NCBI RefSeq assembly: GCF_036785885.1
Contig: NC_092330.1
Span: forward strand, 19,750,525-19,814,524
DNA: 64,000 bases
Origin: Coffea arabica
Lineage: Eukaryota; Streptophyta; Magnoliopsida; Gentianales; Rubiaceae
Direction of reading: 5' to 3'
Below, piece after piece: positions 1 to 64,000 of the stretch; within the stretch, counting starts at the first letter, position 1, and each line of letters starts with the position of its first letter. The translations under genes and the position numbers were made by a program. The notes beneath the pieces are model-generated. The model was given only the letters and a program-made list of their open reading frames with translations, made no database searches and was not told where the DNA came from.

Positions 1-340
1 CACACACATGATCAATAAAGAATGAAAAATTCATTTTGAAAAATGTGAAAGATGAAAAAATTCATTTTGTGAAATGTAAGGGACGAAAAAAATTATTTTA
101 TGAAATGTGAGGGATTATGAATCGAATTATATAAAATCTGATTTGATAATTTTGCCCTTAAAATATGATCACGTGCAAGGCACGTGGTGAATTCCGACCA
201 AAAACTAGTTAGAAACTTAAGTAGGGATCAAATTTGATCAATGTGAATTTGTAAGGGACGTAAAATTATATTTTTAAAAGTAAGGGACAAAAAAAGTTAT
301 TTTATAAAATGTGAGGGACGTCTTGAATAATTTTTCCTTT
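1..340. repeat. Decayed AT-rich repeat with internal direct repeats
   Basis: The phrase 'aagggacRaaaaaa' followed by 'ttattttatRaaatgtgaggga' recurs at about 83-118 and 285-320, with weaker copies at about 30-75 and 255-285. Near 168-192 lies a short palindromic stretch built on 'cacgtgcaaggcacgtg'. No ORF of note and no clear terminal inverted repeats or target duplication were found. It looks like an old fragment of a non-coding transposon, but the family is not recognised. Confidence 0.4.
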
Positions 341-499
341 TAAAAAACTACACATCATTTTATATTTTTAAAATATTTTTATTCGTGCGGTTGAAATTCA
401 AAACCACAGCTTATTCTTATATAGCATAAGGAATTTTCAGATTTTAGGTTTATGGGTTTGAGTAAATCCAAACATCACCGACTCAAATTTGACCCACTG

Positions 500-845
500 A
501 TAAATTGGGCCACTTTGAGGTGTCTCCAATTACGGTAAACCCATTAACAATCCACGCAATTTCATCAACCTGCTCAATGGCCATTTAGGCTGCTTTGCAG
601 AAATTAAACATTTAAAAAAAAGGGTGGCCATTTATGGCCCAGGTGAAAACCAAAAGTAGGCCCGTGGTCTAAGCCCATCGAATACTTCCTTTGAGACTTA
701 ATCCGGTCAGGCCCGCCCAACTAATCTACGTAACCAAATAGCCCTCATCTCCGAACCCTAATCCTTCCCCAAATATATAAAGCCTCTTCTTCTCATTCTC
801 CTAAGAGTCTATTTCCCATTTTCACTCCAGAGCTCAAAGCCCTAA
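500..845 (+). promoter_or_regulatory. RPS2 promoter: site II motifs, telo-box and TATA box
   Basis: Upstream of the RPS2 start are site II-type motifs (TGGGCC/TGGGCT in either orientation) at 506-511, 636-641 and 672-677. A telo-box AACCCTAA lies at 754-761 and a TATA box (atatataaag) at about 773-782. This puts transcription start near 805-815 in pyrimidine-rich DNA. A second telo-like motif (cctaaacctaa) falls in the leader at about 841-851. Site II plus telo-box is the established signature of plant ribosomal-protein promoters and links them to cell-growth control. The motifs are seen; their use here is inferred. Confidence 0.7.
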
Positions 846-888
846 ACCTAATCGGCGACAGCAAAATCACTCACCCTAGAAGAAAGCC

Positions 889-2656
889 ATGGCTGAGAGA
901 GGCGCAGGAGACCGCGGCGGCTTCGGCAGAGGCTTCGGTGGCCGAGGAGACAGAGGAGGAAGAGGCGGCCGCGGACGCGGTGGCCGCAGAGGAGGCCGCC
1001 GTGAAACGGAGGAGGAGAAATGGGTCCCCGTCACGAAGCTCGGCCGTCTGGTGAAGGACGGCCAAATTCGCTCATTGGAGCAAATCTATCTTCACTCTCT
1101 CCCAATCAAGGAGTACCAAATCATTGATACTCTGGTCGGCCCTTCGTTGAAGGATGAGGTTATGAAGATCATGCCGGTCCAGAAACAGACCCGGGCTGGT
1201 CAGAGGACCCGGTTCAAGGCCTTTGTAGTGGTCGGAGACGGAAACGGCCATGTGGGATTGGGTGTCAAGTGTGCTAAGGAAGTGGCGACTGCGATTCGTG
1301 GGGCTATTATTTTGGCTAAGTTGTCTTTGATTCCGGTGAGGAGAGGATATTGGGGGAATAAGATCGGGAAGCCCCATACTGTGCCGTGTAAGGTTACCGG
1401 GAAATGTGGGTCTGTTACTGTGAGAATGGTTCCGGCGCCAAGGGGAGCTGGAATTGTAGCTGCTAGGGTTCCTAAGAAGGTTCTCCAATTCGCTGGTATT
1501 GAGGATGTTTTTACCTCTTCCCGTGGATCTACCAAAACCCTCGGCAACTTCGTCAAGGTTTGACTAATTTTTTATTTCTGTATATTCTTTTTGTGATTTC
1601 GTTTGAGATTTGTTAACTAGTGTTGGGTTTTGCTATTGATATACGTATTTCGGTAATTGACTAATTTATGTTTAAGATTAGTTGTACGTAATTGTGTTCA
1701 TGGTTTAATCGTATGTAAATGGAATATTGAGAAGGTTTTGATTGTCCTGGAAAAAATGAAGCGCGGTGTATTTTCCTTGTAGGAGTATGCCGGATTTTGG
1801 AAGGACATATTACTTGCTTACCTTTCAATTATGGTCTGCCTGCGTTTTAAGGGTCTCTGTACTAGTAAATAATGAATTGGCCATCACTTTTTATGATTTA
1901 CAAAAGGATACGTTTGGTGGTGAATATTCTGTTCCCATTGTTTTTGGATTTTTAAAGTGTGTGATTCTGATGCGGATGGTCATGTGATGTATTGCTAGTC
2001 TATGTTTAAGATTAGTTGTACGTAATTGTGTTCATGGTTTAATCGTATGTAAATGGAATATTGAGAAGGTTTTGAGTTTCCTGGAAAAAAAGAAGCGCGG
2101 TGTATTTCTCTTGTAGGAATATGCCGGATTTTGGAAGGACATATTACTTGCTTACCTTTCAATCATGGTCTGCCTGCGTTTTAAGGGTCTCTGTACTAGT
2201 AAATAATGAATTGGCCATCACTTTTTATGATTTACAAAAGGATACGTTTGGTGGTGAATATTCTATTCCCATTGTTTTTGGATTTTTAAAGTGTCTGATT
2301 CTGATGCGGATGGTCAAGTGATGTATTGCTTGTTGGGTTTCTTGCTTGGTTTTGTTGTATTGTATGAGTTGGTTGAGTGGGGAATTCTGGTATGATTGTA
2401 TCCGATGTTCTGTTTTGCCTATTAACCATCCTTGTCTCTCTTTTTCATTTTATTATGGGGTAGCTTATGCCTTTGTTCTTTGCAGGCTACTTTTGAATGT
2501 CTGTTGAAGACTTATGGGTTCCTAACCCCCGACTTCTGGAGAGAAACTCGCTTCACAAAGTCTCCATACCAAGAGTTCACCGATTTGCTGTCAGCTAAGC
2601 CCACTGCGAAAATTGCCTATATAGAGGACTCTGCTCCTGAGAGGGTTGAGGCCTAA
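889..2656 (+). CDS. RPS2: 40S ribosomal protein S2 (uS5), two coding exons
   Basis: Coding exons are 889-1557 and 2486-2656. The intron (1558-2485) has GT...AG ends and lies in phase 0 after Asn-Phe-Val-Lys. The spliced protein is 279 residues, normal for plant RPS2. Residues 1-38 are an Arg/Gly-rich tail. The S5 double-strand RNA-binding fold follows at about 95-160 ([20 protein letters not shown]) and the S5 C-terminal fold at about 178-245, ending in the conserved TYGFLTP and SPYQE blocks. The protein sits in the small subunit at the mRNA entry/decoding region. The start is the first ATG after the TATA box, in a good context (aagccATGGc). Reading past the donor meets a stop at once, so splicing is required. 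No damage is seen, so this is probably a working gene. Confidence 0.95.
1558..2485 (+). other. RPS2 intron with a 334-bp tandem duplication
   Basis: The 928-bp intron contains two adjacent, almost identical blocks, 1667-2000 and 2001-about 2331, offset by exactly 334 bp. They differ at only a few bases. Each copy contains a pyrimidine-rich stretch followed by 'ttgtaggaRtatgccgg', which resembles a 3' splice site, and a roughly 73-codon chance ORF. The authentic acceptor is 'ttctttgcag' just before 2486. The duplication is recent and has no visible coding role. Confidence 0.85.
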
Positions 2657-5185
2657 GTTTTGCTAGTTGTTTATGAAATACTAGATAAACTGTTTGACGT
2701 TTGGTCTTTCTTTTGAGTACTGCCAAGGTGTTCTGTTTCTTGATATACTTGATGGTTTTATTTGTAGCACATCATTGAATTTGGTGTCCTTTTGGAGTTG
2801 ATTGCAGAATCAATTATGTGATGCAGCTTGTCCATTTTTAGTTAATTATTACGAGTTCTGTGCATAAGTTCATGGCCAGTGAGCGTACACAGAAGGGGGT
2901 GGTATATTCTGCTGTTATCCGTTTCTCAAGGATGATTCTCCTTCTACCACTGTTGCATTCCTTTGCAGTTTCCTGTTGCACAGCAAATATGACGGTGCAG
3001 GCTGTCTCTTAGCCAATAAGATCTTGCGTTAATGCCAATTTAGTAATCTTCCATTGAATTGATTCTTGTAGATGCTTTTTTTTTTTCCCCTAATTTTTAC
3101 TAGTGTAGCGTGGAAATTGCCTTGCAAGAACTAGTGAAACTGCAAAAGGGATGCTCTGAATAGTAGAGGCGCCAAAGGTCTTGGCATGGAGGATCCATGC
3201 TTGAATATAAATGCAAGAGCTGCATTTAAGATTATCGAGTACATCAGCGAAACATAGAAGCATATTTACAAAAGCATGTAGCTAAGTCAACATGGTTTTG
3301 TGGTCTACTGTGTTGGCAAGTTCTCATTGGCTTCATTGATGGTTGTGGCACTCCCTCTCTTAACCAGAAAAGGAGAAAAGAAAAGGGGGAAAAAAAGAAA
3401 AAGAAGAATGGAAATTTGTTAACATTTCTCCGAAGGCTGGACTGATCAAAATTCAAGTGGTAGATTTTTGTAAACTTTCAGGCTACTTCGAGTGTGTGTA
3501 ATGCAGATAATGAATGCACAAGCTTCAGCCCACAAAAGTATGGGAGAGGACAACAACACAAAGGGAATCAATCAAATTCTTGCCTAAATTGGAAATTCAG
3601 CTTCAAGAAGCAAGAAAATGAGCCCAGACTCGTACCCACGGGACTCTGCTAAGCACATCCACTAGTCTTTTCTAGCATTTGTTCTGATCTTTGATTCATA
3701 AACACTTAAACGAACCCCCAGCTAAGCCCAGTCCCAGATGTCTGCAAGACTCATTTATACACATGAACCTGCATTTGTACTTAAATAAATAATTTTGTTA
3801 TTTGAGTATTACTAACATTTTTTTACTAGATAACTAATGCTCAATTTAGATTAACTTGGAACTCAGACTGCATTATTATTATTGTTGTTGTTGTTGCTGC
3901 TACTATTACTACTACTGTTTTAGTCTACTGCAACATAAATTTGATATCTTATAATTTTTATTTTTTTTTTGTTTATTGTAGAATAGATCATAATCAAGTG
4001 CTCAGACTCATGGTTTTTAAATATGGTTATCGTCTTTTAGGGAATGAGCTTGGAAATAGGTCATTTGGTCTAGATAAATGTAATGATTCTGCATTCAGTC
4101 AAATGCTATCTACCCATTGATATGGGGATGCCTGCGGTATGTAAGATTGTAAGGTAATACTAATGGCCAACGTAATTATGAGCGGATATTGAATATGAGC
4201 CAATTGTTTCCTGAGGCTTTCCTCCTGTGAAACCAAATCACGACCTTCGTCTTGGAGTACAATAAGTTATGTCACTTTATTACCTAGAGCAGTCTCAGCC
4301 TCATCAACATCGGCCACCAGCTGGTTAAATTCATCAACAATAATTTTGCCAGTGACAATTAGTTTTTGGTTATTCAGCAGACTCTTGGCATAATTAATCC
4401 CAGTTACAGGAAAAAAAAAAAGAGAAGATAGAAGAATGTCAATTCTGATAGAGGCAGATAAAGCAGCATGCAAGTAAAGTGCCTGATTTACCAAAACAGC
4501 CTTAACTCGAGCAAGTTGAAGCTCAGACAAGATCTGAAAGGCTTCATTGAAAGTTATGCTGCTTTCCTTTCCAGACTTAGAGGAAGATGCAAAAAAAGAA
4601 GACCTTTCCCCGAGAAACTTTGTCAAGTTTCTGCAAAAGATCTATAATATCCCATACGGGGGATCTGGGCTTAAGAAAGTGTCTTTTGAAAGGATACCAG
4701 AGCCTGAGGAAGCATGTTTGGCCACAGCAGTTCCTAATGCCTATAAAGGGGAAGAAGTGAAGAGGGGAAGTTGGAAAAATCAAAATACATGACTGAGTAA
4801 AGAGGCTTGAGCATTTTGAGATTCTGCTTCATCAGTCTTTTTCAACAACGTTCTGAACTTGGATGTCAGAATCCTCTTCCCATGGTTCGTCGTCCAGATT
4901 GTGTTTCGGCTTGGATTAAGATCTTGTGTGGTATGTAGTGTGACCAGCATCCTTATGAGAAGGGGCTAATTGCTTTTGCCCTAACCCTTTCCAGGCCAGG
5001 CAAACACAAAGGGTGGTTTTCTAAAACCAGATACTGTTATCTAGGAAGGGAACAGACTAGCAAAAACCGATGGGGGTGGTTTTCTTCGGTGCATGTGTCC
5101 GTTAAACTGTTACTGAAGAAGGAACAGACTAGCAAAACAATTATCAAATAGACAAGGGAGAGGAATTTTTAGAAGTAAGTTAATA
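2657..5185. other. Intergenic stretch without a recognised gene
   Basis: This holds the RPS2 3' UTR (exact end not determinable) and then AT-rich unique-looking DNA. A trinucleotide microsatellite of TTA/TTG/CTA type lies at about 3872-3918. Poly-T runs occur near 3077 and 3962. The only longer ORF is a 119-codon minus-strand one at 4267-4626, described separately. Confidence 0.6.
4267..4626 (-). pseudogene. Unrecognised 119-codon ORF, possibly a decayed gene fragment
   Basis: A minus-strand ORF of 119 codons. Its composition is protein-like in two parts: a helical stretch around 'FNEAFQILSELQLARVKAVL' and a C-terminal helix around 'VDEFNQLVADVDEAETALG', separated by a phenylalanine-rich segment translated from a poly-A run. 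Similar residues extend a little upstream in the same direction beyond a stop. I do not recognise the family. A coiled-coil fragment of a degraded transposon-related or duplicated host gene is possible, as is a chance ORF. Confidence 0.25.
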
Positions 5186-5190
5186 GGCAC

Positions 5191-5663
5191 TGCGGAGGCC
5201 CTGTCCTGGGCCTAGACACGTGGCAGCCCGGAAAGGGAGAGTTGGGCCTGGACCCCAGGCCCCGGACAACTGTCTTGGGACACGCCGCCACTAGGGCTCC
5301 AGAAGGGTCCAGGGAACAATCCCGCTGAGGGCAGGGAGAATCCCCCTCAGCGCGGGATTGAGGTCATACCGGGCAAGTCCTGAAACGTGCGGAGGTCGGA
5401 CTCTTGAGCAGGTATAAATGGTAACGCACACCAACTACACAAGGTACGTTCACTATTCGCCAAGTACTCCGGACTGCTTTACTTCCCGTGAACTCCACTC
5501 ACCGAAAAACTAATTTGACCGTCAGAGTGTCCTCAGGGATGACCTCGGGGCTCCCCTGTTAGATCACCCTCTTATTTGTTTTGCAGGCTTGGGACACGCT
5601 CCTCTCATCAGCACCCCGAGCTCATCAGGTCAGCTCGGTCAGGGGAAGTTCAGCGCTTTTTCA
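5191..5663 (+). repeat. 5' LTR of the Tat element
   Basis: 473 bp, starts TGCGGAGG and ends CTTTTTCA. A TATA box (tataaat) lies at about 5412-5418, with an expected transcription start about 30 bp further on. It pairs with 19534-20006. Confidence 0.93.
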
Positions 5664-5704
5664 GTTGGCGCCGTCTGTGGGAACGAAAGGTAATCGAAGT
5701 TGTG

Positions 5705-7380
5705 TTGATGGCGAGAACGCGTTCCATGCAGACCGTGGAGAGCACCGGCCTTGGAGCCGGTGAGGGATCCCGGCGAATGGAGACCGGGGAGGATCCGGGC
5801 GCCAGGGGCTCAGCCCTGTCAGGGGAACGGAGACAACAGATTTTCCAGTTCGTGACAGAGAACCTCCTTATGCTGGAAGACATCATCCGACAGGCGAAGG
5901 AGGGGGGCGAAGCCGGTGGCGCACAGACCTCCAAGGTGAAGGGAAAGGAAAATGAACCACTTCCCGACCCCTTGAAGGATGAGTCACGCGACCGGCCCCC
6001 CAGAAGGAAACGACCATGGACTCCTCCTCGCCCCCGAGCCTCGGTGGTCGGGGACAGCGAAAGGTACTCCCGCGACAGGTCTGCGGGGAGTAGGCCGAGA
6101 GACCCCTCTCCGCGGAAACCTGTGCGGAACGAGCCTGATCGCTCTCCCGACCGATCTGTTAAGAGCCGGCCACAAAACCTTCCCCAGTGGAAGCCTGTCC
6201 GAGATGAACTCGAGCAGATCTTGCGGTCACAGTTGTACGAGGACAACTACATAATCTTGCCCTTTACCCGAGAACAAGGATGGCCCGGCCAAGAAGAACG
6301 TCTTTGATCGGCTCTCGAGGGAGAAAACCCCTGCTCCGCCACCGCTCCCGGAAAAAGGCTACATCCCCCTGACTCGACCCAGGACCCAGATCCTGGCTGT
6401 CATGGAGGCGGAGGGCCTCCTGGGAGATCGGCCGCCTAAGATAGGGACACCTCGGAACAAAAGGAACCAGGACCGGTACTGCGCCTTTCATCGTGACGTC
6501 GGACACGACATGGAGGGGTGCTGGGCCCTTCGGAGGGAGATCGAGGATTTGATCTAGCGCGATTTTCTGGGACGATTCGTGCGGCAAGGTCGTCCAGGCC
6601 AGGAGCCCGGGCGCACCTACCGTGGAGACAGGAGCGAGGGCCAGCGTCGCGACCGCCCTGAGCGACGCGACCTCCCTTTGGGAAGCACCCCCGACCGGGA
6701 CATCCAGAACCTAGCGGGGGTGATAAACACCATCGCGGGGGGTCCCACGGGGGGGGATAGCCATGCAGCTCGGAAAAACAGGCGACCTCCCCCCGAGGGG
6801 GATGATTCCCTGAAGCGCCTGGGCATGGATGAGGAGATCACCTTCAGGCCAAGGGACGCGGTTCCCCTGGTGTCCGGGAACCACGAGACCATCATGATAG
6901 ACGTAGTCACCAATAACTATCGGGTGAAAAAGGTGTACGTCGACTAAGGAAGTGCGGTTGACATTATGTTTTATCGGGTGTTTAAGGAGTTCGGCCTGGA
7001 GGACGGACAGCTGACCCCGGTCCGGACACCCCTGATGGGTTTCACCGGACCACCCATTCACCCAGAGGGGATGATCACCCTGATTGTCACGTTAGGGCAG
7101 GCCCCAAAATGTCGGACCATTCCAGTCAATTTCGTGGTGGTCAAACAACAATCCCCGTACAACGTGTTCTTAGGTCGGCCCGCCTTGAACGCTCTCCGGG
7201 CCATTCCCTTTTCGCTTAACCTCAGCGTCAAGTTCCCTACCTCGGGAGGGATAGTCGAGGTGCATGGAGATCCAGAAGTGGCTAGAACTTGCTACTTGGC
7301 CATGCTTCGGGAACCTGAGAAGGTGGTCGCTCAGACGACTAGCTTGGAGCCCTACATCTCGGGGGAGGAGGCCTGACAGC
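5705..7380 (+). mobile_element. Tat element: gag and protease region (fossil)
   Basis: The gag-like region begins with an ATG shortly after the primer site and encodes an Arg/Pro/Asp-rich charged protein. It includes a zinc-knuckle-like patch (CAFHRDVGHDMEGCW) at about 6480-6525. A retropepsin-like region follows (about 6890-7350), recognisable from 'VYVD' and the conserved 'YNVFLGRPALNALRAIPF' downstream block of plant gypsy proteases. This is a fossil and is not in one open frame. Confidence 0.8.
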
Positions 7381-7412
7381 TGGGCACCCAGGACGAGGTC
7401 AAGGAGTTCCCC

Positions 7413-9212
7413 TTGAGGGAGGACAGGCCTGACCAGGTCCTCCGCATCGGTGCGCTGCTACTTTCTGAGGAGAAGGAGAGGTTGAAGGCCTTTCTAAGGA
7501 AGTATTCCCAGGTATTCGCATGGACAGTTGAAGACATGCCCGGGGTTCCGACCGACTTGGCTGTCCATCACCTCAACATAGATCCCCGCTTCAAGCCAGT
7601 AAAGCAGAAGAAGAGAAGCTTCGCCCCGGAGCGGAACGAGGTGATCAAGAAGGAGATCGGCAAGCTGCTGGAATCCAAGATCATCATGGAAGTACACTAC
7701 CCGACCTGGTTAGCTAATCCCGTCCTGGTGAAAAAGGAGGACCAATCCTGGAGGATGTGCGTGGACTTTACAGACCTCAATAAGGCCTGCTCTAAGGACT
7801 GCTTCCCCTTGCCCAGGATCGACAGGTTAGTAGACTCTACTGTGGGTTTTGACTTTTTGTGTTTCCTGGATGCCTTCAAGGGATACCACCAGATAGAAAT
7901 GGCTGAGGAGGACCGGGAAAAGACCTCCTTCATCACTGAGGAAGGGACTTATTGCTACCGGACAATGCCATTTGGGCTAAAGAACGCTGGAGCTACCTAT
8001 CAGCGTTTGGTCAACAAGTTGTTTCAGAAGCAGATCGGCAGGAGCATGGAGGTCTACGTGGACGACATGATCGTCAAGAGTCGAACAGACCGGCAGCTCG
8101 CTCCCAACCTGAGGAAAATCTTGAACATTCTGTGGGAAAATCGGATGCGGCTGAACCCGAAAAAGTGTACCTTCGGGGTTAGGTTGGAAAAATTCCTGGG
8201 CTTCTTAGTCTCTTGGGAGGGGATCCGGGCCAACCCGGATAAACTCCAGGCCATCATGGACATGACCCCTTCGAGGAGCGTCAAGGAGGTCCAGCGGCTC
8301 ACGGGAAGGATGGCCGCCTTGAATAGGTTCCTCTCGCGCTCCGCGGTAAGGGGGCTACCATTCTTTCGAATTCTGAAAGCACCCAAGGACTTTCAGTGGA
8401 CCGAGAAATGCCAGAAAGTCTTCACCGATCTAAAGGCATACCTGGCTGAGCTGCCTGCTCTGACCCCCCCAAAGCGGGGAGAAACCCTGTTCCTATACTT
8501 GTCTGCCTGTAACGAGATCATTAGCGCGGTTCTGGTGCGGGAGGACAAGGGGGCTCAGAGGCCAATATACTACGTTAGCCGTGCCCTACAAGGGCCGGAA
8601 ACGCGGTACACGCCGGCAGAAAAATTGGTCCTGGCCTTGGTGCACGCCGCTCGGAAGCTCCGACCTTACTTCCAGACCCACAGCATTGTTATCATGACGG
8701 ATCAACCCTTGCGTCAGATACTTACAAAGCCTGAGGTCTCGGGCAGAATGACCAAGTGGGCTGTCGAGCTGGTCGAGTACGACATTGGCTATCGGCCTCG
8801 CACTGCTATCAAGGCTCAGGCCTTGGCAGACTTCCTTGCTGAGGGGGCTAGCTTGACCCTGACCGAGTCGAGCTCTTTGCCCACGGACATACAGCCGGAA
8901 GAGTCATGGGTGCTGTTCGTAGACGGAGCCTCGAGTAAGGAAGGAAGCGGAGCCGGCCTGCTACTCACCTCGCCCACCGGGGAAGAGCTGACCTACACGC
9001 TCAGATTCGATTTTCTGGCATCCAATAATGAGGCTAAGTACGAGACCCTATTGACAGGATTGCGGATAGCCCACCAGATGGGTATAACCGCGATCAAAGT
9101 CCGGAGCGACTCTCAAATTTGTAGTCCAACAAGTTCGCGGAGAGTACGAGGCCAAGGACGAGGTCATGAAGAAATACCTGGCTAAGGTACGAGAGGCAAT
9201 AACCCTGTTCGG
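7413..9212 (+). mobile_element. Tat element: reverse transcriptase, RNase H and second RNase H (fossil)
   Basis: A long stretch encodes gypsy reverse transcriptase, with the catalytic YVDD motif at about 8054-8065. A retroviral-type RNase H follows (FLYLSACNEIISAVL about 8490; YTPAEKLVLALV about 8610). An additional RNase H domain starts near 8910 (WVLFVDGASSKEGSGAGLLL). The second domain, resembling archaeal/host-type RNase H, is characteristic of Tat-lineage elements. The region is then interrupted by the nested insertion at 9217. Confidence 0.88.
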
Positions 9213-12200
9213 TACTTGTCGCGCCCCATTTTTTGATAAATAAATAAAATGGTTTAAAAAAATGTATTTTGTGATTGGAAAATGAATCATGATTTAAAAG
9301 AAAAATGGGTCTAAATGGGGTTTTGAGAATGTGACGATTTGACCCAAAATTATAGTTTAAAAAGGGTTTTTTGAAATAAAAAATTGGAGTCGCCACTTGG
9401 TAATGAGTTAAGCTGTACCAAGTCACCTAAAAATGAATTTTTAAAGAAAAATAGAAAAAAGTAGTAAGAAACCCCTTTTAAACGACTCCTAGTCCACGTA
9501 AACCAACGAAAAAGGTTCGGGAGTCACATTTGACGAAGGGGAAGGCAAGGATAAAAATCCAAAGCACCCCTTCAACCTAGCCAAGGCTAGTTGCGTGATT
9601 TAATCAAAGATTTTCTTGTTTTAACCAAAGAATTTATTACATTTGGATGCACTACATGAATGCAAACCCTAGACCTAGGGGTATTGGGGGAAATTTCTCT
9701 TCAAAGGTTGAGTGGTGCCAATCACATTAATTGTGAAGCCCAATAACGAGCCTTTGAAGAGGTCACGAATAATGCGAGTGAGATGCAAATGAATGGAATG
9801 CATGTATGCAATGTGAGAACATGAGTTTGAAAAAGTAATAAAAAACAATAAATATGTAAATGAAAATGTGCACGTGAGTGGGCAAGGTACGGTATGTGAA
9901 ATGATAATATGAAGTGCATGTGTGCAAGTGATGATAAAAGTGTTCGTGTGCAAGTGAAGGGATAAAAGGTGTACGTGTGCAAATGGGAGGAAAAGTGAAA
10001 GTGTAATGATAGAGTGGATTTAGAATGCATGAGCCTAGGGAATGCATGCATATTGGGTACGGGGAGACCTAAATCGTGACTCAATTTACCCTTTTATAGA
10101 GGGAATACAAGCGTGCTAAGGCTTAGAAAAAGCCACACTCGTCTATATCCCATACTTAAGGGAACTCTCAAGCAAATGAACCCTATAACTAGTATGAAAT
10201 GCAAAAATCCTAAAATGGAGGGAAAAGGGGTTCGAGGGGCATGCAAAATGATAAAAAAACTAAAAGAATGCATGACATGTAATGAACATGCAAACAATGC
10301 ACGAATGAAAAGGAAATGGACCTATTGGGTCTAGCGTTGGACTAGCCCTTTCTATGAATTTCTACTAGCATTGAACTAGTGGAAACGGAACAATGAACCA
10401 CAACTAGCGTTGGACTAGTGTGGTGACGGGAAAGGGGGCCACAACTAGCATTGGACTAGTGTGGTTACGTCCATTCATCCATCACATTCATTCATGACTA
10501 TAAAAAGCGAGTAGACATGCGAAACACTCATAAACACATAGCACATAACATTTAGCATGCTCGACTAGATGCAAGGCCCTAACAAAGCAAATTGACACTT
10601 AACACGTAGGCATGCAACCAAACTAATGAACCTATTACATTCACTAACTAAAACAAAAGGGGAAAGGGAAAATGGATCAAATTGCTCGCCACAGCCCTAT
10701 CTATTACAAGCCAAGAGGTGTACACATACCCCATTTAAAAGAATAATTTAATAAAAGCAAGAATGAATGAAATAATGGAACTAAAGAATGGTAATGAAAG
10801 CAAATTAGGCATGCGATTCACACTTAGCACATTGGATCACATAGGAGAGACAAAAGGGATAAAAGAAATTATACCTCCCTTGAAATGAAGCTCTAATGGA
10901 GTGAAATCAACTTATTTACCCTCCAAAATAATAAAGGAGTCAAGGTGCCAATTTATTTGACAAATAATCACAAAGGATAAAAATAAACATGAATTTGAAT
11001 CAATTAAATCATGTCAACAACCCACATTTAAGAAGTCAAGAGAAGAAAGGACTTGATTGCAAAGATTGGCAAAATTTTGGGGCCAAAATTAAAGAAAAAT
11101 AAAGTTCAGGGACTCATTTGCAATTAAACCAGGGACTCAATTGAAAGGAATGGAAATGTCCAGGGCCACAGTACAGTTATGGAAAAATGCAGGGGCTGAT
11201 TTGCAAAATAATTTTCTGGTTTCTTAATGGACCAAACCATTGGGCCATTTTTCCTTATTTACTTGGGCCAAAACCTTCCAGGCCCAATCGGAAATCCAAA
11301 ACAAAAGGGAATGGGCCATTTTCACTTTCCTTGGGCCAAGATCACTTGGCCCAATTGGAAGTCCAAGGAAAAACAAGTGGGCTAGTATATTATTTTGGCC
11401 CAAAAATAGCCAACAAAATAGATGGGCCTTGACCCTCTAGCCCAAACCAAAAACCCTAAACAAAATAAATCATACCCATCCTTACAAACCCGATCAGATA
11501 TAATTACCCAAAACCTAAACCATAATACTAAGCCCAATCAACATAAGCAAATCATCCAACATCATTAAGCCACAATTATGACCCACAATCAAGAATTAAT
11601 TTATCCACAAAGTCACATAAAATATGCAAACAGAGGATTAAAGGACGAAATTAGTTCGATTTTTCCAGATTTTGAGCCACAATGAAATTTAGACAAAAAT
11701 TTAGGGGTTAAATTGCAACAAAAAACAGGGACCCAATTGAGAGAAATTGAAAATTTATGGGGCCATAGTGCAACAAAGGGAAACTTGGGGGGCAAAAATG
11801 CAATTTTCATGAAGATCCCAAGCAAACTTCATACGGAAAGGCTTTCTACAACAAGAAAATCTGCTGCAACTTTGTTTATTTTGCGGATTTCAGCCTTTAG
11901 ACTCAACTTTCAAGTAAACTCCTCAAGTAAACATCAAAGCTTCAATCTAAAGAATAAACCCATTGAAACTTAACATCTAACATGCAAAAGGAAACTTGGG
12001 ATAGAATCATGAAGCTCCAGTAGCTTTCTCCTTTCTGGTTTCTTTTCACTACAACATGCGGCATTCACCCACCAAATACATCATTCACAAACATCAACAC
12101 TCACAAAACACCACTCCCAATCATCTACTCATTCAAATACCACACTTTTATTACAAGATTAAAGTAGAAAAAATGGACTAATGACGGCCCGGGATACAAG

Positions 12201-13079
12201 AAATGACCGCAAAAGAAAGACACGAAGTGAAACACACAATCTTTAACTTTTGTTTGAAATGCCAAACCAAAATATTCAAGAAAATATGCTAAAGTTCAGA
12301 CCCTGAAACAAACAAGATGCCAGCATGCTATGAATTAAACACTCGACAGAGCAAGATCACATGCAAAACAGGAAATTCTTGTTCTTCCTACAACACTCTG
12401 TCTTCGACTTCAGCATAGGTAGGAAGATAGCCATGAATACATTGCTGAAGTTCTCAAACTCCAACTCTTAAAGACATTAGGTCCTAACCCAGAGAGTGAA
12501 TACTAAAACATAGTCAACATTTTAGGTTCCAACAAGAAAGCAATCTTCTTTTCGGATTTAACATCAATTAGCGTTTCCGTTCTTTTCAATCAGCAATACC
12601 AGAGACTTAGTTTCAAATGCGGCATTCCCAACAGACAACAAAATTTACTCACGAAAACTCCCTTTTCATATAATCTCATGACATAACTTGAATTCACATC
12701 AAAAAACATCAAGCAAAACAGAAACAAATGCCAAATAAACGGATGCCAAACAAACCATCCGAATCAACTATCTTGACAAGCATGGGCTGGCCGAACGTAT
12801 GCAAACAGGAATCAATCGTCCATCAAACAAAATTTTAAGTTAGGCATTTTAACAAACAGCAAGTGGGCATGAGAAATTCCCGAAATTCTCCTTTCAAATG
12901 GTCTAACAATCAGCCCCAAAATTGTCATAAAAAAAAACAAAGAAATTCAGCCCAATCAATGTATGCATCGTGGGTATTCAGAAATTGAAGCCAATTAACA
13001 GGAAAACTCCACTAAAACCAAGGCAGATCCATTTCAAAACTAGACAGGAACTGAAATTTAAAGAGGGAAAAACCAATAG

Positions 13080-13700
13080 CTTACCGTGCTCCTGCATGAA
13101 AATTGGTCGGTGATGATGGTGGAGCTTGAGGTGGAGGTGGCCCAGGCCTAGGTGGAGCAGTAGGAGCTGCTGTCCCATTGGCTGCAGAAGCAAATGGAGG
13201 TTTATTTGCTTCAAGTGGCTTTGACTTGAAGTATAGCTGGAGCGTAAACATTTTAGAGTCTTGATCTCAGTGTGAGAAGAACTTGGGAGTTGATTTATCA
13301 ATCGCCGTGCTAGGAACCTTTGTTTTGTCTCTGGATCAATTTGCTTTGTCACTCGATATCCAGACCTGCCAATTTTAACGGATTTTTAAGTGCAATTTCA
13401 CGCTTGTGAGGCTGGGGGTTGAGCAGGAGCCTCCTTGGCTTCGCGAGCGGCTCTTTTAGCCAAATTAGTCTGGTGGCGTTTCCCTTGCGTGTGAGCCAAA
13501 TAGTTCCCCTCGTCGTTGTGTAGCATCAAACACAGCTTGCACTCGTAGTTGCCCAGATGATTGCGCATAAAATAGGGATCCTTTGCAAGGTCGATAGTCT
13601 CGAGGGCAAGTCGTCGCAACCGTTCTCGCCGATCAATGGCCTCATTCTGGGCAGAGGCAGCACTTCCGCTGCCTGGCTTCGAATCCTGTTCTCTATCCAT
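13080..13700 (-). pseudogene. SF3A2: Partial retrocopy of splicing factor 3A subunit 2 (SF3A2/SF3a66) inside the giant LTR
   Basis: Read on the minus strand from an ATG at 13700, the start (MDREQDSKPGSGSAASAQ), the RRERLRRLALETIDLAKDPY block and the matrin-type C2H2 finger (ECKLCLMLHNDEGNYLAHTQ, then GKRHQTNLAKR) match SF3A2, the U2 snRNP SF3a subunit. A frameshift near 13410-13420 leads to an early stop. Beyond it other frames resume SF3A2 sequence (GYRVTKQIDPETKQR near 13320-13360). An internal part is missing, then 'FTLQLYFK' and the proline-rich tail (PPRPGPPPPQAPP) follow to about 13085. No intron interrupts it, which suggests capture through RNA. The sequence stops inside the proline-rich region at a donor-like 'cacg/gtaagc'. 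It is a broken, truncated copy; the parental gene is elsewhere. Confidence 0.85.
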
Positions 13701-14269
13701 CGCCCCTTTGCACTGCCGGAGCGACCCTGTTTCTTTTGCTTTGTTTTCTTTGCTCTGTTTTCCTTGCCAAAGCTCCCCCCTTCCTTCCTTCCCCTGTTTT
13801 TCTTTTCCTTTGTTTTTCAGACCAAGTTCTCTCGATCTTTTCTTTTTTTCCGTCCGCTGCCTGTTTCTTTGTTTTCTTCTCCTTGGCCTCAGACGACGCC
13901 CCCTCTGTTTTTTCATTTTTCTCTGCCATCAGCCTCCCCTGTTTTTTCCATCCGCCGCCTTCTTTTTTTTCTCTGTTTTTCCTCCCCTTTTTGCTCTCAG
14001 CCCAAGCCTTGTTTTTTTTTGGCCGACCTCCTCCTTTTCTGTTTTTTGGTTTTGCTTTCTCTTTTTTTTAGTTTTTAGCCCTCACAAAATTCTACTTTGA
14101 CCCCCAAAAATTCCTTAACTTCTCAAATGTCCCTAACACCTCACCCCTTAGGTGCTGAGTTGTCTAAAACATAGAAAAGACACTTGTCCAAGTGCATGCA
14201 GTCACACTTGTCATTTTCACTTTTTCTTTCTTTTTCCTTTTCTCTTTTTCTTTTGTTTTTCCTGGAAAT

Positions 14270-14405
14270 TAATGTGAAGCCAAAAATACACTAGAACAAA
14301 AATAAAATAAATAACAATAATAAAAATAAAAATAAAATAATAATAATAATAATAATAATAAAATAATAATAATAATAAGAAATGAAAAACCAAAAATTGA
14401 AACAA
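14270..14405. repeat. AT-rich trinucleotide microsatellite (AAT-type)
   Basis: Runs of 'aataataataat' and 'aaaataaaaat' at about 14300-14380 lie just inside the minus-strand start of the giant LTR. Confidence 0.8.
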
Positions 14406-14455
14406 ATAAAGCTAAGATGAAATTAATTTAAAAAATCAAAAATTTGGTGTCTACA

Positions 14456-15860
14456 GTACTTTTGAAATCGAGCGGGTACCGAGATCCCAAAACAAGCGCG
14501 CGGACGCCCTGTCGAAACTGGCGTCCTCCTCGTTTGCCCACCTGAACAACGAAGTCTTGGTAGAGGTAGTCAACCAAAAGAGCGTTGACCAGATCCAGGT
14601 CTTGGCTATAGACAGCTCGGCCACCTGAATGACTCCTCTCGTGAACTTCCTTAGCTCGGGTGTCCTTCCAGGGGACAAAACGGAAGCTCGCCGACTCCAA
14701 CTTCGAGTTGCTAAGTACGCCTACGCTAGGAGGGTCCTCTACAGGAGGTCGTACTTGTCACCCTGGCTAAAATGTGTGACTCCTGAGGAAGGTGACTATA
14801 TCCTCCGTGAAGTTCACGAAGGCTTATGTGCGGCACATGTTGGCTCCCGGGTTTTGGCCAAAAAGTGCCTTCTCCTGGGCTACTATTGGCCCTCAGTGTT
14901 CTAAGATGCCGCGACACTGGTTCAGAAATGCCGAGCTTGCCAGGTGCACGCCCCGGTGTGCCACCAGCCAGCTCGGGAAATGGTTTCCATCCATAACCCT
15001 TGGCCCTTTGCTCAGTGGGAAATGGATCTTCTGGGTTTTTTCCCTCGAGTCCCGGGGAGATACGAGCACCTCTTGGTGGCCATTGACTACTTCACAAAGT
15101 GGATGGAAGCGGAGCCCCTGGCTACCATCTCGGGAAAGGCAGTTCAGAGGTTCTTCTGAAAAAACATAGTCTGCCGCTTCGGGATTCCGTATGTCTTGAT
15201 ATCCGACAATGGTCGCCAGTTCGCCGAAAACTCCTTCAAAAGCTGGTGCGCCGAGCTCTGGATCAGCCAACACTTCACATCGGTCGGCCACCCCCAGGCC
15301 AACGGTCAGGTGGAAAACGCTAACCGAACCATTCTGCAAGGACTAAAAACTAGGTTAGAACTAGCCCAGTCTAACTGGCTAGAGGAACTCCCTAGTGTCC
15401 TCTGGACTTACCGCACTATGCCGAGGACGGCCACCCACGAGACTCCGTTCTCCCTGACTTACGGGGTAGAGGCGGTGGTGCCCGCAGAGATCGGTCTCCC
15501 CTCGCCTCGGACACAGAACTTCGTTGCATCAGCTAACAAAGAGGAGCTGAGGTGTAAGTTGGACATGCTGGAGGCCAAGCGTGAGGAAGCGGCGATACGG
15601 ATGGTTAAGTACAAAAGCCAGCTCGCCCGCTACCATAACGCCAAAGTGAGGAACATACAGTACCATCCGGGAGACCCCGTCTTAAAAAAGAACTCGATCA
15701 GCAGAGCTCATAGCTCCAACAAACTCGACCCGAATTGGGAGGGACCATACAAGGTCCTGGAAGCGAGCCGAGCTGGTTACTGCAAGCTCGCGAAGTTGGA
15801 TGGAGCAGAGGTCCCCCGCACTTGGCACTTCTCGAATCTCCGATTGTTTGTAGCGTAGAT
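14456..15860 (+). mobile_element. Tat element: integrase region (fossil)
   Basis: This resumes the Tat element immediately after the nested insertion. The H2C2 zinc-binding region lies at about 14810-14950 (HEGLCAAHVG, then a CRACQVHAPVCHQ-like patch). The DDE catalytic core follows at about 15010-15350 (AIDYFTKWMEAEPL; ISDNGRQFAENSF; GHPQANGQVENANR). A C-terminal integrase tail ends near 15858 (WEGPYKVLEASRAGYCKLAKL). Confidence 0.88.
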
Positions 15861-16570
15861 TAGGCCGGGATATCTTACTGTCTGTTCTTCGGAATCCACA
15901 TACAAGTTCATCATTAAATAGATGTTCGACTTTCAAATTTTAAATCCACCTCCTGTCAATGCCGTTTAAATTTTTAAGTTTAAATTCTGCACTAGCACAC
16001 TCAGACAATGCTAAGTGTCCTAGTGGGGGGGGGCTGGGGATAGATGGTAATGGATGGGGTGCCTTTAAAGTCTTGAAATTTGAGAGTGGATGCTCGTCCC
16101 AAGAGGTCGGCACGGCTTGAAACTTTTAGGTATGCTCGACCCAGGAGGTCGGCACGACGGGGAGCCGTTTAATGAAGTTTGTTGATACCTTAGCCTGATG
16201 GTCTTTGATAATTTAGTGGTTTGCTTACAAGTATAACAGATGCTTGGCCCGAGAGGCCGGCATGCTGCCTTGGTGGATTTATTTGGTGCTCGACTCGGGA
16301 GGTCGGCACAGGGCTTTGATGGCTAGAGTTTGGCGCAGGCCAGACTTGTCAGATAATTTTCTTCGAGTTTTATATATGCATTCAAATTCTATCTATTACA
16401 AATCCTATCTATTACAAAGCCTGCCGAGCTATAGAAGGAAGATGGAAAGGGTTTTTGGAGTGGTCGCTACCCTTAGGCGGACAAACATCTAGCAGATGAC
16501 TGCTGACATGAGGAAAACACGGCAACAGGTCTTACGCACTGGGGGAGCTAGTGATGCTAGATATCCGCGC
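15861..16570. other. Non-coding segment of the Tat element between integrase and antisense gene
   Basis: About 700 bp contain several copies of a short motif, 'gctcgRcYcRRgaggtcggca' (about 16091-16310), spaced unevenly. No conserved protein is seen. In this lineage such a spacer separates pol from the antisense gene. Confidence 0.55.
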
Positions 16571-16659
16571 CTTTCACACTGGGGAAAGATATGCTTTCTC
16601 TCTATCCCAGATATGAAAGTCTGGCTATGTACAGCTCATTTCCCTCGGCACCCCTAAGC

Positions 16660-18960
16660 CACCGGTTCCTTCCCGGAGCCCTGCCGGGAGCCTCGTCCTC
16701 CTACAAGGGAACCTCCGCCAGATTGGCTCCCACATCATCTCTGCCCACCAGGTCCTTCAGGGCATGCCCCTTGCAATACCCATCGAAAAGCCAGTCCAGC
16801 TTCTCCTCAGCGGCGGGGTTGTAGTTTTTAAAATCCGCCAAGTTGAAGCTAGACAAGTTGAGGCCCTTCACCTGGTCCAGGGCCCGCGTGAAGCCGACCT
16901 GGAGGATGGGCTGGTTGAGGAGGGCGACGTCCTCGGCAAACTGCTGGGAGGAAATGAACTCCCGAACAGCCTTCTTCCGTTCCCGGCTGACGGTGCCGGA
17001 GAGCTCGATGGCGTGGTCCTCCCTCAGCTTTGCCACGCCCGCCTTCTCCTGGTCGAGCTCCGACCTGGTGGAGGCAAGCTGGATCTGGGCTGTCTCCAGC
17101 TCCTTCTCAGCCTTGCCCAATTTGGCCTTGAGAGAGTCCGCCTCCTTAAGGGCCTGGGTAAGCCTCTGCTCCGTATCTCGGTTCTTCTTTTGCAATTTCT
17201 CCAAGTCGGGAGACAGATTGGAGAAGCGGGTTACCAGGGCAGCACCAGCGGCGTTGGCCTGAGGAAAAGGGAAAAGAGGTCAGCACACGGCGTGACTCAG
17301 CGAAAAAGCGGAGGCACAACTGGACCAAGGGGTAAGGAATTTACCTGAGCTTGGGCGGTGAAGTACATATCCTGGAGCTCGGAGGGACTGGCAAGTTCCA
17401 TCCACCTCCTGTCGCGTGGAAGGACCGAGCCCGTTACCAACTCTCGAGCCACCTCGGGGAACTGGACTCGGTCGTTGATGGACAGCCCTCAGGAGGGACA
17501 GAAGCGGCGGGGGTCGTGTATGGAAGGGGCCTGGCCCGGCTTCAAGGGGGCGATGTGGCGGAAGTGCCACAGGCTAGGGGGCGGCATCTCCCGCGCGTGC
17601 TTCTCCGATGAGCCGACCCCCAAATGGACCGAGCCCACATGAGGGGCTCCCCCCGACGTCAGCAGGGGAGGGGGCTGGGCTGAGGTGAGCGCAAGCCTCT
17701 TCTCGGGCTGGGAGGCTTCGTCCCCTCGGCCCCTCTTCTGCCCAGCCGCTTTCTTCTTACTGGCGGCCTGCTTGGAGGGGGAGGAGTGGGATGCTTCCTT
17801 CTGGGGGCTCGAGCTGCCCCCGGGATTCGGAACTGCCTCAGAGGCCTTCTTGGCGGCCTCCGGCTGTGGAGTCGGGGCAACCGGCTCGGAGGGCGCGCCT
17901 AGCAATTTTGAAAGCCTTCTCGCTGCAGCAAATACCGCCAGATCAGCTAAAACAGGTCAGTATGAAAAGATATAATACATATATGTAAATACAACGAGCT
18001 GCAGGGACAGAGTCGGCGTTACAGGTTTCGAGGTCGGCAGGGGAGGCCACCACCTCTCCAGGGGACCCGGACAACGTCCCCATCAGCCCGGCCGCAGAGA
18101 CCTGCTCGGTGGAGAACTTGGCGGCATAGAGCTTCACCTTGGAGCTCACCAGTTGGCCGAGGGTTTCGGGGTCCAGATCCTCCGGGTAAGGGTCGGAGTC
18201 GACCTCCCCGTCTTTCCACACGTTCGGGGGAAAGTTCGTGGATTTTACAAAGAAAAAGTCCCCCTTCCAGTTCTTTATGGAAGACGGGACCCCGAAGAGA
18301 AGATCCTGGGTGCCCTTCCCCCCGACCTTTGTTAGCGGTTCGGCGGGAGAAATAGTACCACCCAGGAAGGGAGAGTTTGAGGGTGTAAGAGGCTCGGAAG
18401 AGGGAGAGAGAATAGGGGATGGCGCAGATCTGACAATAGATCAGGAATCCAATAATAATTCTGATCGATTTGGGGTGGACCTGGGTGATCCGGAACCCCC
18501 AGTAGCTCAGGATCTCAACCAGGGCTGGAGGAATTGGGAGACGGAGCCCTGCGACCAGTTGCTCCTTATAGATGGCTACGAAGTCAGGGGGAGGTCGGCA
18601 AGCTCGGTCGTCGGGCCCGGCGGCCCTCGGCTCGAAGGCCGGAGGAATGGAATAAGATTCGGCCAGGTCGGCCAATGCTCCGGACGAGAGGGTGACCTCC
18701 TGCTGGTCGGAGTGATCGTAGGTGAATACAGGATCATCCCCCTGCTCAGAGGCAGGGGTCCCCTCGGAGGAATTCCTATCCTCGCCTGCCCCTCCCTAGA
18801 CTCCGCCAGGGGAGTCATGCGGGAAATTAGGGGAGGGTACGGATGTGGCCTGCCGCTCGATGAGGGTATCGATTTCGGCCACCTCCTCCAGCATTCGGGC
18901 AGAAGGAGAATGGGCAGATGGGGAACTCATAATATCAATGGGCTCGAGCAAGTCAGGAAT
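16660..18960 (-). mobile_element. Tat element: antisense extra gene (fossil, PF04195-like plus coiled coil)
   Basis: On the strand opposite to pol, near 18675-18470, is a segment with 'PPPDFVAIYKEQLVAGLRLP' and 'RIIIGFLIY'. This matches the N-terminal signature of the plant 'putative gypsy type transposon' family (Pfam PF04195). It is followed by a Pro/Ser/Lys-rich linker (about 17900-17490) and a coiled coil (about 17204-16950; KLQKKNRDTEQRLTQALKEA). An antisense accessory gene at this position is known in Tat-lineage elements; its role is unknown. Spaces with splice-like borders lie between the segments, and the coding is not continuous. Fossil. Confidence 0.75.
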
Positions 18961-19533
18961 GGGGAAGTGAGAATTGGAAGCAGAGGAAGAAGAAAGAGGG
19001 GGGAGAAGATGAAGATGAAGGTGATGATGAGGATGAAGACGAGGAGGAAATGAGGATCCTAAGGGTTCTACGAGATGTGGGGGAGGTCACGCCGGACTGA
19101 TCCGACATAAAAAGCAGAAGGAGGCAAGATAATGCGGAAGAAGAAGAAAAAGGACTTACTGATGACTGGAAAGATGGGAGAATCGCCGGAATCTGGGCAC
19201 TGGAAGCCGGAAGCCTTGTTACTGGGAATTGAAAACGCACGAAGGAAGGAGCAAATGGCAAATAGAGTCGGGTGAAATCTGATGACCCTTATTTATAGGG
19301 GGAGAAATGGGGGGAAAACGGTTGTTTGAAATTGAACCATCCCCATGTGAACGCATTTAAGAACGGTACGGAAACCGAAGGGACGCGACAACTAAAAGGA
19401 CAAGGGCGCTGCTTTTCAGTGACAGCACTGTGCCAGAGGTGACCCTGGCAGAGTGATGCGCGGTGCTGGTCTTCCACGTGGCAGAGGTGTAGATTAGGTC
19501 TGCCTGGAAGCTCAACCTAATCTAGGGGGCTAG

Positions 19534-20006
19534 TGCGGAGGCCCCGTCCTGGACCTAGACACGTGGCAGCCCGGAAAGGGAGAGCTGGGCCTGGACCCCA
19601 GGCCCCGGACAACCGTCCTGGGACACGCTGCCACTAGGGCTCCGGAAGGGTCCAGGGAACAATCCCGCTGAGGGCGGGGAGAATCCCCCTCAGCGCGGGA
19701 TTGAGGTCATACCGGGCAAATCCCGAAACGTGCGGAGGTCGGACTCTTGAGCAGGTATAAACGGTAACGCACACCAACTACACAAGGTACGTTCGCTATT
19801 CGCCAAGTACTCCAGACTGCTTTACTTCCCGTGAACTCCACTCACCGGAAAACTAATTTGACCGTCGGAGTGCTCTCGGGGACGACCTCGGGGCTCCCCT
19901 GTTAGATCACCCTCTTGTTTGTTTTGCAGGCTTGGGACACGCTCCTCTTATCAGCATCCCGAACTCATCAGGTCAGTTCGGTCAAGGGAAGCTCAGCGCT
20001 TCTTCA
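19534..20006 (+). repeat. 3' LTR of the Tat element
   Basis: 473 bp, same length as the 5' LTR, ending CTTCTTCA, then the target duplication GGCAC at 20007-20011. The purine-rich tract lies directly before it. Confidence 0.93.
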
Positions 20007-20011
20007 GGCAC

Positions 20012-20229
20012 CATTCACCAATTTGCGTTTTTGGCCACCGCTTACGTTCCATAGAATTCTCATAGAAGATATTGGACAAAGATCTGCTCTCATAGATGAA
20101 TAACATCAAGGTCAGTGCAAAGCTTTTGATAAACTATACGTCGTTATTTTAAATAACTTTTTACTTTGCATTACAAACACAAATTTTAATCACAATTTTA
20201 TCTCACATATATAACAGTTCAAAAAGTAT
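20012..20229. other. Short unassigned flank
   Basis: This is the old insertion-site sequence of the Tat element, moderately AT-rich. A 62-codon frame here runs out of the LTR and has no recognisable domain. Nothing else is seen. Confidence 0.5.
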
Positions 20230-20231
20230 TA

Positions 20232-20494
20232 CTCCCTCTATCTCATTGAAAGTGTTATACTTTCTATTTTAGAATGTCCGAAAACAATTATCATGTTAGA
20301 AAAGTCAAAGTATCTTTTAGACTCTCTTTCCAATATAACCCTTCTTTTTAATCATATGAATGTCACCATTCAAATTTAAAATTTGAATTTGTGGGGGTAA
20401 ATTGAAAAGAGACGCACAAATATCACAATCAAATCACTATTTTTAAAAAGTTAGATTCCTCAACTGTAACCAAATAAATGGGACGGAGTGAATG
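20232..20494. mobile_element. Stowaway-like (Tc1/mariner) MITE
   Basis: About 263 bp. The left end, CTCCCTCTATCTCATTGAAA, is the familiar Stowaway terminus. The right end (…aaatgggacggagtgaatg) is its diverged inverted complement. TA dinucleotides flank both ends (20230-20231, 20495-20496). There is no coding capacity. The inverted repeats are worn, so this is an old copy. Confidence 0.75.
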
Positions 20495-20496
20495 TA

Positions 20497-21623
20497 TAAT
20501 TATTTTAAATAATCTCCTATCCAAACTCACAAATCAATCTCGCAAAACTAAGATATGATGCCCACCAAAGCACAAATTCTTTAGAGTAGCAGGTGTGTGG
20601 GCTTGGAGGTTGAACATAGCCATGGCCTCATCCAGAAGAAACAGGTAACAATTGAGATCATTGGAGGAAAAATTACTTCTTTCAAAACGGTCGAAATTAC
20701 AAGACCAATCTCAATCAGACCAAATTGTCCGTCCAACATGTTGGCAGGATAAAATTCAGTATTGGATTTAATTTGTTTAATTCCATTTTGGAAATACCAG
20801 TAGTATTTTTTCCCAATTCATGTGACTTTATAAAATGCTTTAGTAAGAACTTTTTTTTTCTCTTATTTTAATGTAAAAGGTTAGTACATAAAGTAATACT
20901 AGTCAATTCACATAATCTATACAGAAAAAACATACATAAATTGCACATGAAAGTACTATTCTCTTCATTAGATTAATTTGATTGCTAGAAGAAAAATTTT
21001 CCATTCATTGGATGCGGTTCCAGGTAATTAATTATATACTTTATATATCAAAAATCTAAATGTGTTTATATATAGTATTCTTTTTTCTTTGCCACAAAGA
21101 TAATATTCTTATAACCTAATTTATCCTATTCTACAGGAAGGAGGAGTCTAAAGAGATTGTATGATGAGCTAGCAGGTATACAGATTCGATTAGACCAAAG
21201 GGGTGTTTTGACATTTCTTTTGAATTTTTTTCACTGCAGATAAAATTTGAATCCCCGATCTACAGTGAAAAGTCAAAAGAGAGAGTTAATTTCTTTTTAG
21301 TGGCCACAGAGCTAAAGCTGGGTGGTTGTTTATATATAGTATTCAGCTGGTTGATTTGCGCAACTCACATTATTATGTGTTCCTTGCATTCCATCATTTT
21401 TGTGCTCGTCCGCAAGTTGTGATCTGCTAACTAAGTTCTCTTTTTTGGTACATGGGATCCTTGGTGTCATTTTTCAGTGGCAATTCAGTATCACTTTTAT
21501 ATTTATGTCAAATATTTTGTTTATTTAAGTTATCACGTGCTCTTTAATAATTCAAATTAATTTATTTTAACTCAAGTTTTCTTTACTCTCACGTAATAAG
21601 TGGAATTGACACTAGTGTTGATA
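20497..21623. other. AT-rich intergenic DNA, no recognised gene
   Basis: No ORF above the noise, no RNA gene and no clear repeat structure was seen. Low-complexity AT tracts occur throughout. Confidence 0.55.
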
Positions 21624-21631
21624 CCGAGCAA

Positions 21632-22654
21632 CAATGTTTTAAAAATCGGACCGTTAATTGAACCGATAAAGTGAAAGGGTCGAGATTCAACCAGTCGGAC
21701 TGGTTTAACCTCGGTTCAAAAAATTTTTTAACAAATAATTTATATAAATATATATATGTGCACAAAATAAGATATGTAATGGACTAATTTAATACTTTAT
21801 ATGATGAAAAGTTTACTATTTTTTAATAACTTAGATTTTTAAAAATAATTTTTTTAAATTATAAGTTAAAACAAATAAATTTCATTTCAATTTCAATTAT
21901 ATCTAAATCCAACCCAAAAATATCACAATATTTTGAAATTATACAAAATTTACTTCTATGAGAATTTAGACATTGTGAACTTAAATTTTAATTTACGTTT
22001 TGGGATTTAGAGATTGCAATTTAAAAAAGGAAATTTTGAATTCGAAGGAAGTCAAGAGAATCGAAAATAGAAATGTAAACTTGATAAGAAACAAAAAATT
22101 AGATAAAAGTGAGTGGTTGTGGCATTAAATAATTTGGGTTAAAGAAAAATAATTCTTTTTTAACTTTTTTCAATTTAATGGACAAAAACAAAATTAAAAG
22201 ATGGAAGAAAACATCAATAAATTAAAAATAAAGAGGTTTGATTAAAAAGGGAGTGATAAAAGAAAAGAGAATAGAGAGAGAGAGAGAGTTGAAAATTAAA
22301 AAGAAAGAGCCATGAGAGAATGAGATTTTGTAAGAAAAATGAAAAAAATATGAATGTTTGTTTTATATAAATAAGTTATAAAAAAAAACTAATAAATGTG
22401 ATGGTGCAACGGTTAATACATTGGTTTTCTATTACAAAGGTCTTGAGTTCGAATCTTGATAGTTGCATTTTGCAAAACTAAAAAAAAAAAAAGGGAAAGT
22501 TGAAAACCGGAAAACCGCCGGTTCACTGTTTAACCGGGTTTTTGATCGGTTTTTTGCCAAAGTCAACAATGCCATAGAATCGGACCGGTGTCATGGTCGG
22601 TTCACGGTTCAACCGATCGAATCGGCTGGTCCGGTCCGATTTTCAAAACATTGC
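21632..22654 (+). mobile_element. Non-autonomous hAT-like element, 1,023 bp
   Basis: The termini are inverted repeats: left 'caatgttttaaaaatcggac', right (complement) 'caatgttttgaaaatcggac'. Near-identical 8-bp direct repeats flank them, ccgagcaa (21624-21631) and ccgggcaa (22655-22662). An 8-bp duplication points to the hAT superfamily. The ends are rich in 'ccggtt/aaccgg' subterminal motifs and the middle is AT-rich and non-coding. A tRNA-like segment sits about 180 bp from the right end. Confidence 0.75.
22400..22472 (+). other. tRNA-like (A box/B box) segment inside the hAT-like element
   Basis: 'tggtgcaacggttaa' resembles a Pol III A box. About 40 bp later, 'gagttcgaatctt' resembles a B box (consensus GGTTCGANNCC). 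It does not fold into a convincing full tRNA by eye. It may be a remnant of a SINE head or a fixed part of this element family, since a similar segment lies at 29891-29949 in the related copy. Confidence 0.45.
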
Positions 22655-23008
22655 CGGGCAATGACATTGAGAATCCCAATTGCTTTTTTGGTGTGCCATT
22701 TTAATCAATTGTTATGAACGTTTAAATGGTTGAGGTAATAGTAGTACGATTTTTCCAACTCAGATTCAAAACCAACTATAACGAAAACAATCCAAGTTTA
22801 TAGTTGAACTTTTGAAATTGTCGATGTTTAGAGAGAGTAGAAATAGCAAAAACTTGGGTAGACTTGATATTTGCTCCACTCGTAGAATGACTGACCCAGA
22901 ATTTTCATGTTATCTAGCTCAACTCAAGTATAATTCTCAAACTAAAACCAATACTTCTGGCTCTTTAGAAAAATGATATAACCTCCGAACGAGTTATTTG
23001 GATCCTTA

Positions 23009-23250
23009 CACATGATATATACACTCAAGTTGAGGATATATACTTAGTTTAAAAACTCTATTTCACACGTGCTACTTTTGTCTTGCAACTAAGGATGATA
23101 ATCATGTTAGTAATAGAATTAGTGACTATACTTTAGGTATTTTATATGATGAGAAATGGATTAATCCACTGTACTAAAATGCACTTGTTGTATAGAAATG
23201 AGGTGCCTTTGTGATCAATACAAGTTTCTTATTATTTCAACAAAAAAAAA
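23009..23250 (+). mobile_element. Poly(A)-tailed insertion with 17-bp target duplication (LINE-mobilised)
   Basis: A 242-bp block ends in about ten A residues and is flanked by 17-bp direct repeats beginning 'agttatt', at 22992-23008 and 23251-23267, with one mismatch. A poly(A) tail plus a long target duplication is the mark of target-primed reverse transcription. The body ends '...ttattatttcaac' plus poly(A) and has no coding region, so it is a SINE, a 5'-truncated LINE or a short processed transcript. Confidence 0.75.
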
Positions 23251-24525
23251 AGTTATTCGGATCCTTAGAGCCGAATGATTTGGCGCTACTAAGATGAAAA
23301 CTTTAACTCTCCATTGTTTCTAATATTGCACATTTAACCGCATATCATTTCTCTCTCTTTAGTAGTTTCTTCATTCATCTCCCTTTCTCTTCCTCTTTAG
23401 CTAAACTCAAGCCAATTATTGGCGCAGTAAGGTATGTTTTTGTGTTTGATTAATTAAAAATGAATAAGTTCATTCCTCCCTAAACCCCCAAGTTGTATTG
23501 GAATTGTAATTTATTCGAACTTCTCTTAGGAAGAATTTTAGCAGTACAAACAGTGTTCCTATTTTATCGATCATGTATGGGTCAATATTTCGTAATTAAA
23601 GGAATTCATCCATGTTAAATTCAACTATAAATGATTTTAAAAAACCGTAAATGATTTAAAGATAATTTTTTGATGGCTCTAAGCCTTAAGGCTTTGTGGA
23701 TCATTGCTGCTGGTACTTTCTAATGCAATGATACTGGGGCTGAAGAAGAAGAAAAGGAGAACGGTTGGGATTTTTCCTTTATGGGTGCAAGGAGATAAGA
23801 GATTTGGTTGCATCAATGTGTTTCGACTGGGTTATGGGAAATTGCAGCTGAAGCTTCTTTTCAGGGCGTGTTGTTTTCATGGAAGAGAAAGGAGTTAGTG
23901 TTAGTGAGCTCTATTGGGTCAGTGCCTTTCGGCAGTTACTTCGAAGTCTACGTTGATCTTTGATGTTTTTTCTTATTTCTTGAGACAGAAAAAATCATGC
24001 AACGTTACTGACATGTTAGGTCAGCCCCATCCTTCGGAGGATTCGGATTTCGCCTTGTACATTCCACTCACCTCCTTTTTAGGCAGAAAGATATCCATCT
24101 TCTTCAGTTCCAGTGCAGTAAGAACTTTCCCTTCTTATACAATCAACAATTCAGACAGCGTCCCTTAGCCAAAATGATTCCGACAGATCCAAGGCCTCTT
24201 CATTTGAGCTTCTGTTCGGTTCTGTCCAGTTGTGCAAATTAATACAATTTCGGTGTAAACTAATATATTTTTGATATCGTGAATTTTATAACAACGCAGT
24301 TATGATTCATGTTTATAACAACATTGCATTAGTTTATATTGAAATTCTATCAATTTACACAACTGAATAGAGTTGGAACTAGAGAGGCTCATTTCCGATT
24401 CGGATAGCAGATCCAGAGGCTCGGCACTCAAATGTCAGCAAAGCTCAGTGGGCAGCTAGTAGCCACAACTTTCTTAGTTGTTGGAATTCTCCTCACCAGA
24501 TTAATGGATGGTTTAAGCAATAGTT

Positions 24526-24540
24526 TTCATCAAAAAAAAA
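24526..24540 (+). mobile_element. Minimal LINE-type insertion (about 15 bp)
   Basis: 'ttcatc' plus nine A residues sits between two perfect copies of 'gcaatagtt' (24517-24525 and 24541-24549). This fits an extremely 5'-truncated LINE tail. The 'ttcatc'+A(n) end resembles the 'ttcaac'+A(n) end of the 23009-23250 insertion. Confidence 0.5.
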
Positions 24541-25474
24541 GCAATAGTTACTGATTTTGAGCTTCAACATCAAGGTCTCCTTGGAAGTTGGAGCCAGTCC
24601 CACCAGCCCTCTTGTGATGATATTTTCTTATTATTTTGTGGTTGTGGTAGAGATATTAAGTTGTGGCTCAATTGGGAAGAATTTATATGAATTGGAAAGA
24701 ATTTTTATTTTATTTATTACTTGTATTGTTATTATATTTTGTGCAAGGCAAATAGGGGATAATTACAAGTGGATTAAGCACAGCACAGCAGGGCCAGATA
24801 AGATGGTGACGGGCTTGCTGGCCAAAAGCAGTCTTGAAGACTGGAGGATGGTGAATGTTACTATGCTTCTTCATCCTTGTTTCCACACTTAATGGAGGGA
24901 GAAAAATCCTAGTTTGTGAACATTCAATTTATATTGATGTCATATCTTTCATGCCATATAGTATGCTTTTCTTGTTGATCGCTATATTCCTTTCTAATAG
25001 TTTTTAAATTATTAGCATTTAGTGATATTTTTGTAGTAGATTTTGCATATTTTTCTAATTTTTAATAGTATTAGGCTATACAAAGATAATATGCTTTGCC
25101 CTAACTCCCTTACCAAAAATAAATAAACAAAACAAAGAGACAGGATGTACGTGATTCAGTCAAATTTACTTATGTCCATGGGTGGACGAGAAACAAAATT
25201 TTACTATGAAAAAAAGAGTACAAAATAGAGAGTATAAAACCCTAGAAGCTAATTCCAAAACCCAAAGTCATATAAAACTAAAAACACAAAAAATTCTAAA
25301 CAGTACAAAATGATTAATGACCCACAGATACATTAAAACTCTCTTGAACTAGTACTTACGGCATTTGGATTGGTACTTTTAACCTGTGTTTTAAACTCGG
25401 CCCGATCGGATGGTTCAACCGATCAACTCAGTGAACTAGTGACTGAGCAAGATTGGGTCTTTAATTGGACCGTT

Positions 25475-28400
25475 TGTGACGACTCCACCTCCCTCTAAGG
25501 CGAACCAAAGGGTTCGGCGGACCGCCTGCCCAACTCTCGCCAGGACTCGATACAATTTAATTCAAACTTAAGGATAACAACCGAATAATAAAAGTCGAAA
25601 CGAAGAAAAGTCGCTTCCTTAAATAAATGTTCAAATCTTACAACACAAGTTCTCAAAAGTACATCACTTTCCCCAAAATTTTCAATCACTTGAAGTCGGC
25701 TAATCAAATACAACCCAAAACACTAAACAAAAGTAGTCAAACCGGCTTCTCCAAAATTTTTTCCATTCCGAGCTCCTGTTAAAGAAAACAAAGCTAATGG
25801 GATGAGCTAATGCTCAGTGAGGCCAAGAAAACATGCAAACACATAGTTCAAGTAACAAACACTTGTATGAGAAATAAAACTATAACATTCAAGTAATTCC
25901 CGATTAACAATTAAACACACTTGAGTAGGATACAGGAGCTCTCAGGAGCTAATTTCCAATTGCTTTGCCCAAGTTAGATCCAATACCTTCACGTGGTGAC
26001 ATTCCGTCAGCCGGGTAGGTATTTAATTCTGTAGAACTTCACTTACTCTATTTATGGTTCTGAGTCGACATGAAAGGTACCTCTCATCCGAATTGGTATG
26101 GTACATGCTACCGCTCAGAGAAATAAGTGATCGATGAGACATCGCTACAATCGACTTATACTTTGATTATGGTTTCGAGTCGACATGAGAGGTACCTCCC
26201 ACCCGAATCGGTGTGGTACATGTCATCGCTCAGGGAATCGATTATATGTTTATGGTTCTGAGTCAACATGAGAGGTACCTCCCATCCGAATCGGTGTGGT
26301 ACATACTATCGCTCAGTGGTCGATAAGACATCGCTCCAATCGACTTATACTTTGATTATAGTTTTGAATCGACATAAGAGGTACCTCTCACCCAAATTTG
26401 TATGATACATACTATCACTCAGGGAACCGATTACAATTATTTATGATACTCAGTCGACATGAGAGGTACCTCCTACCCGAATCGGTGTGGCACATGCTGT
26501 CGCTCAGAGAACCGATTATTTGTTTAGAGTTTTGAGTCGACATGAGAGGTACCTCCCACCCAAATTGGTGTGGTACATGCTATTGCTCAGGGAACCGATT
26601 ATAGCACTAAGACGGTATGAGAGGCACCTTCCATCTAGATTGGTGTGGTACATGCATCCGCTCAGGGCTTACAAGTTAAACATGTTTATGAACAATTACC
26701 AATTATGTGTATTCATATAACAAGTGTCACATAATTAAAAGAAAGAGAGGACGAGGGCGTCTCCATGAGTATACACATAAGTCGAGGAGGTTCATTTCAC
26801 ACGACATTACAACGCAAATATAGTTTGCAATAGCAACACTTCATTTAATTCACATAACAATTCACTTCACATAATTCGAATATCAATTCACATAGCACAA
26901 TTCAATTGTAGCATCACTTAAAGGAGAATGAGCGCGATAAAATATACACTCGTCTCGGCAAGTTTACGTATCATGTATAACACTTGTACAATTCGCATTT
27001 CAATCACATAAGCATTTAACATGCACTTGATACTCACCAATCAAAGTAAGGGAGTAAATGCTCAACAAGCGTTTAGGCATCCACTTCGAGCTCCTCTTGA
27101 AGGTCCCCTTGAGCGCCTGAGCAAATAGTAATTGGCTATCACACACTATCGCTTACAAACCCCTTGTTAACATGGAAGATTGTACACTTGTACAATACTA
27201 AGAAAATGTCATGAAAGAGAGCCTTAATTACTCGTAAATTGAAACTCAAAAGTGGTGTTTAAAAACACAAGGAAAACTGATTTCTTTCATGAAATCAAGT
27301 TTAAAACGGCAATCAATATCAAAGGATAGGGAAGAGTTTCCAAAAACTCATTTCCCAACAAGTCGGAAAATTTCAATTTTGCGCGTCAAATTTAGAAAAA
27401 TCAGAATTTGCACTCAGTAGGTTAAAAATTGGAAAACTTTATACCGTTGGAATCTTGGTTCAGAACACTAAAATTTCCTAGAAGACACTTTTTTAAGATT
27501 CTAAACGAAAAACATTCAAAATTCAGCTCAAAGTGGCTGACTTGAGCATACAAGACAGTTTCGGTCATTTTTTTGACAAACTTTGAAAATTCGGTAAAAT
27601 TCACAGAAAATAAACTAACCTCTAAAATTTGTAACACAACAAAATTTCCAAAGATGGTTTCAAACATGACAAACGGAACTAAATTTGGAGTCTTGAGTAT
27701 CAAGATATAGCAGTTCAAAATCGGTAAATTTCCACTACTAAACAGTGAATTTTCCAGATTTGAAAGTAAACTTTGGGACATCATTTGGGTATCAAAATGG
27801 TCTTAGAATAACACCAAATTTGGTACAATTCAACTTCCATATGAGGAATACTCCTCTATCAAATTTTACGTAAAAAATCATACAAGAAGATAGTTAACAA
27901 AACTACCAAAACTTAGGAAATTCTTAAAGCAAATCTGTCTTCTTGTTTTCTTTTCCTTTTTCAAACACTTTGCACCATGAAATCAGTCTCATTTTGGTTC
28001 ATTTGTGAAACCAAGGTCCAAGAAACATTTCATAAGCAATTGATAGTGGGTTGATATCAAAATTTCGAAATAAAACATCTCACAAACAACTAAACCAGTC
28101 GGCCAGCAAAAGGAAGGGTTTTCCAGCTTTGCCGCAGTTTGGAAATTGAACCATATTTTACTCAATACAACTTGGAATTGAGAATGGTTGGTGGAGTTGG
28201 AAACTAGAATCATAAGGCTACATTTTATCAGAACAAATCGTTTTCAAAATCAATTCATAAGTGAGAGAAAATAAAACCATAAAATGCATCTTCTACCTTT
28301 CTCTTGGATAGACTATCAGAACAGGACAGCAATTTTGCCGAATCACTACTGCTCACTCATTTCGAACTAAAAAGTGAATTTTATACCGTTGGAAAGCTAC

Positions 28401-29757
28401 AAATGTCTAGTTTCAAATGCCATAAATGGCACTCAATTTTGACTTTTGTACAAAGAGTTATATTTGATCAAAATGATACTGTTTAGATTGCCTGAACACG
28501 TTTTCCAGGTTTCTTCAATTTTCGAAATCTCAAATTTTACTTAACCAATTCAAATGATTTTTGGTAAAACTTTCTATACACCATATACAAATATATACAT
28601 CAGTTTCACAGTCATTTGAGCATCAAAATTTCAAAATATAAGCAAGATAATAACAAGACAAATTCGGCCAGCATTCCTGCACAATTTTCTTTTGGCCTTT
28701 CCTTCATTTCTCACCATAATCTTTTCATCTACACACATAACAATCATATTCAAGCAATTACACCTCAAGCCAGCTACCTAGAGGTCACCACAAGACCGCT
28801 AGCCTAACATTTAAAGCAAGAAATTAAACACCTCAAGTCCGCAAGCCTAATCCATGCTTAGGGTTCAAACCCTTGCAAATAAAGCTCCAATCTTTGAAGA
28901 AAATGGAAAGGTTCAAAGTTGATGAAGATTACCTCTTAACTTTGGAAAAAACCAGAAATTTTGGACCGAAATTCTTCCAAGAAAACTCGCAAGATGAAGC
29001 CTTTCTCCAAGCTAAAGTTGCTTTCCAAGTGGTATGTGAGTTGTGTGAAGATTTAGAGGTGAAATAGCGTAAGATTGGATGGAGTTTTCTTTCCTTCTTC
29101 TTCCTTGGGGCTGCTGGCCAAAAAATGGAGAGAGATGAGAGAGGTTTGTATGCTAAAACTTGGGGAGAAAGAATGGAATAGTAGCCATAAGTGTTGGGTA
29201 AAAAGTCAACTCTTAATAGTGTCGCGCACGGGTATCATACCACCGTTTTCTCTCTTGTTTGTTATACTTGTGCACTAAACCTCCAATGAAATTCCTTTAA
29301 CACTATAATTATTCACTTTTAGTAGTCTAGAATAAATTTCTTAAATCTCCACTTAACCGTTCCGACTCGATTTACGCGAACTTCCGATTCACGTGTGATA
29401 AAGCAAAACTTAAGGGTAATTCACACCACTAAAATATAATTAACTAACTCTAGGGCAGATAACTTATAAAATGACTAAATTAAGAATGAAAACCTGAGTC
29501 CTCAATCTTCAAGATCATTGCACTCTCGGATCGAATATTGTTTCGAAAAACGTGTATTTGCTATTTCTCGCTAAACGAGCCGTAGAAAAATAAAATTCGC
29601 GAACGGAACGTTATAAAAATATAAAAGAGATATTTTTGCATACAAATGGGTTTTAAAATGAATGAAATAAATTATTCGGAGTAAACGGATGAATAAATAA
29701 TTAGTTAAGCCATTAAAATAATATAAAAGTAAGAAAATAAAATCTGGGTCCTCACAC
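25475..29757 (-). mobile_element. Solo LTR, 4.28 kb (family Z)
   Basis: On the minus strand it starts TGTGAGGACCCAG at 29757 and ends GGAGTCGTCACA at 25475. The 5-bp target duplication CCGTT lies at 25470-25474 and 29758-29762. There is no second LTR copy, primer site or protein domain inside. The ends and the 'gccgcctgcccaRctctcgc' block near 25525 relate it to the Del/Tekay-like LTRs at 32197 and 43957. Fossil. Confidence 0.85.
26055..26670. repeat. Minisatellite inside the family Z LTR (about seven units)
   Basis: About seven imperfect direct repeats contain 'gtcgacatgagaggtacctc', 'ccgaatcggtgtggtacatg' and 'tcgctcaggga'. They start near 26064, 26172, 26262, 26368, 26454, 26536 and 26610. 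Spacing alternates between roughly 85 and 107 bp because some units carry an extra 'gatRagacatcgctNcaatcgacttat' segment. Confidence 0.8.
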
Positions 29758-29890
29758 CGTTCAAACAATTAGACCGTTGATTTGTTAACGGATTAGCGGA
29801 TCAACAGATCAACCCAATAAACCAACCGATTCGTAAGGAACTCGGCCTATATGTTGTTGTGGGAAAAATTTTGTGAAGATGCTTAAATGA

Positions 29891-29949
29891 AGGTTTGAAG
29901 ATGAGACCTTATATGTAGAAGTAAAATGCAATCACCTCTAGACCAACAA
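29891..29949 (-). other. tRNA-like segment in the second hAT-like element
   Basis: On the minus strand, 'tggtctagaggtgatt' (A-box-like) is followed about 38 bp later by 'catcttcaaacct' (degenerate B-box-like). It occupies the mirrored position of the 22400-22472 segment, supporting a shared family design. Confidence 0.35.
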
Positions 29950-31764
29950 CCCATTTGTTAGTTATTTTGTCATTCTTATTGTAGACACCAAAATTTTGTC
30001 AATTTTTAATGTTTTCTTGGATTTTTTATATTTAATGAGGTATTTATTTTCTTACATTTTAATGTGTAATTTTCTCATTTTTGCAGGTTTGTTTTAGAAA
30101 AAGAAAAATAAAATAGAAAAAGAAACAAAAAAATGATTTTTGTAAAAATAAAAAATAAAAAATTAAATAAAAAAAAGAAAATGGAGACATCATGATGGCT
30201 TGGTCATCATGATGCCACCAAAGTCATTCTGCCACTTTTGATTGAAGGCATCCAACGAGAGAAACAAGAGAAGAGAAGGAAGCAACAGAAAGAAGAAAGA
30301 GGAAAGGAAGAAGAAGAAGAAGAAGAAGAAAAAATTGCAAAAGGGGGCTCCCAAAAGCTTCTCTAAATTCTCTCTCGGAGCCTTTTTCTTTTGATCTGAA
30401 CACACACAAACTCCATTCTGGCACCTAGAATACATCTCTCGGCCTCTTCCTCTCAGGAGACAAAAAGACACCATTAGACAACTAAGAAAAAAATTCCAAA
30501 TCACTCTCGGCTCTCCCTCTCCCAATTTCACATACACTCTCAACACCAACAACAACCCCCTATTCCTCTCTCTCGGATACAAGGAGAAAAGAAAAGAAAC
30601 CAGAAAGGAAGAGCTAAGAAAACAAGTAGGGGAGGTTATCATCATCAAAAATTGCCATTGCCGCTACCTCTGTGTAATTTCTCCACTGCAAGACAATGTT
30701 AGGCTCTCATTTTTGCTTCTCCCTTGCTGTTCCTTGCCTTAAATTCAAAGTTGGTGCTGAAATTTTCCTTGGTTACTCAAATTCTTTATGTCCCGTACTA
30801 TAAGCATGTAGAGACGTTAGTTTGTTCCTTTCTTTTGCTGGTTTTGTTATCATTATGTTGTTGGGAAATGGCATAATTAGATTAGAGAGAAAGGATATAA
30901 GGTTAGTGTATGCATGTCAAGTGTTTGTGAAAATGCCAAAAAGGAAAAAAGAACTAAATTAGTGAATTTTTTGTGCATAGCCTTGTTAAAATAGAGAACC
31001 ATTAGCTAGCACAGGGGCTGGAAATGTTTGGTTATCCAAAATTTTGGATTTTTGAGCCTTAAAACCATTAGAATAATTTCCTTCATTTTTTGGGGCTGTT
31101 TTGACTTAATGCATCATTTTGTTGTTGTTTACTTGTCAAAATAAGATTATAGTTGTGATGTAGAAGTTATAAGGAGTGTTTTGGCATAAATTTTATGGTT
31201 TTTAGTGGTGATTATAGTGTTTTAAAAAAAATAAAAAATTGGGCTGTTTTTTGGGCATTTTGGCCACTTTCGGGTCATTTGTTTTTTCTTTTTTGTAAAA
31301 ACTAGCTTTAAAAACGGAATCTACGCAAAAAATCGAGTTGGAGTATGTATTTTGATAACTTTTTTGTGACCGGAAAAATTTCGCCGGCGCCACCGGCAGC
31401 CGCCACAGCTGCCATGGCCACCAGAAGCGTCATCTGGCCAGGCAAGAAGAAGAAGAAACGGAGGGGGAAAGAAGAAAGAAAAGAAAAAGAAGAGAAAAGA
31501 AAAAGTGTTGGGCTAATGTTTTATTTTCGATTGGGCCAAGAGTTATTTTTGGTTGGGTTTTGGAAATGAGTTTTGGTTTATTTCTTTTGGGTTTCGGTTG
31601 GGCTAGTAGTCAGAGCCCATGCATTTTTTTGGTCGGGCTTGAGTGATAAAAGGATGGGCTGGACCGTTTATTTCTTTTGGATTTCGGCGAGGCTTAGGAA
31701 TTTCATGCCAGAAAGGCCCGATGGCCTTTTCTTGCCCAATTCAGAAACAAAATTTGCACTTTAG

Positions 31765-32196
31765 CCCATGATCTTTGGAGTAGTTTTACTGTGGCCTAGA
31801 ACATTTTAAATTTCTTTCACTTAGGTTCTTAAATTAATTGCACTTTGATCTCAAAACTTTATCTTTCATTTAATTTTGTCCCCTAAACTTTGGAAAAATT
31901 ATATTTTTGAACCCAAAAGTTTTTCGATTTTTTGTAATTTAGTCCCTAGTGAATTTTGACCCTTTTTATTATGATTGTTTCTTTTCTTTAATAACTAATT
32001 ATGTTACTTTTGAATATATTTAACTTGTAATTTTTAGATGTTCTTAAATTTCTTTACGTTTGACATATTAATGTGAATTTAGTATTTTATCATTATTATT
32101 ATTTTCAATTAAATTGGTGCCATGATTTTTTTTGTTCATTTTGAGTATAAATAGGGCAATTTGACTCTATTTAGTTACCAATTCAAAAGGGAGGTA
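31765..32196. other. AT-rich segment of the family X LTR
   Basis: Non-coding, T-rich part of the giant LTR, ending at the AGGTA target site of the next insertion. Nothing gene-like is seen. Confidence 0.5.
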
Positions 32197-35100
32197 TGTG
32201 AGAACCCGTAATTTTCTTAATTGCTAGGTTTTATTTTCTTTTAATTGCACGTTTTTTCACATTTTCTTATTTGGAAAATCTTAAAAATAATTTTTATGAG
32301 TAAATATGGTTTTTAAATCATTTTTCTAGTATCGCATAGTTTTTCAAAAATTAAGAGTATATATCGGACGTGGGACCTGCTAGTGCGAAAAGTTCAGAAA
32401 AATTCAGCCAGTTCGGTTAAGTTTTGGATACTGGATTTAATTTATCGGGTGTTATGAGATATTTAGAGGTTACCAAGTGGATTGGTGTGAGAGAGAGAAA
32501 AGGTTAGGCATGCAATTAATGAAAGTGACATGTGTCACTTAGAGGTTAAATCATACTTTTGACTTACTATTCATAACTTTACCATTTAAACCAAAAATTG
32601 ACCAAAATTTCCTCAAATTTGCAAGCTTCTTGGCCGGCCCTTATCAAGCAAAAAGGAAAGAAAAGCTCTCCAATTTCTTAGCTCCAATCTTGCCCAATCT
32701 TTCAATTCAACTGGTTAATCTTCAAATTACTCCATAAAACCTCTTAAGTTAGTGAAGTTAAGCTTGGTTGTGAAGTGGTTTGAAAGCTTAAGGTGTCAAG
32801 TTGCTCCTCCTCTTGAGTTGTTAAGGTGAGTAGCTAAGAAACCTCTCTCCTCTATCTAATGATGTCTAATTAACAACTTGTGGTAGTTTAAGAGGTGAAA
32901 TTGTGGGTTATTTTATGATTTTAGTGAGATTGATGACATTTTCTATTTATTTATGATTTTTCTGTTTTAATATGATTCATGTGGTGTGGCCATGTATGAT
33001 GATTGGAAATGATCTAGAATGAAGCCTTAGTGGGTGAATGGTAGTTAATTGCAGAAAATTTCTGTTTTAGAAGGAACATTGGAAAGTTAGGGTTTCATTT
33101 TCCCTAATCCTGCCTGGCACTGTTCATCATAGTTAGAGGCCGAATTAGCCTTAGGTTAAAACATCAAAGTTGTATGGAATGATATTTTAGAGATGCCTGT
33201 AAAATTTCAGGCCAATCGGAGTAGCGTAACTTTTGAAAAGATCGAAATACCCTTGCTGCCCTGTTTCTACCCGAACTTGAGAATTGCTTCTGTAATTGGC
33301 TAATTTGATTGGGAATATGACTGATTTGGTTGTTGAGGTCTTCTGATGAAATTTAGCCTGGTGTCTTAGCTTTCGAATGGCTTTGATTTCACTTGATTTG
33401 GACTTAGGTAGCCTGAATTACGTTTCGTTAACCAGAATGCGGTTTGTTAACCTGTTTTTGAGGTTCTGGTTTAGTATATTAAATTTTTGACCTAGTTGCA
33501 CTAGAAACTGGACTGAGTGGCCTTCTTCAACATTGTAGCCCTATCTCTTAGCTTTGAAACGGTGTGTCTTGTACCTCCATCCGATAACCGTAGTGCCAGT
33601 GGTGGCAAAACCGCTAAACGACGTCAAAACTGTTTTTAGGTTTTAGGACCTACCTTTCATTCCGATTATTTTCCTAGCTAAATCTTGTACTTGAATGATT
33701 ATGAGCCTATTGAACGGCTGTTATAATGAATTGATGTTGTGTAAGACTTTGGGATTGCTTGAGGAAATAATGAAGCCATAAGTGGCTGGGAAAATAGGTA
33801 AATACAAAGGGCATGCTGCCAAAATTTTAGGGCTATGTGAGTCTTTCAATTGAGTTGATCTTAGTACAAATAAAGGGTTTTGGGGGTTGTTTATAACCCT
33901 AGGACCAACTGTTATCTTTTTGCTCTGTATTAGTACTTAACTTGGGGCAGCATATGACATCTAGTCGAGCCTTATTTGTGCATTTCGTTTACTCGATTTT
34001 GGATGTGAAACCTTCAATTAGTTTACTTTAATGATTTTAGGGTTTCTTGGAGATCAAAGCCAATCTGAAGTGAAAACTTTTGAAGTATCTGTAGTTAAAC
34101 CGGTGAGTGTACCACTCCCCTCAATTGCTGTTTAACTTGATTTCTGCCCTGCAATCTATGATTTAAATGACTGCACTATCTGTTTATTTTGTTTGAGACG
34201 AGGGTGTACTTTATCACACTCGTTCTCTTGTCTGTTCATATGCCAATTTTGGTGCGAATCTGAATCTGTGTCTGTATCTGTTATCTGTATCTGTATCTGT
34301 ATCTGTTCGGACGTCGTTTGGAAACTTGTATCCAACGACCTTTCTGTGACCTCTGAGCTCAACACCTATGGCTAGTTATTCGAGTCGGGCCGGCAAGGGC
34401 CTGGTCGATTAGATAACAAACTACGGTAGTCTGTTTTGGGATCTTTGGGTATTGAGACCCTTGATTCCGGTATACTCTAGTATTACCACTTCTGTTCTGT
34501 TCGATGTTCGGGCCCGGTAGGGGTATGTTTGGTGGACGGAAAATTGGTGTAAAGTGGGGTCTACGGATATGTTGGTTCTATTTATGTTGACGGAGAGTCA
34601 ACGGGTTCGGATCAAGTACTGCAGATGGAAATCTGGCTCTTGAGAGCCACCTGTATCCTTTCCTTTGAATCATTGTGTCTAATCTAGTTTCTTTTATATC
34701 TGGTATATGTATCTGATGGGTTAAACGTGAAAGACCATGATTTTACCCCTATATGTTTGGAACCTCATTGAGCGAAAGCTCACCCCTTCCTGTTACCTTT
34801 GTTTTCCTTGCAGGGAACCACTTCTTGGAACTATGGCTTTGAAGCATGAGTTGAGCTAGTTAGATATTTTGTATTGCTCCTTAATAGTTGGAAACCCTAA
34901 TTGTACTTGCTCTTTTGAAAACTAAGCCCTAATGATATTTTGTGTAGTGCGAATACCTCGGATTGCACTGTATATTCAATTGTTCAAGACTCCAATGTAC
35001 ATATATGTATAAGTGTTTGACCTTGTCTAGTAAATGTATTCCGCTGAGACTATGATTTTTGGTTTGGTGGGCATGTTCTCACCTTAGTTGTTTCCAATTG

Positions 35101-35232
35101 TGCATTTTCTTTTGGTCCTATCGCGCGCACTATATCGGGTTTGTGTAAATCGACTTCGTAGTCCCGGCGAAAGCTGGGCAGGCGGTCCGCTAACCCCTTT
35201 AGTACGCCTTAGGGGATGGTGGGGCCGTCACA
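32197..35232 (+). repeat. 5' LTR of the Del/Tekay-like element
   Basis: 3,036 bp, TG...CA, direct repeat of 36757-39797. It contains a (CTGTAT)n-type microsatellite at about 34256-34310. Confidence 0.9.
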
Positions 35233-36059
35233 GGTGGTATCAGAGCCTGCTTCGCGTGGTCTCTGCGCGGAGTGAGCCTGGACTGAGTGGTGAATAGGTA
35301 TGGAGGATTAAATACTAGTCCGAGCAAAAGCTATGAATTGCGAAGGTTCTAGGCCTTAAATTTTCTTATGATATTTGAGGATCATAGATAGGTATGTCGG
35401 GTAGAAATTTTGATTGTAGATAGTTTACTCTTGGAACTGGCCAACTCGAGATATGAATTATTTTATTTCGGATTCTCGCGCCCGAGTACTCTAAAGTTGA
35501 GGCGGTGTTAAGTATTTGGAGATTTCATTTTGGAACCATGAACAGGCTTTGTCTGACTAGAATGAGCACAAGAGGTCAATGGACATCTAGTTTGGATAGT
35601 AAGTGACGTGAGAGACCAGACGGGCTGATACTGGGACGACTTCACCTTTTCCTTTTGGTTCACCCGTATATTCCTACCACCTGACGTTAGTATATGTGTT
35701 TGTGTACATGGTTATCTGTCCAACTTGATATGTAATTGTGTACTTGCTTATCCGTCTTTTGATATGGTGTGTTAGGTGCAATATGTTATTTGTGTAATTG
35801 GTATATTGGATTTTGTTATTTTATTTACTGCATTCATTCATTAAAGTACCCTTTTGGAAAGAAAAGAGAGAGGGAAGGGAAAACTATATATATCTGAAGG
35901 AAGACGTGGTTGCGGATATGGTCCTAACTGTGGAACAAAACGAGGCCAGGGGTCAAGAGAAGAAAAGGGGGGAAAGAATAGCTGAGCAAAACATGGACCG
36001 AGAGTGCCACGTGTGTGCAAGAATTTATTATGACCCATTGTTTTGCTCGACAGGCTACC

Positions 36060-36740
36060 ATCTGAGTTCCAGCAATTTTGTGAGATGACACATTGGGTTG
36101 AGATGTATAAGGAAATGTCGGTTCTCCGAGACGAAATAGAAGTTCAAAAGAACCTAGCCGCATACTGGGAAGGGCGATGGAAGCACGAGTACTCAGAGAA
36201 AATTGAGCTCTTGCACAAGAATTTAGAGCTAAAAAGGAAATACGATGGGATTTCCGAAGAGGCCTTAACAATGGCACGAAGCACTACTTCTATGGGGGTT
36301 ACAGAAAAAACTCAAAGGACAGAAATTGCAAGGCCACAAGTGAAGACCTTCCATGCAAAGAAAAGGAGCGCATCTCGTGAGAGTCAAAGGTCAGAACAGG
36401 GTAAGTGAGGTAGGCCATTTGCTAAGAAGGGTCGTGGAGCGGGTGGTTTGACAATTTGTGGTTATTGTAGGAAATCCAATCATATTGAAGTGGATTGTTG
36501 GAAAAAGGGGAGGAGGTGTATGCGCTGTGGTAGCGCCGAGCATCAGATTGCTAATTGCTCGGGTTTATTGCACGAAAAGAAAGGAATCCAGCAGCCAACC
36601 CAGACCGACCCTGGACCGTCAACTAGAGAAGGGACTGGAAGGAAGAGTCTCGTTTCTTCTGAGGACGTAGAAGGTACAGGCTACTGGTTACTTGAGTTTT
36701 GCTCGATTCCGCTCAGAGAAAATTTCGAGGACGAAATTTC
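36060..36740 (+). mobile_element. Gag remnant with CCHC zinc knuckles
   Basis: Encodes a charged helical stretch, then two zinc-knuckle motifs at about 36457-36560 (CGYCRKSNHIEVDC and CMRCGSAEHQIANC). They closely match those in the 47630-48830 gag, which places this element in the same gypsy family. The main capsid portion is mostly missing. Fossil. Confidence 0.75.
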
Positions 36741-36756
36741 TTTAAGAGGGAAAGAG

Positions 36757-39700
36757 TGTGAGAACCCGTAATTTTCTTAATTGCTTGGTTTTATTTTCTT
36801 TTAATTGCACGTTTTTCCACATTTTCTTATTTGAAAAATCTTAAAAATAATTTTTATGAGTAAATATGATTTTTAAATCATTTTTCTAGTATCGCATAGT
36901 TTTTGAAAAATTAAGAGTATATATCGGATGTGGGACCCGCCGTGCGAAAAGTTCGAAAAAATTCGGCTAGTTCGGTTAAGTTTTGGATACTGGGTTTAAT
37001 TTATCGGGTGTTATGAGATATTTAGAGGTTACCAAGTGGATTGGTGTGAGAGAGACAAAAGGTTAGGCATGCAATTAATGAAAGTGACATGTGTCACTTA
37101 GAGTTTAAATCTTACTTTTGACTTACTATTCATAACTTTACCATTTAAACCAAAAATTGACCAAAATTTTCTCAAATTTGCAAGGTTCTTGGCCGGCCCT
37201 TATCAAGCAAAAAGGAAAGAAAAGCTCTCCAATTTCTTAGCTACAATCTTGTCCAATCTTTCAATTCAACTGATTAATCTTTAAATTACTTCATAAAACC
37301 TCTTAAGTTAGTGAAGTTAAGCTTGGTTGTGAAGTGGTTTGAAAGCTTAAGGTGTCAAGTTGCTCTTCCTCTTGAGTTGTTAAGGTGAGTAGCTAAGAAA
37401 CCTCTCTCCTCTATCTAATGATGTCTAATTAACAACTTGTGGTAGTTTAAGAGGTGAAATTGTGGGTTATTTTATGATTTTAGTGAGATTGATGACATTT
37501 TCTATTTATTTATAATTTTTCTGTTTTAATATGATTCATGTGGTGTGGCCATGTATGATGATTGGAAATGATCTAGAATGAAGCCTTAGTGGGTGAATGG
37601 TGGTTAATTGTAGAAAATTTCTGTTTTGGAAGGAAAATTGGAAAGTTAGGGTTTCATTTTCCCTAATTCTGCCTGGCACTATTCATCATAGTTAGAGGCC
37701 GAATTAGCCTTGAATTAAAAAATAAAAGTTGTAGGGAATGATATTTTAGATATGCCTGTAAAATTTCAGGCCAATCGGAGTAGCGTAGCTAGTGAAAAGA
37801 CTGAAATACCCTTGCTTCCCTGTTTCTACACCAACTTGAGAATTGCTTCTGTAATTGGCTAATTTGATTGGGAATATGACTGATTTGGTTGTTGAGGTCT
37901 TTTGATGAAATGTACCCTGGTGTCTTAGATTTCGAATGGCTTTAGTTTCACTTCATTTGAACTTAGGTAGCCTGAATTACGTTTCGTTAACCAGAATGCG
38001 GTTTGTTAACCTGTTTTTGCAGTTCTGGTTTAGTATATTAAATTTTTGACCTGGTTGCACTAGAAACTGGACTGAGTGGCCTTCTTAAACATTGTATCCC
38101 TATCTCTTAGCTTCGAAACGGTGTGTCTTGCACCTCCATCCGATAACCGTAGTGCCAGTGGTGCCAAAACCGCTAAATGACGTCAAAACTGTTTTTAGGT
38201 TTTAGGACCTACCTTTCATTCCGATTATTTTCCTAGCTAAATCTTGTACTTGAATGACTATGAGCCTATTGAATGGCTGTTATAATGAATTGATGTTGTG
38301 TAAGACTTTGGGATTGCTTGAGGAAATAATGAAGCCATAAGTGGCTGGGAAAATAGGTAAATACAAAGGGCATGCTGCCAAAATTTTAGGGCTAGGTGAG
38401 TCCTTCAATTGAGTTGATCTTAGTGCAAATAAAGGGTTTTGGGGGTTGTTTATAACCCTAGGACCAACTGTTATCTTTTTGCTTTGTATTAGTACTTAAC
38501 CTGGGGCAGCATATGACATCTAGTCGAGCCTTACTTGTGCATTTCGTTTACTCGATTTTGGATGTGAAACCTTCAATTAGTTTACTTTGATGATTTTAGG
38601 GTTTCTTGGTGATTAAAGTCAATCTGAAGTGAAAACTTTTGAAATATCTATAGTTAAACCGGTGAGTGTACCACTCCCCTCAATTGCTGTTTAACTTGAT
38701 TTCTGCCCTGCAATCTATGATTTAAATGACTGCACTATCTGTTTATTTTGTTTGAGACGAGAGTGTACTTTATCACACTCGTTCTCTTGTCTGTTCATAT
38801 GCCAATTTTGGTGCGAATCTGAATCTGTATCTGTATCTGTTATCTGTATCTATATCTGTATCTGTATCTGTTCGCACGTCGTTTGGAAACTTGTATCCAA
38901 CGACCTTTCTGTGACCTCTGAGCTCAACACCTGTGGCTAGTTATTCGAGTCGGGCCGGCAAGGGTCTGGTCGATTAGATAACATACCACGGTAGTCTGTT
39001 TTGGGATCTTTGGGTATTGAGACCCTTGATTCCGGTATACTCGAGTATTACCACTTCTGTTCTGTTCGATGTTCGGGCCTGGTAGGGGTATGTTTGGTGG
39101 ACGGAAAATTGGTGTAAAGTGGGGTCTACGGATATGTTGGTTCTATTTACGTTGACGGAGAGTCAACGGGTTCGGATCAAGTACTGCAGATGGAAATCTG
39201 GCTCCTGAGAGCCACCTGTATCCTTTCCTTTGAATCATTGTGTCTAATCTGGTTTCTTTTATATCTGGTATATGTATCTGATGGGTTAAACGTGAAAGGC
39301 CATGATTTTACCCCTATATGTTTGGTACCTCATTGAGCGAATGCTCACCCCTTCCTGTTACCTTTGTTTTCCTTGCAGGGAACCACTTCTTGGAATTGTG
39401 ACTTTGAAGCATGAGTTGAGCTAGTTAGATATTTTGTATTGCTCCTCAATGGTTGGAAACCCTAATTGTACTTGCTCTTTTGAAAACGAAGCCCTAATGA
39501 TATTTTGTGTAGTACGAATATCTCGGATTGCACCGTATATTCAATTGTTCAAGACTCCAATGTACATATATGTATAAGTGTTTAACCTTGTCTAGTAAAT
39601 GTATTCCGCTGAGACTATGATTTTTGGTTTGGTGGGCATGTTCTCACCTTAGTAGTTTCCAATTGTGCATTTTCTTTGGGTTCTATCGTGCGCACTATAT

Positions 39701-39797
39701 CGGGTTTGTGTAAATCGACTTCGTAGTTCGGGCGAGAGTTGGGCAGACGGTCCGCTAACCCCTTTGGTACGTCTTAGGGGAAAGTGGGGCCGTCACA
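36757..39797 (+). repeat. 3' LTR of the Del/Tekay-like element
   Basis: 3,041 bp, direct repeat of 32197-35232, with its own version of the CTGTAT microsatellite at about 38818-38872. Confidence 0.9.
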
Positions 39798-40267
39798 AGG
39801 TACCCCTATTATTATTATTTTAATGTCAATTACGTGCTCTTATGTGCTCCTACGTGTTCCTATGTGTTTATATATTTTTATATGCTTTATTTATTGATTT
39901 AAATGTTCATTCAAATTTTCTTATATTTATTTAGTTAATTTTTATAAGTATTTGAGAGGCATTTAAATACCTTAAAAAATGTAATAGATAGGATAACTAG
40001 ATTTGTTTTATTATATTTTTCCATTTTAGATTGTAATTAGGTCCCCTATTGTAATAGATAGGGTAGATAGGATTTTTTATTTCCCTATTTTAGATTGTAG
40101 TTAGATTCCCTACTGTAATAGATAGGTTTTTACGTGTTTATGTGGCTTATGTGTTATATGCTTTATCCGCTTTCCTTAGGATTTTTGCATCTAGATATTA
40201 TGTTTATGTGTTACATGCTACGTGCTCTTATGTATTTATTTGTTTTAATTTACGTCTTATTTGTTTT

Positions 40268-42434
40268 TGTGACGGCCCCACCTCCTCCTAGGGCGTACCC
40301 CAGGGTTCGGCGGGCCGCCTGCCCAGCTCTCGCTGGGACTCAGTCAATCACTACATTCCTCAAATAAATTACAAGATAAATCTCATATATACATCAAATT
40401 CTCCAATAATTTTCGTACCATAAGCGAAGCGAAAACCAGTTAACGTACACATACATCCATTCAAGTCCGAACGTTCATACAAACCCTAATAACAACTATT
40501 ACACAAGAGGAAAATCCAAATTTAAACCATCAATGAGATAATCCATCCATTCACATGAACAAGCACTACAAGCCATTTCTTCGTCTCGAGTCCTGTGGAG
40601 GGGAATAAAATAGTTTTGGGGTGAGTTAGAAACTCAGTGAGTAACCAGCAAAATCAGTAAGCAAATATATTTCAAGATAATGCACTTCAATGATGTCATG
40701 AATCAAGGATCAAATGTACATTTATCGCTCTCGTGAGCCAGTGAAATCATTGCACTTAAACACCCAACGCTCAAAAGATTATTTAACGATAAGCAATAAG
40801 GGGGAGCAACGTTGGTGCTCCAGATCATGTCATGAACTCACGAAAGTGGTGGAGAGGTTGGCTCCAGGTAAATAGTAGAGGAGACGTTGGTGTTCAGCAC
40901 AAGACTCCCCAAGAACTCATTTAAGCCAAATCATTTCATGGACTCACATGCGCGCACACATGATATGCAAATGAGTAAATAATGCAAGATACATTTCAAA
41001 AGTACTTTGGAAACAGTTTAGGGTCACTCACCTCCACGGCTCAAAAACCATCCGTCATATATTATTACCTTGCCCGAGTCCAAGCCCTAAAACCCAAAAA
41101 TAGATTTGACGTCATTTTGCGTATTGGACACAACCAGCGTTACGATTATCGGATTGGGGTGTAATTTATACCTTTGTGAAGCTAAGACAGAAGGCTACAA
41201 CTTTGATGAAGGCTACTCAGTCCATTTTACAATGTATCTAGGTCAAATTTACCAAAACAACCCCAGATTTTCTAATTTGAAGTTTACTATGGCTGTCCTA
41301 ACTCCTTCAGTCATATCTCATAATATACAACTCCAATTCAAGTGATTCCAAAGCCATATGAAAGCTAAGACACAAGGTTAGAATTCTTAAGAAGACATCA
41401 ACAACCAAATCAATAGTATTCTTGGTCAAAACAACCAATTACAGAAGCTGATTAGCATGCTCGGATAGAAACAGGGTAGCAGGGGTATTTTGGTTTTTTC
41501 ACATGATACAGTGCTCGGATCGAGTTGAAATTTTGTAGGCAACTATAAAACATCATTTTCTACAACTTTCATGTTCTGAGCTAAAGGTAATTCGGTCTCT
41601 AACATACTCAAACAGAAACGGGCAGAACTGAACTATAAGAAATCTCAATTCTGGAATTTTCTCAAACAACCATAGAAATCACCAAATCTTCCACACAAAC
41701 CCACAAAAGTGATATATAAACCATCATTAACCCTTATTAGCATCTTACAACATCAAAATCAACATTTCTACTCAATTGCTATAAACTTTTACAAGGGTTC
41801 AAGGCTGCTTTACCTTCCAAAGGTGGGTTCACAAGGTTGCACTTCAAGAACCAAGTTCCTTAGCTTTCTTTTGCTCTAACTCCCAAGCTTGTTGGATGGG
41901 TTGTACAAAATCAGAATTTTTTTCTTGTTCTTTCTCTTATTTTCTCTTGGTTTTTCTCCCCTATTTTCTCCCTAGAGCTGGCCGAAATTCTCCTTGTTGT
42001 TTTGGCCTTTGGTCTTGCTAAGAAGATTAATACTAAGTCACTTGGTCAAAGTCCAACACCTTTTTGATTAGCCAATCACAATTAAGCTTAGGAACTTCAT
42101 GCAACCTTTAGGAAGTCTAGCAATTTGTGATTAACCAAATGTCACACTATGGCCCCAACTTCTTTTAATCTTTACAATTAACTCCAATGAGTTGTCAAAA
42201 ATATACCGCCTTTACCGCACTAGCGGGTCCCACGTCCATAATACACTTCAAACTTAACGTGGACTAACTTGTATCAAGGAAATGATTTGAAAACTATATT
42301 CTCTTATAAAAATGTATAAGAAATTAATATATATTGAAAAAAAAGCATAAAATTATAGACAAGAAAACAAAATAATGTCTCGAAAATATACAAAAATTTT
42401 CGGATTCTCATACTCCTTCTTTCGGGATGTCACA
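40268..42434 (-). mobile_element. Solo LTR, 2.17 kb (family W, Del/Tekay-related)
   Basis: On the minus strand it begins TGTGACATCCCG and ends GGGGCCGTCACA. The target duplication GTTTT lies at 40263-40267 and 42435-42439. Its interior shares the 'ggacgtgggacccgctagtg' wording (complement near 42215-42235) and the terminal 'gcgggccgcctgcccag' block with the 3-kb LTRs. No protein domain is present. Fossil. Confidence 0.85.
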
Positions 42435-43956
42435 GTTTTACTGTGTATTATGAATGCATGACATCACCACATTAGTCTAACGCTAGTTGTGGTTTCTCCC
42501 TTCGCCTACTTGCTAGTCCAACGCTAGTAAAGTTCTTTAAAAATGGGTTAGTCCAATGTTAGACTCTTAGATCGTTCGTGTGTTAGATTCATTTTGTGTG
42601 ACATTCATTACATTTTCATGCATATTTTTATTTTTAGGATCTTTTCTTATTTGTATGATATTTTCTATTATATTATCCCCTATCCTCTATTCTTTATATG
42701 TGTTAATCATATCATTTAAAATTGTATCTCATTTAAGAAATTGTAAAATAAGTTAGTTCATTTGCTTGTTCATATTAGGAGAATTATTCTTTGAACATGG
42801 ATATGGGTGATTATAAATCTTTAGTTTAAATACTCCATTGTTTCCTATATAAGAAAATTATGTCAAGAGTTTTTGTCTCCCATACTCATTATGTTGCATT
42901 CCTATTCTTTGGTCACTTATACCTATATATATAATTTAACTTTCTTTTCTTTTAATTTCATCATTTGCATACTCGTGACCTCTTCGAGGAAGTATTTTGG
43001 CCTTCGCAATTAATGCGATTGGTATCAATTAAATCATTGAATGGATATTTTGTCCCTCTCGATGTTTTTATAAATTTAGATTTGCATTCATGTAGGAAAC
43101 ATCCAAACGTAACAAAATTAAGGATTAGATTAGGAAAATTTTAACTAAACCTCACAACTAGCTTAGACTAGATTGAAAGGGTGCCTTAAGTTTGAATTAA
43201 TCGAATCTTTGCCTTCCCTTTCTTCAATCGTGACTCTCGAACTCATTTTCTCTCGTTTTTCAAAGACTTAAGGCGATTCTTTTTTTTCTTAAAAATCCTT
43301 TTAGACTAAATTTTGGACCCAAACTATCGCATTCTTTAAAGTCTCATTTTAGGTCATTTTTTACTTATTTTAAAATAAAATCACATCTTCTTTTGTAAAA
43401 ATTTATTTTTCATCGCGAAAAATGGAGCGTAGACACTTATATTATATATTATATTTTTATTCATATTTTATTTTTCCAAATAAATTTTATTTGGAATCTT
43501 TTAATAATATTTTATTATTCCTCAAACTCTATAAGTTATGAAATGGATTTAAAAAATAACATATTACAAAATTCATTTTAAAGGCAAATATCGTTCTTAA
43601 TAAGCTTTCGCACTTAAAATTCATAAATAGGTTAGATAATTATACTTAGATAAAATTTTATACTTGAATTTTGGTGGATTACTAATTAAATTTAGGTTGT
43701 TAATTCTTTAATTCTTATAAGAATTAATGATTCTACAATAAATTAGACTAATTGAAGCTATAATAAATTTTATGAGATATAATATTTAAATATATTTAGT
43801 GACCCACCGGTTCGATCACTCATCTAATGGTTGAACCAGTAATCTGTTGATTCACTTCTTTTGTTAGGTTTCTCTCTGAGTTGGGTTTAATAACTATGCT
43901 CGTAAGACACTTAAAACTTACTTAAGTCCATTGTATTTATAATCACTAAGAGAAGA

Positions 43957-46900
43957 TGTGAGAACCCGTAACTTTTCCATTTGTTAGGTTTTATAATTTT
44001 TCTAGGCTTTCTTATATTCAATGGCTTGTTTTCTACACTTTCTGTATCCGAAAAATTTTCTAGATTATTTTTACGAGTAAATATAGTTTTTAGATGATTT
44101 TTCTAGTATCGAATAGATTTTGAGAAATTAAGAACGTATATCGGACGTGGGACCCACTAGTGCGAATAGTTCGGAAAAATTCGGCCAATAAGGTTAAGTT
44201 TCGGATACTGTGTGAAATTTATCGGGTGTTAAGAGATAAGTAGAATGTGTGAAGTGATTGATGTGAGAGGGAAAAAGAAAGATAAGAATGCATTAATGAG
44301 TGTGACAAGTGTCACAATATGGTTGGTTGTGACTTAAGAAACACTATTCACCTTTTGACAATTTTTTTTGACTTTTACCACTTGAGTTAAATATCTCAAA
44401 AATTACAAAAAAATTCACTCTTCTCCCTTCCCTCTTGGCCGGCCACCTTGAAGCTCAAAAGAAGGAAAACTCTTCCAAATTCTAGCCTCCATATAGCTCA
44501 AATCTTCCAAGAAAATTACTTAAACTAGTTTCTACTCCATAAAAATATTTCTTCTAGTGCTAGTAAGTGTATTAGTGAAGCTTGTTTGAAGGTTTAAGGT
44601 GTCCAACATCCTCCTCTCTCTTGATTTCTTGGTAAGTGATGCTTGAACACCATACTACACCTATTGATGCTTATGTTAGGCTTATTAGTGGTTAGAGTGC
44701 AGAAATTTCTGGTTTTTATCTTGGTTTGAAGTGATTTCATGAAGTTTTTCATTTATTGATGATTTTTCTGGTTTCATATGATCTTGATGGTGTGGTTGTT
44801 TTTGATGGTTGGTAATAAGGGGCTTTGGCTCTAGTAGGTGCATATGATAGAAAATTGCAATCAATTTTGGATTTGGAAGAATTTCTGGAAAACTAGGGTT
44901 CTTGGTTGAACATTCTGTCCGAAATTTTAGGTCATAGATAGAGGCCGAATTGGACTTTGCTCAAAACATGAAAGTTGTAGGTATTGATGAGTTTGAAGTG
45001 CCTGGAAAATTTCAGGGCATTTGGAGTAGTGTAGAGTGAGTTATGCCGGTTTTACTGTTGCTGTTCTGGGTGAACAGAATGTGCGATCTGCGATAGTAAT
45101 TGTCTGTTTTGACTGGAATTGGTTTGGATTTGGTTGTTGGTGTCTTCTGATGAAATGTAGCTGGATGTCTTAGCTAACTTATGCCTTTGGAATTTCGGAA
45201 TTTGGACTTGTATGGACTGAGATATACCGATTACAGTTTTCTGTGTTTTGCAAACCTGTTTTGGTAATTCTGGTATAGTATTTGGCATTTTCGAACTAGT
45301 TAAACTAGGAACTGCGTTGAGTGACCTTCTACATTGTTGTAGCCCTGTTTCATAGCTTCGAAACGGTGGGTCTTACACCCCCATCCGATAACCGTAGAGA
45401 ATTTTACACCATTACCGCATAATAAGGGCAAAACAGTTTTCTATTTGGGGCCAAGACTAAGGCCATTTTCTAATTTCTGGTTTGCTATTATGCTCATTTA
45501 TGCATATGAAACCCTATTGGGGTTGTGTTTAGCATTGCTATATGACTCGTTATCGAGTCTCTTTTAGGGCTTGCTTTCATTTCGGTTGTTTCCTAGTTAA
45601 CTTTTGTACTTGTACCACTTTGAGCCTAGTGAACGGCTTTTGGGAAATGAGATGAATTTTGTGTGAGATGTTGGGACTGATTTGAGGATAGAAAGAAGCC
45701 TTAATGGCTGGAAAAGTAAGAAATTTAGGGGAAGTGCTGCCCGATTTTCTAGGCCGTTTGGTTCCTTTAAGTTGGGTTTGCCTTTTGGTAGAATGAAAGG
45801 CTTTTGGGTTGTTTGCGCCTAGGTCTTCATGCTACCTTTTCATTTCCAAGGGAATCATGTTTTTGCATTCTTGCATTAGTATTTATTTGGCAAGGCGTAC
45901 GACGTGTAGTCGAGCCTCACATGTGCATTCTGTTTACTCGATTCCGGAAGTAAAACCTTCAATTGGTTTATTTTGATTATTTTAGGGTTTCTTGGCGATT
46001 AAGGCCAATCTGAAGTGAAAACTTTTGAAGTTGAGCCGGTGAGTGTACCACTCCCCTCCATTGCTGTTTAACTTGATTTCTGCTCTGCAATCTGTTTATT
46101 TGTTCGAGACGAGGGTGTACTTTATCACACTCGTTCTCTAGTCTGTTCATATGCCAATTTACTATGTAAAATTTGAATCTGTTATCTGTGTCTGCATCTG
46201 TTCGGATTTCTATGACCTATGAGCTCAATCCTGTGGCTAAGTTATTCGAGTCGGGCCGGCAAGGGCCTGGACGATTAGATAACGAACCACGGTAGTCTGT
46301 TCGGGGATTTTTGGGTATTGAGACCCTTGATTCCGGTATACTCGAGTATTACCATTTCTGTTCGGTTACGGTGAGCGGGCCCGGTAAAGGGGTGTTTGGT
46401 GGACGGAATTCGGTGTAAAGAGGGGTCTACGGACGTTTTGGTTCTATATACGTTGACGGAGAGTCAACCGGTTTGGATCAAGTACTGCGCTGGAAATTTG
46501 GCTCCTGAGAGCCACCCGTATCCTTCTGATTTGAATCATTGGCTTCTGTACTTTACATCTGACATGTGTATCTGATTTGTTAAATGTGAAATGCCATGAT
46601 TTTAATGCTATTTGTTTGGTACCTCATTGAGCGCAAGCTCACCCCTTTCCGTTCCTTTTGTTTTCCTTACAGGAAAATAAACCCTTTTGGTCTGGATTTG
46701 ACAAATGGCTGCCAAATTGAGCTAGATGAACATATCTTTTGTATAGCTCATGTATTAAAACCCTAAGTGTACTTTTGGGGCGTTTTCTCTTTTGATTTGG
46801 CAAACCGTGTATATGTATTAACTTTTGAAAGCTTTTGTATGTCATTTTGATTTGTAAACGCTAAAGTTCAGATGTGAATGTTTGTTAGCTATTTCGGTTG

Positions 46901-47109
46901 GGTTCTGACGGGTCGGTTACTATTCCTGGCCGGCTCCGGATTTCATTTTTTTTATTTTGGGTTATTTTACCATTTTGATGTGTTTACGCGAGTTTGTAAG
47001 TTCCGGATTGAAGCGGATAGCTCTAATCTGATCCGTAGTCCTGGCGAGAGTTGGGCAGGCAGTCCGGTAACCCCTTTGGTTCGCCTTAGGGGAAAGTGGG
47101 GCTGTTACA
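43957..47109 (+). repeat. 5' LTR of the gap-truncated element
   Basis: 3,153 bp, clearly related to 32197-35232 from end to end but more diverged from it than that LTR is from its partner at 36757. It therefore represents a separate insertion. Confidence 0.85.
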
Positions 47110-47629
47110 AGTGGTATCAGAGCCACTTCGCGTGGTCTCTGCGCGGAGTGAGACTGGGCCAGTGGTGTTATGGTCCTGACTTCGTGATTATGTCTTAGTG
47201 CTCGTTGGGGCATAAGCTATGAACCGTGCATGTCATAAGTGTAAAGATCTTTATCATGGGACTCGAGGAAGCTAGGTATGTATGTCGGGTAGGAATCCTT
47301 AATAAAGATGGTTTACTCTTGGGACCGGCCGGCTCGAGTTGTGAATTATCTTAGATGGGATTCTTGCGCCCGAATACGAAAGATATGAGGGCCTAGGTTA
47401 GAAAGGATTTGATGAACTAGAAAGGCCATTCCTCGGTGGATCGTCTATGTTTGTACCTGACTTAACTGGCTGTATGTATGTGTGTGGCTTAATTTTGACC
47501 GGCTTGTATATACATGTTTTGATCTTGTTTGTAATGTATAAATGTGTGTTATCATAAAAGTTTTGAGTGTTACTTACATGCATCGTGCTTATTTTGGTTT
47601 AGTATTATTGCCTAGACCAAGTAAAACTC

Positions 47630-48830
47630 ATGGAAGGTACACGGAGTGGACGGGGCCGTGGGCGTGCAAATAGGCAACCTACACCTGAAAGGGGTACTGG
47701 GGAAACCTCATCTGGACCAAACCCTGAACTTAGGATTGACCCCAATGTCCAAATAGCTGCTGCCATGCAGCAAATGACTGTTTTGCTAGCCCAAGTGGTG
47801 CACCAACAAGGTCAAAACCCTAACCCTAACCCTGGGAATCCTGGTAATCACATGGAGGGCGAGGATAGAGCCCTTGAGAGATTTCAGAAGTTCTCCCCAC
47901 CCAAATTTCTTGGAGGCCCTGATCCTGACGTAGCTGAGAAGTGGCTGGAGAAGATGATCGATATTTTCGCTGCCTTACATTATACCGAGGAGAGACAGGT
48001 GACATTTGCTGTCTTTCAACTAGAGGGAGCCGCCCGTTCCTGGTGGAATGTCATTCGAATGAAATGGGAAAGAGAACAAACCCCGAGGACGTGGGCGAAC
48101 TTTATGAGAGAATTTAATGCCAAGTTTTTCCCTCCTCTCATCCAAGAAAAGAAGGAAGATGAATTCATTCGGTTTCGCCAGGGAACACAAACCGTAGCCG
48201 AGTATGAGAGTCAATTCACTCGGTTGTCTAAGTTTGCGCCTGAACTGATCATAACCGAACAAAGACGGATAAGGCGTTTTATTCAGGGGCTAAATGTTGA
48301 GATTCAAAAGGATTTGGCTGTAGCTCAACTTAGTACCGTTAGTGACGCTGTGGAGAAAGCTCAACGGGTTGAAGATGCGAGGTTACAAGTTAGAAACTTC
48401 CAAACCAAGAAAAGGGGCTTTCCTGGGAGCAGCTCGGAACAGGAAGATAAGAGCACACCCCCTAAGAGTGGAAAAGGAAATGGGGGAGTACGACAACCGG
48501 GGGTGGCTAGTGGTGTCTCATCGGGAGGATCGGTCACTGCTACTTGAGGTCCCTGTGGATATTGCGGAGGGCCAAGTCATACGGAAACAAATTGCTGGAA
48601 GAAGGAAGGAAAATGCTTGCGCTGTGGAAGCGCTGAACATCGGATTGCTAACTGTCCAGCTCGCCTGCGCGAGCGGAGAGGGACCCTACCACTGACCAAG
48701 CCCAATTCTCAGCAACCCGCCAAGAGCAACCCTGGACAGACGAAAGGAGAAGGGACGGGATCGAAGGCACAAGCTCGAGTATATTCTCTAGAGCAGCATC
48801 AGGTCCCTGACTCGTCTGAGGATGGAGAAG
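47630..48830 (+). mobile_element. Gypsy gag (Retrotrans_gag) with zinc knuckles, fossil
   Basis: The N-terminus is Arg/Gly-rich (GTRSGRGRGRANRQ). The Retrotrans_gag (PF03732) capsid fold follows, with 'FSPPKFLGGPDPDVAEKWLE' and 'GAARSWW' around 47890-48045 and 'EFNAKFFPPLIQEKKEDEFI' near 48110-48165. The zinc knuckles (CLRCGSAEHRIANC) lie at about 48615-48655. It is the structural protein of the element whose 5' LTR starts at 43957; the reading stops at the gap. Confidence 0.85.
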
Positions 48831-48832
48831 GT

Positions 48833-49332
48833 NNNNNNNNNNNNNNNNNNNNNNNNNNNNNNNNNNNNNNNNNNNNNNNNNNNNNNNNNNNNNNNNNNNN
48901 NNNNNNNNNNNNNNNNNNNNNNNNNNNNNNNNNNNNNNNNNNNNNNNNNNNNNNNNNNNNNNNNNNNNNNNNNNNNNNNNNNNNNNNNNNNNNNNNNNNN
49001 NNNNNNNNNNNNNNNNNNNNNNNNNNNNNNNNNNNNNNNNNNNNNNNNNNNNNNNNNNNNNNNNNNNNNNNNNNNNNNNNNNNNNNNNNNNNNNNNNNNN
49101 NNNNNNNNNNNNNNNNNNNNNNNNNNNNNNNNNNNNNNNNNNNNNNNNNNNNNNNNNNNNNNNNNNNNNNNNNNNNNNNNNNNNNNNNNNNNNNNNNNNN
49201 NNNNNNNNNNNNNNNNNNNNNNNNNNNNNNNNNNNNNNNNNNNNNNNNNNNNNNNNNNNNNNNNNNNNNNNNNNNNNNNNNNNNNNNNNNNNNNNNNNNN
49301 NNNNNNNNNNNNNNNNNNNNNNNNNNNNNNNN
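48833..49332. other. Assembly gap, 500 N
   Basis: Exactly 500 unknown bases, a conventional placeholder, so the true distance is unknown. It separates the gypsy element from the 5S array; both sides end mid-element. Confidence 0.95.
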
Positions 49333-49462
49333 CGGATCCGGGTGTAGACCCGACCCGTTGACCGGCCTAGGGTCACCCATCCTAGTACTACTGTCGCCCA
49401 AGCACGCTTAACTTCGAAGTTCTGATGGGATCCGGTGCATTAGTGCTGGTATGATCGCACCC
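49333..49462 (-). pseudogene. Interrupted 5S gene (left part lost in gap)
   Basis: 5S positions 1-93 lie at 49462-49370, followed by the last 37 bp of the inserted hAT element (49333-49369). It carries G70C and C46T (5S numbering). Confidence 0.9.
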
Positions 49463-49872
49463 GCCATGTTCCTTTCGCTTTATTCTTTTAAACTGCCACG
49501 TCCTGTGAAGCAGTTTGGCTTTTCTGGACCCGAATTCATTCTAAGCGTCAATTCATGAATTTCCTCACATCCTTTTATTTATTTACTTTTATATTTTTTT
49601 CTTGTTGCTTTGCACCTTTTTTTTCCCTCGTCGCACAACTCTCAATTATCCTGAAATTGATCCTTCACGCTTGCGCTTATACATTTGCGCCGACAACTTT
49701 GACCGACGATCCGGGCTTCGATCCAGCCGTACCGTTCCTGACTTGTCTCGCGCCTTCAGATCCGCCTTCATGCTTCGATGAGAAGCAAAATATAAAGCAA
49801 TCGTTCCGACGGAGCTAAATTACTACAGCATAAAGAACGAAGGGGAAATTTGGATTTCGAAACAAAAAAGGG

Positions 49873-50505
49873 AGGGGTGCAACACGAGGATTTCCCAGGG
49901 GGTCACCTAGGGGTGTCAACGGGCCAGGTCCGGGCCGGAATTCATTATTCCGGACCCGGACCCGGATCCGACCCGTTTACCCGACGGGTCTTTTATTCGG
50001 TGTTCCGGATCCGGACCCGACGAGTCTCGGTTCCGGGTCGGGTCTACCCGAACAAATTTGCCAAAATTTATAATTTCTAACAAAAAAGAGAAAAAGATAT
50101 ATTTGTAAACAAATTTCTAGCTAATGCAAAGAAAAAACCAAATAAGAAAATAAATCAAATTGATTTTACTCAAATACATCATCCTAATCAAATTATATTG
50201 ATAATATATATTTTTTATAAATTATTAAATCATTTATATCCGGATCCGGGTCTAATACGGGTCGGAATACTATATTCCGTATCCGACCCGTTTTTTTGTT
50301 TGAAAAAACGGATCCGGATCCGGATAACGGAATGAAATCCCTACCCTTACCCGCAAAAATTCCAGGGATCCGATCCGGATCCGGGTGTAGACCCGACCCG
50401 TTGACAGGCCTAGGGTCACCCATCCTAGTACTACTGTCGCCCAAGCACGCTTAACTTCGGAGTTCTGATGGGATCCGGTGCATTAGTGCTGGTATGATCG
50501 CACCC
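49873..50505 (-). pseudogene. Interrupted 5S gene, unit 2
   Basis: Positions 1-93 lie at 50505-50413 and the rest at 49907-49873. The 8-bp GGTGACCC (minus strand) is present on both sides of the insert. It has G70C and G102A but the normal C46. Confidence 0.95.
49908..50412. mobile_element. hAT MITE in 5S (505 bp), reference copy
   Basis: The left end TAGGGGTGTCAACGGGCC and the complement of the right end, TAGGCCTGTCAACGGG, form imperfect inverted repeats. The target duplication is 8 bp (gggtcacc, 49900-49907 and 50413-50420), which with the TAGGGGTGTCAA terminus indicates hAT. The subterminal regions are packed with 'ccggatccgg' and 'gggtcgggt' motifs, the core is AT-rich, and there is no transposase. 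Within the element, 57 bp past the 5S segment on the minus strand, is TTTTT (50359-50355), a possible Pol III stop. Right-end type A ('gacaggccta'). Confidence 0.88.
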
Positions 50506-50915
50506 GCCATGTTCCTTTCGCTTTATTCTTTTAAACTGCCACGTCCTGTGAAGCAGTTTGGCTTTTCTGGACCCGAATTCATTCTAAGCGTCAATTCATG
50601 AATTTCCTCACATCCTTTTATTTATTTACTTTTATATTTTTTTCTTGTTGCTTTGCACCTTTTTTTTCCCTCGTCGCACAACTCTCAATTATCCTGAAAT
50701 TGATCCTTCACGCTTGCGCTTATACATTTGCGCCGACAACTTTGACCGACGATCCGGGCTTCGATCCAGCCGTACCGTTCCTGACTTGTCTCGCGCCTTC
50801 AGATCCGCCTTCATGCTTCGATGAGAAGCAAAATATAAAGCAATCGTTCCGACGGAGCTAAATTACTACAGCATAAAGAACGAAGGGAAAATTTTGATTT
50901 CGAAACAAAAAAGGG

Positions 50916-51535
50916 AGGGGTGCAACACGAGGATTTCCCAGGGGGTCACCTAGGGGTGTCAACGGGCCGGGTCTGGGCCGGAATTCATTATTCCGGACCC
51001 GGACCCGGATCCGACGGGTCTTTTATTCGGTGTTTCGGATCCGGACCCGGCGAGTCTCGGATCCGGGTTGTGGTCTACCCGAACAAATTTGCCAAAATTT
51101 ATAATTTCTAACAAAAAAGAGAAAAAGATATATTTGTAAACAAATTTCTAGCTAATGCAAAGAAAAAACCAAATAAGAAAATAAATCAAATTGATTTTAC
51201 TCAAATACATCATCCTAATCAAATTATATTGATAATATATATTTTTTATAAATTATTAAATCATTTATATCCGGATCCGGGTCTAATACGGGTCGGAATA
51301 CTATATTCCGTATCCGACCCGTTTTTTTGTTTGAAAAAACGGATCGGATCCGGATAACGGAATTAAATCCCTACCCATACCCGCAAAAATTCCAGGGATC
51401 CGATCCGGATCCGGGTGTAGACCCGACCCGTTGACCGGCCTAGGGTCACCCATCCTAGTACTACTGTCGCCCAAGCACGCTTAACTTCGAAGTTCTGATG
51501 GGATCCGGTGCATTAGTGCTGGTATGATCGCACCC
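50916..51535 (-). pseudogene. Interrupted 5S gene, unit 3
   Basis: Positions 1-93 lie at 51535-51443 and the 3' part at 50950-50916. It has G70C, C46T and G102A. Confidence 0.95.
50951..51442. mobile_element. hAT MITE in 5S (492 bp)
   Basis: Same insertion and duplication as the reference copy, but with a 13-bp deletion near the left subterminal 'gacccgtttaccc'. Right-end type B ('gaccggccta'). Confidence 0.92.
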
Positions 51536-51945
51536 GCCATGTTCCTTTCGCTTTATTCTTTTAAACTGCCACGTCCTGTGAAGCAGTTTGGCTTTTCTGG
51601 ACCCGAATTCATTCTAAGCGTCAATTCATGAATTTCCTCACATCCTTTTATTTATTTACTTTTATATTTTTTTCTTGTTGCTTTGCACCTTTTTTTTCCC
51701 TCGTCGCACAACTCTCAATTATCCTGAAATTGATCCTTCACGCTTGCGCTTATACATTTGCGCCGACAACTTTGACCGACGATCCGGGCTTCGATCCAGC
51801 CGTACCGTTCCTGACTTGTCTCGCGCTTTCAGATCCGCCTTCATGCTTCGATGAGAAGCAAAATATAAAGCAATCGTTCCGACGGAGCTAAATTACTACA
51901 GCATAAAGAACGAAGGGGAAATTTGGATTTCGAAACAAAAAAGGG

Positions 51946-52578
51946 AGGGGTGCAACACGAGGATTTCCCAGGGGGTCACCTAGGGGTGTCAACGGGCCGG
52001 GTCCGGGCCGGAATTCATTATTCCGGACCCGGACCCGGATCCGACCCGTTTACCCGACGGGTCTTTTATTCGGTGTTTCGGATCCAGACCCGCCGAGTCT
52101 CGGATCCGGGTCGGGTCTACCCGAACAAATTTCCCAAAATTTATAATTTCTAACAAAAAAGAGAAAAAGATATATTTGTAAACAAATTTCTAGCTAATGC
52201 AAAGAAAAAACCAAATAAGAAAATAAATCAAATTGATTTTACTCAAATACATCATCCTAATCAAATTATATTGATAATATATATTTTTTATAAATTATTA
52301 AATCATTTATATCCGGATCCGGGTCTAATACGGGTCGGAATACTATATTCCGTATCCGACCCGTTTTTTTGTTTGAAAAAACGGATCCGGATCCGGATAA
52401 CGGAATTAAATCCCTACCCATACCCGCAAAAATTTCAGGGATCCGATCCGGATCCGGGTGTAGACCCGACCCGTTGACCGGCCTAGGGTCACCCATCCTA
52501 GTACTACTGTCGCCCAAGCACGCTTAACTTCGAAGTTCTGATGGGATCCGGTGCATTAGTGCTGGTATGATCGCACCC
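51946..52578 (-). pseudogene. Interrupted 5S gene, unit 4
   Basis: Positions 1-93 lie at 52578-52486 and the 3' part at 51980-51946. It has G70C, C46T and G102A. Its upstream spacer (52579-52989) is a mosaic of the two spacer types. Confidence 0.95.
51981..52485. mobile_element. hAT MITE in 5S (505 bp)
   Basis: Type B right end, same 8-bp duplication. It carries private changes (gatccagacccgccgag), shared only with the copy at 59289. Confidence 0.92.
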
Positions 52579-52989
52579 GCCATGTTCCTTTCGCTTTATT
52601 CTTTTAAACTGTCACGTCCTGTGAAGCAGTTTGGCTTTTCTGGACCCGAATTCATTCTAAGCGTCAATTCATGAATTTCCTCTCATCCTCTTATTTATTT
52701 ACTTTTACATTTTTTTCTTGTTGATTTGCACCATTTTTTTTCCCTCGTCGCGCAACTCTCAATTATCCTGAAATTGATCCTTCACGCTTGCGCTTATACA
52801 TTTGCGCCGAAAACTTTGACCGACGATCCGGGCTTCGATCCAGCCGTACCGTTCCTGACTTGTCTCGCGCCTTCAGATCCGCCTTCATGCTTCGATGAGA
52901 AGCAAAATATAAAGCAATCGTTCCGACGGAGCTAAATGACTACAGCATAAAGAACGAAGGGGAAATTTGAATTTCGAAACAAAAAAGGG

Positions 52990-53109
52990 AGGGGTGCAAC
53001 ACGAGGACTTCCCAGGGGGTCACCCATCCTAGTACTACTCTCGCCCAAGCACGCTTAACTTCGGAGTTCTGATGGGATCCGGTGCATTAGTGCTGGTATG
53101 ATCGCACCC
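52990..53109 (-). rRNA. 5S rRNA gene, uninterrupted (unit 5)
   Basis: 120 bp, RNA 5' end at 53109 (GGGTGCGATCATACC) and 3' end at 52990 (…GTTGCACCCCT). The A box (50-64), intermediate element (67-72) and C box (80-97) match the plant consensus. A T-run terminator follows at about 52986-52981. The base at -2 differs from the other whole genes (cgacatg against cgccatg on the plus strand). Confidence 0.97.
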
Positions 53110-53521
53110 GACATGTTTCTTTCGCTTTATTCTTTTAAACTGCCCCGTCCTGTGAAGCAGTGTGGCTTTTCTGGACCCGAATTCATTTTAAGCGTCAATT
53201 CAAGAATTTCTCCTCATCCTTTTATTTATTTACTTTTACATTTTTTTCTTGTTGATTTGCACCATTTTTTTTTCCCTCGTCGCGCAACTCTCAATTATCC
53301 TGAAATTGATCTTTCACGCTTGCGCTTATACATTTGCGCCGACAACTTTGACCGACGATCCGGGCTTCGATCCAGCGGTACCGTTCCTGACTTGTCTCGC
53401 GCCTTCAGATCCGCCTTCATGCTTCGATGAGAAGCAAAATATAAAGCAATCGTTCCGACGGAGCTAAATTACTACAGCATAAAGAACGAAGGGGAAATTT
53501 GGATTTCGAAACAAAAAAGGG

Positions 53522-54153
53522 AGGGGTGCAACACGAGGATTTCCCAGGGGGTCACCTAGGGGTGTCAACGGGCCGGGTCCGGGCCGGAATTCATTATTCC
53601 GGACCCGGACCCGGATCCGACCCGTTTACCCGACGGGTCTTTTATTCGGTGTTTCGGATCCGGACCCGGCGAGTCTCGGATCCGGGTCGGGTCTACCCGA
53701 ACAAATTTCCCAAAATTTACAATTTCTAACAAAAAAGAGAAAAAGATATATTTGTAATCAAATTTCTAGCTAATGCAAAGAAAAAACCAAATAAGAAAAT
53801 AAATCAAATTGATTTTACTCAAATACATCATCCTAATCAAATTATATTGATAATATATATTTTTTATAAATTATTAAATCATTTATATCCGGATCCGGGT
53901 CTAATACGGGTCGGAATACTATATTCCGTATCCGACCCGTTTTTTTGTTTGAAAAAACGGATCGGATCCGGATAACGGAATTAAATCCCTACCCATACCC
54001 GCAAAAATTCCAGGGATCCGATCCGGATCCGGGTGTAGACCCGACCCGTTGACCGGCCTAGGGTCACCCATCCTAGTACTACTGTCGCCCAAGCACGCTT
54101 AACTTCGAAGTTCTGATGGGATCCGGTGCATTAGTGCTGGTATGATCGCACCC
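53522..54153 (-). pseudogene. Interrupted 5S gene, unit 6
   Basis: Positions 1-93 lie at 54153-54061 and the 3' part at 53556-53522. It has G70C, C46T and G102A. Confidence 0.95.
53557..54060. mobile_element. hAT MITE in 5S (504 bp)
   Basis: Type B right end; one base shorter than the reference at 'acggatcggatccgg'. Same duplication. Confidence 0.92.
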
Positions 54154-54563
54154 GCCATGTTCCTTTCGCTTTATTCTTTTAAACTGCCACGTCCTGTGAA
54201 GCAGTTTGGCTTTTCTGGACCCGAATTCATTCTAAGCGTCAATTCATGAATTTCCTCACATTCTTTTATTTATTTACTTTTATATTTTTTTCTTGTTGCT
54301 TTGCACCTTTTTTTTCCCTCGTCGCACAACTCTCAATTATCCTGAAATTGATCCTTCACGCTTGCGCTTATACATTTGCGCCGACAACTTTGACCGACGA
54401 TCCGGGCTTCGATCCAGCCGTACCGTTCCTGACTTGTCTCGCGCCTTCAGATCCGCCTTCATGCTTCGATGAGAAGCAAAATATAAAGCAATCGTTCCGA
54501 CGGAGCTAAATTACTACAGCATAAAGAACGAAGGGGAAATTTGGATTTCGAAACAAAAAAGGG

Positions 54564-55196
54564 AGGGGTGCAACACGAGGATTTCCCAGGGGGTCACCTA
54601 GGGGTGTCAACGGGCCAGGTCCGGGCCGGAATTCATTATTCCGGACCCGGACCCGGATCCGACCCGTTTACCCGACGGGTCTTTTATTCGGTGTTCCGGA
54701 TCCGGACCCGACGAGTCTCGGTTCCGGGTCGGGTCTACCCGAACAAATTTGCCAAAATTTATAATTTCTAACAAAAAAGAGAAAAAGATATATTTGTAAA
54801 CAAATTTCTAGCTAATGCAAAGAAAAAACCAAATAAGAAAATAAATCAAATTGATTTTACTCAAATACATCATCCTAATCAAATTATATTGATAATATAT
54901 ATTTTTTATAAATTATTAAATCATTTATATCCGGATCCGGGTCTAATACGGGTCGGAATACTATATTCCGTATCCGACCCGTTTTTTTGTTTGAAAAAAC
55001 GGATCCGGATCCGGATAACGGAATTAAATCCCTACCCATACCCGCAAAAATTTCAGGGATCCGATCCGGATCCGGGTCTAGACCCGACCCGTTGACAGGC
55101 CTAGGGTCACCCATCCTAGTACTACTGTCGCCCAAGCACGCTTAACTTCGGAGTTCTGATGGGATCCGGTGCATTAGTGCTGGTATGATCGCACCC
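54564..55196 (-). pseudogene. Interrupted 5S gene, unit 7
   Basis: Positions 1-93 lie at 55196-55104 and the 3' part at 54598-54564. It has G70C and G102A, with the normal C46. Confidence 0.95.
54599..55103. mobile_element. hAT MITE in 5S (505 bp)
   Basis: Type A right end with 'gggtctagacccg' in place of 'gggtgtagacccg', a marker shared with the copies at 60865 and 62440. Confidence 0.92.
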
Positions 55197-55606
55197 GCCA
55201 TGTTCCTTTCGCTTTATTCTTTTAAACTGCCACGTCCTGTGAAGCAGTTTGGCTTTTCTGGACCCGAATTCATTCTAAGCGTCAATTCATGAATTTCCTC
55301 TCATCCTTTTATTTATTTACTTTTATATTTTTTTCTTGTTGCTTTGCACCTTTTTTTTCACTCGTCGCACAACTCTCAATTATCCTGAAATTGATCCTTC
55401 ACGCTTGCGCTTATACATTTGCGCCGACAACTTTGACCGACGATCCGGGCTTCGATCCAGCCGTACCGTTCCTGACTTGTCTCGCGCCTTCAGATCCGCC
55501 TTCATGCTTCGATGAGAAGCAAAATATAAAGCAATCGTTCCGACGGAGCTAAATTACTACAGCATAAAGAACGAAGGGGAAATTTGGATTTCGAAACAAA
55601 AAAGGG

Positions 55607-55726
55607 AGGGGTGCAACACGAGAACTTCCCAAGGGGTCACCCATCCTAGTACTACTCTCGCCCAAGCATGCTTAACTTCGGAGTTCTGATGGGATCCGGT
55701 GCATTAGTGCTGGTATGATCGCACCC
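55607..55726 (-). rRNA. 5S rRNA gene, uninterrupted variant (unit 8)
   Basis: 120 bp with three changes from the consensus: G58A inside box A, C95T in box C and C104T. Whether it is transcribed well is uncertain. It is shared exactly with 61873-61992. Confidence 0.93.
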
Positions 55727-56138
55727 GCCATGTTCCTTTCGCTTTATTCTTTTAAACTGCCCCGTCCTGTGAAGCAGTGTGGCTTTTCTGGACCCGAATT
55801 CATTTTAAGCGTCAATTCAAGAATTTCCCTTCATCCTTTTATTTATTTACTTTTACATTTTTTTCTTGTTGATTTGCACCATTTTTTTTTCCCTCGTCGC
55901 GCAACTCTCAATTATCCTGAAATTGATCCTTCACGCTTGCGCTTATACATTTGCGCCGACAACTTTGACCGACGATCCGGGCTTCGATCCAGCCGTACCG
56001 TTCCTGACTTGTCTCGCGCCTTCAGATCCGCCTTCATGCTTCGATGAGAAGCAAAATATAAAGCAATCGTTCCGACGGAGCTAAATTACTACAGCATAAA
56101 GAACGAAGGGGAAATTTGGATTTCGAAACAAAAAAGGG

Positions 56139-56770
56139 AGGGGTGCAACACGAGGATTTCCCAGGGGGTCACCTAGGGGTGTCAACGGGCCGGGTCCGGG
56201 CCGGAATTCATTATTCCGGACCCGGACCCGGATCCGACCCGTTTACCCGACGGGTCTTTTATTCGGTGTTTCGGATCCGGACCCGGCGAGTCTCGGATCC
56301 GGGTCGGGTCTACCCGAACAAATTTCCCAAAATTTACAATTTCTAACAAAAAAGAGAAAAAGATATATTTGTAATCAAATTTCTAGCTAATGCAAAGAAA
56401 AAACCAAATAAGAAAATAAATCAAATTGATTTTACTCAAATACATCATCCTAATCAAATTATATTGATAATATATATTTTTTATAAATTATTAAATCATT
56501 TATATCCGGATCCGGGTCTAATACGGGTCGGAATACTATATTCCGTATCCGACCCGTTTTTTTGTTTGAAAAAACGGATCGGATCCGGATAACGGAATTA
56601 AATCCCTACCCATACCCGCAAAAATTCCAGGGATCCGATCCGGATCCGGGTGTAGACCCGACCCGTTGACCGGCCTAGGGTCACCCATCCTAGTACTACT
56701 GTCGCCCAAGCACGCTTAACTTCGAAGTTCTGATGGGATCCGGTGCATTAGTGCTGGTATGATCGCACCC
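56139..56770 (-). pseudogene. Interrupted 5S gene, unit 9
   Basis: Positions 1-93 lie at 56770-56678 and the 3' part at 56173-56139. It has G70C, C46T and G102A. Confidence 0.95.
56174..56677. mobile_element. hAT MITE in 5S (504 bp)
   Basis: Type B right end, one-base-shorter form like 53557. Its right end is the counterpart, 7,308 bp away, of the element fragment next to the gap. Confidence 0.92.
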
Positions 56771-57180
56771 GCCATGTTCCTTTCGCTTTATTCTTTTAAA
56801 CTGCCACGTCCTGTGAAGCAGTTTGGCTTTTCTGGACCCGAATTCATTCTAAGCGTCAATTCATGAATTTCCTCACATCCTTTTATTTATTTACTTTTAT
56901 ATTTTTTTCTTGTTGCTTTGCACCTTTTTTTTCCCTCGTCGCACAACTCTCAATTATCCTGAAATTGATCCTTCACGCTTGCGCTTATACATTTGCGCCG
57001 ACAACTTTGACCGACGATCCGGGCTTCGATCCAGCCGTACCGTTCCTGACTTGTCTCGCGCCTTCAGATCCGCCTTCATGCTTCGATGAGAAGCAAAATA
57101 TAAAGCAATCGTTCCGACGGAGCTAAATTACTACAGCATAAAGAACGAAGGGGAAATTTGGATTTCGAAACAAAAAAGGG

Positions 57181-57813
57181 AGGGGTGCAACACGAGGATT
57201 TCCCAGGGGGTCACCTAGGGGTGTCAACGGGCCAGGTCCGGGCCGGAATTCATTATTCCGGACCCGGACCCGGATCCGACCCGTTTACCCGACGGGTCTT
57301 TTATTCGGTGTTCCGGATCCGGACCCGACGAGTCTCGGTTCCGGGTCGGGTCTACCCGAACAAATTTGCCAAAATTTATAATTTCTAACAAAAAAGAGAA
57401 AAAGATATATTTGTAAACAAATTTCTAGCTAATGCAAAGAAAAAACCAAATAAGAAAATAAATCAAATTGATTTTACTCAAATACATCATCCTAATCAAA
57501 TTATATTGATAATATATATTTTTTATAAATTATTAAATCATTTATATCCGGATCCGGGTCTAATACGGGTCGGAATACTATATTCCGTATCCGACCCGTT
57601 TTTTTGTTTGAAAAAACGGATCCGGATCCGGATAACGGAATGAAATCCCTACCCTTACCCGCAAAAATTTTAGGGATCCGATCCGGATCCGGGTGTAGAC
57701 CCGACCCGTTGACAGGCCTAGGGTCACCCATCCTAGTACTACTGTCGCCCAAGCACGCTTAACTTCGGAGTTCTGATGGGATCCGGTGCATTAGTGCTGG
57801 TATGATCGCACCC
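57181..57813 (-). pseudogene. Interrupted 5S gene, unit 10
   Basis: Positions 1-93 lie at 57813-57721 and the 3' part at 57215-57181. It is the higher-order repeat partner of unit 2. Confidence 0.95.
57216..57720. mobile_element. hAT MITE in 5S (505 bp)
   Basis: Type A right end; differs from the copy at 49908 by two bases near 57670 ('aaaaattttaggg'). Confidence 0.92.
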
Positions 57814-58223
57814 GCCATGTTCCTTTCGCTTTATTCTTTTAAACTGCCACGTCCTGTGAAGCAGTTTGGCTTTTCTGGACCCGAATTCATTCTAAGCGTC
57901 AATTCATGAATTTCCTCACATCCTTTTATTTATTTACTTTTATATTTTTTTCTTGTTGCTTTGCACCTTTTTTTTCCCTCGTCGCACAACTCTCAATTAT
58001 CCTGAAATTGATCCTTCACGCTTGCGCTTATACATTTGCGCCGACAACTTTGACCGACGATCCGGGCTTCGATCCAGCCGTACCGTTCCTGACTTGTCTC
58101 GCGCCTTCAGATCCGCCTTCATGCTTCGATGAGAAGCAAAATATAAAGCAATCGTTCCGACGGAGCTAAATTACTACAGCATAAAGAACGAAGGGAAAAT
58201 TTTGATTTCGAAACAAAAAAGGG

Positions 58224-58843
58224 AGGGGTGCAACACGAGGATTTCCCAGGGGGTCACCTAGGGGTGTCAACGGGCCGGGTCTGGGCCGGAATTCATTATT
58301 CCGGACCCGGACCCGGATCCGACGGGTCTTTTATTCGGTGTTTCGGATCCGGACCCGGCGAGTCTCGGATCCGGGTTGTGGTCTACCCGAACAAATTTGC
58401 CAAAATTTATAATTTCTAACAAAAAAGAGAAAAAGATATATTTGTAAACAAATTTCTAGCTAATGCAAAGAAAAAACCAAATAAGAAAATAAATCAAATT
58501 GATTTTACTCAAATACATCATCCTAATCAAATTATATTGATAATATATATTTTTTATAAATTATTAAATCATTTATATCCGGATCCGGGTCTAATACGGG
58601 TCGGAATACTATATTCCGTATCCGACCCGTTTTTTTGTTTGAAAAAACGGATCGGATCCGGATAACGGAATTAAATCCCTACCCATACCCGCAAAAATTC
58701 CAGGGATCCGATCCGGATCCGGGTGTAGACCCGACCCGTTGACCGGCCTAGGGTCACCCATCCTAGTACTACTGTCGCCCAAGCACGCTTAACTTCGAAG
58801 TTCTGATGGGATCCGGTGCATTAGTGCTGGTATGATCGCACCC
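58224..58843 (-). pseudogene. Interrupted 5S gene, unit 11
   Basis: Positions 1-93 lie at 58843-58751 and the 3' part at 58258-58224. Partner of unit 3. Confidence 0.95.
58259..58750. mobile_element. hAT MITE in 5S (492 bp)
   Basis: Carries the same 13-bp deletion as the copy at 50951, 7,308 bp away. Confidence 0.92.
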
Positions 58844-59253
58844 GCCATGTTCCTTTCGCTTTATTCTTTTAAACTGCCACGTCCTGTGAAGCAGTTTGGC
58901 TTTTCTGGACCCGAATTCATTCTAAGCGTCAATTCATGAATTTCCTCACATCCTTTTATTTATTTACTTTTATATTTTTTTCTTGTTGCTTTGCACCTTT
59001 TTTTTCCCTCGTCGCACAACTCTCAATTATCCTGAAATTGATCCTTCACGCTTGCGCTTATACATTTGCGCCGACAACTTTGACCGACGATCCGGGCTTC
59101 GATCCAGCCGTACCGTTCCTGACTTGTCTCGCGCTTTCAGATCCGCCTTCATGCTTCGATGAGAAGCAAAATATAAATCAATCGTTCCGACGGAGCTAAA
59201 TTACTACAGCATAAAGAACGAAGGGGAAATTTGGATTTCGAAACAAAAAAGGG

Positions 59254-59886
59254 AGGGGTGCAACACGAGGATTTCCCAGGGGGTCACCTAGGGGTGTCAA
59301 CGGGCCGGGTCCGGGCCGGAATTCATTATTCCGGACCCGGACCCGGATCCGACCCGTTTACCCGACGGGTCTTTTATTCGGTGTTTCGGATCCAGACCCG
59401 CCGAGTCTCGGATCCGGGTCGGGTCTACCCGAACAAATTTCCCAAAATTTATAATTTCTAACAAAAAAGAGAAAAAGATATATTTGTAAACAAATTTCTA
59501 GCTAATGCAAAGAAAAAACCAAATAAGAAAATAAATCAAATTGATTTTACTCAAATACATCATCCTAATCAAATTATATTGATAATATATATTTTTTATA
59601 AATTATTAAATCATTTATATCCGGATCCGGGTCTAATACGGGTCGGAATACTATATTCCGTATCCGACCCGTTTTTTTGTTTGAAAAAACGGATCCGGAT
59701 CCGGATAACGGAATTAAATCCCTACCCATACCCGCAAAAATTTCAGGGATCCGATCCGGATCCGGGTGTAGACCCGACCCGTTGACCGGCCTAGGGTCAC
59801 CCATCCTAGTACTACTGTCGCCCAAGCACGCTTAACTTCGAAGTTCTGATGGGATCCGGTGCATTAGTGCTGGTATGATCGCACCC
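59254..59886 (-). pseudogene. Interrupted 5S gene, unit 12
   Basis: Positions 1-93 lie at 59886-59794 and the 3' part at 59288-59254. Partner of unit 4, with the same mosaic spacer upstream (59887-60297). Confidence 0.95.
59289..59793. mobile_element. hAT MITE in 5S (505 bp)
   Basis: Type B right end with the private changes shared with 51981. Confidence 0.92.
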
Positions 59887-60297
59887 GCCATGTTCCTTTC
59901 GCTTTATTCTTTTAAACTGTCACGTCCTGTGAAGCAGTTTGGCTTTTCTGGACCCGAATTCATTCTAAGCGTCAATTCATGAATTTCCTCTCATCCTCTT
60001 ATTTATTTACTTTTACATTTTTTTCTTGTTGATTTGCACCATTTTTTTTCCCTCGTCGCGCAACTCTCAATTATCCTGAAATTGATCCTTCACGCTTGCG
60101 CTTATACATTTGCGCCGAAAACTTTGACCGACGATCCGGGCTTCGATCCAGCCGTACCGTTCCTGACTTGTCTCGCGCCTTCAGATCCGCCTTCATGCTT
60201 CGATGAGAAGCAAAATATAAAGCAATCGTTCCGACGGAGCTAAATGACTACAGCATAAAGAACGAAGGGGAAATTTGAATTTCGAAACAAAAAAGGG

Positions 60298-60417
60298 AGG
60301 GGTGCAACACGAGGACTTCCCAGGGGGTCACCCATCCTAGTACTACTCTCGCCCAAGCACGCTTAACTTCGGAGTTCTGATGGGATCCGGTGCATTAGTG
60401 CTGGTATGATCGCACCC
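60298..60417 (-). rRNA. 5S rRNA gene, uninterrupted (unit 13)
   Basis: 120 bp, consensus sequence, with the same -2 variant as 52990-53109, 7,308 bp away. T-run terminator just to the left. Confidence 0.97.
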
Positions 60418-60829
60418 GACATGTTTCTTTCGCTTTATTCTTTTAAACTGCCCCGTCCTGTGAAGCAGTGTGGCTTTTCTGGACCCGAATTCATTTTAAG
60501 CGTCAATTCAAGAATTTCTCCTCATCCTTTTATTTATTTACTTTTACATTTTTTTCTTGTTGATTTGCACCATTTTTTTTTCCCTCGTCGCGCAACTCTC
60601 AATTATCCTGAAATTGATCCTTCACGCTTGCGCTTATACATTTGCGCCGACAACTTTGACCGACGATCCGGGCTTCGATCCAGCGGTACCGTTCCTGACT
60701 TGTCTCGCGCCTTCAGATCCGCCTTCATGCTTCGATGAGAAGCAAAATATAAAGCAATCGTTCCGACGGAGCTAAATTACTACAGCATAAAGAACGAAGG
60801 GGAAATTTGGATTTCGAAACAAAAAAGGG

Positions 60830-61462
60830 AGGGGTGCAACACGAGGATTTCCCAGGGGGTCACCTAGGGGTGTCAACGGGCCGGGTCCGGGCCGGAATTC
60901 ATTATTCCGGACCCGGACCCGGATCCGACCCGTTTACCCGACGGGTCTTTTATTCGGTGTTCCGGATCCGGACCCGGCGAGTCTCGGATCCGGGTCGGGT
61001 CTACCCGAACAAATTTGCCAAAATTTATAATTTCTAACAAAAAAGAGAAAAAGATATATTTGTAAACAAATTTCTAGCTAATGCAAAGAAAAAACCAAAT
61101 AAGAAAATAAATCAAATTGATTTTACTCAAATACATCATCCTAATCAAATTATATTGATAATATATATTTTTTATAAATTATTAAATCATTTATATCCGG
61201 ATCCGGGTCTAATACGGGTCGGAATACTATATTCCGTATCCGACCCGTTTTTTTGTTTGAAAAAACGGATCCGGATCCGGATAACGGAATTAAATCCCTA
61301 CCCATACCCGCAAAAATTTCAGGGATCCGATCCGGATCCGGGTCTAGACCCGACCCGTTGACAGGCCTAGGGTCACCCATCCTAGTACTACTGTCGCCCA
61401 AGCACGCTTAACTTCGGAGTTCTGATGGGATCCGGTGCATTAGTGCTGGTATGATCGCACCC
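60830..61462 (-). pseudogene. Interrupted 5S gene, unit 14 (recombinant)
   Basis: Positions 1-93 lie at 61462-61370 and the 3' part at 60864-60830. The 3' side matches unit 6, while the 5' side has normal C46 like unit 7, as expected of a unit-6/unit-7 crossover. Confidence 0.93.
60865..61369. mobile_element. hAT MITE in 5S (505 bp), recombinant
   Basis: The left margin lines up with the copy at 53557 and the right end carries the 'gggtctagacccg' and 'gacaggccta' markers of the copy at 54599. One 1,042-bp unit is missing relative to the first higher-order block. Confidence 0.9.
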
Positions 61463-61872
61463 GCCATGTTCCTTTCGCTTTATTCTTTTAAACTGCCACG
61501 TCCTGTGAAGCAGTTTGGCTTTTCTGGACCCGAATTCATTCTAAGCGTCAATTCATGAATTTCCTCTCATCCTTTTATTTATTTACTTTTATATTTTTTT
61601 CTTGTTGCTTTGCACCTTTTTTTTCACTCGTCGCACAACTCTCAATTATCCTGAAATTGATCCTTCACGCTTGCGCTTATACATTTGCGCCGACAACTTT
61701 GACCGACGATCCGGGCTTCGATCCAGCCGTACCGTTCCTGACTTGTCTCGCGCCTTCAGATCCGCCTTCATGCTTCGATAAGAAGCAAAATATAAAGCAA
61801 TCGTCCCGACGGAGCTAAATTACTACAGCATAAAGAACGAAGGGGAAATTTGGATTTCGAAACAAAAAAGGG

Positions 61873-61992
61873 AGGGGTGCAACACGAGAACTTCCCAAGG
61901 GGTCACCCATCCTAGTACTACTCTCGCCCAAGCATGCTTAACTTCGGAGTTCTGATGGGATCCGGTGCATTAGTGCTGGTATGATCGCACCC
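61873..61992 (-). rRNA. 5S rRNA gene, uninterrupted variant (unit 15)
   Basis: 120 bp with G58A, C95T and C104T, the same as 55607-55726. Confidence 0.93.
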
Positions 61993-62404
61993 GCCATGTT
62001 CCTTTCGCTTTATTCTTTTAAACTGCCCCGTCCTGTGAAGCAGTGTGGCTTTTCTGGACCCGAATTCATTTTAAGCGTCAATTCAAGAATTTCCCTTCAT
62101 CCTTTTATTTATTTACTTTTACATTTTTTTCTTGTTGATTTGCACCATTTTTTTTTCCCTCGTCGCGCAACTCTCAATTATCCTGAAATTGATCCTTCAC
62201 GCTTGCGCTTATACATTTGCGCCGACAACTTTGACCGACGATCCGGGCTTCGATCCAGCCGTACCGTTCCTGACTTGTCTCGCGCCTTCAGATCCGCCTT
62301 CATGCTTCGATGAGAAGCAAAATATAAAGCAATCGTTCCGACGGAGCTAAATTACTACAGCATAAAGAACGAAGGGGAAATTTGGATTTCGAAACAAAAA
62401 AGGG

Positions 62405-63036
62405 AGGGGTGCAACACGAGGATTTCCCAGGGGGTCACCTAGGGGTGTCAACGGGCCGGGTCCGGGCCGGAATTCATTATTCCGGACCCGGACCCGGATC
62501 CGACCCGTTTACCCGACGGTCTTTTATTCTGTGTTCCGGATCCGGACCCGGCGAGTCTCGGATCCGGGTCGGGTCTACCCGAACAAATTTGCCAAAATTT
62601 ATAATTTCTAACAAAAAAGAGAAAAAGATATATTTGTAAACAAATTTCTAGCTAATGCAAAGAAAAAACCAAATAAGAAAATAAATCAAATTGATTTTAC
62701 TCAAATACATCATCCTAATCAAATTATATTGATAATATATATTTTTTATAAATTATTAAATCATTTATATCCGGATCCGGGTCTAATACGGGTCGGAATA
62801 CTATATTCCGTATCCGACCCGTTTTTTTGTTTGAAAAAACGGATCCGGATACGGATAACGGAATTAAATCCCTACCCATACCCGCAAAAATTTCAGGGAT
62901 CCGATCCGGATCCGGGTCTAGACCCGACCCGTTGACAGGCCTAGGGTCACCCATCCTAGTACTACTGTCGCCCAAGCACGCTTAACTTCGGAGTTCTGAT
63001 GGGATCCGGTGCATTAGTGCTGGTATGATCGCACCC
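62405..63036 (-). pseudogene. Interrupted 5S gene, unit 16
   Basis: Positions 1-93 lie at 63036-62944 and the 3' part at 62439-62405. It has G70C and G102A, with normal C46. Confidence 0.95.
62440..62943. mobile_element. hAT MITE in 5S (504 bp)
   Basis: Type A right end with the 'ctagaccc' marker; one base lost in 'cccgacggtc'. Same 8-bp duplication. Confidence 0.92.
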
Positions 63037-63446
63037 GCCATGTTCCTTTCGCTTTATTCTTTTAAACTGCCACGTCCTGTGAAGCAGTTTGGCTTTTCTG
63101 GACCCGAATTCATTCTAAGCGTCAATTCATGAATTTCCTCTCATCCTTTTATTTATTTACTTTTATATTTTTTTCTTGTTGCTTTGCACCTTTTTTTTCA
63201 CTCGTCGCACAACTCTCAATTATCCTGAAATTGATCCTTCACGCTTGCGCTTATACATTTGCGCCGACAACTTTGACCGACGATCCGGGCTTCGATCCAG
63301 CCGTACCGTTCCTGACTTGTCTCGCGCCTTCAGATCCGCCTTCATGCTTCGATGAGAAGCAAAATATAAAGCAATCGTTCCGACGGAGCTAAATTACTAC
63401 AGCATAAAGAACGAAGGGGAAATTTGGATTTCGAAACAAAAAAGGG

Positions 63447-63566
63447 AGGGGTGCAACACGAGGACTTCCCAGGGGGTCACCCATCCTAGTACTACTCTCG
63501 CCCAAGCACGCTTAACTTCGGAGTTCTGATGGGATCCGGTGCATTAGTGCTGGTATGATCGCACCC
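63447..63566 (-). rRNA. 5S rRNA gene, uninterrupted (unit 17)
   Basis: 120 bp, consensus throughout, T-run terminator to the left. With 52990 and 60298 it is one of three copies here with no change in the RNA. Confidence 0.97.
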
Positions 63567-63978
63567 GCCATGTTCCTTTCGCTTTATTCTTTTAAACTGC
63601 CCCGTCCTGTGAAGCAGTGTGGCTTTTCTGGACCCGAATTCATTTTAAGCGTCAATTCAAGAATTTCCCCTCATCCTTTTATTTATTTACTTTTACATTT
63701 TTTTCTTGTTGATTTGCACCATTTTTTTTTCCCTCGTCGCGCAACTCTCAATTATCCTGAAATTGATCCTTCACGCTTGCGCTTATACATTTGCGCCGAC
63801 AACTTTGACCGACGATCCGGGCTTCGATCCAGCCGTACCGTTCCTGACTTGTCTCGCGCCTTCAGATCCGCCTTCATGCTTCGATGAGAAGCAAAATATA
63901 AAGCAATCGTTACGACGGAGCTAAATTACTACAGCATAAAGAACGAAGGGGAAATTTGGATTTCGAAACAAAAAAGGG

Positions 63979-64000
63979 AGGGGTGCAACACGAGGATTTC
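63979..64000 (-). pseudogene. 5S gene 3' end cut by the window, probably an interrupted copy
   Basis: Only the last 22 bases of the RNA-coding strand are visible. They carry G102A, found in every interrupted copy and in no whole copy here, so a hAT insert is predicted just beyond the edge. Confidence 0.75.

Follow-up and report, generated by a model that had tools for sequence, protein, structure and literature searches.

The window analysed here is a stretch of 64,000 nucleotides from Coffea arabica, and its last part (49333-64000) is a 5S rDNA array on the minus strand. The array contains 17 5S genes, 12 of which are broken by an inserted element and five of which are whole, and the broken and whole units alternate along it with intergenic spacers of 410-412 bp. 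A gap of 500 N (48833-49332) precedes the array and falls inside an element. At the other side the array runs to the end of the window, which cuts off an 18th 5S gene. The visible array, cut at both ends, amounts to 14.7 kb, and its unit order is taken from one assembly.

When the junctions between gene and element were searched, 11 left junctions, 12 right junctions and five uninterrupted genes were located, so that each of the 17 Rfam 5S matches corresponds to one of 12 broken or five whole genes. An earlier note on this DNA had given the same numbers, and both its counts and its coordinates were right. The one additional broken copy that it had predicted remains a prediction, drawn from a single G102A-type base among the 22 bases that end the window. 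The statements that the majority of the genes are broken and that they have not been purged are valid for these 14.7 kb only.

All 17 genes passed the gathering score of the RF00001 covariance model, the whole genes with 112.4-115.2 bits and the broken genes with 72.7-76.3 bits. As the 12 broken genes are all among them, an automatic annotation might report 17 genes although five are whole. In one alignment (52461-52578) the model was seen to fill the missing 3' part of the gene with element sequence. Three of the five whole genes are identical, and the other two (units 8 and 15) have G58A, C95T and C104T in common. These two units are identical to each other, and their genes possibly represent a second 5S variant or a degenerate class.

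Other features were observed in the window outside the array. An open frame at 889-1563 encodes uS5/RPS2, with the best scores against PDB 7qix and 8auv, which we take to be plant ribosomes. It matches 223 residues of relatives of about 280 residues and may be a first exon. Downstream of this frame lies a 334-bp tandem duplication (1667-2330; two copies, 96% matches). Two retrotransposon open frames were also found, one for reverse transcriptase/RNase H (7413-9185) and one for a Ty3-type gag (47630-48547), the latter close to the gap beside the 5S array.

The insertion site is the same throughout, after 5S nt 93, and the target duplication is the 8 bp of nt 86-93. The sequence GGGTCACC (plus strand) is present at every element junction and on both sides of all 11 complete elements. 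The complete elements measure 492, 504 or 505 bp. The earlier note had described 11 full elements and one partial one, near-identical and all at one site with one duplication. This description was borne out at 12/12 right and 11/11 left junctions, the twelfth element being the one cut by the gap, and near-identity holds, though eight distinct sequences occur among the 11 complete elements. In the one copy that was studied, the ends form an imperfect inverted repeat with 25-bp arms that are 84% complementary (two flanking bases per side included), the GC content is 42%, and the element is non-coding, the longest stop-free stretch in six frames being 84 codons. The ends read TAGGG (TAGGGGTG) and TAGGC. 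The consensus for hAT ends is YARNG, which only TAGGG fits. Judged by the 8-bp duplication and the TAGGG end, the element is a candidate hAT-like non-autonomous MITE, the TAGGC end fitting less well. No match to any of the 11 elements was found at an E-value of 1e-3 in the 48.8 kb of sequence outside the array, which are too little for judging dispersal. When entire units were compared with the same 48.8 kb, the best of the matches listed (all from a broken unit) was one of 28 bp in the spacer, with an E-value of 2.9e-4.

Table 1 Features of the 5S array, in positions of the window
Feature	Position	Strand	Remarks
Element right end, cut on the gap side	49333-49369		Junction search
Element, 505 bp, unit 2	49908-50412		Junction search
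Element, 492 bp, unit 3	50951-51442		Junction search; 13-bp deletion
Element, 505 bp, unit 4	51981-52485		Junction search
Element, 504 bp, unit 6	53557-54060		Junction search
Element, 505 bp, unit 7	54599-55103		Junction search
Element, 504 bp, unit 9	56174-56677		Junction search
Element, 505 bp, unit 10	57216-57720		Junction search
Element, 492 bp, unit 11	58259-58750		Junction search; 13-bp deletion as in unit 3
Element, 505 bp, unit 12	59289-59793		Junction search
Element, 505 bp, unit 14	60865-61369		Junction search
Element, 504 bp, unit 16	62440-62943		Junction search
8-bp target duplication, unit 2	49900-49907 (left), 50413-50420 (right)		Layout alike in the other 10 complete elements
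Whole 5S gene, unit 5	52990-53109	-	Rfam match; identical to the genes of units 13 and 17
Whole 5S gene, unit 8	55607-55726	-	Rfam match; G58A, C95T, C104T
Whole 5S gene, unit 13	60298-60417	-	Rfam match; identical to the genes of units 5 and 17
Whole 5S gene, unit 15	61873-61992	-	Rfam match; G58A, C95T, C104T
Whole 5S gene, unit 17	63447-63566	-	Rfam match; reference for substitutions
Repeated block	49333-53653		Units 1-4 (broken), unit 5 (whole), start of unit 6
Hybrid spacer, unit 4	52579-52989		Identical copy at 59887-60297
Predicted chimeric Pol III transcript, unit 2	50355-50505	-	93 nt of 5S plus element to T5; putative transcription

When gene substitutions were scored against the whole gene of unit 17 (63447), two alleles were found to be private to the broken genes. 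G70C is present in 12/12 broken genes and G102A in 11/11 (the cut copy does not include that part), and both are present in 0/5 whole genes. Independent insertions into differing gene backgrounds, as expected of a transposon of the Dada-5S type, were not seen within the window. A perfect 12/5 split has a chance of 1.6e-4, or of 1e-3 once identical units are collapsed to 10/4. A third substitution, C46T, occurs in 7/12 broken genes and agrees with the right-end base of the element in all 12.

The identical site in all copies would also fit a site-specific transposon that inserts repeatedly at one 5S position, and such elements exist, as described for the fish elements Dada-5S (PMC8869645) and Mutsu (PMC3706591). 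However, the duplications reported for Dada in the part of PMC8869645 that was available are 6 or 7 bp long, against 8 bp here, and G70C and G102A are common to the broken genes and absent from the whole ones. The diversity per site of the element (1.38%) is, moreover, near that of the adjoining broken-type spacer (1.20%, or 0.68% without the two hybrid spacers described below). In view of the private alleles that the broken genes share, we regard repeated targeted insertion as highly improbable. An element that is about as diverse as the adjoining DNA, or up to twice as diverse, would suit functionless cargo.

The congruence between element and spacer was less clear. The distances between elements and those between their own spacers correlated weakly in a Mantel test (r 0.18 with p 0.083 across 11 units, and r 0.32 with p 0.036 across the nine left when the hybrids are dropped), and element distance did not correlate with left-spacer distance (r 0.00, p 0.43). 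Recombination among units would explain the weak correlation, and some independent origins, as expected from repeated targeted insertion, would explain it too. In the four-gamete test on the 11 broken units that remain when the cut unit is left out, 21 of 946 informative site pairs failed; 44 columns entered this test, 13 of which represent one deletion. We read these failures as within-unit exchange, and the congruence result as a whole is not clean. Once the hybrids are dropped, the broken-type spacer (0.68%) is also about half as diverse as the element, which counts against a single insertion. No use was made of unit distances across the two classes, since the alignment behind them mixes element with gene.

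The spacers carry the same division as the genes. The type of the 5'-side spacer matches the gene state in 15 of the 17 units, and the mean pairwise difference is 4.9 among the 12 broken-type spacers, 3.8 among the five whole-type spacers and 12.4 between the two types. The exceptions are the hybrids in units 4 and 12, where the spacer is of the broken type near the gene and mostly of the whole type thereafter (4/5 later diagnostic columns). Ten spacer columns separate the broken and whole lineages without these two hybrids, and six do so with them. The hybrid spacer testifies to exchange between the broken and whole lineages, and it was duplicated along with its block. The broken and whole lineages have thus recombined in the spacer, and the array is a mosaic and not two separate loci. 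A division of broken and whole units into two loci was rejected for 49333-64000 in view of their alternation, the recombinant spacer and a duplicated block that holds both kinds of unit.

This block (49333-53653) recurs 7308 bp downstream with four mismatches in 4321 bp. From 53654 on, within the elements of units 6 and 14, the two copies diverge; 13 site differences and one gap separate this pair of units. Besides units 8 and 15, which are both whole, units 4 and 12, both broken, form an identical pair. Units 3 and 11, which are counterparts at the offset of 7308 bp, are alone in having the 13-bp deletion in the element. At least one copying step therefore took a multi-unit block with broken and whole genes. 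As whole genes were copied in the same block, independent events cannot be counted from the ratio of 12:5, and fewer than 17 of them lie behind it.

Since 5S arrays pose difficulties for assembly, the pattern of repeats could in part be a product of the assembly, with the block at the 7308-bp offset as a false duplication. The array contig does begin at a 500-N gap within an element, and the identity of units 4 and 12 and of units 8 and 15 would be expected from such an error. However, the block copies differ at four sites before they diverge, and the eight distinct element sequences at the broken junctions make the broken class independent of the block. We consider an assembly product quite unlikely.

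A single insertion, after which the broken unit was passively copied within the array and at least once in a mixed block, is in our judgement a very probable explanation. A hAT-like non-autonomous transposon of about 505 bp would have entered one 5S gene once, after nt 93. The broken unit would then have been multiplied passively through unequal crossing over, together with some conversion between array units, and at least one of the copying steps would have carried a block of several units including whole genes. The outcome would be the mosaic array in which broken and whole units alternate, and an excess of 5S genes may have allowed it to be tolerated. The earlier note had likewise argued from the shared site and the private 5S substitutions to one insertion followed by unequal crossover or conversion. 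Its argument gains support from G70C, G102A and the linked spacer alleles, and its proposed sequence of events from the shared site and duplication, the private alleles and the duplicated block of about 4.3 kb. Its further claim that the broken lineage is being homogenised stands in part, as homogenisation is incomplete: the 11 complete elements comprise eight haplotypes, and the lineages are still separated at the spacer sites counted above.

The locus can be regarded as a natural marker experiment, in which one lesion in a gene of a tandem family is traceable through unequal exchange. In the visible stretch the lesion has reached most of the units and has not been removed.

The consequence for the 5S gene depends on which control elements are considered. 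In Xenopus these lie at 50-61, 67-72 and 80-90, and in Drosophila an element at 78-98 is given (both as described in PMC3215682). Placed after nt 93, the insertion is 3' to box C (80-90) and leaves the Xenopus elements in place, and G70C falls within the IE (67-72). An element of the Drosophila type would be split. A control-element map for a plant 5S gene was not found in the literature searched. As we read the Rfam alignment, nt 70 and nt 105 form a pair in the whole gene. The first stretch of four or more T that follows the broken gene within the element is a T5 at nt 147-151 in 11/11 complete cases. If Pol III starts on the broken genes, a chimera of about 150 nt without the 3' part of 5S is possible. 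The predicted fold of this RNA was no better than that of shuffled sequences (z -0.89; 31/200 as good), and the control with the whole 5S was also weak (z -1.35; 17/200), so that this comparison carries little weight.

From the bases retained, the broken units might still act as Pol III genes, with box A, the IE (one change) and box C kept, a normal start and a stop at the T5. We think this unlikely. If true, it would mean an amplified family of 5S-transposon RNAs of about 150 nt, acting as competitors for TFIIIA or as a feed into small-RNA silencing and in this way letting the broken lineage persist within the array. That the broken units have been kept for such a function, through the chimeric RNA or through TFIIIA binding, would be consistent with the three retained elements, with an insertion site 3' of box C on the Xenopus map and with the constant T5. 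The Drosophila map, the change within the IE and the predicted fold speak against it, and we hold a retained function to be very unlikely.

Several known systems resemble parts of what was observed here. The 5S pseudogenes of Gnetum and Ephedra lie among the functional genes and are about as numerous as these or more numerous, and in Ephedra they are apparently homogenised with the functional genes, according to the portions of PMC6526317 that were available. However, the word 'transposon' is absent from the main text of that paper, and its authors regard the long-range order in Gnetum as uncertain, whereas here 14.7 kb of one assembly show the order directly. In the case of the short-type 5S region of wheat 5BS (PMC5688495), transposons interrupt a diverged 5S array as well. 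One LTR element (Fatima) lies in a 5S coding sequence and all the other cases are in spacers, and copying of a broken unit is not reported in the available part of the source. Transposable elements within 5S arrays are also described for maize Mo17, where they are mostly Copia (PMC10335936), and for Ensete glaucum, with an LTR-element example (PMC9055855); in the accessible text of these two sources no co-amplified broken 5S gene was found.

A transposon-broken 5S gene that was copied through its array was likewise found neither in the available parts of PMC12222929 (Hydnora 5S arrays), PMC6204057 and PMC3123226 nor among the other titles and abstract openings listed from the open-access literature. 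The fish elements Dada-5S and Mutsu also occupy a specific site of the 5S gene, but they are described as cases of targeted insertion (PMC8869645, PMC3706591), whereas here the host alleles are linked to the lesion and the copying looks passive. 5S pseudogenes that have been amplified are thus known, and so are transposons within 5S arrays. Their combination, in which one transposon-broken 5S gene has been copied to most of the visible stretch with whole genes alongside, was not found in the portions of the literature available to us.
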